NCBI RefSeq assembly: GCF_000156195.1
Contig: NZ_GG688321.1
Span: forward strand, 226,274-290,273
Reading direction: 5' to 3'
Source of the DNA: Bacteroides finegoldii DSM 17565
GTDB taxonomy: Bacteria > Bacteroidota > Bacteroidia > Bacteroidales > Bacteroidaceae
DNA: 64,000 bases
Within the stretch, counting starts at the first letter, position 1. Each line of letters opens with the position of its first letter. A program made the position numbers and the translations under genes. Under the pieces are notes generated by a model that was given only the letters and a program-made list of their open reading frames with translations, ran no database searches and was not told the DNA's origin. Positions 1-64,000 of this stretch are shown here, one piece after another.

Positions 1-227
1 TTGGTTCCCCTCAGATAAGGGAATTCTCCTGGAAGCGCATCGGTAGTCTTCAAACCCTCCAGATCTTCCATCCGGTAGAAAGGTTTCACTTTGAACCCTT
101 CGTTCGTTTTCCAAACGAGCTTCTTCTCAAAATCAGCACCTTTCAAATCGGCTGTAACCTTCTCCATCCATTGTTCGGTGGAGACTGGAGAAAAGTCTGA
201 GAAGAGTTTTTCTTTTTTGTCTGCCAT
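1..227 (-). CDS. mutA: Methylmalonyl-CoA mutase small subunit, N-terminal part
   Basis: Only the first 75 codons are inside the window and the gene continues off the left edge. The protein begins MADKKEKLFSDFSPVSTEQW and continues with a stretch containing KVTADLKGADFEKKLVWKTN and KPFYRMEDL. That is the usual opening of the Bacteroides methylmalonyl-CoA mutase small (non-catalytic) subunit. In this family the small subunit pairs with the B12-binding large subunit, which interconverts succinyl-CoA and methylmalonyl-CoA on the propionate pathway in the cytoplasm. The ATG at 227 fits the -7 box at 305-312. The cobamide-uptake cluster lies 6 kb away on the other strand. Identification rests on a short N-terminal stretch, so it is good but not complete. 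Confidence 0.85.
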   Translation of the reverse strand, partial: MADKKEKLFSDFSPVSTEQWMEKVTADLKGADFEKKLVWKTNEGFKVKPFYRMEDLEGLKTTDALPGEFPYLRGT

Positions 228-304
228 AGTTTATTTAAAATTAAAACAAGATTAATATTGTCTTTATTTTTATCTATCTCTCTAAATGTCCGTTGTTCGA
301 CTTG

Positions 305-312
305 CAAATATA
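305..312 (-). promoter_or_regulatory. Promoter -7 box for mutA
   Basis: On the minus strand this reads TATATTTG, an exact match to the Bacteroides -7 consensus TAnnTTTG. It lies about 78 bases before the mutA ATG, giving a predicted leader of roughly 70 bases. Confidence 0.6.
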
Positions 313-364
313 ACCAAATAGTTAAAACAATACTCTTTTTTAGGGAAAATTCGCACAGCCCGGA

Positions 365-465
365 AAATGAAGAATAGGAAATGGGAAATGAAAAATTACC
401 ATTATTCATCCCATATATACAATAGGTATAGAAATTCTTCATTTTTCATTTTTAGTTCTTCATTT
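365..465. repeat. A/T-rich simple inverted repeats in the mutA/transporter gap
   Basis: The 312-base gap between the two divergent genes (228-539) has no convincing gene. It holds AAATGAAGAA at 365-374 and the inverse TTCTTCATTT twice, at 435-444 and 456-465, embedded in AATGAAAAA-type simple sequence. Such short tandem or inverted intergenic words are common in Bacteroides. They could form a hairpin, but no function is indicated. Confidence 0.5.
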
Positions 466-490
466 ATTTGATTTGCTCCAATGTTATGAG

Positions 491-498
491 TAATTTTG
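491..498 (+). promoter_or_regulatory. Promoter -7 box for the AspT-type transporter
   Basis: TAATTTTG matches TAnnTTTG exactly and lies 42 bases before the start codon at 540. Confidence 0.6.
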
Positions 499-539
499 CA
501 CCCGTTTTATAAAAGACATTATAAAAACTACTATAAATT

Positions 540-2204
540 ATGGATTGGTTACAAAGTTTATTGTGGGACCCTAGTTCTGTGGCACATATCGTGCTCCTCT
601 ACGCATTTGTAGTGGCAGCCGGTGTGTATCTCGGTAAGATAAAGATATTCGGAGTATCTTTAGGTGTCACGTTTGTTTTGTTTGCCGGCATCCTAATGGG
701 ACATTTCGGCTTCACGGCCGATACACACATCCTACATTTCATCCGTGAATTCGGATTGATTTTGTTCGTATTCTGTATCGGTCTTCAGGTGGGGCCGTCT
801 TTCTTCTCTTCTTTCAAGAAAGGGGGAATGACACTAAACCTGTTGGCTGTAGGCATCGTAGTGTTAAATATTGCTGTTGCGCTGGGGCTTTATTACCTGT
901 GGAACGGCCGGGTGGAATTGCCGATGATGGTTGGTATACTCTATGGAGCTGTGACAAACACTCCGGGACTTGGTGCCGCCAATGAAGCATTGAACCAGTT
1001 GAACTATACCGGTCCGCAGATCGCGTTGGGTTATGCGTGTGCATATCCGCTCGGTGTGGTAGGTATTATCGGTTCTATCATTGCTATCCGCTACATCTTC
1101 CGCGTTAATATGGCTAAGGAAGAAGAGAATCTGAAGATTCAAAGCGGGGACGCACACCACAAGCCACACATGATGAGCCTTGAGGTACGCAACGAATCAA
1201 TCAGCGGAAAGACACTGATCGAGATTAAAGAGTTCTTGGGACGCAACTTCGTTTGTTCGCGTATCCGCCATGAAGGGCACGTCAGTATTCCCGACCACGA
1301 GACCATATTCAATATGGGCGATCAGTTGTTTATCGTCTGCTCGGAAGAGGATGCTCCGGCTATCACCGTATTTATAGGAAAAGAGGTGGAACTCGATTGG
1401 GAGAAACAAGACCTGCCGATGGTTTCACGCCGTATCTTGGTCACCAAACCGGAAATTAACGGAAAAACGCTCGGTTCTATGCACTTTCGCAGTATGTATG
1501 GGGTAAATGTAACCCGTATCAACCGTTCCGGTATGGACCTGTTTGCCGATCCGAATCTGGTACTTCAAGTAGGTGACCGTGTGATGGTAGTAGGCCAGCA
1601 AGATGCAGTAGAACGTGTAGCAGGTGTGTTGGGTAATCAGTTGAAACGTCTGGACACTCCGAATATCGTAACTATCTTCGTCGGTATCTTCTTAGGTATT
1701 CTTCTAGGCAGCCTTCCGATTGCATTCCCGGGTATGCCGACTCCTTTGAAACTAGGTTTGGCAGGTGGTCCGCTGGTAGTAGCGATCCTTATCGGACGCT
1801 TCGGTCACAAACTCCATCTGGTAACTTACACAACAATGAGCGCTAACCTAATGCTTCGCGAAATAGGTATCGTGCTTTTCCTTGCCAGTGTCGGTATTGA
1901 TGCAGGTGCCAATTTTGTGCAAACGGTAGTCGAAGGTGACGGATTGTTATACGTAGGTTGCGGTTTCCTTATCACCGTCATTCCATTGCTTATTATCGGC
2001 GCTATTGCCCGACTGTATTATAAGGTAAACTACTTCACTCTGATGGGATTGATAGCCGGTAGTAATACCGATCCTCCCGCACTGGCTTATGCCAACCAGA
2101 CAACTGCCGGTGACGCTCCGGCCGTAGGGTATTCGACGGTTTATCCGCTATCTATGTTCCTCCGTATCCTAACGGGACAGATGATATTATTAACAATGAT
2201 GTAA
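540..2204 (+). CDS. AspT/YidE/YbjL-family transporter with two RCK_C domains
   Basis: The 554-residue protein has the layout of the aspartate:alanine exchanger family. A hydrophobic half (about residues 1-185) carries the segment [20 protein letters not shown]. Two soluble RCK_C/TrkA-C domains follow (about 205-290 and 295-370), then a second hydrophobic half (about 380-554) carrying [18 protein letters not shown]. The two GA/TNTP-PAL motifs are the internal duplication typical of the family. It should be an inner-membrane carrier. The substrate cannot be read from sequence, because most YidE/YbjL relatives are uncharacterised. It has its own promoter and a strong hairpin downstream, so it is probably monocistronic. 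Confidence 0.85.
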
Positions 2205-2224
2205 ATCAAGCTTAGCTTATAAAT

Positions 2225-2275
2225 AGTAAAGCCGGCTCTATTCTTTTAAGTAGAATATGTCGGCTTTACTGTTTT
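2225..2275 (+). terminator. Hairpin terminator after the AspT-type transporter
   Basis: AGTAAAGCCG at 2225-2234 pairs with CGGCTTTACT at 2261-2270, followed by GTTTT. It lies between convergent genes and could serve both strands. Confidence 0.75.
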
Positions 2276-2302
2276 ATCTTCCTTTATTCATTATACCATA
2301 TA

Positions 2303-2932
2303 TTACAACTTCAGTTTCTTCACTACAAACTCCTCCACAAAGCGTACCGTTTCTTCTATTCCTAAAGAGGAGGAGTCCACACACAGATGATAAGTAGCTG
2401 CCGCTCCCCATGTTTTATAACTATAATAATTATAGTATTCCGAACGTTTCTTATCTGCTTTCTCCATCATTTCCTCCGCAGCCTCCTCATCAATATGATG
2501 GATCTGACACAACCGTGCAATGCGGTCTTCTTTGGAAGCCGAAATAAAAACGTTTACACAACGCGGATGTTCGCGCAATATATAATCTGCACAGCGCCCC
2601 ACAAACACACAGGATTTTTCAGCCGCCAAATGACGAATAACATCACTCTGTACCTTAAATAAAGCATCATTGCTCAAACAGTTGGTACACGGCATAGCCC
2701 CCTCACTAATAAAAGGGAACCGCATTCCGAACAACCCACCGATAATACCTTGTGAAGCCTTTTCATCCGCTTTTTCAAAAAATTCTCTACACAATCCGCT
2801 CTCTTCAGAAGCTAGATTGATCAACTCTTTATCATAGAAGTCGATGCCCAAACGGGCTGCCAACTTCTCTCCTATTTCTTTTCCGCCACTACCTAACTGG
2901 CGACCGATATTAATGACATAGCTACCGCTCAT
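2303..2932 (-). CDS. Cytidylate-kinase-like family protein
   Basis: With the ATG at 2932 the protein is 209 residues and begins MSGSYVINIGRQLGSGGKEI. The GRQLGSGGKEIG segment is a P-loop of the type found in the cytidylate kinase-like family (Cytidylate_kin2). Later segments include YDKELINLASEESGL and CVFVGRCADYIL, also typical. These proteins are predicted cytoplasmic nucleoside-monophosphate-kinase-like enzymes, but the true substrate is generally unknown, and Bacteroides carry a separate classical cmk. A longer start at 2962 adds ten residues ahead of the conserved strand and is less likely. The internal CTNCLSN segment (about residue 80) is Cys-containing and unusual for a nucleotide kinase core. 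Confidence 0.75.
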   Translation of the reverse strand: MSGSYVINIGRQLGSGGKEIGEKLAARLGIDFYDKELINLASEESGLCREFFEKADEKASQGIIGGLFGMRFPFISEGAMPCTNCLSNDALFKVQSDVIRHLAAEKSCVFVGRCADYILREHPRCVNVFISASKEDRIARLCQIHHIDEEAAEEMMEKADKKRSEYYNYYSYKTWGAAATYHLCVDSSSLGIEETVRFVEEFVVKKLKL

Positions 2933-2984
2933 AGTACATTTTGTTTTATGGTTTGGTAGCAAACATACGAATTATTTCTAAAAC

Positions 2985-5741
2985 TCACATCATCAGACGA
3001 AAGTTATATTTGAAAGTTACAATAAAATATCCTTTTATTTCCTGCGTCCGAGACTCATAAAACCCGTCGGAAGTAGCCATACGAGCATAACTTTTCCGTT
3101 TGCCAAGAATATCCGCCCAATAAGCAGACAATTCGGCTTTTCTCTGTTTCAGGAATCGCCAGGTTGCCCTCGCATTCCACACAATCTCATCATCCTCTCC
3201 TTTCTGGATATTTGTCCCGCTACGCAAGATATAGCCTGCATCCGTACGCAACTGTAACCCGAAAGGAAAATCCACATAGCCGTCAAAACGGAAATTATAA
3301 TAGCGGGTATAGGTATTATTATCATTCAGAGAATTAAGTGAATACTGATAATCCCATGAAGTAGAAAAATCAAACCCTCCCCAAGTGGGCTGATAAGAAG
3401 CTGCCATCTCGCAATTCAACCCGGTATCACGTGTTGTGCTTTTCTCCGGCTGTTGACTTCTATCCTCATTAATCATACTGACACGATTACTATGTCTTCC
3501 GGAGGTACTCAGTTTTAAAGAAAAATGCCCGAAACGCTTCCACCAGTCAGCACTGCCATATGTATTCCAATTTCCATTGATATTTATAGGGTATATCTCC
3601 CGTCCACCGGTCTGCACATCATAGAGAACAACTTGTGTGACACTGTTCTTCTCCATCTGCCATCCCAGATTGGCGGATATTCCCTTTGAAGGATGTTGAA
3701 AACTCACATGCATAGTATGCATAAACATCTGTTTCAAATCCGGATTTCCACGAGTAATATACAACGGATCGCTATTATCCGTCAACGGCATTAAGTCCGA
3801 TAAAGAAGGTTGCCGGGTTCTTCCGTTATAATTAAGACTGACACGCATTTTCTTTTTCCGCCAACTCAGCCATATCATAGGCTGATAATCAATCGTACGC
3901 ATTGTGGTGTCCGCATAAAGTTTTCCGACTTTCCGATCAATAGTACGCTTCTGCGGAGTGACACCCAACGAAGCATTAAACATCCAAGTATCATCCGAAT
4001 AATTGAAGCCTACATTCAAGTCGTGCCCATTACTGCGGCTATGACTCCTATTACTTAAACTATCCACATACCCCGCCTCATAACCTGCAGGCAAATCACC
4101 GAAAGAATCCCGGTTTGTCATGGAAGACAATTCATACGTATCACGGTTGTCCCGTTCATACTGTGTATTCCAATTATATGCTGCCCGGAAATGCACCTTC
4201 TTGCCAATCGGTTGAGTAAAGCTGACTCCTACCCTCCACTGATTATTTGTCTGAGGAGACTTTATATATTGGTTTCGATAAAGTACCGAATCATTCCCAT
4301 TCTTGTCTTCCAGCTTGAAATAAGTAGTCTGAGACAGCGAAAAGCTCTCATTATCTCCCCATGAATCAGAATTTGTTACATTCAGTCCTAATGTAGTTCC
4401 TTTCTCATTCAAACGCCTCATAATCCCAATCATCCAATTATAACGATTGGATTTATTTTCCGAAGCCGAACGGTTCTCACTACGATTGACTTTCATATCC
4501 TTAGGTATAGATTCAAAATCAGCAAACAGACTCTCATGATTCACATTAGGAGGAGCATCAAAAGAAGCACCCTGATTACTGCTCTCATTCTCGTTGGGAG
4601 AAAGCCCGAAACTCCCGTTGAAATGTATGCGTGTACGCTTATCGACTTTCCATTCCCCCATCAGACTCGAATTCATAGACCGGCTTTTCGAAGTACCCTC
4701 ATTGGCAGAAGCCGAATACTGATTGCCACTCGTCAAATATTGTTCCCGATACATGGAAGTGATATTTCCATTCCGGTTCAAGTCATAGTTCACATTTCCG
4801 GTCAAAGAAAACTTCTTGCCGAACTTGCGCGTCATATTCAGCCCGACAGAGTTATTGATATTGTCCTTATAAGTGCTATTCTGATAGCGATTGGTAGAAC
4901 GGGCCATAAAAGAAAGATTCTCTCCGTTCTTATTAAAATAGTTCACCTGTCCTTCCAGGTCCTTCTTTTTATTATTTCCATATCCTACCGTCGCATTCGT
5001 CAGCCAAGTCTTGTTCAGTTCATCTTTAGTCTGAAGATCAAGCACATACTTTTTCTCTCCAGAACTGATTCCGGTAAACTCTTCTTCTTTTGATTTCTTA
5101 TCATATACTTTCAGCTTGCTAATCAAATTTGCCGGCAGATTTTCGAGTGCCGTTTTCTTATCCCCCGAGAAAAAGGATTCTCCATTGACATTGATCTCAC
5201 TGATAGCCTGACCGTTGTAAGTTAACGAATGATCTTTCTTATTATACACCAATCCCGGAACACGTTTCACCAGATCCTCCAGATAAGAACCTTCGGGAGT
5301 TTTATAGGCAGCAGCATTGATAACGGTAGTATCTCCCTTCATCTCTACCTCTTTCAATTTTCCCGTGATTGTCACTTCACCGATTTGTATATCATCATCC
5401 TTCAGTGTGACCACACCAACATTCACAGACAGCGAATCACTCAATATACGGTATACGGACTCCATTCCCATGAAGGAGACTTTCAATAAATATTGCCTTC
5501 TGTTCTGCGGCTGATATTTAAGAACAAAACGACCGTTCTTATCACTTGTCGTACCCTTTACAAAAGTGGAATCCTCCTTTTGCAAGACAACAATACTAGC
5601 TGAAGGTAAAGACTGTAGCTTATCACTTCCTGCTTCCAACGTCTGTACTCTGCCTTTGACAGTTCTCGTCTGTTGAGCATATAAAATTGTATGCATACAA
5701 CATAACAACAAAAGCAATACAATCGTCCTATTAATTTCCAT
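2985..5741 (-). CDS. Outer-membrane beta-barrel protein with carboxypeptidase-like plug domain (TonB-receptor type)
   Basis: This 918-residue protein has a signal peptide ending near LYAQ (about residue 22), a carboxypeptidase-regulatory-like domain (about 26-115), and a plug-like region with VPGLVYNKKDHSLTYNGQAI (about 155-185). A long aromatic-rich beta-barrel follows. It belongs to the outer-membrane beta-barrel family related to TonB-dependent receptors but has no SusD partner beside it. The ligand is unknown. Proximity to the cobamide cluster (btuF starts 316 bases away, divergently) suggests but does not show a link. A near-consensus -7 box (TACTTTTA) lies at 5786-5779. The barrel ends in MM rather than the more usual aromatic residue. 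Confidence 0.8.
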   Translation of the reverse strand: MEINRTIVLLLLLCCMHTILYAQQTRTVKGRVQTLEAGSDKLQSLPSASIVVLQKEDSTFVKGTTSDKNGRFVLKYQPQNRRQYLLKVSFMGMESVYRILSDSLSVNVGVVTLKDDDIQIGEVTITGKLKEVEMKGDTTVINAAAYKTPEGSYLEDLVKRVPGLVYNKKDHSLTYNGQAISEINVNGESFFSGDKKTALENLPANLISKLKVYDKKSKEEEFTGISSGEKKYVLDLQTKDELNKTWLTNATVGYGNNKKKDLEGQVNYFNKNGENLSFMARSTNRYQNSTYKDNINNSVGLNMTRKFGKKFSLTGNVNYDLNRNGNITSMYREQYLTSGNQYSASANEGTSKSRSMNSSLMGEWKVDKRTRIHFNGSFGLSPNENESSNQGASFDAPPNVNHESLFADFESIPKDMKVNRSENRSASENKSNRYNWMIGIMRRLNEKGTTLGLNVTNSDSWGDNESFSLSQTTYFKLEDKNGNDSVLYRNQYIKSPQTNNQWRVGVSFTQPIGKKVHFRAAYNWNTQYERDNRDTYELSSMTNRDSFGDLPAGYEAGYVDSLSNRSHSRSNGHDLNVGFNYSDDTWMFNASLGVTPQKRTIDRKVGKLYADTTMRTIDYQPMIWLSWRKKKMRVSLNYNGRTRQPSLSDLMPLTDNSDPLYITRGNPDLKQMFMHTMHVSFQHPSKGISANLGWQMEKNSVTQVVLYDVQTGGREIYPININGNWNTYGSADWWKRFGHFSLKLSTSGRHSNRVSMINEDRSQQPEKSTTRDTGLNCEMAASYQPTWGGFDFSTSWDYQYSLNSLNDNNTYTRYYNFRFDGYVDFPFGLQLRTDAGYILRSGTNIQKGEDDEIVWNARATWRFLKQRKAELSAYWADILGKRKSYARMATSDGFYESRTQEIKGYFIVTFKYNFRLMM

Positions 5742-6056
5742 GTCGATAAGCTAGTCTCTTTTAGTAGTTTTACGAGGGTAAAAGTACACAATCCAACTAT
5801 GATTCAAGAGAAAGTTCTGTGAAAAATCCCAAAAGCTCCCCACATTCTTGTTTACCTCCAAATTTTCATTTGGACATTATTCTAATAAAGAATTCAAAGT
5901 CAATATCGACATCAAACGAGATAAGACCGAAATTTCGCTATATGCGATATATAAATAAGTAGCAATTTTGTAGAAACGGAATAATAACATATTAGAAAAC
6001 AATTCATATATTTGCACGATATGTTTACAAGATTGTTACAACCAAATGTAAATAAA
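5742..6056. other. Divergent intergenic region ahead of btuF
   Basis: This 315-base region holds a -7-like TACTTTTA (5786-5779, minus strand) for the outer-membrane protein and the btuF promoter near 6007. There is a 10-bp palindrome CGAAATTTCG at 5928-5937. No B12-box-like segment was found here, unlike the btuB leader, so no cobalamin riboswitch is called for btuFCD. Confidence 0.5.
6007..6014 (+). promoter_or_regulatory. Promoter -7 box for btuFCD
   Basis: TATATTTG matches TAnnTTTG exactly. A start near 6020 would leave a leader of about 37 bases before the ATG at 6057. It rules out the upstream TTG at 6012 as a translation start. Confidence 0.65.
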
Positions 6057-7193
6057 ATGATAAAACAATCCATTTACACTTTCATTCTATTCTCCTTGCT
6101 ATTTTTGGCAAGTTGTATTTCTAACAAAAAGACTTCTCTCGAAGCATTCAATCAGGATATATATACTCCTGAATATGCGGCAGGATTTAAGATATTAGGC
6201 GCAACCAATGTCCAAAGTACTCTGATACAGGTATTCAACCCATGGCAGGGAGCCAAAGAGGTAGAAATGTCCTACTTCATATCACGAAATGGAGAGCAGG
6301 CACCCACCGGATTCATCGGTTCTACCATTCCTGCCGGAGCAAAGCGCATTGTATGTATGTCTTCTTCCTACATCGCCATGCTCGATGCACTAGGACAGGT
6401 AAACCGAATCGTGGCGGTATCGGGCATCGACTATGTATCGAACCCGTATATCCTTGCGCATAAGGATTCTATCAAGGACATGGGACCTGAGATGAATTAT
6501 GAACTGTTGCTGGGATTGAAGCCGGACATCGTTCTGCTATACGGTATCGGAGACGCACAGACCGCCATTACAGACAAGCTGAAAGAACTATCCATTCCCT
6601 ATATTTATATGGGCGAATACTTGGAGGAATCACCGCTAGGCAAAGCCGAATGGATGGTTGTTTTGTCCGAACTGACGGATAGCCGAGAGAAGGGTATCGA
6701 AATATTCAGTGAGATTCCGAAGCGTTATCTGTCATTGAAAGCGCTCACGGAATCGGTCGGACAATGCCCAACAGTTATGTTCAACACACCGTGGAACGAC
6801 AGTTGGGTGATGCCTTCTACAAAAAGCTATATGGCGCAACTAGTAGCGGATGCGGGTGCAGAGTATATCTACAAAGAAAACAGTTCCAACAGTTCAACCT
6901 CGATTGGACTGGAAACGGCTTACGGGCTGATACAAAAAGCGGATTATTGGATTAATGTAGGTTCGGCAACGAGTCTGGATGAGTTGAAAACCGTCAATCC
7001 GAAATTCGCGGATGCGAAAGCTGTACGTGAACGGACGGTTTATAATAATAATTTGCGGCTGACCCCGACGGGCGGTAATGATTACTGGGAATCGGCAGTG
7101 ATACGCCCTGACGTGGTTCTACGCGACCTGATTCATATCTTCCATCCAGAACTAGTGCCGGATTCACTCTATTATTACAGGCATCTGGAATGA
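6057..7193 (+). CDS. btuF: Cobamide ABC transporter substrate-binding lipoprotein
   Basis: The 378-residue protein begins MIKQSIYTFILFSLLFLASC, a lipoprotein signal with the lipobox cysteine at residue 20. The body has the two-lobed periplasmic-binding fold of the Fe3+-siderophore/B12 group: KRIVCMSSSYIAMLDALGQ, then ELLLGLKPDIVLLYG. Context is decisive: btuC and btuD follow, and a riboswitch-controlled btuB operon lies beyond. The predicted role is to receive cobamides delivered by BtuB and hand them to BtuCD. In Bacteroides such proteins are membrane-anchored on the periplasmic side. The ATG at 6057 is preferred because the upstream in-frame TTG overlaps the promoter and the signal peptide begins here. 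An iron-siderophore substrate is possible but less likely in this locus. Confidence 0.85.
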   Translation: MIKQSIYTFILFSLLFLASCISNKKTSLEAFNQDIYTPEYAAGFKILGATNVQSTLIQVFNPWQGAKEVEMSYFISRNGEQAPTGFIGSTIPAGAKRIVCMSSSYIAMLDALGQVNRIVAVSGIDYVSNPYILAHKDSIKDMGPEMNYELLLGLKPDIVLLYGIGDAQTAITDKLKELSIPYIYMGEYLEESPLGKAEWMVVLSELTDSREKGIEIFSEIPKRYLSLKALTESVGQCPTVMFNTPWNDSWVMPSTKSYMAQLVADAGAEYIYKENSSNSSTSIGLETAYGLIQKADYWINVGSATSLDELKTVNPKFADAKAVRERTVYNNNLRLTPTGGNDYWESAVIRPDVVLRDLIHIFHPELVPDSLYYYRHLE

Positions 7194-7255
7194 AACGAAC
7201 CTATGCCTAGAAGAATGATCGAATCTTTATTCACCAAACGTACTCGCAATTCCAG

Positions 7256-8272
7256 ATGAAGCAACCTCATAAACATACCGCCCTTTTATTTATTGCATTA
7301 GGTATCGTTGCCGTACTATTATTATTGATAGACATGGCAACAGGAGATACGTACATCCCTGTCTTGAAAGTATGGGCGGTGCTCACCGGCGGCGAATATG
7401 ACGAAACAACGCGCAATATCCTACTTTCCATCCGGTTCATACGGGTAGTAGTGGCGGGGCTGATAGGCGTAGCGCTTTCCGTCAGCGGCCTGCAGATGCA
7501 GACAGTTTTTCAGAATCCGCTGGCAGACCCTTATCTGCTGGGAGTCAGTTCGGGCGCAGGACTGGGAGTGGCTCTGTTTATACTAGGCGCTCCGTTGCTC
7601 GGATGGACGAACTTCTCGCTTCTCCAATCATTGGGTATCGTCGGTTCGGGATGGATAGGAACGGCTGTCATCCTATTGGGAGTAGCCGTCATCAGCCGGA
7701 AAGTGAAAAATATTCTCGGCGTGCTGATTATGGGGGTTATGATAGGATACGTGGCAGGTGCCATTATCCAGATTCTGCAATATTTGAGTTCTGCCGAACA
7801 ACTGAAAATGTTCACGCTTTGGTCGATGGGCTCGCTCAGCCATATCACTGCCACCCAACTGGGAGTCATGATTCCGATGCTGTGCATAGGTCTGCTGTTC
7901 TCCGTAGCTTGCATCAAGTCACTGAACCTATTGCTGCTCGGTGAGAACTACGCGCGGACAATGGGAATGAACATCAAGCGTTCACGCACCTTCATTTTCG
8001 CTTCTACCGCATTGCTGACAGGAACGGTCACTGCTTTCTGCGGTCCGGTAGGTTTCATCGGGCTGGCTGTGCCACACGTCACCCGGTTGCTGTTCAACAA
8101 TGCCGACCACCGGATACTTGTCCCCGGCACCATGTTGACGGGACTTATCAGTATGCTTCTCTGTGACATTATCGCCAAGAGCTTCCTGCTCCCAGTGAAC
8201 TGCATCACTGCCCTGCTGGGTGTTCCGGTTATTTTATGGGTAATCGCTAAAAACTTGCGCAGATTCAAATGA
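7256..8272 (+). CDS. btuC: Cobamide ABC transporter permease (FecCD family)
   Basis: The 338-residue, highly hydrophobic protein has FecCD/BtuC hallmarks: RFIRVVVAGLIGVALSVSGL, MQTVFQNPLADPYLLGVSSG, GPVGFIGLAVPHVTRLL and the C-terminal coupling segment. About ten membrane helices are expected. It forms the inner-membrane channel with BtuD and takes cobamide from BtuF. Its stop codon overlaps the btuD start by four bases (ATGA), implying translational coupling. Confidence 0.88.
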   Translation: MKQPHKHTALLFIALGIVAVLLLLIDMATGDTYIPVLKVWAVLTGGEYDETTRNILLSIRFIRVVVAGLIGVALSVSGLQMQTVFQNPLADPYLLGVSSGAGLGVALFILGAPLLGWTNFSLLQSLGIVGSGWIGTAVILLGVAVISRKVKNILGVLIMGVMIGYVAGAIIQILQYLSSAEQLKMFTLWSMGSLSHITATQLGVMIPMLCIGLLFSVACIKSLNLLLLGENYARTMGMNIKRSRTFIFASTALLTGTVTAFCGPVGFIGLAVPHVTRLLFNNADHRILVPGTMLTGLISMLLCDIIAKSFLLPVNCITALLGVPVILWVIAKNLRRFK

Positions 8273-9024
8273 TAGAGCTTAAAGAACTGACATTAGGATA
8301 TGGACAGCGTACGCTGTTAGAGATGGTAAATGCCCGGATGACTAGCGGACAACTCATCGCCCTGCTGGGACGCAACGGGGCAGGAAAGAGTACATTGCTC
8401 CGTGCCATGATGGGACTGGAAAAGCCACAGTCGGGAGAAATCATCCTACAAGGCAAAAAAATAGCCTCGTTGAAACCGGAAAAACTAGCCCGTAGCATCA
8501 GCTTTGTAACGACAGACAAAGTACGCATCGCCAATCTTCGCTGTAAAGATGTAGTGTCTATGGGACGCGCCCCTTATACAAACTGGATCGGACAACTACG
8601 ACCGGAAGACGAAATGCGGGTAGATACTGCCATACAGCTGGTCGGCATGTCCGCTTATGCGGAAACGACCATGGATAAGATGTCCGACGGCGAATGTCAA
8701 CGAATCATGATTGCCCGCGCGCTAGCCCAGGACACCCCTGTCATCCTGCTCGACGAACCCACCGCCTTTCTCGACTTGCCTAACCGTTACGAACTCTGCC
8801 TGCTCTTGAAGAGACTGGCACAGGAAGAGGACAAATGTATCCTATTTTCCACACACGACCTCGACATAGCGCTGTCACTCTGCGACTCTATCATGCTGAT
8901 AGATAACCCGCATATGTATACACTGCCTACCCCAGAAATGGTAGCGAGCGGACATATCGAAAGACTGTTCCGAAACGAGTCGGTGACATTCGACGCACCA
9001 AATATGAGGGTACGTATAAAATAA
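8269..9024 (+). CDS. btuD: Cobamide ABC transporter ATP-binding protein
   Basis: The 251-residue ATPase carries Walker A GRNGAGKST (residues 34-42), an ABC signature in the variant form MSDGECQR, Walker B VILLDEPTAFLD and the H-loop STHD. It powers BtuC and is the third gene of a btuFCD unit. The signature reads SDGE rather than the canonical SGGQ, a common variation in the siderophore/B12 importer group. The transcript appears to end before the btuB riboswitch, although no strong terminator is visible in 9025-9119. Confidence 0.87.
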   Translation: MIELKELTLGYGQRTLLEMVNARMTSGQLIALLGRNGAGKSTLLRAMMGLEKPQSGEIILQGKKIASLKPEKLARSISFVTTDKVRIANLRCKDVVSMGRAPYTNWIGQLRPEDEMRVDTAIQLVGMSAYAETTMDKMSDGECQRIMIARALAQDTPVILLDEPTAFLDLPNRYELCLLLKRLAQEEDKCILFSTHDLDIALSLCDSIMLIDNPHMYTLPTPEMVASGHIERLFRNESVTFDAPNMRVRIK

Positions 9025-9119
9025 ACATTTTATCACTAGGATAAAAATATAAATAATAAAATATGATTCTCGTAAGCTGATTTTTTAGCCAAACAAGATA
9101 AAGTTATTAATAAATTCTC

Positions 9120-9127
9120 TAACTTTG
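9120..9127 (+). promoter_or_regulatory. Promoter -7 box for the riboswitch-btuB operon
   Basis: TAACTTTG matches TAnnTTTG exactly and would start transcription at about 9133-9135, just at the 5' edge of the cobalamin aptamer. Confidence 0.7.
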
Positions 9128-9134
9128 TGGCGTT

Positions 9135-9322
9135 AAGGTTTCTTGTTACAGTATATACACTGTTAAGGAATGAAAAGGGAATGCCGTGTAAACCGGCAAC
9201 AGAACCTGCTGCTGTAAATCTCCGCTCCTTGTAATCAGAGAGCAAAATTGCAACACGAAAGTCACTGGATAGTTTATCTGGGAAGGCGTTGCAAAATGGG
9301 ATGAGTCAGAAGACCTGCCTTG
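9135..9322 (+). ncRNA. Cobalamin riboswitch (btuB leader)
   Basis: The leader shows the ordered conserved blocks of the cobalamin aptamer. AAAGGGAA lies near 9175, followed by a GCCG..CGGC hairpin (about 9183-9197), CCTGCTGCTGTAA (about 9205-9217), GTCACTGG and GGGAAGGCG (about 9261-9288). The B12-box-like GAGTCAGAAGACCTGCC closes it at about 9304-9319. In this class cobalamin binding shuts off downstream expression. The exact 5' and 3' boundaries are approximate. It controls btuB and the genes behind it. The btuFCD genes lie upstream and are not covered by this leader. Confidence 0.92.
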
Positions 9323-9409
9323 ATGCTCTGATTTACACCTGCGGGATTTCGGGTAGTAGTCAAATAGAAAATAAGCAATTATCTTTTATTTGGTATAATA
9401 GCTATATGT

Positions 9410-9453
9410 CCGTTTGTGTAGATTGAATTCAGATCTGAACAAACGGATTTTTT
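9410..9453 (+). terminator. Rho-independent terminator in the btuB leader (riboswitch expression platform)
   Basis: CCGTTTGT at 9410-9417 pairs with ACAAACGG at 9439-9446, extended inside by TAGAT/ATCT, and is followed directly by ATTTTTT (9447-9453). It sits between the aptamer and the btuB ATG at 9474. This is the classical arrangement for transcription attenuation. An A/T-rich hairpin at about 9361-9392 lies between the aptamer and the terminator. Confidence 0.75.
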
Positions 9454-9473
9454 ATACCTATAAAATAAAAGAC

Positions 9474-11537
9474 ATGCTTTCTATTCAAGTCCATTCATAC
9501 AATAAGCATTGTATCCATTTACGGTGGATATTATGTTTGATTCTATCTTTATTTACCACATTACCGGCCATTTCCCAATCCAAGGTTCGGCATCAGACTT
9601 CTCTGTCTGATACACTTCTCAAACTCAAAGAAGTTACTATCTACAGTAATCGGATGCAAAAAAAGATGTCTCCTGTGCAGATACTGTCCGGCAAAGAACT
9701 TGAGAAGCTAAATGTTTACTCCGTTGCCGATGCTTTACGCTACTTTTCCGGAGTACAGATAAAAGATTATGGAGGTATTGGCGGACTAAAAACCGTCAAT
9801 ATACGAAGTATGGGCAGTCATCATGTCGGAGTATTTTATGATGGTATTGAATTAGGAAATGCGCAAAATGGAGTCGTCGATCTAGGCCGTTTTTCATTAG
9901 ATAATATGGAAGTCATTTCACTATATAATGGTCAAAAAAGTGCCATCTTCCAACCTGCCAAAGATTATAGTTCCGCAAGTGCCATATATATGCAGACACG
10001 AAAACCCCTATTCAAAGGGGAAAAGAAAAACAATCTGAACATCGGGGTGAAAGGCGGTTCATTCTCTACCATCAATCCGTCACTACTTTGGGAACATCGT
10101 TTCAACGAACGAATAAGCAGTTCCATCAGTACGGAGTATATGTATACATCAGGACGATATAAATTCACATACGCCAAGAAAGATGGTTACGACACAACAG
10201 CTGTTCGTCAAAATGGAGACGTAAGAATGTTACGTTTGGAGAATGCATTCTTCGGAAAAGTCCCCAAAGGAGAATGGAAAGCCAAAGCATACCTATACAA
10301 TTCGGAACGGGGATACCCCGGAGCTGCGGTAAGAGAAGAACCGGGTAAGTTTCGCCATCAGGACCGGCAGTGGGATACCAATCTGTTTGTGCAAGGCTCT
10401 TTTCAAAACTATTTTAAGCCTTGGTACAGTCTGCTAGCCAACGGAAAATATGCTTATGACTATCTCCACTATTTATCCGATCCCAGACTGGATGTCACCA
10501 CCATGTACGTAGACAATCACTACCGACAGCAAGAAATCTATGCTTCGGCCGCCCATTTATTCACCATCTATCCCTGGTGGAGTATGTCATTATCCAACGA
10601 TTTTCAATGGAATGCATTACGGGCCGATCTCATAGATTTTGTCTATCCAACCCGTAATACAATCCTGACTTCTGCTGCCACGTCCTTTGACTTCAACCGC
10701 CTCATGTTGCAGGCGAGCCTGTTATATACTCATGTCGATGACAATACACGTACCAAAGGAGCCAATGCAGGCACCAAAAACAAATACACTCCGTCTGTCA
10801 TAGCCACCTGGCAACCATTGACCAAGCTCCCTCTGAATGTACGGGCCTTTTATAAGAAAGTCTTTCGCATGCCAACTCTCAATGATTTGTATTATACTTT
10901 TATAGGCAATAAGGACTTAAAACCAGAATATACCACCCAATACGATGTGGGTATCACTTTCTCTCACACCTGGAATAACCATTGGCTGAAAAGCCTGGAC
11001 TTACAAATAGATGGTTACTATAATGAAGTAGATGATAAAATCATTGCCATGCCTACCTCCAACCAGTTCCGTTGGACTATGATTAATCTCGGACATGTGG
11101 AAATTCGGGGATTAGACGCAGCCATACGAGGAAAATGGGGCTTCGGAAAGGTGGAACTTAGCACTCTCTTCAATTACACCTATCAAAAGGCACAGGATTT
11201 TACCGATCCTACCAGTGAATGGTATGGAGGCCAGATTCCTTATATACCTTGGCATGGAGGTTCCATCATCCTCAATGGAAGTTACCAAACATGGTCCTGT
11301 AACTATAGTTTCATTTATACAGGTGAACGTTATGAAGCAGTCGCCAATATCCCGGAGAACTACGCACAGCCCTGGTATACCCACGATTTTTCCCTATCCA
11401 AAACTTTTCAATGGGGGAAAACGGGAATACGTGTAACGGCAGAAATTAATAATATCTTCAATCAGCAATATGAAGTAGTGCAATGCTATCCTATGCCCGG
11501 TACAAGTTTTAAAATCAAATTAAACGTCATGTTATGA
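9474..11537 (+). CDS. btuB: TonB-dependent cobamide outer-membrane transporter
   Basis: The 687-residue protein has a signal peptide ending near LPAISQS. A TonB-box-like LKEVTIYSNR and a compact plug follow, with VADALRYFSGVQIKDYGGIG and GLKTVNIRSMGSHHVGVFYD. A 22-strand-type barrel ends in IKLNVML. Length and plug match BtuB rather than the larger SusC type. It imports cobamides captured by the surface lipoprotein BtuG. The ATG at 9474 is chosen because the upstream in-frame start at 9414 lies inside the terminator hairpin. Its stop overlaps btuG by four bases (ATGA). Control by the leader riboswitch is strongly indicated. Confidence 0.9.
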   Translation: MLSIQVHSYNKHCIHLRWILCLILSLFTTLPAISQSKVRHQTSLSDTLLKLKEVTIYSNRMQKKMSPVQILSGKELEKLNVYSVADALRYFSGVQIKDYGGIGGLKTVNIRSMGSHHVGVFYDGIELGNAQNGVVDLGRFSLDNMEVISLYNGQKSAIFQPAKDYSSASAIYMQTRKPLFKGEKKNNLNIGVKGGSFSTINPSLLWEHRFNERISSSISTEYMYTSGRYKFTYAKKDGYDTTAVRQNGDVRMLRLENAFFGKVPKGEWKAKAYLYNSERGYPGAAVREEPGKFRHQDRQWDTNLFVQGSFQNYFKPWYSLLANGKYAYDYLHYLSDPRLDVTTMYVDNHYRQQEIYASAAHLFTIYPWWSMSLSNDFQWNALRADLIDFVYPTRNTILTSAATSFDFNRLMLQASLLYTHVDDNTRTKGANAGTKNKYTPSVIATWQPLTKLPLNVRAFYKKVFRMPTLNDLYYTFIGNKDLKPEYTTQYDVGITFSHTWNNHWLKSLDLQIDGYYNEVDDKIIAMPTSNQFRWTMINLGHVEIRGLDAAIRGKWGFGKVELSTLFNYTYQKAQDFTDPTSEWYGGQIPYIPWHGGSIILNGSYQTWSCNYSFIYTGERYEAVANIPENYAQPWYTHDFSLSKTFQWGKTGIRVTAEINNIFNQQYEVVQCYPMPGTSFKIKLNVML

Positions 11538-12691
11538 GAATATCTGTTCTATCCATCATTATCTGTTTTGTTCTTCTATCGACTTCTTGTCGCGAAGATG
11601 AACGCATTATTCCGTCAACTCCCAACCAAGTTACTCCCGGAGTAAGCGGTACCTCTGTCAAAGGTTTCTTTCTACTCAATGAAGGAAATATGGGAAGCAA
11701 CAAGGCTACCCTTGATTACTTTGATTACGAAACCGGTATCTATCATAAGAATATCTATGCGGAACGGAACCCGGGAGTCGTACAAGAATTGGGGGATGTG
11801 GGAAATGATATCCAAATCTATGGAAATAAGTTATATGCCATCATCAACTGTTCTCATTTCGTAGAAGTGATGAATGTAGAAACAGCAAAACACATCACGC
11901 AAATTTCCATACCTAATTGCCGTTATATAGTTTTTAAAGATAAATATGCATACGTCAGTTCGTATGCAGGCCCTGTCAAAATAGATCCCAACGCCAGACT
12001 GGGGTATGTAGCACGTGTTGACACTACCACACTGACTGTCAAAGATACCTGTGTGGTCGGCTACCAGCCGGAAGAAATGGTGATTGTGGGCAACAAACTC
12101 TATGTAGCCAACTCCGGCGGGTATCGCGTACCTAATTATGACCGCACGGTATCCGTCATCGACTTGAACACATTCAAAGTTATCAAAACCATTGATGTGG
12201 GAATCAATTTGCATAGAATGGAATTAGACCAATACGGAAATATTTATGTCTCATCCCGGGGAGATTATTATGACACTTACTCCGAAACATTTGTAATAGA
12301 TTCCAATACCGATAAAGTAATCGAAGAATTACCGCTTCTTCCCAATACAGAAATGGCTATTTGCAGAGATTCACTGTATATATACAGTACAGAATGGAGT
12401 TATTACACCAACAGTTGGACAGTCTCTTACGCTATTTATAATACAAAAACAAAGAAAACTGATACCCGCAATTTTATTACAGATGGTACGGAAAAATCTA
12501 TCAAGATACCTTATGGAATAGCAATCAATCCGGAAACAGGTGAATTCTTCGTCACCGATGCCAAAGACTATGTGACTCCTGGCACATTATACTGTTTCTC
12601 CCGGGATGGAAAAAAGAAATGGTCAGTCATCACGGGGGACATTCCGGCACATATTGCCTTTACAGATAAGAAACTAAAAGCGATTCAATAA
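11534..12691 (+). CDS. btuG: Surface cobamide-binding beta-propeller lipoprotein
   Basis: The 385-residue protein begins MRISVLSIIICFVLLSTSC, with the lipobox cysteine at residue 19, followed by an acidic stretch suited to surface export in Bacteroides. The rest is a series of short beta repeats of YVTN/propeller type, such as VGNKLYVANSGG, VSVIDLNTFKVIKTIDVG and GIAINPETGEFFVTDA. Translationally coupled behind btuB, it matches BtuG, known in Bacteroides to bind cobamides with very high affinity and cap BtuB. Specific binding residues cannot be assigned here. Confidence comes from both fold and position. Confidence 0.87.
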   Translation: MRISVLSIIICFVLLSTSCREDERIIPSTPNQVTPGVSGTSVKGFFLLNEGNMGSNKATLDYFDYETGIYHKNIYAERNPGVVQELGDVGNDIQIYGNKLYAIINCSHFVEVMNVETAKHITQISIPNCRYIVFKDKYAYVSSYAGPVKIDPNARLGYVARVDTTTLTVKDTCVVGYQPEEMVIVGNKLYVANSGGYRVPNYDRTVSVIDLNTFKVIKTIDVGINLHRMELDQYGNIYVSSRGDYYDTYSETFVIDSNTDKVIEELPLLPNTEMAICRDSLYIYSTEWSYYTNSWTVSYAIYNTKTKKTDTRNFITDGTEKSIKIPYGIAINPETGEFFVTDAKDYVTPGTLYCFSRDGKKKWSVITGDIPAHIAFTDKKLKAIQ

Positions 12692-12725
12692 TTCATATCA
12701 CTATTACTAATTAAAAACAAAAGCA

Positions 12726-14363
12726 ATGAAGAAAATTCTATTTTTACTGCTCACTATCATTACGGTATGCAGTTGCTACAATGACGATGATCTCTGGGAT
12801 AAAGTCAATGATCTTGACGGACGAGTAGAAACACTAGAAACAACAGTCAAGAAAATGAACTCAGAAATTACAACTTTACAGAGTTTGGTAGACGCATTAA
12901 ATCAAGGGAAAATAATTACGAATACAGAACAGACCTCCGAAGGCTACACGCTGACCTTCAATGACGGAAGCAAAGTATCTATCAAAAATGGAACAAATGG
13001 TACAGATGCTCCTGTGATTGGAGTGAAAGCTGATGAAAACGGAATATATTACTGGACAGTCACCACTAATGGCACTACAGAATGGCTACCGGATGCCGAA
13101 CACAAATTGAGAGTAACAGGTGTAACTCCTGTCATGGGAGTTGACAGTGAAGGCTATTGGACGGTTGATACAGGTGAAGGAGCTAAACGCATGAATGGAA
13201 CAGATGGCAAACCGGTAAAAGCAACGGGAAAGGACGGGGATTCTTTCTTCAAGTCGGTAGTAGATGACACGGAGAATGATGTTGTTATCATTACTTTGGC
13301 AGATGAAAAAAACACTTCGTTCATGCTGCCAAAAACAACTAATTCGGTTATGAAAGTCACTGATATGGGAAGCGTTGAATATTTCACTTTTAACCAAACC
13401 AAATCATTTGAATTACAACTCACTAACGTGGCAGACTTCATCGTCCATGCACCGGAAGGATGGACAATAAAAATGAGCTATACCAAACTTTCCATTACCG
13501 CCCCTGCTTCCGTATCAGAAAATGAAGCTGTCATTAAAATCCAGTTATTTAATAAACAAGGACTAACAAAAATTCAGCGATTATTCGTTTATGCTTCTGC
13601 ATATACTTTAAAAGGGTTATCTTTTGAAGACTCCGATTATAAAGGTACAGGCAATTATATAGGTAAAAGCGACTGGTCTTCATTAATTGACAATCCTCAA
13701 TATGGCGGTCCGTTACTTTATGGACAATCAGGAATGGGCCCTTCAGACTATAATTGGTATGATGAAAACAATACATTACTCCAACATGAGTTCCCAACGA
13801 ATTGGGGCACTACCTGTTATTGGGGAGGTGGACACGCTATATCCAACTATGTAGATATGGATTTGACTCATGGAGGTTTTCAATACCAGTTGGCGGTTTA
13901 TTACAAAGATCCGGCAACAGGAAATGGAGGGCATAACGGCTCTAAGAATTTCTGTGTACATTATGGCTATACAGATAACTCCGGTTATGCTTCCGAAAAC
14001 TTACCCTACATTTACTTTGGAGATGGAGTAGCTCGTGTAGTAGATCATATGTATGTGACAATGACAACTTATCTCGCCAATTGTGTAGCCAATGGCAACG
14101 GACTGACTGCACCTGCCGGGGAAGATGATTGGGTAAAACTGGTCGCTATCGGTTATGATGAAGACGGTAACGAAGTTAAAACTAAACCTGAATTTTATCT
14201 GGTAGGAAAAACTGGTAACATTCTGGAATGGAGCAAATGGGATTTATCAGCTCTGGGCAAGGTAGTAAAGATTGATTTTAATGTCACAGGGAGCAATGAT
14301 AATGGTTACGGTTTTAGCCAACCGGCTTATTTCTGTTATGATGACGTAGCAGTGAGATTCTAA
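12726..14363 (+). CDS. DUF4988/DUF4465-type surface lipoprotein, candidate BtuH-like cobamide binder
   Basis: The 545-residue protein has a lipoprotein signal (cysteine 17) and a short coiled coil (about 23-58, heptads in DLDGRVETLETTVKKMNSEI). It then has Gly/Asp-rich beta repeats typical of DUF4988 (about 60-205), and a C-terminal domain (about 295-545) with the look of DUF4465: FEDSDYKG, HEFPTNWGTTCYWGGGHAIS, VKIDFNVTGSNDNGYGFSQP. Proteins of this kind recur in Bacteroides cobamide loci, and a class of B12-binding lipoproteins called BtuH has been described there. Assigning this gene to BtuH is inference from position and domain type. The stop overlaps the next ATG by one base. Confidence 0.7.
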   Translation: MKKILFLLLTIITVCSCYNDDDLWDKVNDLDGRVETLETTVKKMNSEITTLQSLVDALNQGKIITNTEQTSEGYTLTFNDGSKVSIKNGTNGTDAPVIGVKADENGIYYWTVTTNGTTEWLPDAEHKLRVTGVTPVMGVDSEGYWTVDTGEGAKRMNGTDGKPVKATGKDGDSFFKSVVDDTENDVVIITLADEKNTSFMLPKTTNSVMKVTDMGSVEYFTFNQTKSFELQLTNVADFIVHAPEGWTIKMSYTKLSITAPASVSENEAVIKIQLFNKQGLTKIQRLFVYASAYTLKGLSFEDSDYKGTGNYIGKSDWSSLIDNPQYGGPLLYGQSGMGPSDYNWYDENNTLLQHEFPTNWGTTCYWGGGHAISNYVDMDLTHGGFQYQLAVYYKDPATGNGGHNGSKNFCVHYGYTDNSGYASENLPYIYFGDGVARVVDHMYVTMTTYLANCVANGNGLTAPAGEDDWVKLVAIGYDEDGNEVKTKPEFYLVGKTGNILEWSKWDLSALGKVVKIDFNVTGSNDNGYGFSQPAYFCYDDVAVRF

Positions 14364-16075
14364 TGAAACATATTATACTTCTTTTATTTGTTCTGTTCGC
14401 ATTAGTATCATGCGTGAAAGAAGAGGAGGACTCTCCTCTTCTTTCCGCTCCTGTCATTACCCTGAAAGAAGAATCCCCCATCTATAAAACAAAAATTGGT
14501 CGGGAGATAACCATCGCTCCTGTTTATGAAAATACCGATTCGGAAACGACCTTTAACTGGACAATAGATGGAAAGAGTATCTGTACCGCTTCCACCCTGA
14601 CATTTTCAGCCGATGAAGCAGGCAGGTATTTCATTCTGATTTCTGCCACCAATGCTGGAGGGACAACAGAAAAAGAGATACGTATCGATGTCTTTCAGCT
14701 TGATGTACCGACTATCTCTATTGCGGATGCCGACAAAGGTTTCAAAGTGCTTCAAGGCTCTGAACTAACCATTACACCCATAGTAGATTCTTTTCTGGAA
14801 ACCAGTTACTCCTGGCAAATAAACGGTGAAGATATTTCGAACGAATTAACCTGTACTCTCCCCACAATCGAGCTTGGCGAATATCAGGTTCGTTTTGCTA
14901 CTCACAATGAAGATGGCGATGACGAAGTAACTTTCAAAGTAGAAGTTTGTTCACCGGATCAAGTAGATTTCAACTGGACATTCCTGCAAACGGAATATAA
15001 CATGTCAGCCGGCAGAACTATCCGTATCAAACCGGTTGACGTGAATAATGCACTGGATGCAGTCTATACATGGACCGTGGACAATGAACAAGTGCAATCC
15101 GGAGAAAATGATACTTATCTGTTTACATCCGGGCAGCAGGGGGAACACACGGTAAAGGTCGAAATGAAGAACTCATATATACTCGCTACGCAAACATTAA
15201 AAGTCAATGTTTGCCCTCCCGCAGGAACATACCAGCGGAAGATTAGCGCCACAAGTTCTGCGTCAATGAACAGAGTATATGAATATTTACCGGCTCCCGG
15301 TCAATTCATCAATGAGAATCATACCACAACAACTATGGCAGAAGCCTGCACCTATGCAGAAGAACGAATCAATCAGACGGCTTATGTTTCCCTAGGCGGA
15401 TTCGGTGGATACATCATCGTTGGATTCGATCATAGTATCGTGAATGATGGAGATTACAACATTGCTATTACAGGAAACGCTTTTGATGGTTCGTCAGAAC
15501 CGGGAATTGTATGGGTAATGCAGGACGAAAATGGTGATGGGTTACCTAATGACACTTGGTATGAATTGCGCGGATCCGAATATGGGAAAGCCGAAACCTG
15601 GCAGGACTATGCCGTCACCTATCATAAACCAACTGGTATTCAGCTTCCCACCCCATGGACAGACAATCATGGTCAAAGTGGGTCTATTGATTATCTGGGT
15701 GCTTTTCACCGGCAAGATTATTATTATCCCGCCTGGGTAAAGGAAAAACAATATACTTTGCGAGGTACTCGCCTGAAAGAGCGTAATTACGATCAATCCG
15801 GTAATGGTACTTATTGGGTAAATGATAGTTATGAATGGGGATATGCTGATAATTTCAGTGCCATTGATCGTCTGACAGATGATGACAACTATAATGCCGG
15901 ACCGTCTGACAATCATTTCAAGATATCCCATGCTGTAACTTTCGACGGTAAGGATGCAAACCTGAAGTACGTTGATTTTATCAAAGTACAAGTGGGTGTT
16001 AATAGTAAAAGCGGTTGGTTGGGTGAAATATCCACTGAAGTTTTTGGAATAAAGGATTTCAACATGCTCAAATAA
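14363..16075 (+). CDS. PKD-repeat surface lipoprotein of the cobamide locus
   Basis: The 570-residue protein has a lipoprotein signal (MKHIILLLFVLFALVSC, cysteine 17) and an acidic start. Three Ig/PKD-like repeats of about 85 residues follow (roughly 28-112, 113-197, 198-285), each with a tryptophan core such as TTFNWTIDGKS, TSYSWQINGED and AVYTWTVDNEQ. A C-terminal domain of about 280 residues contains LGGFGGYIIVGFDHSI, NGDGLPNDTWYELRGSEYG and VDFIKVQVGVNSKSGWLGEI. The C-terminal domain has no function I can name. As the last gene of the riboswitch operon (one-base overlap with its predecessor) it is expected at the cell surface, with a role in capturing or handling cobamides or their carriers. 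Confidence 0.75.
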   Translation: MKHIILLLFVLFALVSCVKEEEDSPLLSAPVITLKEESPIYKTKIGREITIAPVYENTDSETTFNWTIDGKSICTASTLTFSADEAGRYFILISATNAGGTTEKEIRIDVFQLDVPTISIADADKGFKVLQGSELTITPIVDSFLETSYSWQINGEDISNELTCTLPTIELGEYQVRFATHNEDGDDEVTFKVEVCSPDQVDFNWTFLQTEYNMSAGRTIRIKPVDVNNALDAVYTWTVDNEQVQSGENDTYLFTSGQQGEHTVKVEMKNSYILATQTLKVNVCPPAGTYQRKISATSSASMNRVYEYLPAPGQFINENHTTTTMAEACTYAEERINQTAYVSLGGFGGYIIVGFDHSIVNDGDYNIAITGNAFDGSSEPGIVWVMQDENGDGLPNDTWYELRGSEYGKAETWQDYAVTYHKPTGIQLPTPWTDNHGQSGSIDYLGAFHRQDYYYPAWVKEKQYTLRGTRLKERNYDQSGNGTYWVNDSYEWGYADNFSAIDRLTDDDNYNAGPSDNHFKISHAVTFDGKDANLKYVDFIKVQVGVNSKSGWLGEISTEVFGIKDFNMLK

Positions 16076-16120
16076 TTGATAGAATATACATAAGAGATTC
16101 TTTTCCCTATTAAATATAGA

Positions 16121-16150
16121 GATAAAAATTACCAAATGGTAATTTTTATC
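16121..16150. promoter_or_regulatory. Near-perfect 30-bp palindrome before the MATE gene
   Basis: GATAAAAATTACCA at 16121-16134 is the exact inverse of TGGTAATTTTTATC at 16137-16150, separated by AA. It lies about 15-44 bases upstream of the MATE -7 box, so its right half covers the expected -33 region. This suits an operator. It could also fold as an A/U-rich terminator hairpin for the cobamide operon. Confidence 0.6.
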
Positions 16151-16164
16151 TCCTCCCATAACCC

Positions 16165-16172
16165 TACCTTTG
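16165..16172 (+). promoter_or_regulatory. Promoter -7 box for the MATE transporter
   Basis: TACCTTTG matches TAnnTTTG exactly and lies 32 bases before the ATG at 16204. It indicates that the MATE gene has its own promoter. Confidence 0.65.
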
Positions 16173-16203
16173 TCGCCATTTTCAACGACAAAGGTAGAAA
16201 GTT

Positions 16204-17559
16204 ATGAAAGATAGTATTGATTTCGGCAGTATGAACATCTCCACGTTGTTCCGTAAGTTACTAATTCCTACGGTACTTGGGATGGTATTCTCGGCTCTGT
16301 TCGTTATTACGGACGGGATATTTGTAGGAAAAGGAATTGGCAGTGACGCGCTGGCGGCAGTAAATATCACTGCACCGCTTTTTATGATCGCAGTGGGTAT
16401 CGGACTGATGTTCGGAGTGGGAGCTTCGGTGGTGGCTTCCATTCATTTATCTCAGGGAAAACGCAAAGTAGCAAGTATTAATATCACTCAGGCAATTGCT
16501 TTTTCCGCATTGCTCATACTTATCCTGTCTGCTCTGTGCCTTTATTTTATAGAGCCATTAGCCAGATTATTAGGTAGTTCGGACCGATTGTTGCCGTTAG
16601 CTGTAGAATATATGGCATGGTACATTCCTTTTCTCGTATTCTACGAAGTCTTAAATATAGGTATGTTCTGCATCCGTCTGGACGGTTCACCCACCTATGC
16701 CATGATGTGTAATGCGGTTGCAGCCATACTCAATATCATACTGGATTATATATTCATCTTCGAACTTGGTTGGGGAATAATGGGAGCAGCTTTTGCCACC
16801 AGTCTGGGAACTGTCGTGGGAGGGTTGATGACACTGATTTACTTACTCCGTTTCTCTCGTACCCTCCATCTATGCCGGATAAAGTTAAGTATCAAAAGTC
16901 TGTTACTGACTCTTCGCAACATCGGTTATATAATTAAACTGGGAAGCTCTGCTTTTATCAGTGAAGCCTCCATTGCCTGTATGATGTTTCTGGGGAACTA
17001 CGTTTTCATCCGCCATCTCGGTGAAGACGGAGTGGCAGCATTCAGTATTGCCTGTTACTTCTTCCCTATCATCTTCATGGTCTATAATGCCATTGCACAA
17101 TCCGCACAGCCGATTATCAGCTATAACTTCGGAGCCGGACAACCCGAGCGTGTACGAAAGACACTGCATCTCGCCATTCGGACCGCTTTAATCTGCGGTA
17201 TCAGCTTTTTCATTCTTACCGTACTATGCTGCCAAGACATCGTTTCGTTATTCATTGACCGCAGCTACGCTGCATTTGATATAGCAGTAAACGGGCTTCC
17301 TTATTTCGGAGTAGGATTCATTTTCTTTGCCGTCAACATGATTGGCATTGGTTATTATCAGAGTGTCGAAAGAGGTCAGCGGGCAACAATTATCACTCTT
17401 CTCCGGGGAGTCGTATTTATGTTGATCGGATTCTTTGCGCTCCCTCCGGTATTGGGTATACCGGGTATCTGGCTAGCCGTACCATTGACAGAGTTATTAA
17501 CCACTTTCTATATTTTCGGAATTTATTTGAAAGATCGTTTCATTGTCTGCCGACGATAA
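16204..17559 (+). CDS. MATE-family efflux transporter
   Basis: The 451-residue protein is almost entirely hydrophobic and has the two-bundle MATE pattern. The first half includes LIPTVLGMVFSALFVITDGI, and the second includes SAQPIISYNFGAGQPERVRK, a canonical MATE signature. It is an inner-membrane exporter driven by a sodium or proton gradient, and the substrate is unknown. It follows the cobamide operon on the same strand but has its own -7 box and a strong palindrome upstream. Shared control with cobamide uptake is therefore possible but not shown. Confidence 0.85.
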   Translation: MKDSIDFGSMNISTLFRKLLIPTVLGMVFSALFVITDGIFVGKGIGSDALAAVNITAPLFMIAVGIGLMFGVGASVVASIHLSQGKRKVASINITQAIAFSALLILILSALCLYFIEPLARLLGSSDRLLPLAVEYMAWYIPFLVFYEVLNIGMFCIRLDGSPTYAMMCNAVAAILNIILDYIFIFELGWGIMGAAFATSLGTVVGGLMTLIYLLRFSRTLHLCRIKLSIKSLLLTLRNIGYIIKLGSSAFISEASIACMMFLGNYVFIRHLGEDGVAAFSIACYFFPIIFMVYNAIAQSAQPIISYNFGAGQPERVRKTLHLAIRTALICGISFFILTVLCCQDIVSLFIDRSYAAFDIAVNGLPYFGVGFIFFAVNMIGIGYYQSVERGQRATIITLLRGVVFMLIGFFALPPVLGIPGIWLAVPLTELLTTFYIFGIYLKDRFIVCRR

Positions 17560-17680
17560 ATCAAAGAGACTCCGGAATTATTGCAATATGTACCTTTAAA
17601 ACATATAGCGTCTTACTTGTGGATAACTCCGCAGTCGCTAAGTAGGATTCGGGCGAAGATAGCATCTTCTCGCAATAATA

Positions 17681-18850
17681 CTACGCTTTCGAGGTCTTCA
17701 CCCCAAAAGCACAATAAGTCAAATAACACACACAAGCTAAAGTAACAAAAACACCTCCGATCACACCTACTATTCCAATCGCAAATCCAATAACTGGAGT
17801 AACGACTCCGCCACCGGCAACAGCAGTAATCATCAATCCTGAAATTTGGTTTGCTTTTTCCGGCCTTGCCTGTAAAGCCATCGAATAAATGATAGAAAAT
17901 ACGGATGAGGCAAAGAAGCCGACAGCACCGATACAAATCAGATTCACCATATCATTTTTTACAAAGGCCAGAATAAGCAAAGAGAAAATACAGGCAACAA
18001 TATTCACACGGAAATATTTCATTTCAGCAATACGGGCTAACAAGAAAGCACCCAACAAAGCACCTACCGTACGGCTTAAAAAATAAACCTGTGGGGCAAA
18101 CTTCACTTGTTCTGCCGTCCAGTCAAATCGTTCCGCCATCAGTTTGGAGCTAATAAAGTTGGTAGCAACATCTACTCCCACAATAAAAAAGATACCCAGA
18201 AACAACAACAGAATCGTTTTATCCTTCAACAAAGAAAAAGTATCACTGATAGAAAGTTGTTGGGTTGCGGCACTGGAAGCTTCCCGTTTAACAGGTGTAG
18301 CCATCAGCCAAATGGCAGACAATAACGTGATAAAGCCTAATATAGGAAAACAATAATACCATTTGTCATCTCCAAAATGTGCTACAGCCAGCAACACAAT
18401 CTCCGGCCCGACGAGAGAAGACACAGCTTTAATCACTTGTCCTGCTGTCAAACTACTTGTCAGCAAACGTTGGCTGGTTACCACATTACTCAATAACGGA
18501 TTCAATGAAACCTGTAAAATGGCATTGCCAATTCCCAAAAGAGCATAAGCTATCATACAAGTCGCACTGTTATAAACGACTAATGGCAGCAGCATACCCA
18601 CTACCGTTATTCCCATACTAAGTAAAACCGTATTTTTACGTCCCCATTTGTTCATCTGATTTCCAACAGGAATACCTAAAAACAGGAACCAGATAAAAAC
18701 CAATGAAGGAACAAATCCCGTCATCACGGGAGACCAGTCGAAAGTACGTTGAACATAATCGGACGAAATACCGACTATGTCACAGAAGCCCATTACAAAG
18801 AACCCGAAAAGAACGGGAAGGGCGGCATAAATAGAATTTTGTGTTTTCAT
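17681..18850 (-). CDS. MFS sugar transporter (FucP-like)
   Basis: The 389-residue protein has about twelve hydrophobic segments and opens with a FHS/FucP-like sequence: FGFFVMGFCDIVGISSDYVQ and VFIWFLFLGIPVGNQMNKWG. The latter contains the loop 2-3 MFS motif area. It is the last gene of the mannan operon, so import of mannose or a manno-oligosaccharide across the inner membrane is the likely role. A hairpin separates it from the GH92 gene and may reduce its expression. An inverted repeat at 17653-17673, just past the stop, may end the transcript. Confidence 0.82.
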   Translation of the reverse strand: MKTQNSIYAALPVLFGFFVMGFCDIVGISSDYVQRTFDWSPVMTGFVPSLVFIWFLFLGIPVGNQMNKWGRKNTVLLSMGITVVGMLLPLVVYNSATCMIAYALLGIGNAILQVSLNPLLSNVVTSQRLLTSSLTAGQVIKAVSSLVGPEIVLLAVAHFGDDKWYYCFPILGFITLLSAIWLMATPVKREASSAATQQLSISDTFSLLKDKTILLLFLGIFFIVGVDVATNFISSKLMAERFDWTAEQVKFAPQVYFLSRTVGALLGAFLLARIAEMKYFRVNIVACIFSLLILAFVKNDMVNLICIGAVGFFASSVFSIIYSMALQARPEKANQISGLMITAVAGGGVVTPVIGFAIGIVGVIGGVFVTLACVCYLTYCAFGVKTSKA

Positions 18851-18881
18851 GTTTAACCCACTATATTATAAAATGTAAAAT

Positions 18882-18916
18882 CCCCGGTGTCCTGTCAAGC
18901 AACATCGACACCGAGG
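18882..18916 (-). terminator. Hairpin between GH92 and the MFS gene
   Basis: On the minus strand CCTCGGTGTC (18916-18907) pairs with GACACCGGGG (18891-18882) through nine Watson-Crick pairs and one wobble, followed by ATTTTACATTTT. No promoter is evident between it and the MFS gene. It may be a leaky intra-operon terminator. Confidence 0.55.
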
Positions 18917-18928
18917 AAAATAAGCTGT

Positions 18929-21304
18929 TTATTCAGAACAATGAGGCGGATTTTCCACTCCCCATTTCTCATTCGGTTGATTTCCCATTGTGAGTTTCAA
19001 TGTCCCACCTTTATAGAGTTCATCCCGGTACAACCAGCACTGTTCCAATGGTTTGCCATTCAGCGTAGCCGACTGTACATAATATGCATCCGGGGTATTA
19101 CCTGTCGTTTCAATCACAAACGTTTTTCCAGTTGCATTCACCGGACTAAGTTTAATTTCAATCTTATCAAACAATGGACTGCCCATCTGGAAAGTCGGCC
19201 GTTCACAAGCTCCTCCCTGTACATCGAACAATCCCATTGCTGCCATCACATACCAGGCTCCTAACTGTCCCTGGTCTTCATCCTGACCATAACCATAACC
19301 ATGTTCTCCGTTTGTTCCATAAAACTCATCACAGATCAAACGCGTCCATTTCTGTGTCAGGTAAGGCTTACCGGAGAAATTAAACAACCAGGAAATATGA
19401 AGACTGGGCTGGTTTCCGTGATTATAAGGGCTCTGTAAACCAGAGAAAGCATTTACTACTTTTCCACCACCAAAAATCGACTTACGGGCTTCTGTGAAGA
19501 TAGAATCCAACCGATTGTTAAACTCATCTTTGCCGACTTTTTCAATCAAACGAGCCGGATTCTGCGGTACAAAGAAAGTATATTGCATTGCATTCCCTTC
19601 CTGAAAACCTCTCCATGATTCCAATGGATTAAAGTTATCAATAAACTCACCATTGGGTACTCTCGGACGAATCATCTTCAGCGAATCATCAAACAACTTT
19701 TCCCAACCTGCAGAAAGCTCCATCAAACGCTTATAATCTTCCGTACGTCCCAAAGCTTTTGCCCATTGAGCCACTGCATAAGCACTAAAACTATATTCTA
19801 ATGTGTGAGATACGGAGAAGCTCGAACCTTCCGGATGTGTGCCGAAATGAACACTGTTCTCATAAGGCACATACCCTCTCTCTACAAACTGTTTCACATC
19901 CATCTTGCCTGCCCCTTCAATGCGGCCTTCCCAGCCTAATTCATTCTTCAAGGCTGCCTGATAAGCAGTTTCCACATCAAAGTTACGAATTCCGCTATTA
20001 TAAGCACCTGCTAAAGTGATGCTCACCATATTGGTTCCCACTCCGGAAACATACTTGCTGGTAGCAATACCATCCCCTAGCCAACCGGCATCCTTATACA
20101 CCAGCAACTGACTGTTTACAAAGTCATTATAGTACTCCGGATATGCCAATGCCCAAAGAGAAGTCAGATTCCAGTAAGCTCCCCAAACCGCATCCGTATT
20201 ATAGTGATTATATTCCGGTTTACCATCCTTAGTCAAAGGTATCTGACCAATGGTACCGTCATTTTTAGGATAAGCTCCGTTGACATCGCTGGCAAGCCCT
20301 CTACCCAATAATGCATGATACAACCCGGTATAGAATTTGATTTTGCTATCTTCCGTACCTCCAGAAACCAAGATGCGGCTCAAAGACTCATTCCATTTAT
20401 CCGTAGTCGCTTTCATAGCCTCATCAAAAGCCAAGTCTTTCGCCTCCGATTCCAAATTCACTTTCGCATTTTCTATGGAAGTATACGATAAACCTATTTT
20501 TACATTGACTATCTCGTCTTTCTTTGTTTTATAATTCAGACACATGATAGCACCCGGCCCTTTTATTTCATTACGAGCCATCAAAGCACTATCTTGATAG
20601 AAAACTTCGACAGATTCCGGCGCACGGTCCAATTTTGCATAAAAATACATGGCAACCGAGGCACCTGCCTGATATTTCTTCACATATTCCGGCTCTGTAA
20701 TCACATAACCTTCAATAGTATTTCCATCTACCTGTCTGATGTACGCATCACGCACAGCTCCACTTTCGCCCTGGCGATTGCCGATATTAAACAATATATG
20801 GGCATTCTCCGATTCCGGGAATGTATAACGCTGGAATCCGACACGAGCCGTAGCAGTAAGTTCAGCCTTTACCTGATAATCCTTTAATAACACAGAATAA
20901 TATCCCGGACGTGCAGTTTCATCTTTTTTATCAAAGCGGGAACGGAAACCTTTATCCGGTTCTTCCAGCTTTCCGGGGTTTGTTTTCACTTCTCCCGTAA
21001 CAGGCATCAGTGAAATTCCTCCTATCTGAAACTCGTGCAAGCAGGGAAAACCATCAATAGAAGCATGACCGTCCTCATAACCTACAGCCTCCCAACCTTG
21101 ATTATTTCCGTACGTGCCGTTTGTAGATGCACCCAGCTTAGCTAAACCGAAAGGCTCGGCAGCCGGAGTATAGAAAAACCACCGACTATGAACCGTACCA
21201 ATATTCGGATTCACATACTCTACCAGATTGGGACGATCAGGTGTTTTGCACCCTACAACACCTGCCAGAATCAACAGGCTACCTATCCATTTTAATTTCA
21301 TCAT
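18929..21304 (-). CDS. GH92 family alpha-mannosidase lipoprotein
   Basis: The 791-residue protein starts with a lipoprotein-type signal ending VVGC (cysteine 19). It has the GH92 beta-sandwich then (alpha/alpha)6 barrel arrangement: YVNPNIGT at the mature N-terminus, DAVWGAYWNLTSLWALAYPE, VSHTLEYSFSAYAVAQWAKA, the acid-bearing segment QEGNAMQYTF (about 566-575) and DEDQGQLGAWY (about 674-684). GH92 enzymes are calcium-dependent exo-alpha-mannosidases acting on yeast mannan or N-glycans. Several conserved positions differ from typical alpha-1,2 members, so linkage specificity is open. It starts immediately at the stop of the upstream GH76 gene (TAAATG). Confidence 0.88.
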   Translation of the reverse strand: MMKLKWIGSLLILAGVVGCKTPDRPNLVEYVNPNIGTVHSRWFFYTPAAEPFGLAKLGASTNGTYGNNQGWEAVGYEDGHASIDGFPCLHEFQIGGISLMPVTGEVKTNPGKLEEPDKGFRSRFDKKDETARPGYYSVLLKDYQVKAELTATARVGFQRYTFPESENAHILFNIGNRQGESGAVRDAYIRQVDGNTIEGYVITEPEYVKKYQAGASVAMYFYAKLDRAPESVEVFYQDSALMARNEIKGPGAIMCLNYKTKKDEIVNVKIGLSYTSIENAKVNLESEAKDLAFDEAMKATTDKWNESLSRILVSGGTEDSKIKFYTGLYHALLGRGLASDVNGAYPKNDGTIGQIPLTKDGKPEYNHYNTDAVWGAYWNLTSLWALAYPEYYNDFVNSQLLVYKDAGWLGDGIATSKYVSGVGTNMVSITLAGAYNSGIRNFDVETAYQAALKNELGWEGRIEGAGKMDVKQFVERGYVPYENSVHFGTHPEGSSFSVSHTLEYSFSAYAVAQWAKALGRTEDYKRLMELSAGWEKLFDDSLKMIRPRVPNGEFIDNFNPLESWRGFQEGNAMQYTFFVPQNPARLIEKVGKDEFNNRLDSIFTEARKSIFGGGKVVNAFSGLQSPYNHGNQPSLHISWLFNFSGKPYLTQKWTRLICDEFYGTNGEHGYGYGQDEDQGQLGAWYVMAAMGLFDVQGGACERPTFQMGSPLFDKIEIKLSPVNATGKTFVIETTGNTPDAYYVQSATLNGKPLEQCWLYRDELYKGGTLKLTMGNQPNEKWGVENPPHCSE

Positions 21305-22501
21305 TTATTTCATTTTTCTGTTTGTAACTTCTCCTTTAATTATTGCCACACGTGCATAATATTCCGGTACACACGAAGCGTCCAATAACCATTTCGGCTT
21401 ACGTTTTTCATCAGTCCGCCCTGTCCAGTCATGATACATCAGTCCCGCCTGATCACGTGCATGATCCCAAGCATAATCCAGTCCTTTTATCATCGTATCC
21501 ACATATTTTGAATCCCCCGTAACATTGTACAGATCGTGATAACCTCTAAACAAAACCAAATTAAACCAAGGCAAATCTGCAATATAAGGAATACCGTCTT
21601 CCGTGTATTTAAAGAACACTTTGTAACTTCCTTCTGCCAGAAATTTAGCATTATTCAGATACGCCTGCTCACCCGTATAATTATATAAAGCTACAGCTGC
21701 TTGTAACAAAGTACCTGTATTGTAAGTATACAAATCCGGGCATACTGCTGAAGTCGTTGTTAACCATGAGTTCCAAACGACTCCTCTTTCCGGATCTTTC
21801 AGATATTTATCAATCCAATGATAGAACTTCTTTCCCACCTCCAGATAATACTCATCTTTAGTTGCTTCATAAAGTTTTAAAGCCAACACCATCGCTTTTC
21901 CGTTAGAACAGGCAGGTTTCTGATCTTTCACTCCTTCCAGCCAGGAAACAGCTCCTTCAAAGTTCTCATCCCAACCACTTAAAATAAAGGTCAATACCTG
22001 TTTCGCTTTCTCCAGATAATGAGGATTTTTAGTTACCAAGTAAGAATCAATATAATCAATACCCACTAAACCATTGTCATCATAATAGCGGTCTACCTTT
22101 CCAAATTGAACAGGGTAAGCCTGATAACCGAAAGGAACGCATGTTGTATCATAATAATGTTCCATCGCCATCACCATCGAATCGACATAAACTGTATATT
22201 TCTCCGGTTCGATGGCAGCCATCAATACTGCTGAAGAAAAGACACCACTCATAGGCCATAGGTAAGAAACCTCTTGTGCCTGTCGGGTAGAATCATTAAA
22301 ATAAGTCAGATCAGGACGATGACTACCGGGATAATATTCAGAGAAGAGACCGTATTTGGGAACCCGATAGAGTTCCCAGACACGTTGAAACATTTCTTCC
22401 GCCTTATCTTTGTTCGGAGTCGCTTTGGGCTCTCCTGCACAAGAGAAAAGCATGGATACCGCTGATACAAATAAAACTATATTTCTAATTTTACCATTCA
22501 T
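21305..22501 (-). CDS. GH76-like alpha-1,6-mannanase lipoprotein
   Basis: The 398-residue protein has a lipoprotein signal (MLFSC, cysteine 21) and the helical-repeat pattern of GH76. The paired catalytic aspartates are visible in YYDDNGLVGID (about 137-147). ACSNGKAMVLALKLYEATKD and TYNTGTLLQAAVALYNYTGE are typical inner-barrel helices. GH76 enzymes cut the alpha-1,6 backbone of yeast mannan. It sits between a second GH76 gene and GH92, separated by only three bases and no bases respectively. Its expected location is the outer or periplasmic face, anchored by lipid. Confidence 0.82.
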   Translation of the reverse strand: MNGKIRNIVLFVSAVSMLFSCAGEPKATPNKDKAEEMFQRVWELYRVPKYGLFSEYYPGSHRPDLTYFNDSTRQAQEVSYLWPMSGVFSSAVLMAAIEPEKYTVYVDSMVMAMEHYYDTTCVPFGYQAYPVQFGKVDRYYDDNGLVGIDYIDSYLVTKNPHYLEKAKQVLTFILSGWDENFEGAVSWLEGVKDQKPACSNGKAMVLALKLYEATKDEYYLEVGKKFYHWIDKYLKDPERGVVWNSWLTTTSAVCPDLYTYNTGTLLQAAVALYNYTGEQAYLNNAKFLAEGSYKVFFKYTEDGIPYIADLPWFNLVLFRGYHDLYNVTGDSKYVDTMIKGLDYAWDHARDQAGLMYHDWTGRTDEKRKPKWLLDASCVPEYYARVAIIKGEVTNRKMK

Positions 22502-22504
22502 ACA

Positions 22505-23731
22505 CTATTCTTCCGTCACAGTTTCCCCTTTATACAAAGCTATAATTCCCAGAGATTCTAGTGCAGCATCCTGCATCAACAACTGTTCAGCCCGTTTCGG
22601 GTCTGTTCCAGTCCAATCTTCATAAAACAGTCCGCTTGACAAACGAGCATTCTCGTATGCATAATCCAAGAAGTTAATGAATGTTTTGATATAATTACCT
22701 GCATTTTTGTAATAAGGTTCAATATCAATAAAGGCACGGATCAGTTTTGTTGTAAACCAAGGATCATGATCAGGATAAGCTAACGCCAACCCATTAAGCG
22801 GACGTACAAAATAATTATACGCACCTTCAGAAGAAGCAATGGCATTGTCCAGATAAGTTTGTTCACCTGTTATTTTATACAGACGGACTCCGTTAGAAAT
22901 CATTACACCAGTATTGTAAGTCCATTTTGTTTTATTAATAGATCCGTCCGCTTGTTTATCATTCCAGTAGCAAGCATCTTCCGGATCACGCAGATTATTC
23001 AACGTCCAAGCATATAAACGTTTTGCCAAAGCTAAAACATCTGCTTTTTCCTCTTGAGGACATACTGAATAATATTCAAGTAAGAATAGTGTTGCATATC
23101 CATTGGCACACGTAGGCTTATTGGAATCACCAACTCCCTGCTGTCCCTTCTGATCCTCATTCCACCAAAGACCTCCTCCAAATGTATCATCTTCACCTTC
23201 TTGCAAAAATGCCACGATTCTTTTGGCCTTTGTCAAATAGTCTTGATTATTTAGCAAATTAAAAGCCTCTACCAATTCAATCCCTACAATAGAGTTATCA
23301 TCATAAAAACGCGTTCCACTACCAGTAGTACCATTAGTTTGAGAACCATAACCACCCACAGCTCCATCAGGGGTTGAATAATAAACTTCAAAGCGGTCAA
23401 CCATAGTTGCATAATTCACATCATAGCCCAAAGAATGTAAAGCTGCGACCCCTGATACCAGTCCGTCATACGGCCATAAGAAAGAAGCCGAGTTATCACC
23501 ATCTTTCTTGGGATAATTTTCATTATACAATCCTTCTGTCGCCCCACTATTGATCCGGTAACACTGATTAATCAAATCAAACTGCTCTTTAGCGCGTTTA
23601 TGATAAACGACTTCCTCTCCGGGTTCTGACGGAGTAATCGGTGTAGGCGGAATATATTTCTCTACGTCATCTCCGGCACAGGAGAATAATAGTGCCGGAA
23701 GAATAGCTAAAATAGTCTTTATCTTTTTCAT
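22505..23731 (-). CDS. GH76-like alpha-1,6-mannanase lipoprotein
   Basis: The 408-residue protein has a lipoprotein signal (LLFSC, cysteine 18) and the GH76 catalytic pair in FYDDNSIVGIE (about 142-152). KPTCANGYATLFLLEYYSVC and YNTGVMISNGVRLYKITGEQ follow. It is a paralogue of the next gene, sharing the same order of motifs but quite different sequence, so the pair probably handles different chain lengths or cellular sides. It directly follows the SusE-like gene, which fits a surface endo-mannanase, but location is inference. Confidence 0.83.
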   Translation of the reverse strand: MKKIKTILAILPALLFSCAGDDVEKYIPPTPITPSEPGEEVVYHKRAKEQFDLINQCYRINSGATEGLYNENYPKKDGDNSASFLWPYDGLVSGVAALHSLGYDVNYATMVDRFEVYYSTPDGAVGGYGSQTNGTTGSGTRFYDDNSIVGIELVEAFNLLNNQDYLTKAKRIVAFLQEGEDDTFGGGLWWNEDQKGQQGVGDSNKPTCANGYATLFLLEYYSVCPQEEKADVLALAKRLYAWTLNNLRDPEDACYWNDKQADGSINKTKWTYNTGVMISNGVRLYKITGEQTYLDNAIASSEGAYNYFVRPLNGLALAYPDHDPWFTTKLIRAFIDIEPYYKNAGNYIKTFINFLDYAYENARLSSGLFYEDWTGTDPKRAEQLLMQDAALESLGIIALYKGETVTEE

Positions 23732-23743
23732 AACTTAGTTTTA

Positions 23744-24883
23744 TTAATTAATCGGAGTCACATTAGTAAATGTATGTATCATCAATCCATCCGCGTTCGT
23801 ATCGATAGTGATAGTCGCATGCGTATAATCCAGACTACCTTTCATTTTCCAAAGGTGTTCCCATTGACTCCATTGGAACTCATACAAAGCATAGAAAGAA
23901 GCAGGTTCTCCACCCACCGGGCGTTCGGCACTCACATCATCGCCTCTACCCCAACACATATCACCACCATTTACTTGAGCTATAAAGTAATAACGCTCTT
24001 CTATATAAGTCAACCAACTAGGAGGATTTGTTTCCGGTTTAGAAGGATCAAGGAAGCGAATATCGCCCTCTCCTACAAATTTACCATTACCAACATATTG
24101 CAATACAGCTATATCAGCAAATGTCGCTCCCCAAATACAACGAACAGAAGAACCTATTTTTTCTGTCGTCATAGCCATTGTATTAAAGTTTACAGTCAGA
24201 CGGGTTACCTCTTCGGAGGCAGTTACTGCCGTTTCACCATCACCCTCTCTCAACTTCGAACTATCATCAATATAATAACTGAATGTTTCACCTGTCGTAG
24301 CAGACTTAAATGAGATATTTCCAGCAGACAATTTTGTATAAATCTGGAAAACTCCCTCTTCTACACAACGGAACGGAATTCCGCCTTGTCCACCGTTCTC
24401 CGTAGCCGAACCATATAAATACAATTCTGCCGGAATATTATCAATTCCCTCCCCACGAGTCACAGTGATATTAGCCACCTTATCGGACTTCTTCACCACT
24501 CCTCCTTTCGAAGCAGTCACTGTCCATTTAATATCCCCTGTTCCCAAAGGATAAATACCAGCATTTCTGGCAATCGTATTAATAGCCGCATGAGTAATCG
24601 ACAAACTGGGATTGGCTCCCAAATCACTTTTCATTGTAGCCAGTGGCTTTGAAAAGTCTCCGTCTGCTTTGTCAAACAAAACCTCGTACAATACAATTCC
24701 GCCATCTGCCGCACCGCCTCCGGACCATGATAGCACAACAGGTACTGAAGATGACACATCCAACTGGATAGAGGCAGGGGAATTCAATTCCGTAGGGACT
24801 GTAAAATCCGCATTCAATTCATAATCTTCCTGACAGGATACCATTGCCAGAAATACTGAACATATTAATAATATCTTTTTCAT
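23744..24883 (-). CDS. SusE-like outer-membrane glycan-binding lipoprotein
   Basis: The 379-residue protein begins MKKILLICSVFLAMVSC (lipobox cysteine 17). It has an N-terminal SusE-type domain (VPVVLSWSGGGAADGGIVLY, about 45-64) and a Trp-rich C-terminal half (CIWGATFADI, MCWGRGDD, WSQWEHLWKM) suggesting carbohydrate contact. The ATG at 24883 is preferred because it is preceded by AAAAAGGAA and lies just after the susD stop. The longer frame would overlap susD. It should sit at the cell surface next to SusCD and bind mannan. Confidence 0.8.
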   Translation of the reverse strand: MKKILLICSVFLAMVSCQEDYELNADFTVPTELNSPASIQLDVSSSVPVVLSWSGGGAADGGIVLYEVLFDKADGDFSKPLATMKSDLGANPSLSITHAAINTIARNAGIYPLGTGDIKWTVTASKGGVVKKSDKVANITVTRGEGIDNIPAELYLYGSATENGGQGGIPFRCVEEGVFQIYTKLSAGNISFKSATTGETFSYYIDDSSKLREGDGETAVTASEEVTRLTVNFNTMAMTTEKIGSSVRCIWGATFADIAVLQYVGNGKFVGEGDIRFLDPSKPETNPPSWLTYIEERYYFIAQVNGGDMCWGRGDDVSAERPVGGEPASFYALYEFQWSQWEHLWKMKGSLDYTHATITIDTNADGLMIHTFTNVTPIN

Positions 24884-24912
24884 AATTGTTCCTTTTTGAG
24901 TCGTTAAACCAA

Positions 24913-26517
24913 TTACCAATTCGGATTCTGCACCAAATTACCATTCAAGTCACGTTCAGCCTGTGGTATAGGCCACAAATAATGTTTATTTGCATTAAAA
25001 GCTCTATTTTCAACCCGAACGTATCCGTTATCCGTACCTACCACTTCATTCGTCTTCAATCCGTGACACCATCCGTTCAATACATCATCCGCAATTCTCC
25101 AACGGATAATATCCTTATGACGATGACCCTCCAATGCCAGTTCCGAACGACGTTCATTCCGTACAATCTCAATCAGTTTATCTTTAGAAGCTCCTTCCGG
25201 GAATTCCACTGCCGAAGCAAGTGTAAATCCGGCTCTATCACGAATTGGTTTAATAGTTGCATCCCAAGCCGTCTTATCCAGTTCACCTAACTCTGCCAAT
25301 GCTTCCGCATTCATCAATAGAATATCAGCATAACGAATCAAAATCGGATTCAAACCGGAATAAAGAGTAGCACGATACGTATTATCCCAGTATTTCTTGA
25401 TATAATAACCGGTAGCCGAACAATCCGATCCTACACCGTATCCATCTTTACCTTCTCCTTTCTCACAGTTGATAACGACTTCTGTTCCGTCAGCCAACGT
25501 ATATGAGTTCCCAGTATACATCACTGTTGCTTTCAAACGTGGATCACGATTAGCATACGGATTACTTTCGTCAAACGATGTTCCTGTCTCTCTTATTGTT
25601 TTTCCATCTAGCATAATATAACTGTCTACCAACTCCTGCAAAGGAGAAAGCTGGGAATATCCCCCCAATGAAGGTGGCAGGAAAGCATACATCATCTGAT
25701 GTTCACGGCTGGTCGGACGATACTGTGCATCCAAAATTACTTCAGAGTTGTATTCATTAGCAATCTCAAACAATCCTGCATAACTTCCAAAGAGCCTAAA
25801 ACCTCCCTCCGTCATAATGGTGGACGTGATATTTTTCACTTGCGTCCAGTTACCTTCGAACAGATAAATTTTAGCTTTGATAGCCATTGCCGCCCAACGG
25901 GTAATCCGTCCTTTATTATCCGCATCATAAGAAGTCGGCAGGTAATTACCGTTAATCACTTCATCCAAATCCGCCAACATATTAGCAATGACAGTAGCTC
26001 TATCTGTACGTGCGATAGACATACTTTCCTTAATAGAAAGCACTTTCGTTGTATAAGGCACATCTCCGAACTTCGTATACAATTCATAATAATTATAAGC
26101 ACGAAGCACTTTAGCCTCACCGATATAACGTTTCTTCAATTCCGGATCTAAATCAGGAACCCGGTCAATATTTTCGAGCAACTGGTTGCACATACGGATA
26201 CCCGTATAACGTCCGTCCCAAACCTGTTTCACGTAAGAGTCGGCTGTAGAATATGAACCATTACCAATATTTTGTGTAAAATCATTAGGTTGTTTGGTAT
26301 ATGCATTGTCCGTCATAGCTTCACTATAAAGCTGTTCGTCCATATTTCCCAAATACGTATAGCAATTATTCAACGCCTTGACAGCTGCTTCAGGATCTTC
26401 TTCCCAATAAGTCAGGTCCGTTTCTCTGTCATACGGTGCCGTATCCAAGTCAACACAAGAGGCACCGCCCACTACCAAAACAGCAGATAAAATCAAATTC
26501 TTTATAGTTGTTTTCAT
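24913..26517 (-). CDS. SusD-like glycan-binding lipoprotein
   Basis: The 534-residue protein has a lipoprotein signal (VVGGASC, cysteine about 21) and the SusD/RagB pattern. It has an N-terminal helical region with tetratricopeptide character (AEAVKALNNCYTYLG-like stretch, AKVLRAYNYYELYTKFGDVP), RITRWAAMAIKAKIYLFEGN, and the C-terminal IVRNERRSELALEGHRHKDI. It forms the lid of the SusC transporter and helps recruit the glycan. The ATG at 26517 is chosen over a GTG one codon upstream. It lies 11 bases after the susC stop. Confidence 0.92.
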   Translation of the reverse strand: MKTTIKNLILSAVLVVGGASCVDLDTAPYDRETDLTYWEEDPEAAVKALNNCYTYLGNMDEQLYSEAMTDNAYTKQPNDFTQNIGNGSYSTADSYVKQVWDGRYTGIRMCNQLLENIDRVPDLDPELKKRYIGEAKVLRAYNYYELYTKFGDVPYTTKVLSIKESMSIARTDRATVIANMLADLDEVINGNYLPTSYDADNKGRITRWAAMAIKAKIYLFEGNWTQVKNITSTIMTEGGFRLFGSYAGLFEIANEYNSEVILDAQYRPTSREHQMMYAFLPPSLGGYSQLSPLQELVDSYIMLDGKTIRETGTSFDESNPYANRDPRLKATVMYTGNSYTLADGTEVVINCEKGEGKDGYGVGSDCSATGYYIKKYWDNTYRATLYSGLNPILIRYADILLMNAEALAELGELDKTAWDATIKPIRDRAGFTLASAVEFPEGASKDKLIEIVRNERRSELALEGHRHKDIIRWRIADDVLNGWCHGLKTNEVVGTDNGYVRVENRAFNANKHYLWPIPQAERDLNGNLVQNPNW

Positions 26518-26528
26518 CACGGTACAGT

Positions 26529-29500
26529 TTAAAATTTAACATTAAGTCCAAATGAATATACTCTTGCCACAGGATAAGCACGACCACTGCCGTCTCCGGT
26601 ATATTCCGGGTCCCATCCACCTTTCATATTCGTGAAAGTCAACGGATTTTGCACGCTGGCAAAAATTCTCAAATTCTTGACATAGAGTTTTTTCATCCAT
26701 TGCTGTGGGAAAGTATATCCGATCTGCGCATTTTTCAGACGCAAATATTTAGCGTCCTGAATCCAGAAATCTGATTTTGCAGCATTATTAGCCGATTCTG
26801 CTCCCATTGTCAGACGGGGATAAGTAGCATCCGGATTATTCGGAGTCCAGCGATCCTGATGGAAATCCATTACCGGACCTTCATTATTATTATGGAAAGC
26901 CTCAACAGATTCACCACGCATCCATTTGTTACGTCTTCCCACTCCTTGCCACATCATCGAGAAATCAAAGCCTTTATATTCCAGCCCATAAGTAAAGCCG
27001 AAAGTATATCTCGGAAAATCATTACCTACGATAAAGCGGTCATCATCCGGTTTAATCACACCATCGCCATTTTTATCCAGATAGCGGATATCTCCCGGTT
27101 TCGGTGTAATACCTTCCAGGTGCGGTCCTTTCTGACATTCTTCCTCATTCTGGAAAAATCCGTCTGAACGATATGCATAATAAGAATACAAAGGATAACC
27201 TTCCTTAATAATAGTCTGTACATCCGAACCACCGATAATTTCCGTACCGCGTGTATCTATTACTTCATTAAAGCTATCCGAAATATTTCCGGAGAAGTTA
27301 TGCACTACTGGGCCAGTCTTCAAGCGATAGCTCACTGACAACTCCCATCCCCTCGTTTCTACTTTACCAGCATTCTGAATAGGCGCACCATTACCAAACA
27401 ATCCGGGAACCGGTAAATTCACCAAAATATCTTTTGTACGATTATTGAAGCAATCAAAAGTAATATTCAAATCATTATTCAACAATCCCAATTCGAAGCC
27501 GATATTAGCCATACGGGTAGTTTCCCATTTGAGATCAGGATTTGTAGAAGCAAATGTAGCCGTCTGCGCCAATTTATCTCCGAAGCTGATGCCGTTAGTC
27601 ACAGACACCGTCTGCATGTATTGATAGGCACCAATACGGTTATTACCTACCAATCCCCAGGAACCTCTAATTTTTAGAGAAGGAACATACGGTTTCAATA
27701 CAGACCAGAATTTTTCCTCCGAAATACGCCATCCTGCAGAGAAAGAAGGGAAGACTCCCGAACGGTTTCCTTTAGCAAAATAAGAAGAGTAGTCATTACG
27801 GATATTAAATTCCAGTAAATATTTCTCATCATAATTATAAGTGGCTCTTGCAAAACCGGAATAGATAGCCCAGTCACTTCCCGAACCTGTATTACTTACC
27901 TTATCACCACTCAAATCACCTACAAAAATGTCGTATTTAGAATCTTCCGTCAAACGACTGGTAGAGAATTGTTTTTCAGAGAAACCTTCATAAGCATACC
28001 CCAGTAATCCACCGATAGAGTGCTTTCCTATCTTCGTATTATAAGTCACCATCAGATTGGTAGTGATATTCTTGGAACGGTAGAATTGCTCGGTCAACTT
28101 GTTTTCAGTATCTCCCGTACCTTCAAAAGCTTTCCGGTTTTCATGCAATTTATTATTCCACACGCGTCCACCAGCACTTCCAATCAGTTTCAGTCCTTTA
28201 TATACTTCCCATTCGGCTTGTATGGTTCCCAATAATTCATCATTCACATTCTGGCGATAACCGCCTTCTTCCAAACGTTGTAAACCGTTTGAGTTACTTC
28301 CGGCTGGATAATTATAACTACCATCCTCATTCTTGATCGGATAAATCGGTGGCATGCGGTTTGCCTGCTCGATAATCCATTCCGTCCAGTAAGCATGTTC
28401 TTTAATGTCATTACGGGCAAATTGAGAAGTCAAATTCAATGTAAAGTTATTCGTCACCTTATGGCTTACATTCAGACGTGCATTGTAGCGCTTATAACCA
28501 TAATCAGGTCCCTTGAACATACTACTCTGATCCAGATAACCCAGAGAAGCCATATAAGACAACTGATCGTTACCGCCTGTCATCGAAACATTGTGTGAAC
28601 TTTGAGGAGAATTACGATTATAAAGTTCTTTCACCCAATTTACATTCGGACCACCATTTCTATATTGCGCAATCTGCTCGGGAGTGAATTTTGCAGCTCT
28701 TCCCGAATTAACAGCCGCTTCATTATACAGTTCAGCGTATACCCACGAGTCTGCTATCTTAGGCAATGAAGTAGGTTGCTGAACACCATACATAAAATCA
28801 TAAGAGATTTCCACCTTACCAGCTTTTCCTTTCTTGGTAGTGACAAGTACCACACCATTGGAAGCACGTGAACCATAAATAGCAGTAGAAGAAGCATCTT
28901 TCAAAATAGAAATCTGCTCAATATCAGCCGGATTCAGATTGGCGAGCGATCCTTCAATTCCGTCAATAATCACCAACGGATCATTGTTGTTCATCGTATT
29001 CAAACCACGGATATTAATAGAAGGTACACTACCCGGAGTAGAACTTCCCTGCTGAATTACCAAACCGGGAGTCGTTCCCTGCATCGCTTCCAATACATTG
29101 GAAATCGGCTTTCCTTCCAATTCATCCGTAGAAACAGAAGACACAGCTCCTGTCAGGTTGACTTTCTTCTGCACACCGTAGCCTACCACTACCACATCTT
29201 TCAAAGCAACCACATCCGACTTCAACACCACATTGATAAACTGGCGGCCGTTCACCGGAACTTCCTGTGTTTCATATCCAATTGAGGAAACTACCAATAC
29301 CGCTTTTGAAGCAACATTCAGTGAAAAATTTCCATCCATATCCGTAGCCGTACCCGTAGATACACCTTTCACCAGCACGGTAGCCCCAATCACGGGTTCC
29401 CCGTCTGCCATTACCTTACCTTTCACTGCGATTGTATTAGATTGTGCATACAGTTTGGAACCAACAGCCACATTCATACAAACAATCAACATAACAGCCA

Positions 29501-29576
29501 ATAATTGCCAACTCGAAAATGCCGTTCTGAAAAGTCGGCGGGCAAATTGCGCGTTCAATAGATTAGATTGTTTCAT
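26529..29576 (-). CDS. SusC-like TonB-dependent glycan transporter
   Basis: The 1015-residue protein has a long signal region ending KLYAQS (about 46). A carboxypeptidase-like domain follows (about 50-125: VKGKVMADGEPVIGATVLVK), then the TonB box DVVVVGYGVQKK and a plug with SSVSTDELEGKPISNVLEAM and the SusC signature ILKDASSTAIYGSRASNGVV. A large barrel ends YSFGLNVKF. It imports oligosaccharides across the outer membrane with its SusD partner. There is no N-terminal STN/FecR-interacting domain, so anti-sigma control is not expected. This fits the GntR regulator at the head of the operon. Confidence 0.93.
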   Translation of the reverse strand: MKQSNLLNAQFARRLFRTAFSSWQLLAVMLIVCMNVAVGSKLYAQSNTIAVKGKVMADGEPVIGATVLVKGVSTGTATDMDGNFSLNVASKAVLVVSSIGYETQEVPVNGRQFINVVLKSDVVALKDVVVVGYGVQKKVNLTGAVSSVSTDELEGKPISNVLEAMQGTTPGLVIQQGSSTPGSVPSINIRGLNTMNNNDPLVIIDGIEGSLANLNPADIEQISILKDASSTAIYGSRASNGVVLVTTKKGKAGKVEISYDFMYGVQQPTSLPKIADSWVYAELYNEAAVNSGRAAKFTPEQIAQYRNGGPNVNWVKELYNRNSPQSSHNVSMTGGNDQLSYMASLGYLDQSSMFKGPDYGYKRYNARLNVSHKVTNNFTLNLTSQFARNDIKEHAYWTEWIIEQANRMPPIYPIKNEDGSYNYPAGSNSNGLQRLEEGGYRQNVNDELLGTIQAEWEVYKGLKLIGSAGGRVWNNKLHENRKAFEGTGDTENKLTEQFYRSKNITTNLMVTYNTKIGKHSIGGLLGYAYEGFSEKQFSTSRLTEDSKYDIFVGDLSGDKVSNTGSGSDWAIYSGFARATYNYDEKYLLEFNIRNDYSSYFAKGNRSGVFPSFSAGWRISEEKFWSVLKPYVPSLKIRGSWGLVGNNRIGAYQYMQTVSVTNGISFGDKLAQTATFASTNPDLKWETTRMANIGFELGLLNNDLNITFDCFNNRTKDILVNLPVPGLFGNGAPIQNAGKVETRGWELSVSYRLKTGPVVHNFSGNISDSFNEVIDTRGTEIIGGSDVQTIIKEGYPLYSYYAYRSDGFFQNEEECQKGPHLEGITPKPGDIRYLDKNGDGVIKPDDDRFIVGNDFPRYTFGFTYGLEYKGFDFSMMWQGVGRRNKWMRGESVEAFHNNNEGPVMDFHQDRWTPNNPDATYPRLTMGAESANNAAKSDFWIQDAKYLRLKNAQIGYTFPQQWMKKLYVKNLRIFASVQNPLTFTNMKGGWDPEYTGDGSGRAYPVARVYSFGLNVKF

Positions 29577-29615
29577 AACATTTTATATTTGAATTAATAG
29601 AAGAGTTATCATATA

Positions 29616-30716
29616 TTATAAGATATTAAGTTGGGACAAAGCAAAGGAATAAGCCCCTAAAGCAACGGCTCTGCTTGCTCCTAATGTAGAAACAGCAATG
29701 CCTATTTTCTTGTGACAGGCATAATGCACCTCTCTCTCCGAAAATGGTATTTTCACCATCTTGTCTTTTTCCTCCAGAAATTTATCAAATGCCTCTTTTT
29801 CGGACAGATTGAACACCTCCATCTGCAAACAAGGGAAAGAAGCTCCTGCAAATGTGCCGATCTGCCGATTCATCTCATTCATGATTCCCGGAAGTATGTA
29901 TTTAGCCGCTCCGGCCACTCCTCCGCCAATCACCACCAAGCCATCAACAATATTCAATGCACGGATGATAGCATCACCAGCCATTTCTCCCAGTTCGTTA
30001 AAACTCCGGACAGCAGCCTGCTGATCTCCCTCTGCGATCCCTTCGGCAATATCATATATATCTTTGGGAGTTAAAGAAGAAGCATCCTTTCCGGTCAATT
30101 CCTGATATACTCGCCTGACAGCCCTGATGCTGACACTTTCTTCCGCGATCATTTCGGGATATTTCTTATTCCGCATAATCCAGACGTCGCCGCCGCAACC
30201 GTTGTCTCCGGTCAGTAACCGACTGTCAATCACCACTCCGGCACCAAACCCTGTACCCAGCGTAATTCCGAGCAGGTTCTTATATACCTTACTGCTGCCT
30301 GCTTCTTTCAGGCGCTTATTTACTTCAGGTAAAGTGCCCGCCAAAGCTTCACCATAGGCGAACAAATTACCATCATTATTAATAAAAACCGGAATACCAA
30401 ATTGCTCTTTCAAATAAGGTCCGAGTGCCACTCCTCCCCTGAAAGCCGGGAAGTTAGGCAAGTCACCAATAATTCCATGCTCATAGTCAGCAGGCCCGGG
30501 AAAAGCAAAACTGATAGCTACCGGAAGTTTAGGCAATCGTTTTTCAACTTCCAGGAAGCCTTCTACAAGAACAGACAAGCAACGCTCTAAGTCGTCGGAC
30601 GCTGCCGGAAGGCAAATAGGTTCCACTATTTCGCGACAGCCCTGTATGGCTGAAAACACGAAATTAGTGCCTCCCGCATCAAGCGTCATCACGACTCGTT
30701 CATCATGTTCGTACAT
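29616..30716 (-). CDS. ROK-family sugar kinase, probable manno-/hexokinase
   Basis: With the ATG at 30716 the protein is 366 residues and begins MYEHDERVVMTLDAGGTN, the phosphate-1 loop of ROK kinases. Further motifs are FINNDGNLFAYGEALAG (catalytic Asp region), GITLGTGFGAGVVID and VVIGGGVAGAAKYILPGIM. The usual ROK zinc-binding Cys cluster is absent, and GCGGDVWIMRN stands in that region. Placed between mannose-6-phosphate isomerase and susC, it most likely phosphorylates imported mannose, but glucose or fructose cannot be excluded. A TTG start three codons upstream is possible. Confidence 0.8.
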   Translation of the reverse strand: MYEHDERVVMTLDAGGTNFVFSAIQGCREIVEPICLPAASDDLERCLSVLVEGFLEVEKRLPKLPVAISFAFPGPADYEHGIIGDLPNFPAFRGGVALGPYLKEQFGIPVFINNDGNLFAYGEALAGTLPEVNKRLKEAGSSKVYKNLLGITLGTGFGAGVVIDSRLLTGDNGCGGDVWIMRNKKYPEMIAEESVSIRAVRRVYQELTGKDASSLTPKDIYDIAEGIAEGDQQAAVRSFNELGEMAGDAIIRALNIVDGLVVIGGGVAGAAKYILPGIMNEMNRQIGTFAGASFPCLQMEVFNLSEKEAFDKFLEEKDKMVKIPFSEREVHYACHKKIGIAVSTLGASRAVALGAYSFALSQLNIL

Positions 30717-30753
30717 AGGTTTCAAGATATTAGATGATTGAATTATTTCATTA

Positions 30754-32484
30754 TTAAAAGCGTACGTAGGCTTTTATCGTTACACATTCTTTTCCTGCCG
30801 ATTTACCATACGGAGCAATGGTATATTCTTTCACTCCGGCAGGAATGATAAATGTTTCCGCATAATGCACCACAAAAGGTTCAAAGGCGTGAGTAGGACT
30901 CTCAACGACGGCCTCTTCTCCCTCCAGCAGATTCAGCACATTTACACTATCGTTTGTGTGATGCAGCACCGGTGACGAGAAACGGTGACGACGGGTTTCG
31001 ATAAATTCATTCGGATGCAATCCGGTACGTTCCTCAATCCACCCATCCCCGGAAGCCACTTCCTTAAACTGGTTGCGAAGATGTTCATTTACATATTCCG
31101 TATCCCGGTTCCAGTTGATTACGCATTTACCACGTTCCACATTGATTGGGCGTGGTTTTCCATCCAGTCCCAAGCGTTGCCAGTCCCATAGTTTGAAAGT
31201 AAAGAGGTTCGGAGTCGAACTGATTTCAAGTACCATACTATTCGCACCGGAACAATGAATCGTTCCTCCCGGAATCAGGAAGTGATCGTGTTTCTTTGTC
31301 GGAATCTTGTTGACATACTTTTCTGCGTCGAACACCAATTCGCCTTTTTGCGCCTTACGCAAATCATCGATCATCGCTTCTTTATCAACGCCCGTTTTCA
31401 CTCCCAGATAAACTACGGCATCTTCTTCCGCATCTACCATGTAGTAACTTTCATCCTGTGTATAGTACATACCGAAACTATCACGGATAAATTGAGTGGT
31501 AGGATGCACCTGCAAACTCAAATTACCTCCACCTATCGTATCCAAAAAATCGAAACGGATGGGGAAGTCTTTTCCAAAGCGTGCTTCCACCGGTTCACCA
31601 AGCAACTCTTTACTTTTCAGCAAAACCAAATCAACCGAAGGCAATTCAAAGCGCACTCCGTTCACCTCAAAATAAAGGCTGTTTTCTTCGGGCACACAGT
31701 CAAAGCACCAGCCGAAATTTTCGCGTTCACGATCCAAGTCGCAAACTTCTTTCATCCATTGACCACCCCAGGGAGCCGGATCGAAGAAAGGAACTACCCG
31801 GAACGGCGTGTTCACCGTTGCCTCTACCCCTTTAAAGAAAGTATCCTTATCAATCATCTTCGGTGTTCCGGCCACATGGGTGTCAATCCAGAATTCTACC
31901 CTGTCAAACAATCTTTCCTTATACCTATCACATACTCTCCAATCGTTGAAATACCCTCTCTTGTATTGCAAAGAAACAGCATCGTTCCGATTGTCTATCC
32001 CTAACGCTTTTACCTCATGCCGACGGAAACGTTGTTGAATTTCCCAACGTGCCATATCCGCATATACAATCATCGCATCCTGCGGAGCCACCATGGCAGC
32101 TCCTGTACCTATTATTACAATAGTATCCTCCGCTTCACTAATTTGCTTTTGAGCAGCAGCCAATTTATCCGCATCAAAATAATCTTCCAGCTTCAAATTG
32201 GTCACATAGCCAAACAACACATCTTCCGTCATGAAGCGTTCCGTCAAAGTTTGGATCTCTTGTTCCGGTTTCATCAAATCACGTACATTCATCACTCTTC
32301 CGGAGAATTCTTTAGAAAAAGCACCCAGCACTTCTTCTTCATATACTCCAGTATATAAATCCACTGCCAGCACTTTTCTTGCATCCATTTTCTCTTTTAA
32401 CATAGAAATGATAATATCCCAACCCTGAACAAGCACCCCCGTCAGCTTCGTAGAAGGAAATTTATCATAATTAGCTTTTCTCAT
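30754..32484 (-). CDS. manA: Class I mannose-6-phosphate isomerase with extra N-terminal domain
   Basis: The 576-residue protein has a C-terminal type I phosphomannose isomerase region (about 300-576). Its metal-site pattern is recognisable: LSLQVHPTTQF (Gln and His) and GTIHCSGANSMVLEIS (His and Glu). The first 200-240 residues form another alpha/beta domain (DARKVLAVDLYTGVYEEEVL, DTIVIIGTGAAMVAP, MARWEIQQRFRRHE) resembling a degenerate nucleoside-kinase-like fold without a clear P-loop. It converts mannose-6-phosphate to fructose-6-phosphate, the last dedicated step before glycolysis. It is the first gene of the operon, directly downstream of the divergent promoter and candidate operator. 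Confidence 0.82.
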   Translation of the reverse strand: MRKANYDKFPSTKLTGVLVQGWDIIISMLKEKMDARKVLAVDLYTGVYEEEVLGAFSKEFSGRVMNVRDLMKPEQEIQTLTERFMTEDVLFGYVTNLKLEDYFDADKLAAAQKQISEAEDTIVIIGTGAAMVAPQDAMIVYADMARWEIQQRFRRHEVKALGIDNRNDAVSLQYKRGYFNDWRVCDRYKERLFDRVEFWIDTHVAGTPKMIDKDTFFKGVEATVNTPFRVVPFFDPAPWGGQWMKEVCDLDRERENFGWCFDCVPEENSLYFEVNGVRFELPSVDLVLLKSKELLGEPVEARFGKDFPIRFDFLDTIGGGNLSLQVHPTTQFIRDSFGMYYTQDESYYMVDAEEDAVVYLGVKTGVDKEAMIDDLRKAQKGELVFDAEKYVNKIPTKKHDHFLIPGGTIHCSGANSMVLEISSTPNLFTFKLWDWQRLGLDGKPRPINVERGKCVINWNRDTEYVNEHLRNQFKEVASGDGWIEERTGLHPNEFIETRRHRFSSPVLHHTNDSVNVLNLLEGEEAVVESPTHAFEPFVVHYAETFIIPAGVKEYTIAPYGKSAGKECVTIKAYVRF

Positions 32485-32508
32485 ACCTATAGTCGTTTTT
32501 TAATTTTA

Positions 32509-32523
32509 TATGTTCATACATAC
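32509..32523. promoter_or_regulatory. Candidate GntR operator at the mannan operon promoter
   Basis: TATGTTCATACATAC contains the inverted arms TATGT and ACATA around TCAT. It lies about 12-26 bases downstream of the minus-strand -7 box, at or just after the predicted transcription start, where a bound repressor would block elongation. The identical 15-mer recurs at 33361-33375. Confidence 0.55.
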
Positions 32524-32534
32524 TTTCAATTGTG

Positions 32535-32542
32535 CAAATATA
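32535..32542 (-). promoter_or_regulatory. Promoter -7 box for the mannan operon
   Basis: On the minus strand this reads TATATTTG, an exact TAnnTTTG match, 51 bases before the manA ATG at 32484. Confidence 0.65.
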
Positions 32543-32593
32543 TAGATTTTATTTTTATTTCAAACAAAACTTGGATTATTTTTTGATAAATCT

Positions 32594-32601
32594 TATATTT
32601 G
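32594..32601 (+). promoter_or_regulatory. Promoter -7 box for the GntR regulator
   Basis: TATATTTG matches exactly, with TTGG at 32571-32574 at the right distance (19 bases) for a -33 element. It lies 27 bases before the regulator's ATG and within about 60 bases of the opposing promoter. Confidence 0.65.
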
Positions 32602-32627
32602 CTGAAAATAAACCAATCCGAATAGAT

Positions 32628-33356
32628 ATGAAAATAGACCATAATAGTGATAAGCCTCTTCATATTCAGGCAGAAGAGATATTAAGAAGACTCATAGAAT
32701 CTGAAGAGTACAAAAACGGAAAGCTATTTCCCAACGAAGTCGAATTGTCTGAACAATTACACATTTCAAGGAACACATTAAGGCAAGCTATCAACAAACT
32801 CGTGTTCGAGGGACTTCTGGTACGAAAGAAAGGATACGGAACGAAGGTGGTAAAGAAAGGTATCGTAGGCGGAGTAAAGAACTGGCTTAGTTTCTCACAG
32901 GAAATGAAGATGTTAGGTATCGAAATCCGTAATTTCGAACTACATATCAGTTTGAAACGTCCGACTGAAGAAATCGGCACATTCTTTAATTTAGGTTCTA
33001 ACCCTGATGCTCGCTGCGTAGTAATGGAGCGCGTCAGAGGAAAAAAGGAATACCCGTTTGTCTACTTTATCTCTTATTTCAATCCTAACATTCCATTGAC
33101 TGGAGAAGAAGACTACACACGCCCATTATACGAAATGCTGGAAACTCAATATAATATAGTGGTAAAGACCAGCAAGGAAGAGATTTCGGCCAGACTTGCA
33201 GGGGAATTTATTGCAGAAAAACTAGAGATAAAATCAAGTGATCCTATATTAATAAGGAAAAGATTTGTTTATGATGTGAACGGAGTGCCGATTGAATACA
33301 ACATCGGATACTACCGGGCAGACAGTTTTACTTATACAATAGAGGCGGAAAGATAA
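32628..33356 (+). CDS. GntR-family transcriptional regulator (UTRA sensor)
   Basis: The 242-residue protein begins MKIDHNSDKPLHIQAEEILR. It has an N-terminal GntR winged helix (about 12-75: LFPNEVELSEQLHISRNTLR, QAINKLVFEGLLVRKKGYGT) and a C-terminal UTRA effector domain (about 95-240: VMERVRGKKEYPFVYFISYF, GVPIEYNIGYYRADSFTYTI). UTRA domains bind small metabolites, often sugar phosphates. Divergent from the mannan operon, it is the obvious local repressor, with mannose or mannose-6-phosphate as plausible inducers (inference). The ATG at 32628 is preferred because the longer frame begins upstream of its promoter. Confidence 0.87.
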   Translation: MKIDHNSDKPLHIQAEEILRRLIESEEYKNGKLFPNEVELSEQLHISRNTLRQAINKLVFEGLLVRKKGYGTKVVKKGIVGGVKNWLSFSQEMKMLGIEIRNFELHISLKRPTEEIGTFFNLGSNPDARCVVMERVRGKKEYPFVYFISYFNPNIPLTGEEDYTRPLYEMLETQYNIVVKTSKEEISARLAGEFIAEKLEIKSSDPILIRKRFVYDVNGVPIEYNIGYYRADSFTYTIEAER

Positions 33357-33360
33357 AGAG

Positions 33361-33375
33361 TATGTTCATACATAC
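33361..33375. repeat. Second copy of the candidate GntR operator
   Basis: TATGTTCATACATAC repeats exactly the 15-mer at 32509-32523. It lies just past the GntR gene's stop and before its terminator. The position is unusual for a repressor site and may support looping between the two copies, which are 852 bases apart. Confidence 0.5.
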
Positions 33376-33383
33376 ATGACATA

Positions 33384-33437
33384 AAAAAGACTATTTTAAA
33401 GGCCGAAACTCTCATCTTCCTTTAAAATAGTCTTTTT
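33384..33437. terminator. Strong bidirectional terminator after the GntR gene
   Basis: AAAAAGACTATTTTAAAGG at 33384-33402 is exactly inverted at 33419-33437, a 19-bp stem with a 16-base loop. A-rich and T-rich flanks on each side suit termination on both strands between convergent genes. Confidence 0.85.
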
Positions 33438-33476
33438 ACATTCCATTTTTTTGCATTATGCTTTATCCATCATCTA

Positions 33477-34001
33477 TCATTTCTTCTCAAACCGACCAAT
33501 AGAGTGTCCGGCAAGAATCCGATCCAGACTTTCATCCAAAACACCTATCATCTGAAGTTTGGATAATAAATGATAGCCTCTCCCCGATACTATCTCCAAC
33601 AAATCTTTCACCATTCGAACATCTTGATTATACAAGACATTAGCCAACCGGGTATCAGCTACTTTACAAACAGGCAATTGAAGTATCCACTCCTCCTGCC
33701 CAACATTTATATTCTTATTATTGTCTGCCAAAGATAAAAAACGAGCATTGATAGCACGCTTTCGATAAGTAGCCAATATATCTTTCTTCAAATTCAACCC
33801 TTTAAGTATAGAATTATACATTTGTAATATCTTCCCATAGGTAATTCGATGCCGATCAGCCACTTTCGCTACTGATTCTCCTGTAGAAATTGAATAGAAG
33901 ATATCGCGGGTAACAGGGTGAAGAATCAATGTTGCCAGTTCACGAATGATTATTTCATATAGCGGTTTACAAGTGTTCTGTGTTCTCAACACATATAGCA
34001 A
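33477..34001 (-). CDS. Putative regulator: HTH plus RNA-polymerase alpha-CTD-like domain
   Basis: The 174-residue reading frame opens at a TTG and has no recognised family. Residues about 33-70 (RDIFYSISTGESVAKVADRH, then RITYGKILQMYNSIL) resemble a sigma region 4 or LuxR-type helix-turn-helix. Residues about 115-170 (DTRLANVLYNQDVRMVKDLL, LLSKLQMIGVLDESLDRIL) resemble the helix-hairpin-helix of RNA polymerase alpha C-terminal domain. The natural start is uncertain: the frame extends upstream as EFVISKYDDL without a standard start, and an ATG one base out of frame sits at 34032-34030. It is divergent from an HU-type gene, with a repeat array between them. Confidence 0.6.
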   Translation of the reverse strand: MLYVLRTQNTCKPLYEIIIRELATLILHPVTRDIFYSISTGESVAKVADRHRITYGKILQMYNSILKGLNLKKDILATYRKRAINARFLSLADNNKNINVGQEEWILQLPVCKVADTRLANVLYNQDVRMVKDLLEIVSGRGYHLLSKLQMIGVLDESLDRILAGHSIGRFEKK

Positions 34002-34152
34002 ATCATCGTATTTGGAAATGACAAACTCTCATCACCCAAAAACAACTGATCGTTGATTCAGGAACTCGCAATGTATCCAAGATTTGCCCGTATGTATATA
34101 AATAGACAGGCTTCAATAAGTTATCTTATTCATATAAGAAACCACTCTACAA

Positions 34153-34200
34153 TTAAAGCACCTCTCTCTTACATAAACTAGCTACTTTTGTAGCACACAT
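34153..34200 (+). promoter_or_regulatory. Promoter of the first HU-type gene with shared 12-bp element
   Basis: TACTTTTG at 34193-34200 matches TAnnTTTG. TTAAAGCACCTC at 34153-34164 is identical to an element in front of the second HU-type gene. Here the element starts 40 bases before the -7 box, against 30 bases in the other promoter. Confidence 0.6.
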
Positions 34201-34201
34201 C

Positions 34202-34306
34202 AATTCGTTCCACAAATATGGAACGAAACAATAACAGATGTGGAACTAAAGGGAAACAACTGTGGAACTAAAAGTCAACAGTTGTAGAACGAATTAACAG
34301 TAACTA
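34202..34306 (+). repeat. 22-bp-periodic repeat array with leading inverted copy
   Basis: TGGAACGAA (34219), TGGAACTAA (34241), TGGAACTAA (34263) and TAGAACGAA (34285) are spaced at exactly 22 bases. An inverse copy, AATTCGTTCCA at 34202-34212, precedes them and forms a perfect 9-bp hairpin with the first. The array follows the promoter, so most of it should be transcribed in the leader of the HU-type gene. It fills most of the 327-base gap 34002-34328, and no other gene is evident there. Confidence 0.8.
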
Positions 34307-34328
34307 TAAAACCACTAAACATTAGTAT

Positions 34329-34931
34329 ATGAGTGCAATATATGACTTATTTGAGACTCCTAGTCCAAACAAAGAAGAGAAACAACCGCTACATGCCCGT
34401 ATTGTCTCCAAAGGAACCGTAGATAAAGAAGAGTTTCTGGATCGTGTCCACAAATTTACCGGTATCAGCAGAAGTTTATTGGCAGGAGCCATGGAAGCCT
34501 TTGCCAATGAAGCACGGGATTTACTAGCCGACGGCTGGAATGTAGAAATGGGAAACTTCGGATTCTTCTCTACATCGTTACAATGTCCGCCGGTTAAAGA
34601 TAAAAAAGAAATTCGGGCAGCGTCTGTCCAAATGAAAAATATTAATTTCCGCGCAAGTCGTCCATTCAAGAAAGAAGTAGGCGACAAAATGAGGCTGCAA
34701 CGAGGAGAATCTATCACACGCCCTAAGAAAAATAGTATCTCCCGTGAGACGTGTCGCGAGCGCCTCAACACATACTTGGAAAATCACCTATTCATCAGCC
34801 GGACAGATTATAGCCATCTGACAGGACGAAATAAAAAAGTAGCTATTGAAGAATTAAATTCCTTTATCACTGACGGAATAATCCAAAAGGAAGGGGTTGG
34901 AAAGTTGACTGTATATATAAAGGTATATTAA
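34329..34931 (+). CDS. HU-type DNA-binding protein with C-terminal extension
   Basis: The 200-residue protein has an HU/IHF-like core (about 25-120: GTVDKEEFLDRVHKFTGISR, DGWNVEMGNFGFFSTSL, RASRPFKKEVG), of the Bacteroidetes HU-related DNA-binding class. A C-terminal stretch of about 75 residues (SRETCRERLNTYLENHLFIS, RKVAIEELNSFITDGIIQK-like pattern) looks like a small winged-helix or Zn-ribbon-free HTH. It probably binds DNA as a nucleoid or regulatory protein. Its leader carries the 22-bp repeats, which may be its own binding sites. The function in the cell is unknown. Confidence 0.75.
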   Translation: MSAIYDLFETPSPNKEEKQPLHARIVSKGTVDKEEFLDRVHKFTGISRSLLAGAMEAFANEARDLLADGWNVEMGNFGFFSTSLQCPPVKDKKEIRAASVQMKNINFRASRPFKKEVGDKMRLQRGESITRPKKNSISRETCRERLNTYLENHLFISRTDYSHLTGRNKKVAIEELNSFITDGIIQKEGVGKLTVYIKVY

Positions 34932-35014
34932 AGTATAAGATATAAGAGTCTATAAATCAGAGGTATACAAACAAAATAAATAAAAGTGAATCAAAGTACG
35001 TACATCTAGGACCG

Positions 35015-35052
35015 TTAAAGCACCTCCCCGGAAAGTGCCCATAGTATCTTTG
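35015..35052 (+). promoter_or_regulatory. Promoter of the second HU-type gene with shared 12-bp element
   Basis: TATCTTTG at 35045-35052 matches TAnnTTTG. TTAAAGCACCTC at 35015-35026 is the same 12-mer as at 34153-34164. The predicted leader is about 55 bases. Confidence 0.65.
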
Positions 35053-35111
35053 CATCGTGATCACAAAGAGAATTGATAAGTAAAGTAACTAATTAAAAAA
35101 AACAAAAAACT

Positions 35112-35591
35112 ATGGCACTTAGATACGTCATTAAAAAAAGAACATTCGGCTTTGATAAAACTAAAGCTGAAAAGTATGTAGCACAAAATGTAATCACCAA
35201 TACGGTGGATTTCAGAGATTTGTGCGAGGAAATCACCAAAGTAGGAATGGTCCCCAGTGGAGCGGTAAAATTTGTACTTGATGCTTTGATCGATACATTA
35301 AATCTCAACCTTAGAAAAGGCATCTCTGTTCAATTAGGAGATTTCGGATGCTTCCGTCCTGGTATGAATTGCGAAAGTCAGGATACTGAAAAAGAGGTAG
35401 ATAGCGATACGATACGCAGAGTGAAAATCATTTTCACTCCGGGCTACAAATTCAAAGAGATGCTAAGTAAAGTCAGTGTTCAAAAAGCGGTGGCTTCCGA
35501 TGATGGTTCCATCAGCCCGGAGCAACCGGATCCCAACCCGAATCCAAACCCGGATGACGGCAAAGGAGAAGCACCGGACCCGGCAGCATAA
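35112..35591 (+). CDS. HU-HIG-type DNA-binding protein
   Basis: The 159-residue protein begins MALRYVIKKRTFGFDKTKAE and contains ISVQLGDFGCFRPGMNCESQ and VKIIFTPGYKFKEMLSKVSV. This is the usual pattern of Bacteroides histone-like HU-HIG proteins (core about 1-125). The tail (about 130-159) is rich in Pro, Asn and Asp (PDPNPNPNPDDG) and is probably disordered. It should bind DNA, though most family members have no defined role. It shares a promoter element with the preceding HU-type gene but has its own -7 box and a hairpin after the stop. Confidence 0.82.
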   Translation: MALRYVIKKRTFGFDKTKAEKYVAQNVITNTVDFRDLCEEITKVGMVPSGAVKFVLDALIDTLNLNLRKGISVQLGDFGCFRPGMNCESQDTEKEVDSDTIRRVKIIFTPGYKFKEMLSKVSVQKAVASDDGSISPEQPDPNPNPNPDDGKGEAPDPAA

Positions 35592-35616
35592 GACTAATCA
35601 TCAGCCTTTAAAAGCA

Positions 35617-35653
35617 GGAAAACAGTACCCGCCTACGGGCGGATACTGTTTCC
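35617..35653 (+). terminator. Hairpin after the HU-HIG gene
   Basis: GGAAAACAGTACCCGCC is nearly exactly inverted as GGCGGATACTGTTTCC around a short loop at about 35634-35637. No T-tract follows at once, so it may be an RNA structure rather than a simple terminator. Confidence 0.6.
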
Positions 35654-35733
35654 CAAAGTATTCCTGTAAAAGACTTGACAACGCCTTTTTTATTTTGTAT
35701 CTTTACAACATCTTAAAACATTAAAATATCAAC

Positions 35734-35979
35734 ATGAAAGAATTGCCATCAGAAGAGGAAGAAATTCCGTTTCGCATTAAAACTTATAAGAAAAAGGAAT
35801 TGGCTTGTATGTACAATCCGAACATTACACCCCGTTGCGCCATACGCATATTCACCAAATGGATTAAAATAAATAAAGAACTGCTCCGGTTATTGACTGC
35901 CACAGGTTATCATCCGCGTACACGAACTTTTACTCCCCGACAGGTACAAATCATCACCAGTATTCTGGACATTCCATAA
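35734..35979 (+). CDS. DUF4248 protein
   Basis: The 81-residue protein has the DUF4248 pattern: FRIKTYKKKELACMYNPNIT, AIRIFTKWIKINKELLRLL and TATGYHPRTRTFTPRQVQII. DUF4248 proteins are small, Bacteroidales-specific, usually near HU-type genes, and of unknown function. The conserved FTPRQV and helix pattern suggest a MerR-like or HTH nucleic-acid-binding fold (inference). Its last codons form one arm of the downstream terminator. A -7-like TATCTTTA lies at about 35698. Confidence 0.78.
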   Translation: MKELPSEEEEIPFRIKTYKKKELACMYNPNITPRCAIRIFTKWIKINKELLRLLTATGYHPRTRTFTPRQVQIITSILDIP

Positions 35980-36001
35980 GGATGTCCAGAATACTGGTTT
36001 T
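35957..36001. terminator. Bidirectional terminator overlapping the DUF4248 C-terminus
   Basis: CCAGTATTCTGGACAT at 35957-35972 is exactly inverted at 35982-35997, a 16-bp stem followed by TTTT. The stop codon (35977-35979) sits in the loop. It separates the DUF4248 gene from the convergent TolC gene, which ends at 36003. Confidence 0.85.
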
Positions 36002-36002
36002 A

Positions 36003-37373
36003 TCATTGCAGTTGTCCCGCCGCTTTCAAATAAGCCACATAATTCACATACAATTGGAAATGGGCATCCACTTTCGTCTGATAAGCCTGCTGCCAAAGCA
36101 CTTGTGCTTCCAGATAATCCGAAAGAGTTTCCAGTCCCACTTCATATTGCTTACCACTGACTTTCATATTCTCCTCTGCCTGTTCCAGCGAACGTTCGGA
36201 AAGCTCCGTTTCCAACCGGGCCTCATCCAGATTATTGGCAGCTTGCATCAACTCCAGCAACATCTTTTCATTGACATTTTCCTGTTCAAGACGAGCTTGT
36301 TCCAACTTCACTTTGGCAGACTTTACTTTATTGGTACGTTCGCCAAAATGAAACAGAGGGACAGAGACATTCAGGAATACGGAAAAAGCACCCTTTTTCA
36401 TCAAAGTTTCATCATTGACTTCCAATCCGTGAAGATAATCATAACTACCTCTGACACCGATACGCGGCAATAGTTCACTACGATTCAGCTTTACCTCCTG
36501 CTCGGCAATGGCTATTTGTTTGTTCAAGATTCCATATTCGGGACGGGCGGTAATATCAGAAACCTGCACTTTCCATTCCTGCTCCACTTCCGGAAAATCA
36601 TCAGATATATCAATCTGTGCTGTCAAAGGGCGTCCGATGTAATGACAGAGATTCATACCCGCAAGACGGAGGGCGTTATCAGCCTTTCGCAAAGAAAGTT
36701 CACTCTCATTGAGCTTCACCTGCACTTTCAGTACATCATTTTGCGGTTTTATGCCATGTCGGTGAGCACTCTTCACATTTTTGAAAAGTTCCGTTAGTAA
36801 GTTATGATATTTTTCCGCCACTTTTCTCATTTCCTTGGCTTTCACTAACTGCACGTATGCTTTATCTGTATTCAGAATAACTTCCGAAGTAGTTAAGGCT
36901 TCGTTCAAGTGTGCCATTTCTTTTCCCAATAGTGACATTTTATAGGCGGCACGGATTTTTCCTCCCATATAAAGAGGTTGCTCCACTTGTATACCGCCCG
37001 AGTAAACAGTTCCGACCTTATAATCCAAATTCAATCCGGGAAAATAAGCGAAACCGCTCGATACCAGTTCTCCGGTAGCAGGATTGGGCAGGAAAACCGG
37101 AAGGTTTCCTCCCGGAACTCCGAGACTTCCATCCGCTGTGCTATAAATACCCGTTCCGTTGGCTGTAAAATTAGGGAAGAAATTGGCTTTATAACTAAGA
37201 GACATCAATCGGGCTGCTTCCGTCTGCTTATTAGCGGCAGCCATATCCTTATTATATTTCAGTGCCATTTCACGGCATTGTGCCAGACTTAGTTTTTCTT
37301 GCGCGGCAAGCGAAACCGACAGGCCGAACAATACACCCGCTACACTAATGGCTACAAGAATTTCTTTTTTCAT
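36003..37373 (-). CDS. TolC-family outer-membrane efflux protein
   Basis: The 456-residue protein has a signal peptide ending SLAAQ (about 25). Two TolC-type repeats follow, with KLSLAQCREMALKYNKDMAA, GGIQVEQPLYMGGKIRAAYK, long coiled-coil helices, and VSVPLFHFGERTNKVKSAKV in the second half. It forms the outer-membrane tunnel of the tripartite RND pump. Its start overlaps the pump gene's stop by four bases, and it is last in the operon. Confidence 0.88.
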   Translation of the reverse strand: MKKEILVAISVAGVLFGLSVSLAAQEKLSLAQCREMALKYNKDMAAANKQTEAARLMSLSYKANFFPNFTANGTGIYSTADGSLGVPGGNLPVFLPNPATGELVSSGFAYFPGLNLDYKVGTVYSGGIQVEQPLYMGGKIRAAYKMSLLGKEMAHLNEALTTSEVILNTDKAYVQLVKAKEMRKVAEKYHNLLTELFKNVKSAHRHGIKPQNDVLKVQVKLNESELSLRKADNALRLAGMNLCHYIGRPLTAQIDISDDFPEVEQEWKVQVSDITARPEYGILNKQIAIAEQEVKLNRSELLPRIGVRGSYDYLHGLEVNDETLMKKGAFSVFLNVSVPLFHFGERTNKVKSAKVKLEQARLEQENVNEKMLLELMQAANNLDEARLETELSERSLEQAEENMKVSGKQYEVGLETLSDYLEAQVLWQQAYQTKVDAHFQLYVNYVAYLKAAGQLQ

Positions 37374-40300
37374 TTGTCTGTCTTTTTTATATGAAAGAAT
37401 AATGCATACAAAATCGGGATAAAAAGCAACGTTATCAACGTGCCGAACAGCAACCCACCCATGATAGAAGCCGCCAACGAACCGAACATGGCATCCGGCA
37501 ACAATGGAATCATTCCCAAAATCGTAGTCAGCGAAGCCATCATCACGGGACGGAGACGACTTTGCGAACTGTCTATCAATGCCGTCACAGGTTCTACTCC
37601 CTGATTAATCTGCAAAGTGATCTCATCCATCAATACAATACCGTTCTTAATAATCATACCGATCAACCCCAATGTACCGACGATAGCCACAAAGTTGAAT
37701 GTCTTCCCGGTAAGCAACATTACGGCAACCACACCAACAAATACCAGCGGAATAGTACAGAAGATGATAATCGGTTTCCGGTAATCTTTGAACAGCATAA
37801 TCAGAATAGAAATCATCAGAATGATAGCAAACGGAAAGTTCTTGAACAGATATTGCATAGACTTTGTACTGGCGTTCCTCTCGCCTTGCCATTGAAGCCG
37901 ATATCCGTCAGGCAGCGGAATCTGTTCAATCTGCGTGGCAATGGATTGCCGCGCCTTCTCCGTTTCTACCCCCGGAACAGGGGAACATTGCACCCGTTGG
38001 CTACGCTGCCCGTTATAACGGGGAACCACCGGATCTTCCCACTTCACATCAATCCGCTTACTAATTTGTTTCAACGGAGTTGTTCCCATCAACGTTTCCA
38101 CCAGTTCTTCTTTCGATAGTGTTCCTGTCTTCAGCTTCATCATCATTTCCTGTGTCAGCAAACCGTTCAGAGAAGGAAGAGACGAGAATATCTGCGTATT
38201 GTCCAGGTTTTCAATCGGATTTCCGTGTTCGTCCAGGCAACGCAAGTAGATATTATCTTTGTGAATACCTTCGTAGAAAGACCCGATAGGGATGCCGCTG
38301 GTAGCGGTCAGTAGAGATAGGCTTACATCATTACGGCTCAATCCGATAGCACGTGCCGCAGGCTGGTCATATTCAATAGTCAGTACCGGAATTTGCGGTT
38401 CCCAGTCCGTGGTAATCAGGTAAACATCCGGGCAATTCTCCATAATCTTGCGGGCACTGTCTGCCAACTGATGCAAAACAGCAGGATCAGGACCGGTAAA
38501 TTGCGCTTCAATAGGATATTTTTTGAACATCAGATTGTAGCGGTTCATCTTTACGTAAGCATCCGGATAATGTTGTGAAAGATATTGTTGAATTTCCGCC
38601 ATGTTATCCACCAAATCGTCCGGAGAGGTGAAGTCGATAATCAGTTCACCGTAAGATAAGGAAGGATTGGCTACGTTACGCACCAAGTTATAACGAGCAG
38701 GTGTACCACCGATAGAAGTAGTGACGTGTGTAACTTCCGGACGCTTTTTCAGGTAAACTTCGATTTCTTCCAAGTCACGTGCTACACGAGTGGAGTTAGT
38801 CCCTTCCGGCAATTTATATTCCATGTAAAGCTGATCGTAGACCATATCCGGGAAAAAGCCCTGCTTCATAAACCGATAACTGAAAGCCGAAAGCAATACC
38901 AAAGCAATCATTGTAAACACAAAACTCCAACGATGTGCCAGACTGAATTTCAATAATGAACGGAGCACAGCATAAATCTTTCCTTCATACACACGTTTTC
39001 CGGCAGCAGTAGTTGCCGCAGAGATTTCCGGATGCAAAATCCGGTCAGCCATCAACGGGACGTGCACCAAAGCCAGCACCCAACTAAGCAATAAGGAAAC
39101 AGCGAGTACGATAAACAAATCGCGCGTATAAACGCCTGCCGTATCAGGAGACATAAAGATAGGAAGAAAAGCGATGATGGCAATCAGAGTAGCTCCCAGC
39201 AAAGGCATCGCTGTCTGCCGTCCGATGGCAGTCATTGCCTCCATCCGACTCTTTCCGGCTTTCAAATCTACCAAAATACCGTCGATGATAACAATCGCAT
39301 TATCCACCAGCATCCCCATCGCAAGCACGAACGAGGCCAATGAAACACGCTGCATCGTACCATCCATAAAATAAAGGAACAGGAAGGAACCGAATACCGT
39401 CACTACCAAACTGATACCGATAATCACCCCGCTCTTAAATCCCATAGCAATCATCAGAATAACAACTACGATAATCACAGATTCTATCAGATTAAGAATG
39501 AACGTCCCCAACGAACTGCCTACGCGTTCCGGCTGATAGAAAACTTTATGACACTCTACTCCTGCTGGAAGGCGTTCGACTTTCAGTTGCTCCAATTTCT
39601 TTTCCACTTGATGCCCCACTTTGATAATGTCGGCATCCGAAGAAGCGGCCACCATTATTCCTATCGCACGCTGACGGTCATAAAACAATTCGTTGCGGGT
39701 AGGATCTTCATAATCTTTCTCAATACGGGCTATATCACTCAACCGCAACTGATCGGCATCATGTCCCTGAATCAGCATACGACCGATATCCTCCACCGTC
39801 TTAAACTTGTCACTGACTGTCACCCGGATACGATTATCGCCATTATCATAGTAACCAGTATAAGTCGTTTGGTTCTGTCCGTTCAATGTGGCTAGCACTT
39901 CGGCGGGTTTCACACCCAAGTTAGCCATCCGGTCTTGCAAAAGAGAGATATTAATACATTCGGGACGTTTACCGTATAAGTCGACGCGTTCCACCCCATC
40001 CAGTTCGCTGACTTCACGTTTCACCAGTTCTGAATAATCAGACAGTTCCCTGTCGGAAAGTCCGTCACCCGTCAAAGCGAAAAACATTCCGTAAACATTT
40101 CCAAAATCATCTTTTACAATAGAAGGACTGGCACCTTCGGGAAGTTCTGCCTGTGCGTTCGCCACTTTACGACGCAACAGATCCCAGCATTGTTCTACGT
40201 CCGTCTCTTTGACAGTCGTTTTCAGTTCTACCTGAATCAGGGAGAGATCGTTGTAGGAATAACTTTCCACATTATCTATATTCCCCATGGAGCGAATATT

Positions 40301-40510
40301 CTTCTCCAGTACATCCGTCACCTCTAATTCTACCTGATGCGCAGACGCACCGGGATAGGTGGTGACTACCATGGCAAGCTTTACCGTTATTTCTGGGTCT
40401 TCCAGTTTACTCATTTCATAACTGGAATAAGCTCCTCCTACAATCAGTACGGCAATCAGGAAGTAGATTAACTTCTTGTTCTCAAATGCCCATTTACTAA
40501 TATCAATCAT
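37370..40510 (-). CDS. RND-family efflux pump (AcrB-like inner-membrane subunit)
   Basis: The 1046-residue protein has the full RND layout: twelve membrane helices in two halves with two large periplasmic domains. The TM4 motif appears as GMLVDNAIVIIDGI, and the second half has GIVLMDEITLQIN. The porter domains contain the usual EVELEVTDVLEKNIRSM stretch. Drugs, bile acids or other amphiphiles are likely substrates, but none can be assigned. It is coupled by four-base overlaps to the adaptor before it and TolC after it. Confidence 0.9.
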   Translation of the reverse strand: MIDISKWAFENKKLIYFLIAVLIVGGAYSSYEMSKLEDPEITVKLAMVVTTYPGASAHQVELEVTDVLEKNIRSMGNIDNVESYSYNDLSLIQVELKTTVKETDVEQCWDLLRRKVANAQAELPEGASPSIVKDDFGNVYGMFFALTGDGLSDRELSDYSELVKREVSELDGVERVDLYGKRPECINISLLQDRMANLGVKPAEVLATLNGQNQTTYTGYYDNGDNRIRVTVSDKFKTVEDIGRMLIQGHDADQLRLSDIARIEKDYEDPTRNELFYDRQRAIGIMVAASSDADIIKVGHQVEKKLEQLKVERLPAGVECHKVFYQPERVGSSLGTFILNLIESVIIVVVILMIAMGFKSGVIIGISLVVTVFGSFLFLYFMDGTMQRVSLASFVLAMGMLVDNAIVIIDGILVDLKAGKSRMEAMTAIGRQTAMPLLGATLIAIIAFLPIFMSPDTAGVYTRDLFIVLAVSLLLSWVLALVHVPLMADRILHPEISAATTAAGKRVYEGKIYAVLRSLLKFSLAHRWSFVFTMIALVLLSAFSYRFMKQGFFPDMVYDQLYMEYKLPEGTNSTRVARDLEEIEVYLKKRPEVTHVTTSIGGTPARYNLVRNVANPSLSYGELIIDFTSPDDLVDNMAEIQQYLSQHYPDAYVKMNRYNLMFKKYPIEAQFTGPDPAVLHQLADSARKIMENCPDVYLITTDWEPQIPVLTIEYDQPAARAIGLSRNDVSLSLLTATSGIPIGSFYEGIHKDNIYLRCLDEHGNPIENLDNTQIFSSLPSLNGLLTQEMMMKLKTGTLSKEELVETLMGTTPLKQISKRIDVKWEDPVVPRYNGQRSQRVQCSPVPGVETEKARQSIATQIEQIPLPDGYRLQWQGERNASTKSMQYLFKNFPFAIILMISILIMLFKDYRKPIIIFCTIPLVFVGVVAVMLLTGKTFNFVAIVGTLGLIGMIIKNGIVLMDEITLQINQGVEPVTALIDSSQSRLRPVMMASLTTILGMIPLLPDAMFGSLAASIMGGLLFGTLITLLFIPILYALFFHIKKTDK

Positions 40511-41577
40511 AGCAGTCCTCCCACATTGGTTTCAGCAGCCGGAAGAAGCGGTTCCACCTGTTCTCCCTCTTTTACATGATGCACCCCCGAAGCGACAACC
40601 AAATCACCGGGATTCGCTCCGTCTGAAGTAATCAGGCATCTGCCGTCGCTAAGCAGACGGGTGACGGTCACATCACAACGGCGAATAGCGTGACTGGAAG
40701 CATCATAAAGAAAGATACTCGTACGCCCGTTCTCACGAAGAATCGCTCCACCGGGAACCGACAGGTTACGCACATCTCCTTCACTACATTCGATAGTTAC
40801 CATTGTATTCATGCCGGGCGATGGAACTGCCTGTTTATCTTCTTTTTTCAGTTGAAGCCGCATGGTGTACAACTGATTGGCATTTGCCTTAGGGGTGACA
40901 CTAATCAGTTCCAAAGCATATCTTTGATGAGGATAAATATCGAATGTACAATAGTAGCGGGTAAACTGCTGTCGACGAATATATTCCACTGCCGGAAGAT
41001 TAATCTCCACCTCCGGGCTTCCCTCACTGATGATGGAAACGACGGGCATACCGGCAGCTACCGTCTCATGGGAATCAAAAAGACGTTTCTGCACATATCC
41101 GCTAAAAGGAGCATACAAACGGGTGTATGCCAACTGGTCTTTAGCATGGTTATATTTGGCGGTAATCTGTCTCAATCCGTACACGGCCTTATCGTTAGCA
41201 TCCGGTGTTGTCACATTTTCCTTATAAAGTGCCATCACCCGTTCCGCCTCCGCTTTCACACTTTGATATTCTGCTTCTGCCGCATCCAGCTGAATCTGAT
41301 AGTCTGTCGGATCTAATTCTGCCAGTAATTGCCCTTTACGCACATAGGCACCGTCATTTACATGCATATACTGAATAGTACCACTCACCCGGAAAGACAG
41401 ACTTATGTCCTGTGCCGCTTTCACCCGTCCCGGAAACTGCAAAGCTATTTGTCTGTCGGCAGAAAGTACAGTATCAATCTTCACTGCCGGCTTACTGTCT
41501 GTGTTTTGTACACGTTGCCCACACGAAGTCAATAGAACTGCTAAAAATCCTGTTAATAAGAAGTCTAATCGTCTCAT
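40507..41577 (-). CDS. RND periplasmic adaptor (membrane fusion) lipoprotein
   Basis: The 356-residue protein begins with a lipoprotein signal (AVLLTSC, cysteine 19). It has the adaptor pattern: a first beta strand set, a lipoyl-like half (VNDGAYVRKGQLLAELDPTD), a helical hairpin (about 85-135), and the returning lipoyl half (YAPFSGYVQKRLFDSHETVA). It bridges the pump and TolC in the periplasm. The promoter lies at 41603-41610, and the divergent AraC gene is the probable regulator. Confidence 0.88.
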   Translation of the reverse strand: MRRLDFLLTGFLAVLLTSCGQRVQNTDSKPAVKIDTVLSADRQIALQFPGRVKAAQDISLSFRVSGTIQYMHVNDGAYVRKGQLLAELDPTDYQIQLDAAEAEYQSVKAEAERVMALYKENVTTPDANDKAVYGLRQITAKYNHAKDQLAYTRLYAPFSGYVQKRLFDSHETVAAGMPVVSIISEGSPEVEINLPAVEYIRRQQFTRYYCTFDIYPHQRYALELISVTPKANANQLYTMRLQLKKEDKQAVPSPGMNTMVTIECSEGDVRNLSVPGGAILRENGRTSIFLYDASSHAIRRCDVTVTRLLSDGRCLITSDGANPGDLVVASGVHHVKEGEQVEPLLPAAETNVGGLL

Positions 41578-41602
41578 ATTTTCACTTATTAGTTAGTTGT
41601 CA

Positions 41603-41610
41603 CAAAAGTA
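41603..41610 (-). promoter_or_regulatory. Promoter -7 box for the RND operon
   Basis: On the minus strand this reads TACTTTTG, an exact TAnnTTTG match, 26 bases before the adaptor ATG. Confidence 0.6.
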
Positions 41611-41756
41611 TCCCAAGCAAACATGAGGAGAAAGGTTGATTTAGACGAAACATTGTTCTATTTGTACGTTAGCTAAGATAAAAAGCCGAAATAGTTTGCT
41701 ATTTGTATTTATTTGTTTGTTACTTTGTAAGGAAATTCATTTCAACAAAAAGGAAT

Positions 41757-42617
41757 ATGGAACCACTGATGCCATTCAAGTATGTTATAATATCTCCGGA
41801 AGATACTTCCATGAAAGAAGGATGCATTATTTCCGAATTCAACCAATGCGGACTTTTCCTCTGCCAGAAAGGACAGGCGGAAATCCTGCTGGGAGGTAGA
41901 CCATATCAGATTAACAAAAGGAATCTTTTCATATATACTGCAGCCAACCTTCTACAGATACGCCAAAGAAGCGCAGACCTGGAAGGAATCATGATAGAGG
42001 TCGACCTGGATTATGTCATACCAATAGTAAACAAAGTAGCTAACTCGGAAAATTTGCTTTATTTGCGGGAAAATCCCAGCCTGTCGCTCTCTGAAGAGCA
42101 ATATACATTTGTAGAGAACTTGCTCAAATCTGTAGAAAAACGAATTAACAGGGAGAATATCTGTAACAGTTCCCGTCAGAAACAACATTTAATTTCTGAA
42201 TTAATCAAATCCTGGGGACAGGTGATATGCTATGAGTTATTAAACATTTATTTCAGTAACGAACCCCAAACACCACTGCCACAGGATAAAAAGGATAAGA
42301 TCTTCCAAAATTTCATGATTACCCTTTATCGATATTATCGTCAGGAACGTGATGTTACTTTTTATGCAGACAAGCAATGCTTGTCCGCCCGATATTTTTC
42401 TTCTGTCATCAAGGAGAAATCAGGGAGCAGTGCTTTGCAGTGGATTATACAGAATGTCATTACAGAAGCCAAATATCTGCTCGATAATACCGATTTAAGT
42501 ATTAAGGAAATAGCGACCAAGCTCAACTTCCCCACACAATCATTCTTCGGGAAATATTTCAAGCAGTATGTCGGCATATCTCCTAAAGAATATCGGAACA
42601 AACTTATCAAACAGTAA
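41757..42617 (+). CDS. AraC-family transcriptional regulator
   Basis: The 286-residue protein has a cupin-like N-terminal sensor region (about 1-150, with FLCQKGQAEILLGGRPYQIN) and a C-terminal AraC double HTH (about 190-286: LSARYFSSVIKEKSGSSALQ, NTDLSIKEIATKLNFPTQSF, KYFKQYVGISPKEYR). The ATG at 41757 is preceded by AAAAAGGAAT, a good binding site for Bacteroides, and the longer frame would begin above the -7-like TTACTTTG at 41720-41727. Divergent from the RND operon, it is the likely local regulator. Its last 11 bases overlap the convergent MATE gene. Confidence 0.85.
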   Translation: MEPLMPFKYVIISPEDTSMKEGCIISEFNQCGLFLCQKGQAEILLGGRPYQINKRNLFIYTAANLLQIRQRSADLEGIMIEVDLDYVIPIVNKVANSENLLYLRENPSLSLSEEQYTFVENLLKSVEKRINRENICNSSRQKQHLISELIKSWGQVICYELLNIYFSNEPQTPLPQDKKDKIFQNFMITLYRYYRQERDVTFYADKQCLSARYFSSVIKEKSGSSALQWIIQNVITEAKYLLDNTDLSIKEIATKLNFPTQSFFGKYFKQYVGISPKEYRNKLIKQ

Positions 42618-43959
42618 CTTTCTTAAACTGCCGGAACTGCCACCACAACATACCTCCGGATATAAGACTAGCCGCCAAATCTGCCACAGGCATACTGGCC
42701 CAAACGCCCATTTGTCCATAATAGTGAGGTAGAATCAATAAACAGGGAACGAGAAATAACATCTGCCGCGTCAGCGACAAGAAAATGGCTTTACTTGCCA
42801 TTCCAATACTCTGGAAGAAGTTGGAAGCTACCATCTGAAACCCAACAATCGGGTAGAAAAATACCACAATACGAAAACCTTTAGAAGCAATGCTGATTAA
42901 CTCTTCGTCCGAAGTAAAGATGGAAGATACGATTTCTGGAATAAACATACCTATCAGGAAACCAATCGTTGTCACTACAGTTGCACAACAAATGGTTACT
43001 TTCAGTACTTCCGTCACACGAGGATAGAGCTTCGCACCAAAATTATATCCCGCAATGGGCTGCATCCCTTGGTTTAGTCCCAATACAATCATAATAAAGA
43101 CAAAAACAATACGATTAACAATACCGAATGCACCGATCGCCAAATCACCTCCATGCTCTTTTAATCCCTGATTAATCAGAATCACAATAAAGCAAGACGC
43201 CATATTCATCAGAAAGGGAGACATACCAATAGCCAGCGAATCCAACACGATTTTCCGTTTCAAACGAAAAATCCCCTTTTTCAACCGTATCAGTTCATCT
43301 TTGCGGCAGAACAGATGAAGCTGCCAGACCAATGCAATCAACTGCGCACAAACCGTAGCCGTAGCCGCCCCACGGATTCCCCAGTCGAATACAAAAATAA
43401 ACAATGGAGCAAGCAATACATTGATTATCACTGTCGTTATTGTTGCCATCATCGCTTTCTGCGGATGGCCCGAAGCACGGAGCACTGCATTCAGCCCCAG
43501 ATATAAATGGGTAACCACATTTCCGAGCAAGATAACCTGCATAAATTCACGGGCATACTTCACCGTTTCATCGCTTCCTCCGAAAAAGTAAAGTATCGGA
43601 TCGAGAAAAGGAAGAACGACCAGCGTAAAAGAGATACCTATAATAAGGTTTAATACAAACACATTTCCCAAAACCCGCTGTGCGGTATCATAATCTTTCT
43701 GTCCCAGCTTCACCGAAATCAATGTAGCCGCACCGACACCGACCAACGAGCCGAAAGCCGCGGCAAGATTCATTAGCGGGAAAGTTAATGCCAACCCGGA
43801 AATAGCCATCGCACCTACCCCGTGACCGATAAAAATACTATCTACCATATTGTAAAGAGAAGACGCCGTCATGGCGATAATTGCCGGAATGGCATACTGC
43901 ATTAAAAGCTTCCCAATCTTTTCCGTACCCAACGCAGTGGGTGTCTTTTGTCCTGTCAT
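42607..43959 (-). CDS. MATE-family efflux transporter
   Basis: The 450-residue protein has the MATE two-bundle pattern, with SLYNMVDSIFIGHGVGAMAI, GSLVGVGAATLISVKLGQKD and GMQPIAGYNFGAKLYPRVTE. It exports unknown substrates from the cytoplasm. It belongs to a different MATE branch from the transporter at 16204. The ATG at 43959 is chosen because the -7 box at 43986-43979 lies just upstream, leaving a leader of about 14 bases. Confidence 0.87.
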   Translation of the reverse strand: MTGQKTPTALGTEKIGKLLMQYAIPAIIAMTASSLYNMVDSIFIGHGVGAMAISGLALTFPLMNLAAAFGSLVGVGAATLISVKLGQKDYDTAQRVLGNVFVLNLIIGISFTLVVLPFLDPILYFFGGSDETVKYAREFMQVILLGNVVTHLYLGLNAVLRASGHPQKAMMATITTVIINVLLAPLFIFVFDWGIRGAATATVCAQLIALVWQLHLFCRKDELIRLKKGIFRLKRKIVLDSLAIGMSPFLMNMASCFIVILINQGLKEHGGDLAIGAFGIVNRIVFVFIMIVLGLNQGMQPIAGYNFGAKLYPRVTEVLKVTICCATVVTTIGFLIGMFIPEIVSSIFTSDEELISIASKGFRIVVFFYPIVGFQMVASNFFQSIGMASKAIFLSLTRQMLFLVPCLLILPHYYGQMGVWASMPVADLAASLISGGMLWWQFRQFKKVTV

Positions 43960-43978
43960 ACCTATTAGTTTGAGGCGG

Positions 43979-43986
43979 CAAAGATA
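43979..43986 (-). promoter_or_regulatory. Promoter -7 box for the second MATE gene
   Basis: On the minus strand this reads TATCTTTG, an exact consensus match, 20 bases from the start codon. Confidence 0.6.
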
Positions 43987-44027
43987 CAAAAAAGAGGTGG
44001 ATTACAGGATATATGAGAAAAGTTTCG

Positions 44028-44035
44028 TATTTTTG
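44028..44035 (+). promoter_or_regulatory. Promoter -7 box for lysS
   Basis: TATTTTTG matches TAnnTTTG and lies 29 bases before the lysS ATG. Confidence 0.6.
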
Positions 44036-44064
44036 CCTCCAAAATTGAGTTAATACGTAACGAA

Positions 44065-45795
44065 ATGAATATATTAGAACTAAGTGAACAGGAAATCATT
44101 CGACGCAACAGCCTGAATGAGCTTCGTGCGATGGGTATTGATCCATACCCTGCAGCAGAGTATGTAACCAATGCTTTCTCTACAGATATTAAAGCTGAAT
44201 TTAAAGACGACGAAGAGCCACGCCAGGTTTCCGTAGCCGGCCGTATCATGAGCCGCCGCGTGATGGGTAAAGCATCTTTCATCGAATTGCAGGACTCTAA
44301 AGGTCGCATCCAGGTGTACATCACCCGCGATGATATCTGTCCGGGAGAAGACAAGGAACTGTACAACGCTGTATTCAAACGCCTGCTCGACTTAGGTGAC
44401 TTTATCGGTATCGAAGGTTTCGTGTTCCGCACACAAATGGGTGAAATCAGCATCCATGCAAAGAAACTGACTGTACTTGCAAAGTCTATCAAACCGTTGC
44501 CAATCGTTAAATACAAAGACGGAGTAGCTTACGACTCTTTTGAAGATCCCGAACTCCGTTATCGCCAACGCTATGTGGACCTGGTAGTAAATGACGGTAT
44601 CAAAGAAACATTCCTGAAACGCGCCACTGTAGTGAAAACTTTGCGCAACGTTTTGGATGAGGCTGGTTACACGGAAGTGGAAACTCCTATCCTGCAATCT
44701 ATTGCCGGTGGAGCCAGTGCACGCCCGTTCATCACTCACCATAACTCACTGGATATAGACCTTTACCTGCGCATCGCAACGGAGCTTTATCTGAAGCGAC
44801 TGATCGTAGGTGGTTTTGAAGGTGTATATGAAATAGGTAAGAACTTCCGTAACGAGGGCATGGATAAAACTCACAATCCGGAATTTACCTGTATGGAACT
44901 TTATGTTCAGTACAAGGATTACAACTGGATGATGAATTTCACCGAAAAACTGCTGGAACGTATCTGTATCGCTGTAAACGGCTGTACGGAAAGCGTTGTT
45001 GACGGAAAAACGATCAGTTTCAAAGCTCCTTACCGCCGCCTGCCTATCCTGGATGCTATCAAAGAAAAAACAGGATACGACCTGAACGGCAAGAGCGAAG
45101 AAGAAATCCGCCAAGTTTGCAAGGAACTGAAAATGGAGGAAATCGACGAGACAATGGGTAAAGGCAAGCTGATTGATGAAATCTTCGGAGAATTCTGCGA
45201 AGGTACGTATATCCAACCGACTTTCATCACCGATTATCCGGTTGAAATGTCTCCGCTGACCAAGATGCATCGTTCTAAACCGGGACTGACCGAACGTTTC
45301 GAGTTAATGGTGAACGGTAAAGAGCTGGCTAATGCTTACTCGGAATTGAATGACCCGTTGGATCAGGAAGAACGTTTCAAAGAGCAGATGCGTTTGGCCG
45401 ACAAGGGAGACGACGAAGCGATGATTATCGATCAGGACTTCTTGCGTGCTTTACAATATGGTATGCCTCCTACATCGGGTATCGGTATCGGTATCGACCG
45501 CTTGGTAATGTTAATGACCGGACAGACCACTATTCAGGAAGTATTATTCTTCCCGCAAATGCGCCCGGAAAAAGTAGTGAAAAAAGACGCTGCCGCTAAA
45601 TACATGGAATTGGGAATCGCAGAAGACTGGGTTCCAGTGATCCAGAAAGCCGGTTACAACACTGTAGCTGACATGAAAGATGTCAATCCGCAGAAGTTGC
45701 ACCAGGACATCTGTGGTATCAACAAAAAATATAAATTAGAGCTTACCAATCCGTCGGTAAACGACGTAACTGAGTGGATTAACAAACTTAAATAA
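44065..45795 (+). CDS. lysS: Lysyl-tRNA synthetase, class II
   Basis: The 576-residue enzyme has the OB-fold anticodon-binding domain (about 50-165: VSVAGRIMSRRVMGKASFIE), class II motif 2 (GKNFRNEGMDKTHNPEFTCM) and motif 3 (GIGIGIDRLVMLMTGQ). It charges tRNA-Lys. It is about 70 residues longer than the usual bacterial enzyme: a C-terminal extension after the motif 3 region (about 510-576: LGIAEDWVPVIQKAGYNTVA, PSVNDVTEWINKL) looks like a small helical domain. A repeat-rich gap separates it from gpsA on the same strand. Confidence 0.93.
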   Translation: MNILELSEQEIIRRNSLNELRAMGIDPYPAAEYVTNAFSTDIKAEFKDDEEPRQVSVAGRIMSRRVMGKASFIELQDSKGRIQVYITRDDICPGEDKELYNAVFKRLLDLGDFIGIEGFVFRTQMGEISIHAKKLTVLAKSIKPLPIVKYKDGVAYDSFEDPELRYRQRYVDLVVNDGIKETFLKRATVVKTLRNVLDEAGYTEVETPILQSIAGGASARPFITHHNSLDIDLYLRIATELYLKRLIVGGFEGVYEIGKNFRNEGMDKTHNPEFTCMELYVQYKDYNWMMNFTEKLLERICIAVNGCTESVVDGKTISFKAPYRRLPILDAIKEKTGYDLNGKSEEEIRQVCKELKMEEIDETMGKGKLIDEIFGEFCEGTYIQPTFITDYPVEMSPLTKMHRSKPGLTERFELMVNGKELANAYSELNDPLDQEERFKEQMRLADKGDDEAMIIDQDFLRALQYGMPPTSGIGIGIDRLVMLMTGQTTIQEVLFFPQMRPEKVVKKDAAAKYMELGIAEDWVPVIQKAGYNTVADMKDVNPQKLHQDICGINKKYKLELTNPSVNDVTEWINKLK

Positions 45796-45883
45796 GTTGA
45801 GAGTTGAAAGTTAAGAGTTGAAAGTTGTTATCTGAATAACATTTTCAAGTCTTAACTTTCAACTTTCAACTTTCAACTTTCAA
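45796..45883 (+). repeat. AACTTTC heptamer repeats with inverted copies between lysS and gpsA
   Basis: Four consecutive AACTTTC units fill 45854-45881. The inverse words GAGAGTTGAAAGTT and GAGTTGAAAGTT lie at about 45801-45827, so the transcript can form a long imperfect hairpin. Such heptamer runs are frequent in Bacteroides intergenic DNA and may act as terminators or attenuators. Confidence 0.7.
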
Positions 45884-45889
45884 TTAGAA

Positions 45890-46885
45890 ATGAAATTACC
45901 CGGCAAGATAGCGATAATGGGCGGAGGAAGTTGGGCTACAGCCATCGCAAAGATGTGTCTGGCCCAAGAAGACTCTATCAATTGGTATATGCGACGCGAT
46001 GACCGCATCGCAGATTTCAAGAGATTAGGGCATAATCCGGCCTATCTAACAGGAGTGAAATTCGATACCAAACGTATCTCTTTCAGTTCCAATATCAACG
46101 ATATTGTGAAAGAATCGGATACACTAATCTTCGTCACTCCCTCCCCTTATCTGAAGGCACACTTGAAAAAGCTGAAAACCAAGATTAAAGATAAATTTAT
46201 CATTACCGCTATCAAAGGAATCGTACCCGACGACAATGTTATCGTGTCCGAATACTTCACTAAGGAATATGGCGTACCACCTGAAAACATCGCTGTGCTG
46301 GCAGGTCCCTGCCATGCGGAAGAAGTGGCTTTGGAACGTCTTTCTTATCTAACCATCGCTTGTCCCGACAAGGATAAGGCACGTATTTTTGCGCGCAGAT
46401 TGGGAAGCAGTTTTATCAAAACTTCGGTCAGCGACGACGTTTCGGGTATCGAATACAGTTCGGTGCTGAAAAATGTATATGCCATTGCTGCCGGTATTTG
46501 TAGCGGGTTGAAATATGGTGACAACTTTCAAGCTGTGTTGATTTCCAACGCCATACAGGAAATGAACCGTTTTCTAAACACGGTACACCCGTTGAACAGA
46601 AACGTAGATGAATCTGTTTATCTGGGGGACTTGCTGGTGACCGGTTATTCCAATTTCAGCCGTAACCGTACATTCGGCACGATGATAGGCAAAGGATATT
46701 CCGTGAAGAGTGCACAGATTGAAATGGAAATGATTGCGGAAGGTTACTATGGTACGAAGTGTATCAAGGAAATCAACAAACATCATCATGTCAATATGCC
46801 CATATTGGACGCTGTTTACAACATCCTGTACGAGCGTATCTCGCCCACGATCGAGATTAAATTATTAACTGATTCTTTTAGATAA
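45890..46885 (+). CDS. gpsA: Glycerol-3-phosphate dehydrogenase [NAD(P)+]
   Basis: The 331-residue protein begins with a Rossmann fold ([20 protein letters not shown]). It has the family motifs [31 protein letters not shown] and [20 protein letters not shown], the last carrying the catalytic lysine. It reduces dihydroxyacetone phosphate to sn-glycerol-3-phosphate, the backbone for phospholipids. It lies 19 bases before pgi and is probably co-transcribed with it. Confidence 0.93.
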
Positions 46886-46904
46886 CCTTATAAACAAAAA
46901 CGAT

Positions 46905-48242
46905 ATGATAAACTTGAACATTGAAAAGACATTTGGATTTATCTCCAAAGAAAAAGTTTCTGCTTACGAAGCTGAGGTTAAAGCCGCACAGGAAATGCTT
47001 GAAAAAGGAACAGGCAAAGGTAATGACTTTTTAGGATGGTTGCACTTGCCTTCTTCTATCACTAAAGAACACCTGGCTGACTTGAATGCTACTGCAAAGG
47101 TTTTGAGAGATAACTGCGAGGTAGTAATCGTTGCCGGTATCGGTGGTAGCTACTTGGGAGCACGTGCCGTCATCGAGGCTCTGTCCAACAGCTTTACCTG
47201 GCTGCAGAATAAGAAGGCTGATCCGATCATGATTTATGCCGGACATAATATCAGTGAAGATTATTTGTATGAACTCACTGAATATCTGAAAGACAAGAAG
47301 TTCGGTGTCATCAATATCTCCAAATCAGGAACTACAACTGAAACAGCACTCGCTTTCCGTTTGCTGAAAAAACAATGTGAAGACCAACGCGGTAAAGAAA
47401 CTGCCAAGAAAGTAATCGTTGCCGTTACGGACGCCAAAAAGGGTGCTGCCCGTGTCACAGCCGACAAGGAAGGATATAAAACGTTCATCATCCCCGATAA
47501 CGTGGGCGGACGTTTTTCTGTACTGACTCCAGTAGGTTTACTGCCGATTGCAGTTGCCGGATTCGACATTGAGAAACTGGTTGCCGGTGCTGCCGATATG
47601 GAAAAAGCATGTGGCTCTGACGTTGCTTTTGCTGAAAATCCTGCCGCTATCTATGCCGCGACCCGTAACGAGTTATACAGAAATGGCAAGAAGATTGAAA
47701 TTCTCGTTAACTTCTGCCCGAAACTACACTATGTGAGCGAATGGTGGAAACAACTTTACGGGGAATCTGAAGGAAAAGATAACAAAGGTATTTTCCCTGC
47801 ATCGGTGGATTTTTCAACTGACCTTCACTCTATGGGTCAATGGATTCAGGAAGGTGAACGTTCTATCTTCGAAACTGTAATCTCAGTAGAGAAGGTAAAT
47901 CATAAACTGGAAGTTCCTTCTGACGAAGCAAATCTGGATGGCTTGAACTTCTTAGCTGGCAAGCGCGTGGATGAAGTAAACAAAATGGCGGAATTGGGTA
48001 CTCAATTGGCTCATGTTGATGGCGGTGTACCTAATATGCGTATCGTTCTTCCGGAACTGACCGAGTACAATATCGGCGGTCTGCTTTATTTCTTTGAAAA
48101 GGCTTGTGGTATCAGTGGCTATCTGCTAGGCGTCAACCCTTTCAACCAGCCAGGTGTGGAAGCATACAAAAAGAATATGTTTGCTTTACTGAACAAGCCG
48201 GGTTATGAAGAAGAATCTAAAGCGATTCAGGCAAGACTGTAA
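46905..48242 (+). CDS. pgi: Glucose-6-phosphate isomerase
   Basis: The 445-residue protein is the short bacterial type. It has [20 protein letters not shown], the phosphate-binding [19 protein letters not shown], and the signature-like [19 protein letters not shown] and [19 protein letters not shown]. It interconverts glucose-6-phosphate and fructose-6-phosphate in the cytoplasm. Fructose-6-phosphate is also the product of the window's mannose pathway. A long inverted repeat follows the stop. Confidence 0.94.
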
Positions 48243-48261
48243 GTAATATTATTAAATGCAA

Positions 48262-48330
48262 AATTAACGCAGATTTTCGCAAAGAAACCTTCTTATAAAG
48301 AAGTCTGATCTGCGAGAATCTGCGTTAATT
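48262..48330. terminator. Long inverted repeat after pgi
   Basis: AATTAACGCAGATTTTCGCA at 48262-48281 is inverted at 48311-48330 with one G-U-compatible mismatch. The 29-base loop contains a smaller CTTCTT/AAGAAG hairpin. It separates convergent genes and probably ends both transcripts. The word resembles dispersed Bacteroides intergenic repeats. Confidence 0.65.
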
Positions 48331-48362
48331 CTGCGTTTAAACCAATAAACTGCAATCAGCTA

Positions 48363-48863
48363 TCAATTTTCTTTTTCATTCGTTGTTTTCAGTCCGATGA
48401 CTTCTTCAGCTCCTTCACACTCAGCTTTGGAGGAAAGATAAAATTCCAATTTCACGTCACCGTTCTCATCAACATGTTCGATGGTGGCTCGAACTATAAC
48501 CTGACTTTGTGTCACGCCGTCTTTGAAACGCAGTTGCCCTTTATCTTCATCCGTCAGATTTCCCTCAGTCGAAACTTCCTCCTCTTTATAAATAAGCTTA
48601 GTAGCCAATTCTTCATCATTCTGAAGTTTGAATGTTTTTAATTCAGCTCCGTTACCGTCCAAAAGTAAAAGAGCTTCCACCTCATCCCCCACTTTCAGAG
48701 TCGGCAAATTATCCATCTTATTGGCATAGTCTTCTCCTTCAACGCTATTATTGTCAGAATCAACCTTAACAGATAGCTTCTCTATTTTAATGATAGGACT
48801 CTCCCCACCATCGGAGCAGGCGCCTAGAAACAATGGTAGCAGTAATAATACTCTCTTTTTCAT
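48363..48863 (-). CDS. Small hypothetical lipoprotein
   Basis: With the ATG at 48863 the protein is 166 residues and begins MKKRVLLLLPLFLGACSDGG, a clear lipoprotein signal with the cysteine at residue 16. The mature part is acidic, with alternating beta-rich segments (KVGDEVEALLLLDGNGAELK, QVIVRATIEHVDENGDVKLE). I do not recognise a family with confidence. It is single, convergent with pgi, and probably an envelope protein. A second cysteine (about residue 150) could bind a partner. Confidence 0.7.
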   Translation of the reverse strand: MKKRVLLLLPLFLGACSDGGESPIIKIEKLSVKVDSDNNSVEGEDYANKMDNLPTLKVGDEVEALLLLDGNGAELKTFKLQNDEELATKLIYKEEEVSTEGNLTDEDKGQLRFKDGVTQSQVIVRATIEHVDENGDVKLEFYLSSKAECEGAEEVIGLKTTNEKEN

Positions 48864-48965
48864 GCTATCGTCTAATTTTATAATGCTACAAAAATACATA
48901 TTATCTTCTAAATAGCAAAAAATGTGTAACTTTGTGCTTCAAAACTAATTAATAGATATTTAGAT

Positions 48966-49659
48966 ATGTCTCAGAAAAAGATAAAAGCTGTCCTATTCGA
49001 TATGGACGGTGTGCTCTTTAACTCTATGCCTTACCACTCTGAAGCTTGGCATAATGTAATGAAATCGCATGGACTTACTCTTAGTCGCGAAGAAGCTTAT
49101 ATGCACGAAGGACGAACGGGAGCCGCTACTATCAATATTGTATTCCAACGCGAATTGGGTAGGGAGGCAACACAGGAAGAAATAGAAAGTATCTATCAAG
49201 AGAAGAGTGTTTTATTCAATTCTTACACAGAAGCCGAGCGGATGCCCGGCGCATGGGAGTTGCTGCAAAAAAATAAAAAATGAAGGACTGGTTCCTATGG
49301 TAGTGACAGGCTCCGGACAGTTGTCTTTGCTCGAACGGCTGGAACACAACTTTCCCGGAATGTTTCATAAAGAACTGATGGTAACAGCTTTTGATGTGAA
49401 ATATGGGAAACCAAATCCGGAACCTTATTTGATGGCTCTTAAAAAAGGCAGACTGAAAGCCGATGAAGCCGTAGTTATAGAAAACGCTCCTTTAGGAGTG
49501 GAAGCCGGACATAAAGCTGGTATATTCACTATCGCTGTTAATACAGGTCCGTTAGATGGTCAGGTTCTGCTGGATTCCGGAGCTGATTTATTGTTTCCTT
49601 CCATGCAAGCCTTATGCAATGAATGGGACAACTGCTTAATTCACCTAGATTCTATCTAA
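48966..49659 (+). pseudogene. HAD-superfamily phosphatase (beta-phosphoglucomutase-like), frameshifted
   Basis: The first frame (48966-49283) encodes the HAD motif I (VLFDMDGVLFNSMPYH) and cap, then stops right after MPGAWELLQ. The second frame resumes with KIKNEGLVPMVVTGSGQLSL (motif II) and continues through YGKPNPEPY (motif III) and VVIENAPLGVEAGHKAG. The break is at an A7 run (49267-49273) followed by T and A6. Removing one A restores a single protein of about 230 residues. It is either a real disruption, a read/assembly indel, or a slippage-restored gene. It lies 19 bases before fkp and would be expected in the same transcript. Sugar-phosphate or nucleotide-phosphate hydrolysis is the general family role. 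Confidence 0.8.
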
Positions 49660-49677
49660 GTTAACACCAATTCCACT

Positions 49678-52530
49678 ATGCAAAAGTTATTGTCTGTACC
49701 CCCAAATTTAATTCATTGCTTTCATGAACTGGAAGAAGTAAATCGTACCGATTGGTTTTGCACGTCTGATCCTGTTGGAAGCAAACTAGGCTCCGGTGGT
49801 GGAACCACATGGCTACTGCAAGCCTGTCATCAGGAATTTGCTCCACAAGTTCCTTTCAGTGATTGGATAGGACGAGAGAAAAGAATATTACTCCATGCGG
49901 GCGGACAAAGCCGTCGTCTGCCAAGTTATGGTCCTTCCGGCAAGATACTGACTCCGATCCCAATCTTCAGTTGGGAACGGGGACAAAAGCTAGGACAGAA
50001 CCTGCTGTCGCTGCAACTGCCGCTATATGAAAGAATCATGAAACAAGCTCCCAACGGGCTGAATACTTTGATAGCGAGCGGCGATGTATATATCCGTTCG
50101 GAAAAGCCACTGCAAGACATTCCGAATGTAGATGTGGTATGTTACGGTTTATGGGTAAATCCTTCATTAGCAACCCATCACGGCGTGTTTGTTTCTAATC
50201 GGGAAAGTCCGGAGATTCTCGATTTCATGTTACAGAAACCTTCTCTTGAAGACTTGGAAAGGCTGTCGAAAACACATCTCTTCTTGATGGATATCGGTAT
50301 CTGGATTTTAAGTGACCGTGCCATTGAAGTATTAATGAAACGGTCATTAAAAAGTGGAACGAGCGATATTAACTATTATGACTTATATTCGGACTACGGA
50401 CTGGCTTTGGGAAAACACCCTAAAACGAAAGATGAAGAAATCAACCGCTTATCGGTAGCAATCCTGCCACTGCCCGGTGGAGAATTTTATCATTACGGCA
50501 CAAGCCACGAATTGATATCTTCTACTTTGACCATACAGGATAAGGTACGCGACCAACGGAAAATCATGCATCGTAAAGTAAAACCGAATCCGGCTATTTT
50601 CATTCAGAATTCCATCACACAGATATCTCTTTCCGCCAACAATGCTAATTTGTGGATCGAAAACAGCTATGTGGGAAAAGAATGGAAACTGGGATCTCGC
50701 CAAATCATAACGGGAGTTCCGGAAAACCATTGGAATATAACTATTCCTGACAATGTCTGCATCGATATCATCCCTATCGGAGAACATGATTTCATAGCAC
50801 GCCCGTACGGGTTGGATGACATATTCAAGGGGGCCCTGAACAATGAAACGACTATGTATCTCAATATCCCTTTTTCACAGTGGATGCAAGAAAGAGGACT
50901 TGACTGGGAAGCAATCGAAGGCCGGACGGATGATTTACAATCGGCCGCTATCTTCCCAAGAACCAATTCCATTCAGGAATTGGGAATAGTACTCCGGTGG
51001 ATGACATCGGAACCACAATTAGAAAAAGGGAAAGAACTTTGGAAGAAATCCGTGAAAGTTTCTGCTGATGAAATCTCGGCAAATGCCAATCTCAAACGTC
51101 TTTACACCCAACGTCGCAATTATCGATGTGAGAATTGGAAAGGCTTGGCAGCCAATTATGAGAAGAGTGTTTTCTATCAGCTCGATTTACAGGATGCTGC
51201 CAACGAGTTTGTACATTTAGACTTGGAAACTCCCGACATTCTGAAAGAAGATGCGGCTCCGATGGTACGGATACATAACCGAATGCTCCGTGCACGGATT
51301 ATGAAATTACGTGGAAACGGCGAATGGCAGAAAGAAGAACAAGCAGCTTTCCAACTTCTCCGCGATGGTTTACTAGGAGCAATGTCCACACGAAAAAATC
51401 ATCCGGCACTCAGCGTTTATTCCGATCAAATCGTATGGGGACGTAGCCCTGTCCGAATTGACATGGCAGGAGGATGGACGGATACACCTCCTTATTCTCT
51501 TTATTCGGGAGGAAGTGTTGTCAATCTCGCCATTGAATTAAACGGTCAGCCACCCTTGCAGGTATATGTAAAACCGTGCAAGGAATTCCACATTGTTCTT
51601 CGTTCTATAGATATGGGAGCTATGGAGGTCATAAGTAATTATGATGAACTGCAAGACTACAAGAAAGTAGGTTCTCCGTTTTCTATCCCCAAAGCCGCTC
51701 TTACTTTGGCAGGTTTCGCTCCTGCATTCTCTGCCGAACGTTACACCTCACTGAAAGAGCAATTGAAAGCTTTTGGTTCGGGCCTCGAAATAACATTATT
51801 AGCAGCTATTCCTGCCGGTTCAGGTTTGGGAACAAGTTCTATTTTGGCTTCTACCGTACTCGGAGCAATCAATGACTTCTGCGGACTGGCTTGGGATAAA
51901 AACGAAATTTGCAGTTATACACTTGTATTGGAACAGTTATTGACCACAGGAGGCGGATGGCAGGATCAATACGGCGGTGTCTTCTCTGGCGTCAAGCTGC
52001 TTCAATCCGAAGCAGGTTTCGAACAAAATCCATTGGTACGATGGCTGCCCGACCAGCTATTTGTTCATCCCGACTATCGTGACTGCCACTTATTATATTA
52101 CACAGGAATCACCCGCACAGCCAAAGGTATTCTGGCAGAAATAGTCAGTTCCATGTTCCTTAATTCAGGCACACATCTGAGTCTATTGGCGGAAATGAAA
52201 GCACACACTATGGATATGAGCGAAGCTATCCTCCGTAGTAATTTCACTAATTTCGGCAATCTGGTGGGCAAAACTTGGATACAGAACCAAGCATTGGATT
52301 GTGGAACAAATCCACCGGCAGTAGCTGCCATTATCGAAAAGATCAAAGATTATACGTTAGGATATAAACTGCCGGGTGCAGGTGGTGGTGGCTATCTGTA
52401 TATGGTAGCCAAAGATCCACAAGCCGCAGGACTGATTCGTCGGATTCTGACTGAAGAGGCTCCAAATCCACGTGCCCGCTTTGTAGAAATGTCTCTTTCC
52501 AATAAAGGACTTCAGATTTCAAGAAGTTAA
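49678..52530 (+). CDS. fkp: Bifunctional L-fucokinase / fucose-1-phosphate guanylyltransferase
   Basis: The 950-residue protein matches Fkp, known from B. fragilis. The N-terminal pyrophosphorylase half (about 1-560) has LLHAGGQSRRLPSYGPSGKI, and the C-terminal GHMP kinase half (about 580-950) has WGRSPVRIDMAGGWTDTPPY, IPAGSGLGTSSILASTVLGA and KLPGAGGGGYLYM. It salvages external L-fucose to fucose-1-phosphate and then GDP-fucose for capsule and glycoprotein fucosylation. Length is as expected. The upstream HAD gene may share its promoter. Confidence 0.95.
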   Translation: MQKLLSVPPNLIHCFHELEEVNRTDWFCTSDPVGSKLGSGGGTTWLLQACHQEFAPQVPFSDWIGREKRILLHAGGQSRRLPSYGPSGKILTPIPIFSWERGQKLGQNLLSLQLPLYERIMKQAPNGLNTLIASGDVYIRSEKPLQDIPNVDVVCYGLWVNPSLATHHGVFVSNRESPEILDFMLQKPSLEDLERLSKTHLFLMDIGIWILSDRAIEVLMKRSLKSGTSDINYYDLYSDYGLALGKHPKTKDEEINRLSVAILPLPGGEFYHYGTSHELISSTLTIQDKVRDQRKIMHRKVKPNPAIFIQNSITQISLSANNANLWIENSYVGKEWKLGSRQIITGVPENHWNITIPDNVCIDIIPIGEHDFIARPYGLDDIFKGALNNETTMYLNIPFSQWMQERGLDWEAIEGRTDDLQSAAIFPRTNSIQELGIVLRWMTSEPQLEKGKELWKKSVKVSADEISANANLKRLYTQRRNYRCENWKGLAANYEKSVFYQLDLQDAANEFVHLDLETPDILKEDAAPMVRIHNRMLRARIMKLRGNGEWQKEEQAAFQLLRDGLLGAMSTRKNHPALSVYSDQIVWGRSPVRIDMAGGWTDTPPYSLYSGGSVVNLAIELNGQPPLQVYVKPCKEFHIVLRSIDMGAMEVISNYDELQDYKKVGSPFSIPKAALTLAGFAPAFSAERYTSLKEQLKAFGSGLEITLLAAIPAGSGLGTSSILASTVLGAINDFCGLAWDKNEICSYTLVLEQLLTTGGGWQDQYGGVFSGVKLLQSEAGFEQNPLVRWLPDQLFVHPDYRDCHLLYYTGITRTAKGILAEIVSSMFLNSGTHLSLLAEMKAHTMDMSEAILRSNFTNFGNLVGKTWIQNQALDCGTNPPAVAAIIEKIKDYTLGYKLPGAGGGGYLYMVAKDPQAAGLIRRILTEEAPNPRARFVEMSLSNKGLQISRS

Positions 52531-52543
52531 AATCTCAAATTAA

Positions 52544-52579
52544 AGCCTGGACATAGGAATCATCCGTCATGTCCAGGCT
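52544..52579. terminator. Hairpin after fkp
   Basis: AGCCTGGACAT at 52544-52554 is exactly inverted at 52569-52579 around a 14-base loop. It sits between fkp and the convergent small membrane-protein gene. Confidence 0.7.
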
Positions 52580-52608
52580 CTAAATTTCAATTCTCATAAT
52601 TGGTTCGT

Positions 52609-52719
52609 TTACAGATTAATACTTGAAATTACTGTAAAATAAATTAAAAGAACGATAAAGACGATAGCTCCAACAATCAACACAATACTAGACCATTTCT
52701 TTTTTCCAGCTTCTTCCAT
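52609..52719 (-). CDS. Small single-pass membrane protein (36 residues)
   Basis: The reading frame begins MEEAGKKKWSS and continues IVLIVGAIVFIVLLIYFTVI before ending SSINL. It has a charged N-terminus, one strong 20-residue membrane helix and a short polar tail. Start (ATG at 52719) and stop (TAA at 52609-52611) are clear. It lies alone between the fkp hairpin and a long noncoding stretch. No homologue is recognised from sequence alone. Its coherence as a membrane peptide argues against chance. Orientation is probably N-in by the positive-inside rule. Confidence 0.6.
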   Translation of the reverse strand: MEEAGKKKWSSIVLIVGAIVFIVLLIYFTVISSINL

Positions 52720-52838
52720 AATAAGCAAAATCTAGGGTTAATACAAATTATCATCATTGCAAAAATGATATTTTATACGGAAATATCGATTGCATTAAAC
52801 AACTTATTTGTATAATTCGGATTAAATTATGCTAGTAT

Positions 52839-52876
52839 AAAGTAAAAGATTAAAGTAAAAGATTAAAGTAAAAGAT
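52839..52876. repeat. 13-bp tandem repeat (three copies)
   Basis: AAAGTAAAAGATT is repeated at 52839, 52852 and 52865 (the last copy is one base short). It lies in the 368-base stretch 52720-53087, where no gene was found. Copy number of such tracts often varies between strains. Confidence 0.8.
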
Positions 52877-53087
52877 GGTATCGATTCATGAAAGAAGAGG
52901 TATGAAATCAATATGAAAGAGAAGTAAATTCAGTCTTCGGAGTTTACAATTAAACATGAATTTAAGGTCAACAATAGATCAACAATAAGACATATTAGAC
53001 AAGATTTAGTCCAATTTTGACTTTAAAATAATAGTCACCAAAAAAGAAACCCCTCAACAATCAACTGATTATCAAAGGATTTCTTCG

Positions 53088-53160
53088 TGACCCCGGTGCG
53101 ATTCAAACGCACGACCTTCAGAACCGGAATCTGACGCTCTATTCACTAAGCTACGGGGCC
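53088..53160 (-). tRNA. tRNA-Arg (anticodon CCG)
   Basis: The 73-base minus-strand gene folds with acceptor GGCCCCG/CGGGGTC, a D-arm GCTT..GAGC, anticodon stem TCAGA/TCTGA around loop TTCCGGT (anticodon CCG at 53127-53125), and a T-arm with GTTTGAATC. The discriminator is A, and no CCA follows. It reads the arginine codon CGG. Confidence 0.93.
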
Positions 53161-53178
53161 ATTTTTTTAAATGCGAAG

Positions 53179-53186
53179 CAAAAGTA
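53179..53186 (-). promoter_or_regulatory. Promoter -7 box for tRNA-Arg
   Basis: On the minus strand this reads TACTTTTG, an exact TAnnTTTG match, 19 bases before the mature tRNA 5' end. Confidence 0.65.
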
Positions 53187-53346
53187 TAAAAAATTTTCTC
53201 ATCTTCCTAATGTTTCTCCTTTTTTTATAGTTCTTAAGGCAATCCATCTTATTAAGAGTTTGTTATTTTGAAATGATTTAGAGCATATACTTTATCATTT
53301 TGACAATCTTTTAGAGATTTACCATTACATATATCAATTTTATTCC

Positions 53347-53354
53347 TATCTTTG
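53347..53354 (+). promoter_or_regulatory. Promoter -7 box for asnA
   Basis: TATCTTTG matches TAnnTTTG exactly, 26 bases before the asnA ATG. Confidence 0.65.
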
Positions 53355-53379
53355 CCAACAATTAACATTCAACAAACCT

Positions 53380-54417
53380 ATGAGTTACTTGATAAAACCT
53401 AAGAACTATAAACCACTACTCGACCTCAAACAGACCGAGCTAGGAATTAAACAAATAAAAGAGTTCTTCCAATTAAACTTATCATCCGAATTACGTCTCA
53501 GACGTGTAACAGCCCCCTTGTTTGTATTAAAAGGAATGGGTATCAATGATGACTTAAATGGAATTGAACGTCCTGTCTCTTTCCCCATCAAAGACTTGGG
53601 AGACGCACAGGCAGAAGTGGTTCATTCATTGGCCAAATGGAAAAGACTAACTTTAGCTGATTACCACATTGAACCGGGATATGGCATTTATACGGATATG
53701 AATGCTATTCGCTCGGATGAAGAACTGGGTAATCTACATTCTCTATATGTGGATCAATGGGACTGGGAACGCGTTATCACCGATGAAGACAGAAACATAC
53801 ACTTCCTAAAAGAAATCGTAAACCGTATTTATGCGGCCATGATTCGCACCGAATATATGGTATACGAAATGTATCCCCAAATTAAACCTTGTTTGCCACA
53901 AAAGCTGCATTTTATTCATTCAGAGGAGTTACGCCAACTCTATCCTAACTTGGAACCTAAATGCCGTGAGCATGCCATCTGCCAAAAATACGGTGCTGTA
54001 TTCATCATTGGTATAGGATGCAAATTGAGTGATGGCAAAAAACATGACGGACGCGCACCGGATTATGATGATTATACAACAATCGGACTGAATAATTTAC
54101 CCGGATTAAACGGTGACCTTCTTCTGTGGGACGATGTACTGCAACGTTCCATCGAATTATCATCAATGGGTATACGTGTAGACAAGGAGGCTCTACAACG
54201 ACAATTAAAAGAAGAAAAAGAAGAGAAAAGACTGGAACTTTATTTCCATAAACGTTTGATGAACGACGCACTTCCATTATCCATCGGTGGAGGTATCGGT
54301 CAATCTCGCTTGTGTATGTTTTACCTTCGTAAAGCCCATATCGGAGAGATACAAGCTAGTATTTGGCCTGAAGATATGCGCAAGGAATGCGAAGAACTAG
54401 AAATTCACCTTATATAA
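53380..54417 (+). CDS. asnA: Aspartate-ammonia ligase
   Basis: The 345-residue protein is a class II tRNA-synthetase-like asparagine synthetase A. It begins [20 protein letters not shown] and shows [40 protein letters not shown] and the C-terminal [20 protein letters not shown], which corresponds to motif 3. It makes asparagine from aspartate and ammonia using ATP. The ung gene starts five bases after its stop, so the two are probably co-transcribed. Confidence 0.94.
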
Positions 54418-54422
54418 TTATC

Positions 54423-55085
54423 ATGAACGTACAAATTGAAGAAAGCTGGAAAGTACATTTAGCACCTGAATTCGACAAAGACTACTTTCGGACATTAACG
54501 GATTTCGTCAGAAGCGAATATAGTCAATATCAGATATTTCCTCCGGGAAGACTGATTTTCAATGCTTTCAACCTTTGTCCTTTCGACAAAGTGAAAGTTG
54601 TAATTATAGGGCAAGATCCTTATCATGGTCCCGGTCAAGCACATGGCCTCTGTTTTTCCGTAAATGACGGAGTTCCTTTCCCTCCTTCATTGGTAAATAT
54701 CTTTAAAGAGATTAAAGCGGACCTTGGTACCGATGCACCTGTTACGGGTAACTTAACACGTTGGGCCGAGCAAGGAGTTCTGCTCCTCAACGCTACCCTA
54801 ACTGTGCGGGCTCATCAAGCCGGTTCACACCAAAATCGGGGATGGGAAGTCTTTACTGACGCAGCCATCCGCACGTTAGCAGAAAATAGAGAAAATATCG
54901 TATTTATCTTGTGGGGATCATACGCACAAAAGAAAGGGGCTTTTATCGACCGCAACAGACATTTAGTACTCACATCAGCACACCCCTCTCCCCTTTCTGC
55001 TTACAATGGTTTTTTCGGCAACAAACATTTCAGCCGGGCAAACGATTATTTGAAGGCACACGGAAAAACAGAAATTATCTGGTAG
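54423..55085 (+). CDS. ung: Uracil-DNA glycosylase
   Basis: The 220-residue protein has the family 1 UDG motifs [20 protein letters not shown] (catalytic Asp and Tyr) and [20 protein letters not shown] (catalytic His and the leucine-loop region). It removes uracil from DNA as the first step of base excision repair. The ATG at 54423 is chosen since it lies just past the asnA stop. A longer frame would overlap asnA by 31 bases. Confidence 0.95.
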
Positions 55086-55110
55086 AAAGTTTGCAATAAT
55101 ATATAAAAAG

Positions 55111-55150
55111 TGGCGGCATTTTTCTTTCGTAATAAATGCCGCCATTTTTT
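55111..55150. terminator. Terminator between ung and lptD-like gene
   Basis: TGGCGGCATTT at 55111-55121 is inverted at 55134-55144 and followed by TTTTTT. A-runs on the other side make it suitable for both strands. Confidence 0.87.
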
Positions 55151-55165
55151 ATATATTCACCTATT

Positions 55166-57874
55166 TTAGTACCATTGAATATTACTCTGAGTCTGGCTTC
55201 TCTGCTCATACTTCAAGTCTTGCAAGATACTTGCATTCGCACGGATTGTCACATTGTAGTATTTCCAACGTCCGAAAGGCGAAAGACTGGCAGACAAGTT
55301 GAAACAATGCAAATCACGTGTGATAGTACAAGAGGTTTGCGTAATTTCTTTTGCCTGAAAATCATAACCGGAATTGAATGAGAGCGACCAATTATTGGAG
55401 ATCTTCACATTTCCATTCGCATTGATATTATGTGTGTAGGTATAAGGATATCTCATTGAATGACGATTAATCGGCTTCGATCTATCCTCACGAATATTAA
55501 ATGAGTAACTAAGACTTAATGACCACGGCATTTTAAACACTTGATAACCATCCGCATCAGCCGCGGCTTTCTCTACTTTCTTAGTTGTAGCCTCTTCTTC
55601 ATCGCTCCCGTCTGAATCTTCATCCTCCTCGTCTCCTTTTTTCTTATCCTTCCCCTGTTCCTCTTTCGGTCCGAACCATTTCTTCCAGGTATCGTTGTTG
55701 AAAGTATAATTAAAAGAAGATCCATAGCCTTGAAAACGTCCGAAACGCCCATAAGACCATTCTGTACGATTGCCGGTAACCACATTACCATTTTTATCGA
55801 ACGTGTAGGCATAAGTAGCGAATGACGCATTCATATTGAACGTATAATTCTTGGTCAGTTTCAAACGGAGATTCATACTCAAATCACTCCATGGCCGTTC
55901 TTTGGCTGCCATATTATAAGACATACTCGCTCCAAATTCATCGATTAAGCTCACCTTTTTCAGTGTATCTTTCTTTGCATCATAATACTTCATTTCCAGA
56001 TTATTGGAAATAGAGAAACTAACCGTACCCGAACCTTCACGCGAAGGCACACCGTAAGGCTGTCCAGTGAAAGGTGAATAATATTGCGTGTTACCATTAT
56101 AGTCTGTGTATTCTTCCCAATATTTACTGAATCCCGGAGCACCGCTCAAACTCACTTGCGGAGTAAATACGTGGCGGATTTGTATTTCTTTCTTCTTTGC
56201 GAAAAGAGGTTTATACATACCATAAAGCTTCGTGCTCAGGCTCAAACTTGCCGAATAGTTAGACACTCGGTAGAAACCGTTCAACGTATCACCCGGCAAC
56301 GATTCCAATCTGTGATCCACTTCATTATACTGCTGATTAATTTTACGGGTATACCAACGTTCCGTATAATTGACTGAAGGAGAAACCTGCAAATACTTGA
56401 ACAATGTAAAAGTAGCACTGATAGGAATATTATGATTCATTGCATTTTCCCACTCGCTCAGCCCTGCTTTAAACAAACGGTCATCCTTTGTACGAATACT
56501 GTTTGTCAGACGTCCGGTATAACTAATGGATATCTTTTCATACCAACGTTCGGCTCCCGCAGCCTTCTTACGTTTGAATGGAAACAGACGGCTCAATGTA
56601 ATATTAAGGTCGGGCAAGGTTACCGCAATAGAAGAATCACGCATTGTCTGAGCGATATTGGTCGTCCCGGAAAGCGTCAGGCCGATATCGGGAAAACTAC
56701 GTGAATAACTGATACTTGATGTTTTCGTATTCTGAGTCAGCAACTGAGAGTTGTAGAGGTTGTTGATATTAGAACGTTCGTAACTACTGGTCGAGAAATT
56801 TACACTGGCCGAGAAAGTACTGTTCGGACTGGCTTTAGCGTCTTGACGATGATTCCAGACAATTTTAAAGTCTTTAGATACCGCATAGTCCGGCATCCCC
56901 TTGTCACCCGTTTTGGTGACCTGATAATCCGCCTGCAACGTCCCGGAATATTGATAGCGTTTATTATAGTTTGTCAACCCGGAAAGCCTCCATGAACCTT
57001 TTGTAAAGATATCTCCCGTCATCTTCAAATCCATAATATCACTGATAGCAAAATAATATCCTCCGTTAGCCAAACCGAAACCACGGCTGGAGTCGTCCAT
57101 ATAAGTCGGCATTATAAAACCGGATGAATAACTACTAGAGAACGGAAAGAAGAAAAACGGTACAGCCAATGGCAAAGGAACATCTTCCACAACCAGATAA
57201 GCAGGTCCTGTCACCACATTTTTTTTAGGACGCACTTTTGCACGAGTCAGCTGCATATAAAAGTGAGGATGATCATGATGATCGCAAGTTGTATAGCGAC
57301 CGTGTTCCATAAAGATTTCATCATTGGCCCCTTTCTTAGCTTTGCTTCCGGTCACATAACCTTCACCTTGCTGAGTAACAATATCGGTAATCCCGGCTTT
57401 TTTAGTTTTGAAATTATAGCGGATAGTCTCCGTATCATAAGAAGTATCCCCTTCCTTGAAGACCGGTTTACCTTTCTCCACTCCGGTAGAATCTTTAATA
57501 CCGTATGCATGAACCGTACTGCTGTCAAGATTCATCGAGATAACCTCCGCAGCTAACTCTATATTCTGGTAGTTCACTTTTCCACTACCATAAAGTGTGG
57601 CCGATCCTCCCAATGTAAAAACAGTGGAGTCGTTGGATTCATAAACAACCGGTGCATCGAGCGGTTGCTTCTTCTTAACAGGTGCTATAGAATCAATGCG
57701 TACCGTAACCGTATCTGCCTTCAACGAATCGCTTCCTTGTAGTGAATCTTTTTGTGCAGTATTGGAGGTAATCATTCCTCTCCTTCGACGTTGAGACGTA
57801 GCCTCATCGGGAAGCATCAGTAAGACAATCAGCAGTATAAATGATATAAGTATTCTTGCTTTCAATGGCGCCAT
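55166..57874 (-). CDS. LptD-like outer-membrane lipopolysaccharide assembly protein
   Basis: The 902-residue protein has an N-terminal signal (about 1-28), then an OstA/LptA-like beta-jellyroll with LGGSATLYGSGKVNYQNIEL, FKTKKAGITDIVTQQGEGYV and CDHHDHPHFYMQLTRAKVRP (about 85-235). A large beta-barrel follows from VPFFFFPFSSSYSSGFIMPT. This order matches Bacteroidetes LptD homologues, which insert LPS or LOS into the outer leaflet. A strongly acidic low-complexity insert (about 740-785) interrupts the barrel. It is convergent with ung and appears monocistronic. Confidence 0.82.
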   Translation of the reverse strand: MAPLKARILISFILLIVLLMLPDEATSQRRRRGMITSNTAQKDSLQGSDSLKADTVTVRIDSIAPVKKKQPLDAPVVYESNDSTVFTLGGSATLYGSGKVNYQNIELAAEVISMNLDSSTVHAYGIKDSTGVEKGKPVFKEGDTSYDTETIRYNFKTKKAGITDIVTQQGEGYVTGSKAKKGANDEIFMEHGRYTTCDHHDHPHFYMQLTRAKVRPKKNVVTGPAYLVVEDVPLPLAVPFFFFPFSSSYSSGFIMPTYMDDSSRGFGLANGGYYFAISDIMDLKMTGDIFTKGSWRLSGLTNYNKRYQYSGTLQADYQVTKTGDKGMPDYAVSKDFKIVWNHRQDAKASPNSTFSASVNFSTSSYERSNINNLYNSQLLTQNTKTSSISYSRSFPDIGLTLSGTTNIAQTMRDSSIAVTLPDLNITLSRLFPFKRKKAAGAERWYEKISISYTGRLTNSIRTKDDRLFKAGLSEWENAMNHNIPISATFTLFKYLQVSPSVNYTERWYTRKINQQYNEVDHRLESLPGDTLNGFYRVSNYSASLSLSTKLYGMYKPLFAKKKEIQIRHVFTPQVSLSGAPGFSKYWEEYTDYNGNTQYYSPFTGQPYGVPSREGSGTVSFSISNNLEMKYYDAKKDTLKKVSLIDEFGASMSYNMAAKERPWSDLSMNLRLKLTKNYTFNMNASFATYAYTFDKNGNVVTGNRTEWSYGRFGRFQGYGSSFNYTFNNDTWKKWFGPKEEQGKDKKKGDEEDEDSDGSDEEEATTKKVEKAAADADGYQVFKMPWSLSLSYSFNIREDRSKPINRHSMRYPYTYTHNINANGNVKISNNWSLSFNSGYDFQAKEITQTSCTITRDLHCFNLSASLSPFGRWKYYNVTIRANASILQDLKYEQRSQTQSNIQWY

Positions 57875-57963
57875 TAACTAATAGTTTACGCTTGAAGTGG
57901 CAAAAGTACACAAACTTCACCAATTATGAGTTAGAATCTCCGTTATTTAATTATTTTTTAGTG

Positions 57964-58500
57964 CTATAAAAAGAGAGAGCACCATCTGTCAAAACGGTTT
58001 AGCCCTTCTTCACCATATTTTGCAATACTATTCCGTGCTTTCTCCACCGTCTTTTCCTCATCCAAATGAGTCTTAGAAAAGAACTTATCCGCAAAACAAA
58101 TCAATTGCTCTTCCAATGTGACAGGAAGCATCTCACGGTGAGGTACCGGAAGTTGCTGATCAATAATATCCTGCAAGGAAAGACCGGCTCCTGTATGGCG
58201 TTCGCAAACTAACGCATGTTGAGGAAAACCTTCAGCACGCAAAATTTCAGCTCCTAAATATCCATGAGCAATATAAGGATGAGTACCGAAACATCGAATG
58301 GACGGAGCATCTGTCTGAAAGATACCGATATCATGCAAAAGAGCGGCCTCTTTCACAAAGCTCCGGTTCAAATGCAACTCCGGATGTGCATCTAGCATCT
58401 TCATAGCCTTTCCTGACACTGAAAGGCTGTGTATTACTAAGATTTGTCGCTGTTCCGTATTCTCCGGATAATACTTATCAATGATTTCGTATGGATTCAT
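57964..58500 (-). CDS. HD-domain hydrolase
   Basis: With the ATG at 58500 the protein is 178 residues and begins MNPYEIIDKYYPENTEQRQI. The HD metal-binding motifs are visible: HSLSVSGKAMKML (first His), AALLHDIGIF (His-Asp) and ADKFFSKTHLDEEK (last Asp). Such proteins are often phosphohydrolases acting on nucleotides. The substrate is unknown. It is divergent from the NamZ-like gene with only 67 bases between starts. The longer frame would cross the opposing promoter. Confidence 0.82.
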   Translation of the reverse strand: MNPYEIIDKYYPENTEQRQILVIHSLSVSGKAMKMLDAHPELHLNRSFVKEAALLHDIGIFQTDAPSIRCFGTHPYIAHGYLGAEILRAEGFPQHALVCERHTGAGLSLQDIIDQQLPVPHREMLPVTLEEQLICFADKFFSKTHLDEEKTVEKARNSIAKYGEEGLNRFDRWCSLFL

Positions 58501-58534
58501 GTGTCGTTTTTTTGTTCTCTTGATGAGAAATTTA

Positions 58535-58542
58535 TATTTTTG
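58535..58542 (+). promoter_or_regulatory. Promoter -7 box for the NamZ-like gene
   Basis: TATTTTTG matches TAnnTTTG and lies 26 bases before the ATG at 58568. On the opposite strand TAATATTG nearby may serve the HD gene. Confidence 0.55.
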
Positions 58543-58567
58543 TGCAATATTACAAAAAAATACCGAC

Positions 58568-59731
58568 ATGCAAGCTAGAACTTTGCTCATTCTTTTTTTT
58601 CTACTCGCTATATCCCCTTCAGGATATACCCACAGTAAGATAACAACCGGTGCAGAACATATCGCACAATACTTATCACTTATTCAAGGCAAACGTGTCG
58701 GAATGGTAGTCAATCACACTTCTATTGTAGGAATAGAACAGACTCATCTGCTCGACACCTTATTAAAGTTGGATATAAAAATAGTGAAAGTATTTGCCCC
58801 TGAACACGGTTTTCGTGGCAATACGGATGCGGGCGAAACAGTAAAGGATGGAAAGGACCTACGCACCGGTATCCCTATTATTTCACTTTATGGCAATAAT
58901 AAGAAGCCTACCGCTGGTCAATTAAAAGACATTGATGTCATCTTGTTTGATATCCAAGATGTAGGAGCACGCTTTTATACCTACATCAGTACAATGTACT
59001 ATGTCATGGAGGCTTGTGCAGAAAACAGAAAGGAAATGCTCGTACTGGATCGGCCTAACCCGTGTGACTATATAGACGGTCCGATACTCAAATCCCCCTA
59101 TCGGAGTTTTGTTGGTATGCTTCCCATTCCTATACTTCATGGATGTACCATAGGCGAGCTGGCACAAATGATAAACGGAGAAGGATGGATTGCCAACAAA
59201 AAAAACGCCTGCTTATTAAAAGTAATTCCAATGACAGGCTGGAAACATGGAGAACCCTATTCGCTTCCGATTAAACCTTCTCCTAATCTGCCCAATGACC
59301 AGTCTATTCGTTTGTATGCATCACTTTGTCCTTTTGAGGCAACCCACATCAGCGTAGGACGGGGAACCACCTTTCCCTTTCAGGTATTAGGTGCACCCAA
59401 TAAAAAATATGGCAGTTTCGTTTTCACTCCTCGTTCCCTGCCCGGATTCGACAAGAATCCATTACATCAAGGAATAGCTTGTTATGGAGAAGACTTACGG
59501 AACAACGCGAATATTAGTGGTTTTACCCTTTACTACTTCCTACGTTTTTATCAAATATCAGGTGAAGGGGCCGGATTCTTTTCCCGACCCCGATGGTTTG
59601 ATTTACTTATGGGAACCGACACGGTGCGCAAAGCTATTCTCAGAGGAGAATCTGAAAAAACTATTCGAAATAGTTGGAAAAAAGAATTACAGGCTTATCG
59701 GGAGACGAGAAAGAAGTATCTGCTTTATTGA
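58568..59731 (+). CDS. namZ: DUF1343 exo-beta-N-acetylmuramidase (NamZ-like, GH171)
   Basis: The 387-residue protein has a signal peptide (MQARTLLILFFLLAISPSGY) and the DUF1343 pattern: KRVGMVVNHTSIVG, VFAPEHGFRGNTDAGETV, VILFDIQDVGARFYTYISTM, MLVLDRPNPCDYIDGPIL and EATHISVGRGTTFPFQVLGA. Characterised relatives remove N-acetylmuramic acid from the non-reducing ends of peptidoglycan fragments, for wall recycling. The expected location is periplasmic. The ATG at 58568 lies after the promoter and starts the signal peptide. The end overlaps the convergent symporter gene by seven bases. Confidence 0.85.
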   Translation: MQARTLLILFFLLAISPSGYTHSKITTGAEHIAQYLSLIQGKRVGMVVNHTSIVGIEQTHLLDTLLKLDIKIVKVFAPEHGFRGNTDAGETVKDGKDLRTGIPIISLYGNNKKPTAGQLKDIDVILFDIQDVGARFYTYISTMYYVMEACAENRKEMLVLDRPNPCDYIDGPILKSPYRSFVGMLPIPILHGCTIGELAQMINGEGWIANKKNACLLKVIPMTGWKHGEPYSLPIKPSPNLPNDQSIRLYASLCPFEATHISVGRGTTFPFQVLGAPNKKYGSFVFTPRSLPGFDKNPLHQGIACYGEDLRNNANISGFTLYYFLRFYQISGEGAGFFSRPRWFDLLMGTDTVRKAILRGESEKTIRNSWKKELQAYRETRKKYLLY

Positions 59732-60624
59732 TTCTCTTCTCGCTTTCTTTTCTTCCACAATTGCCAACTATTAATGATATTTTGCCACAAAACATACGAT
59801 CCAGGTGCAACAGCAGACAATGGATTCAGATAAGTATGGGCCATCCAGATAGCTAGAATCGTATTTTTCTGTCCTAATGCCTGTCCGCCACTGATGCGGT
59901 CGTTATAAATAGAGCCGATAGTCTTTCCAAAAAAGAACTGTAAACAACAAGCTGCCAATGCTCCAACAGCAATCATAATTTCAGTAAATCCATCCGCAGG
60001 GTCATTCAATAACGAATACAGCGTCTGTGCCGTCACGATAGCTAGCGAAACTGCCCACAAGTAGAAAGCAAGTTCATGATAACTCAATAATTTCCGATGT
60101 ATTTTTGGCAAAAATTTGCTCAATAACCATGCAGCCAGAAACGGACAAATCAGTAGAGGAAATACTTTGCTTAAAATAACAAAGAACGCTTCCAAAAAAC
60201 TAACATCAGGATGAACCTCCACTAATGGAAAAAGAATAGGTACCGCAATGGCAGCTCCGATATTAGCAAGTAACGTATAAGTGGTCAGACTTGCCGCACT
60301 CCCACCCAGTTTCGAAGTTATCACGGCAGCAGCAGTGGCTGTCGGACAAATAATACAAACCATCACCCCTTCCGCCACAATCTTATCAAACCGGAACAAC
60401 AGCAAATAAGCAGCTAACGCCCCGATAATCTGAATCAGTAATAACCATACATGAAGCGGTCTAAGCTTTAAATCGCGCGGAGATATCTTACAGAATGTCA
60501 ACAGCAACATCGTAAAGATAAGATACGGAGTCAAAAAAGAGAGGCAGATAAATAACGGATAACCCACAGCACCCACCAACATGGCAATAGGCAATGTCCA
60601 ATTCTTCAAAAACTTAAGCATCAT
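59725..60624 (-). CDS. Bile acid:sodium symporter family transporter
   Basis: The 299-residue hydrophobic protein has about nine membrane helices and the BASS/SBF family pattern: EGVMVCIICPTATAAAVITS, LLANIGAAIAVPILFPL, and KNTILAIWMAHTYLNPLSAV, which corresponds to the crossed-helix region. Bacterial members carry various organic anions, so bile acids are not implied here. An ATG one codon downstream (60621) is equally possible. The -7-like TTACTTTG at 60654-60647 lies upstream. Confidence 0.8.
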   Translation of the reverse strand: MMLKFLKNWTLPIAMLVGAVGYPLFICLSFLTPYLIFTMLLLTFCKISPRDLKLRPLHVWLLLIQIIGALAAYLLLFRFDKIVAEGVMVCIICPTATAAAVITSKLGGSAASLTTYTLLANIGAAIAVPILFPLVEVHPDVSFLEAFFVILSKVFPLLICPFLAAWLLSKFLPKIHRKLLSYHELAFYLWAVSLAIVTAQTLYSLLNDPADGFTEIMIAVGALAACCLQFFFGKTIGSIYNDRISGGQALGQKNTILAIWMAHTYLNPLSAVAPGSYVLWQNIINSWQLWKKRKREENQ

Positions 60625-60739
60625 CGTACATTTTAACTTCGGAACACAAAGTAACGGAGATTTCAGGAAAAAAGCTATCATTAAACCGAAAAAAACACAA
60701 AACTTAATGGCAAATAATAAGTTTTCTATAAATTTCTAC

Positions 60740-60747
60740 TACATTTG
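60740..60747 (+). promoter_or_regulatory. Promoter -7 box for the amidase-mlaD unit
   Basis: TACATTTG matches TAnnTTTG exactly, 16 bases before the amidase ATG. Confidence 0.65.
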
Positions 60748-60762
60748 CATCGTATTATAAAT

Positions 60763-61938
60763 ATGAAACTGAATAGATCCTACATATTATATATATGCAT
60801 TTGCCTCTGGCTTCTTTTCTTACCCTTATGCACCAGCCATTTATGGGGTAAAGATTTTGTCGTGGTCATTGATGCCGGACATGGCGGACACGACCCCGGC
60901 GCTATTGGAAAAATCTCAAAAGAAAAGAATATCAATCTGAACGTTGCCTTAAAAGTAGGAAATCTGATAAAAAACAATTGTGATGACGTTAAAGTGATCT
61001 ATACCCGTAGCAAAGATGTTTTTATCCCTCTAGATCGAAGGGCGGAAATAGCAAACAATGCGAAAGCAGATCTTTTTATTTCTATTCATACTAATGCATT
61101 GGCAAACAACCGCACTGCAAAAGGAGCATCTACCTGGACACTCGGTTTGGCTAAATCGGACGCCAATCTAGAAGTAGCTAAACGGGAAAATTCAGTAATT
61201 CTCTACGAAAGCGACTATCAGACTCGGTATGCAGGATTCAATCCTAACTCAGCTGAGTCTTATATCATATTTGAATTCATGCAGGATAAATACATGGAAC
61301 AAAGTGTGCACCTGGCGTCTTTGATGCAAAAACAATTTCGTCATACTTGCAAACGTTTAGACCGTGGAGTACATCAAGCCGGCTTCCTCGTCTTAAAAGC
61401 AAGTGCCATGCCAAGTATTCTGATAGAATTAGGATTCATCTCCACCCCTGAGGAGGAACGTTATCTGAACTCCGAAACGGGAGCTACAACCATGGCTAAA
61501 GGTATTTATCATGCTTTTCTCAATTATAAAAGAGAGCACGAAATACGGCTAACCGGAGTCAGCAAGACTGTAATACCGACTGAACAAAAAGAACAAGATA
61601 TAGAGAAAGAAAATGATAGACCCGTAACCGTTCAAAAGGTTGCGGAAAGTGCAACTAATGACAATGAAATTACGTTTAAGATACAAATACTTACCTCTTC
61701 TAAACCTCTTGCTAAAAATGACAAGAGACTGAAAGGATTGAAAGGTGTAGATTATTATAAAGAAAAAGATATATATAAATACACATATGGTGCCTCCGGT
61801 GATTATAATAAGGTACTACGTACCAAACGTACTATTACAGCCAAGTTCAAAGACGCTTTTATCATCGCTTTCCGAGACGGTGAAAAAATGAATGTCAATG
61901 AAGCAATTGCCGAGTTTAAGAAAAGAAGAAATAAATAA
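60763..61938 (+). CDS. N-acetylmuramoyl-L-alanine amidase (Amidase_3)
   Basis: The 391-residue protein has a signal peptide (about 1-28) and an Amidase_3 catalytic domain. Its zinc ligands are visible in VVIDAGHGGHDPGA (His), SYIIFEFMQD region (Glu), LFISIHTNAL (His), and the catalytic Glu in SILIELGFIST. The C-terminal part (about 300-385: FKIQILTSSKPLAKNDKRLK, VDYYKEKDIYKYTYGASGDY) looks like a SPOR-type peptidoglycan-binding domain (inference). It cleaves the stem peptide from muramic acid, probably during cell division. The MCE gene starts eight bases after its stop. Confidence 0.9.
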   Translation: MKLNRSYILYICICLWLLFLPLCTSHLWGKDFVVVIDAGHGGHDPGAIGKISKEKNINLNVALKVGNLIKNNCDDVKVIYTRSKDVFIPLDRRAEIANNAKADLFISIHTNALANNRTAKGASTWTLGLAKSDANLEVAKRENSVILYESDYQTRYAGFNPNSAESYIIFEFMQDKYMEQSVHLASLMQKQFRHTCKRLDRGVHQAGFLVLKASAMPSILIELGFISTPEEERYLNSETGATTMAKGIYHAFLNYKREHEIRLTGVSKTVIPTEQKEQDIEKENDRPVTVQKVAESATNDNEITFKIQILTSSKPLAKNDKRLKGLKGVDYYKEKDIYKYTYGASGDYNKVLRTKRTITAKFKDAFIIAFRDGEKMNVNEAIAEFKKRRNK

Positions 61939-61946
61939 AAGATAAA

Positions 61947-62840
61947 ATGAAGTATATTACAAAAGAAGTCAGAATAGGTATCGCAGGTATCATTGCACTG
62001 TGTGTACTTGTTTATGGGATTAACTGGCTGAAAGGAATACATATGTTTCAACCTTCCAGCTATTTCTATGCTAAATTTCAGAATGTTAACGGACTGACTA
62101 AGTCGAGCCCAGTATTCGCAGACGGTGTTCGTGTAGGTATTGTACGCGATATATTTTATGATTATACTAATCCCGGAAATGTGGTTGTAGAAGTAGAACT
62201 GGACACCGAACTACGAATTCCTAAAGGAAGTAGCGCCGAACTGGTATCCGAACTGATGGGAGGAGTACGCATGAATATTCTTTTGGCAAACAATCCCCGC
62301 GAAAAATATGCCGTAGGAGATACTATTCCCGGTACACTGAATAATGGAATGATGGAAAGTGTGGCAAAGTTAATGCCACAAGTACAGGAAATGTTACCTA
62401 AACTGGATTCTATCCTTATTTCTCTGAATACAATTTTAGGTGACAAGAGTATTCCTGCCACCCTACATTCAATAGAAAAGACCACTGCCAACTTGGCCGT
62501 AGTCAGTTCTCAGGTTAAAGGTCTCATGAGCAATGATATTCCACAGCTTACCAGCAAACTGAATACAATTGGAGACAACTTCGTAACCATCAGCGGTAAT
62601 CTTAAAGAAGTTGACTATGCAGCTACTTTCAAGAAAATAGACGAAACATTATCCAATGTAAAGATGCTTACAGAAAAATTGAATAGCAAAGATAACACAC
62701 TCGGATTACTCTTCAACGACCCGACTTTATACAATAATCTAAATGCTACAACTGAAAATGCAGCAGGCTTATTGAAAGACTTGAAAGAGCACCCGAAGCG
62801 CTACGTTCACTTCTCCTTATTCGGAAAGAAAGACAAGTAA
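61947..62840 (+). CDS. MCE/MlaD-family lipid-transport protein
   Basis: The 297-residue protein has one N-terminal membrane helix (IGIAGIIALCVLVYGINWLK) and an MCE domain (about 35-115: FQNVNGLTKSSPVFADGVRV, GIVRDIFYDYTNPGNVVVEV). A long helical region follows to about 280. In the family such proteins form periplasmic rings that carry lipids between membranes. The partner permease and ATPase (MlaE/MlaF) are not nearby. Operon with the amidase is likely. Confidence 0.87.
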   Translation: MKYITKEVRIGIAGIIALCVLVYGINWLKGIHMFQPSSYFYAKFQNVNGLTKSSPVFADGVRVGIVRDIFYDYTNPGNVVVEVELDTELRIPKGSSAELVSELMGGVRMNILLANNPREKYAVGDTIPGTLNNGMMESVAKLMPQVQEMLPKLDSILISLNTILGDKSIPATLHSIEKTTANLAVVSSQVKGLMSNDIPQLTSKLNTIGDNFVTISGNLKEVDYAATFKKIDETLSNVKMLTEKLNSKDNTLGLLFNDPTLYNNLNATTENAAGLLKDLKEHPKRYVHFSLFGKKDK

Positions 62841-62848
62841 TAAAATCC

Positions 62849-62900
62849 CGTTATATAGATTTTATCTAAATAACGAATTGCTATAAAAAGCAAGTTTTTT
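62849..62900 (+). terminator. Hairpins after the MCE gene
   Basis: CGTTATATAGAT/ATCTAAATAACG (62849-62875) is an imperfect hairpin. Directly after it TTGCT (62878) pairs with AGCAA (62889) and is followed by GTTTTTT. The second is the more likely terminator. Confidence 0.6.
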
Positions 62901-63191
62901 GCATCTCAAATGTCTATCTATAAACCGAAATAAGATTCCTATACAAACATGAGAATGAGAGAAGAAAAACAGAGCTTTTATATATAATATTCTATATAAC
63001 AGACACTTACAAAATAGCAAAAGCGGGATTAGTGATAGTACAAAGACATAAACACATAAGTCATTGAAAGTAAACATGTTATTATTCACTTGAAAAAAAC
63101 AAGAAAAAATAGATTTGTTTTTTCCGAATAAGATTCCCAATTTTGCAAACGTAGAAGTTTTGCTTAATTAATAAATGTATTAAAAGTTACT
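62901..63191. other. Noncoding region before dnaA
   Basis: With the preceding hairpins this makes a 351-base gene-free stretch (62841-63191). It is A/T-rich, with an 11-base direct repeat AATAAGATTCC at 62927 and 63127. A -7-like CAATTTTG lies near 63137 and a single near-consensus DnaA box, TTATTCACT, near 63083. One box is not enough to call an origin. Confidence 0.45.
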
Positions 63192-64000
63192 ATGATAGAA
63201 TCAAATCATGTCGTACTTTGGAACCGCTGTCTTGATATCATAAAAGACAATGTTCCCGATACGACATACAACACTTGGTTTGCCCCTATTGTTCCATTAA
63301 AATATGAGGACAAGACTTTGTATTTACAGATTCCCAGCCAGTTTTTCTATGAGATTCTGGAGGAAAGATTTGTAGATTTAATACGCAAGACTTTGTATAA
63401 GGTCATTGGCGAAGGAACCAAGTTGATGTACAACGTCATGGTAGACAAAACTTCGATTCCAAACCAAACCGTGAATCTCGAAGCAAGCAATCGTTCTACG
63501 GCTGTAACTCCTAAAAACATATTTGATGGAAACAAAGCTCCTAATTTCTTGCAGGCTCCTGCTGTTCAAGATTTAGATCCGCATTTGAATCCTAATTATA
63601 ATTTCGAAAACTTCATTGAAGGATACAGTAACAAACTTTCAAGAAGTGTAGCCGAAGCCGTAGCGCTAAAACCTGGAGGAACTGCTTTTAACCCATTATT
63701 CCTTTATGGAGCTTCTGGAGTGGGAAAAACACATCTGGCTAATGCCATCGGTACGAAAATCAAAGAGATTTATCCAGAAAAAAGAGTCTTGTACGTATCG
63801 GCACATTTATTCCAAGTGCAATATACAGACTCTGTACGTAACAACACAACCAACGACTTCATTAATTTCTATCAGACCATCGATGTTTTAATCATTGATG
63901 ATATTCAGGAATTTGCCGGTGTTACCAAAACACAAAACAATTTCTTCCATATCTTCAATCATCTACATCAGAACGGCAAACAGCTTATATTAACTTCCGA
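63192..64000 (+). CDS. dnaA: Chromosomal replication initiator DnaA, N-terminal part
   Basis: The gene runs off the right edge, and 269 codons are visible. It begins [20 protein letters not shown] (domain I, about 1-85), has a linker (about 90-125), and the AAA+ core with [20 protein letters not shown], Walker A GASGVGKT and Walker [11 protein letters not shown]. It binds DnaA boxes and opens the origin. The rest of the ATPase and the DNA-binding domain are outside the window. Confidence 0.95.

Follow-up and report, generated by a model that had tools for sequence, protein, structure and literature searches.

The locus lies on contig C29 of the source genome, a Bacteroides genome (G000), within a stretch of 64 kb that was analysed as a whole (the window). 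It comprises a gene for an HU-type protein with a predicted C-terminal winged helix (HU-wHTH), an array of short repeats in the 5′ leader of this gene, a probable promoter box in front of the array, and a second HU-type gene downstream. All features are listed in Table 1.

Table 1. Features of the HU-wHTH locus, numbered from the first base of the window
Feature	Position	Strand	Basis
TACTTTTG, TAnnTTTG box, probable promoter of the HU-wHTH gene	34183..34190	+	sequence
Whole 22-bp-phased array, probable operator array	34202..34296	+	sequence; ungapped orthologous arrays in 10 genomes
Inverted first copy (TGGAACGAA on the − strand, TTCGTTCCA on the + strand)	34204..34212	−	sequence
Repeat 1, TGGAACGAA	34219..34227	+	sequence
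Repeat 2, TGGAACTAA	34241..34249	+	sequence
Repeat 3, TGGAACTAA	34263..34271	+	sequence
Repeat 4, TAGAACGAA	34285..34293	+	sequence
HU-wHTH gene (200 aa), probable cognate protein of the array	34329..34931	+	Pfam, predicted model, structure comparison
HU-HIG gene without winged helix, downstream of the HU-wHTH gene	35112..35591	+	Pfam

The array consists of four direct copies (TGGAAC(G/T)AA or TAGAACGAA) with one inverted copy on their 5′ side. Exact 22-base steps between the four copies had been claimed in the first-pass annotation and were found at all four starts. The inverse copy had been described there as an 11-nt perfect complement of repeat 1; the reverse complement is perfect over the 9 nt given in Table 1, and the longer span (34202–34212) matches at 9 positions only. 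When positions identical to the base 22 nucleotides further on were counted throughout the window, the strongest stretch was the one starting at 34212 (46/66 positions), followed by a score of 36 in a simple-sequence run at 52849; with lags of 20, 21, 23, 24, and 25, the maximum anywhere in the 64 kb was 35. TGGAACNAA occurs nine times in the window (2.9 expected), four times within the array (inverted copy and repeats 1 to 3). Both periodicity and position agree with the earlier description of an array that lies in the leader of an HU-type gene and whose phasing suits cooperative binding. Repeat number and spacing are kept in relatives: 10 orthologues of the window gene show a T.GAAC.AAA-like core at 22-base steps, and their array interiors align free of gaps. 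The bases preceding the core change together within one array, being CAnnTG in some orthologues and CCTAGG or CCCGGG in others (compared by eye). No significant dyad was detected in the repeat unit of the window array when its self-complementarity was compared with that of column shuffles (p 0.42). The second-best 22-base periodicity of the window stems from a simple AAAGTAAAAGATT run at 52840–52875.

The HU-type identity of the gene at 34329, proposed earlier, was confirmed by Pfam: the protein is a member of PF18291 (HU-HIG; E 1e-37, 129.4 bits, curated cut-off 26.2), and HU families were the only matches up to E 1. The HU domain covers residues 1–125, and a winged helix is predicted for residues ≈135–200 (secondary structure H139–152, H158–165, H169–181, E185–188, E195–198). 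The mean pLDDT of the predicted model was 59.7, with values of 72–85 over most of the C-terminal part and low confidence in the HU half. Structure comparison of residues ≈135–200 returned chains at Z 8.2–10.5 (best 10.5), including ArsR-type and Zalpha chains, which we take to be winged helices; judged by this model, the protein belongs to the HU-wHTH subgroup. A Foldseek search with the whole model, the HU part of which is of low confidence, gave nothing at E ≤ 0.001; TubR was among its rows at E 0.016. The closest solved chain by sequence was an HU protein (E 0.008), and an HU protein 99 % identical to that of the window was found in B. xylanisolvens XB1A (L068). The HU-wHTH domain family was reportedly described by Burroughs and colleagues in 2017; no paper on the function of HU-wHTH proteins was found in literature searches, as judged from their listings. 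The ORF at 33477, whose product had been proposed as a possible ligand of the array, matches no confident Pfam family (LysM at E 0.06). Among the fetched loci, relatives of this ORF were limited to G110 and to G021, where the sequence is divided between two frames; the array is therefore unlikely to belong with this ORF, and the proposed role of its product found no support.

The TAnnTTTG box, which we take to be the Bacteroides −7 box type, is separated from the inverted copy by 13 bases. Among 107 HU-wHTH leaders (defined below), such a box was present within −80 to +20 of the array start in 76 (≈5 expected per 100 nt), and 62 of these boxes end 10–30 nt upstream of the array start; in the 100 bases downstream of the array the box was found in 3/107 leaders. 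The median scored array window extends from −175 to −87 relative to the start codon. From the box positions and this median span, the array is placed at the start of the transcribed region, where a repressor site would lie.

The window array is no one-off but follows a rule that holds across the family; the first-pass annotation had recognised the array as such, and had missed both this rule and the array copies elsewhere in the genome. HU-wHTH matches at E ≤ 0.001 were obtained in 99 of the 119 genomes of the genus. The upstream set comprised 110 loci (30 and a further 80 from among the matches listed, weaker ones being left out), and 107 of these remained once redundant loci and those with fewer than 150 upstream bases had been set aside. 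Best periods were determined by comparing lags of 8 to 44, with 11, 33, and 44 excluded. Lag 22 was best in 105/107 of these upstream regions from Bacteroides (failures: L270 and L291), compared with 0/107 coding starts, 3/107 shuffled controls, and 4/47 unrelated genes from loci of Y1 transposases. Among the ORFs of the window it was best for 4/49, one being the 34329 gene and the other three reaching this result by one match. A strict cut-off was passed by 99/107 HU-wHTH leaders and by 1/47 background genes.

Near full-length HU-wHTH paralogues number eight in G000, 14 in G086, and nine in G044. A fuller sample of these three genomes added to the window gene 30 near full-length relatives with identities as low as 21 %; 10 of them overlap the set of 107. 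The best lag was 21, 22, or 23 in 25/26 (L341 and L349 by small margins) and 22 in three of four more genes; the near full-length genes without an array were L352, an interrupted gene, and L369. Another sample, in which some genes had been counted before, gave an array at 14/15 full-length HU-wHTH genes (miss: L425). Outside the genus, a clear 21–22 bp array was found at six of nine near full-length relatives from other Bacteroidales families (L392, L394, L395, L397, L406, and L413). The count was set at six because L401 (lag-22 score 39, or 31 with another start codon) and L400 (36 at lag 21) were weaker and L396 had no array. No recognisable report of an own-array rule for PF18291 HU-HIG/HU-wHTH genes was retrieved in full-text literature searches.

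The architecture is constant across paralogues and the repeat sequence differs (TGGAAC, ACTATAGT with varied spacers, CCACGG, ACAGCTGT, CACGTACGTG, GGTCACGCAAC, and others). Array sequence varies together with the protein: in Mantel tests with 105 genes, array k-mers correlated with HU distance (r 0.34) and with winged-helix distance (r 0.30; both p 0.001), the partial correlations being 0.23 and 0.17, respectively. The 55 nt before the ATG, used as a control, were uncorrelated with either domain (r 0.03 for HU, 0.06 for the winged helix). Descent confounds this co-variation, as well as the co-occurrence described below, and can explain part of it; since the flank control is uncorrelated, descent should not be the whole cause. 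Self-complementarity of the unit exceeded that of column shuffles at p < 0.05 in 73/103 arrays.

These results bear on the question of which protein would read the arrays. Another DNA-binding protein, such as a regulator common to the arrays or the product of the downstream HU-HIG gene, is an unlikely reader. Relatives of the 35112 HU-HIG gene do lie near many HU-wHTH genes, and arrays were also found at some HU-only genes (4/12 of the shorter ones, and L362) and in Porphyromonas uenonis, where 22-bp GTTCC/GGAAC arrays occur at 13 fetched loci and the HU-wHTH profile gave three matches, none of them full-length and none with an array. However, a single shared reader hardly explains distinct repeats for each paralogue, and the array sequence tracks the HU-wHTH protein. 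No 22-bp array was found upstream of the 35112 gene itself (L365). The Bacteroides MAG G113 contains scattered 11-bp GGAACGAACAT arrays unlike any of its three full-length leaders read; together with the P. uenonis loci, this means that some such arrays belong to no HU-wHTH protein. The P. uenonis arrays (L020, L024, L027, L032, and nine more loci) follow the pattern GTTCCTCCCTTGGAACTAAAAA, and a tail (GGAACTCGTAT...) recurs with them; in the MAG BRZ_SL__bin118 the 11-bp GGAACGAACAT arrays (L031, L040, L089, L129, and L130), at half the usual step, each follow an inverted block.

Elsewhere in the source genome, arrays of the window type separate fbp from a convergent gene and precede asnB and an alpha-rhamnosidase-like gene. 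A-type arrays are located at C14, at C29:25282, and on C32 (before a malate-dehydrogenase-like gene, mdh), and the A-type HU-wHTH gene at C21 has an array in its own leader. The general ACTATAGT pair pattern was detected in 12 of the 18 genomes searched, and its reversed control in none of the 18. An asnB-leader array is shared by G000, G110, and G082, and an asd-leader array by G086 and G082, with individual spacers flipped between the species (by eye). Occurrence of the arrays goes along with that of the genes. The A-type pattern was matched in 14/14 genomes whose A-type HU-wHTH gene is intact (own leader counted), in at least 11 of them at a second place away from that leader, compared with 5/105 genomes without an intact A-type gene (G001, G073, G076, G091, and G086, the last of which retains a truncated relic of the gene); in G057, which has a broken A-type gene, the pattern was unmatched. 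For the window type, sorted by eye, the agreement is less close: arrays were present elsewhere in 8/8 genomes that contain an orthologue at 67 % identity or higher and in ≈6/111 genomes that contain none (G001, G009, G044, G059, G076, and G091). The scattered arrays of the same type may be extra binding sites, which would form a small regulon, or relics of copied leaders or of lost HU-wHTH genes. Their place before genes is only suggestive, because intergenic insertion would look alike; the arrays at fbp, L330, L332, and L333 lie outside leaders.

As a rival, the reading was kept in which the arrays, as selfish or mobile repeats similar to MITEs or REPs, spread with HU-wHTH leaders and have no regulatory function, since 9 of the 11 scattered A-type arrays in G082 (L372–L382) form two groups with a common flank of ≈60–190 bp on each side, in either orientation, and the other two have ≈45–60 bp in common. 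Such flanks are as compatible with a mobile repeat as with a regulon. In a window-type copy in G082 (L386), a stop comes directly after the leader and the initial codons of the gene, and gene relics lie near array remains at L370 and L371; from L386 and the shared flanks it follows that arrays do get copied. Lack of a regulatory function is nevertheless improbable: arrays stand almost universally behind the promoter within one gene family, each paralogue having a different sequence, the exact phase is retained in 10 orthologues, and the asnB-leader array differs at only 5/91 positions between G000 and G082. Plain mobile elements with inverted ends were set aside as the main reading; HU-wHTH leaders have their own repeat types. 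Single spacers are inverted between L205 and L206 and between L328 and L377, as if recombined at palindromic ACTATAGT sites.

The results on Y1 transposases also speak against a mobile repeat. PF01797 (Y1_Tnp, TnpA-REP), present in 26/119 Bacteroides genomes, had no match in G000, and GGAAC 22-bp arrays were found within up to 1.5 kb at none of the 30 Y1 loci that were fetched from 39 listed places; membership in the REP/RAYT systems was supported by neither test. These systems (PMC6006769) resemble the present one in that a protein gene adjoins repeats with copies elsewhere in the genome, and differ from it in that here no Y1 transposase is matched in the own genome, the protein is of the HU-wHTH type, and the repeats have a 22-bp tandem architecture. 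In G018, a Y1 gene and a 22-bp pair lie ≈3 kb apart on one contig, which was taken as chance. BrickBuilt, a minisatellite/MITE of Porphyromonas gingivalis, consists of scattered copies of 23-nt intergenic tandem repeats with a leader and a tail with IS5-like inverted ends; PGN_0871 and the HU-family gene PGN_0872 flank its copy 14, which is 84 nt long (PMC4596501). Scattered intergenic tandem repeats and the proximity of copy 14 to an HU-family gene are common to both cases, whereas the unit here is 22 bp and of another sequence (by eye), so that the BrickBuilt consensus is not shared. Copy 14 at PGN_0872 may mean that the array rule extends to P. gingivalis.

An RNA switch, formed in the leader transcript by pairing between the inverted 5′ copy and one repeat, had also been suggested earlier and is very improbable. 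The array does sit in the 5′ leader, which folds better than shuffled sequences (z −2.8), and in nine distinct orthologues the first hairpin still pairs in 75/81 cells, as conserved repeats would in any case. In the same nine orthologues, however, six cells are broken and compensatory changes were found in 0/9 pairs. No Rfam match at gathering scores was obtained at the array. The strict helical phase, the inversion of spacers from one species to another (asd locus) and between L205 and L206, and the presence of related copies in either orientation as well as between genes that converge likewise speak against pairing in RNA, and the suggestion was not upheld.

It is considered reasonably probable, from sequence comparison and a predicted model, that the array serves the 34329 gene as a private operator, that the HU-wHTH protein binds it cooperatively in negative autoregulation, and that the scattered copies are further sites or relics. 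The HU domain would dimerise and bend DNA, accompanied by the winged helix within the same 200-residue protein, and cooperative binding of this protein to the 22-bp-phased repeats in the 5′ leader of its own gene would take place on one face of the DNA. Because the array starts shortly after the −7 box, the occupied array would most likely block the promoter or early transcription, resulting in negative autoregulation. Each paralogue would do so with a repeat sequence that is nearly always its own and an architecture common to all. Cooperative autoregulation is the simplest reading of a presumably dimeric HU domain with a winged helix, sites two helical turns apart, units that are often self-complementary, a promoter-proximal position suited to a block, and co-variation of array and protein.

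Comparable arrangements are known. The iteron arrays of plasmids such as R6K, with 22-bp iterons for the pi protein, are bound by a winged-helix Rep protein and have an inverted copy at the promoter of its own gene, which is autoregulated. Here, too, a winged-helix protein (as predicted), tandem sites two helical turns apart, an inverted copy at the promoter of the own gene, and autoregulation (as predicted) would come together. Unlike iterons, the present arrays are chromosomal and belong to many paralogous pairs with different sequences, the protein has an N-terminal HU domain, and the Pfam matches of the 34329 protein up to E 1 include no replication domain such as an initiator would have. 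In the ParR-parC and TubR-tubC systems, tandem repeats are situated at the promoter from which the DNA-binding protein is expressed. Short tandem repeats in this position are shared with the present system, which differs in its 21–23 bp step, its HU domain, and its chromosomal paralogues.

Since nearly every HU-wHTH protein comes with a phased array of its own, the rule predicts the DNA target of each, and this little-studied family becomes testable protein by protein. The pairs would also provide a natural series of possibly orthogonal proteins and operators in which the evolution of DNA specificity in an HU-type protein can be followed. Possible target genes suggested by the scattered copies are asnB, mdh, and asd, and these copies also hint that a DNA-binding protein, instead of a transposase, accompanies the spread of the repeat family. 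A further-reaching proposal is speculative and rather unlikely: the sets of HU-wHTH proteins and arrays might be mutually orthogonal protein–repeat pairs in which the repeats spread under the care of their own protein, as a counterpart of REP/RAYT without a transposase, the protein keeping, copying, or bridging the arrays, organising the nucleoid, and recruiting core metabolic genes.

A scan of viral contigs confirmed no relative. In Clostridia and relatives (L088, L092, L103, L105, and L108), TGGAACC/TGGAACGAA occurs at 22-bp steps adjoining a TGTCAATA-like end; these repeats resemble what we take to be IS21-type terminal repeats and may be such. Within the window, a cobalamin riboswitch (RF00174, 92 bits) is located at 9119–9336 on the + strand.
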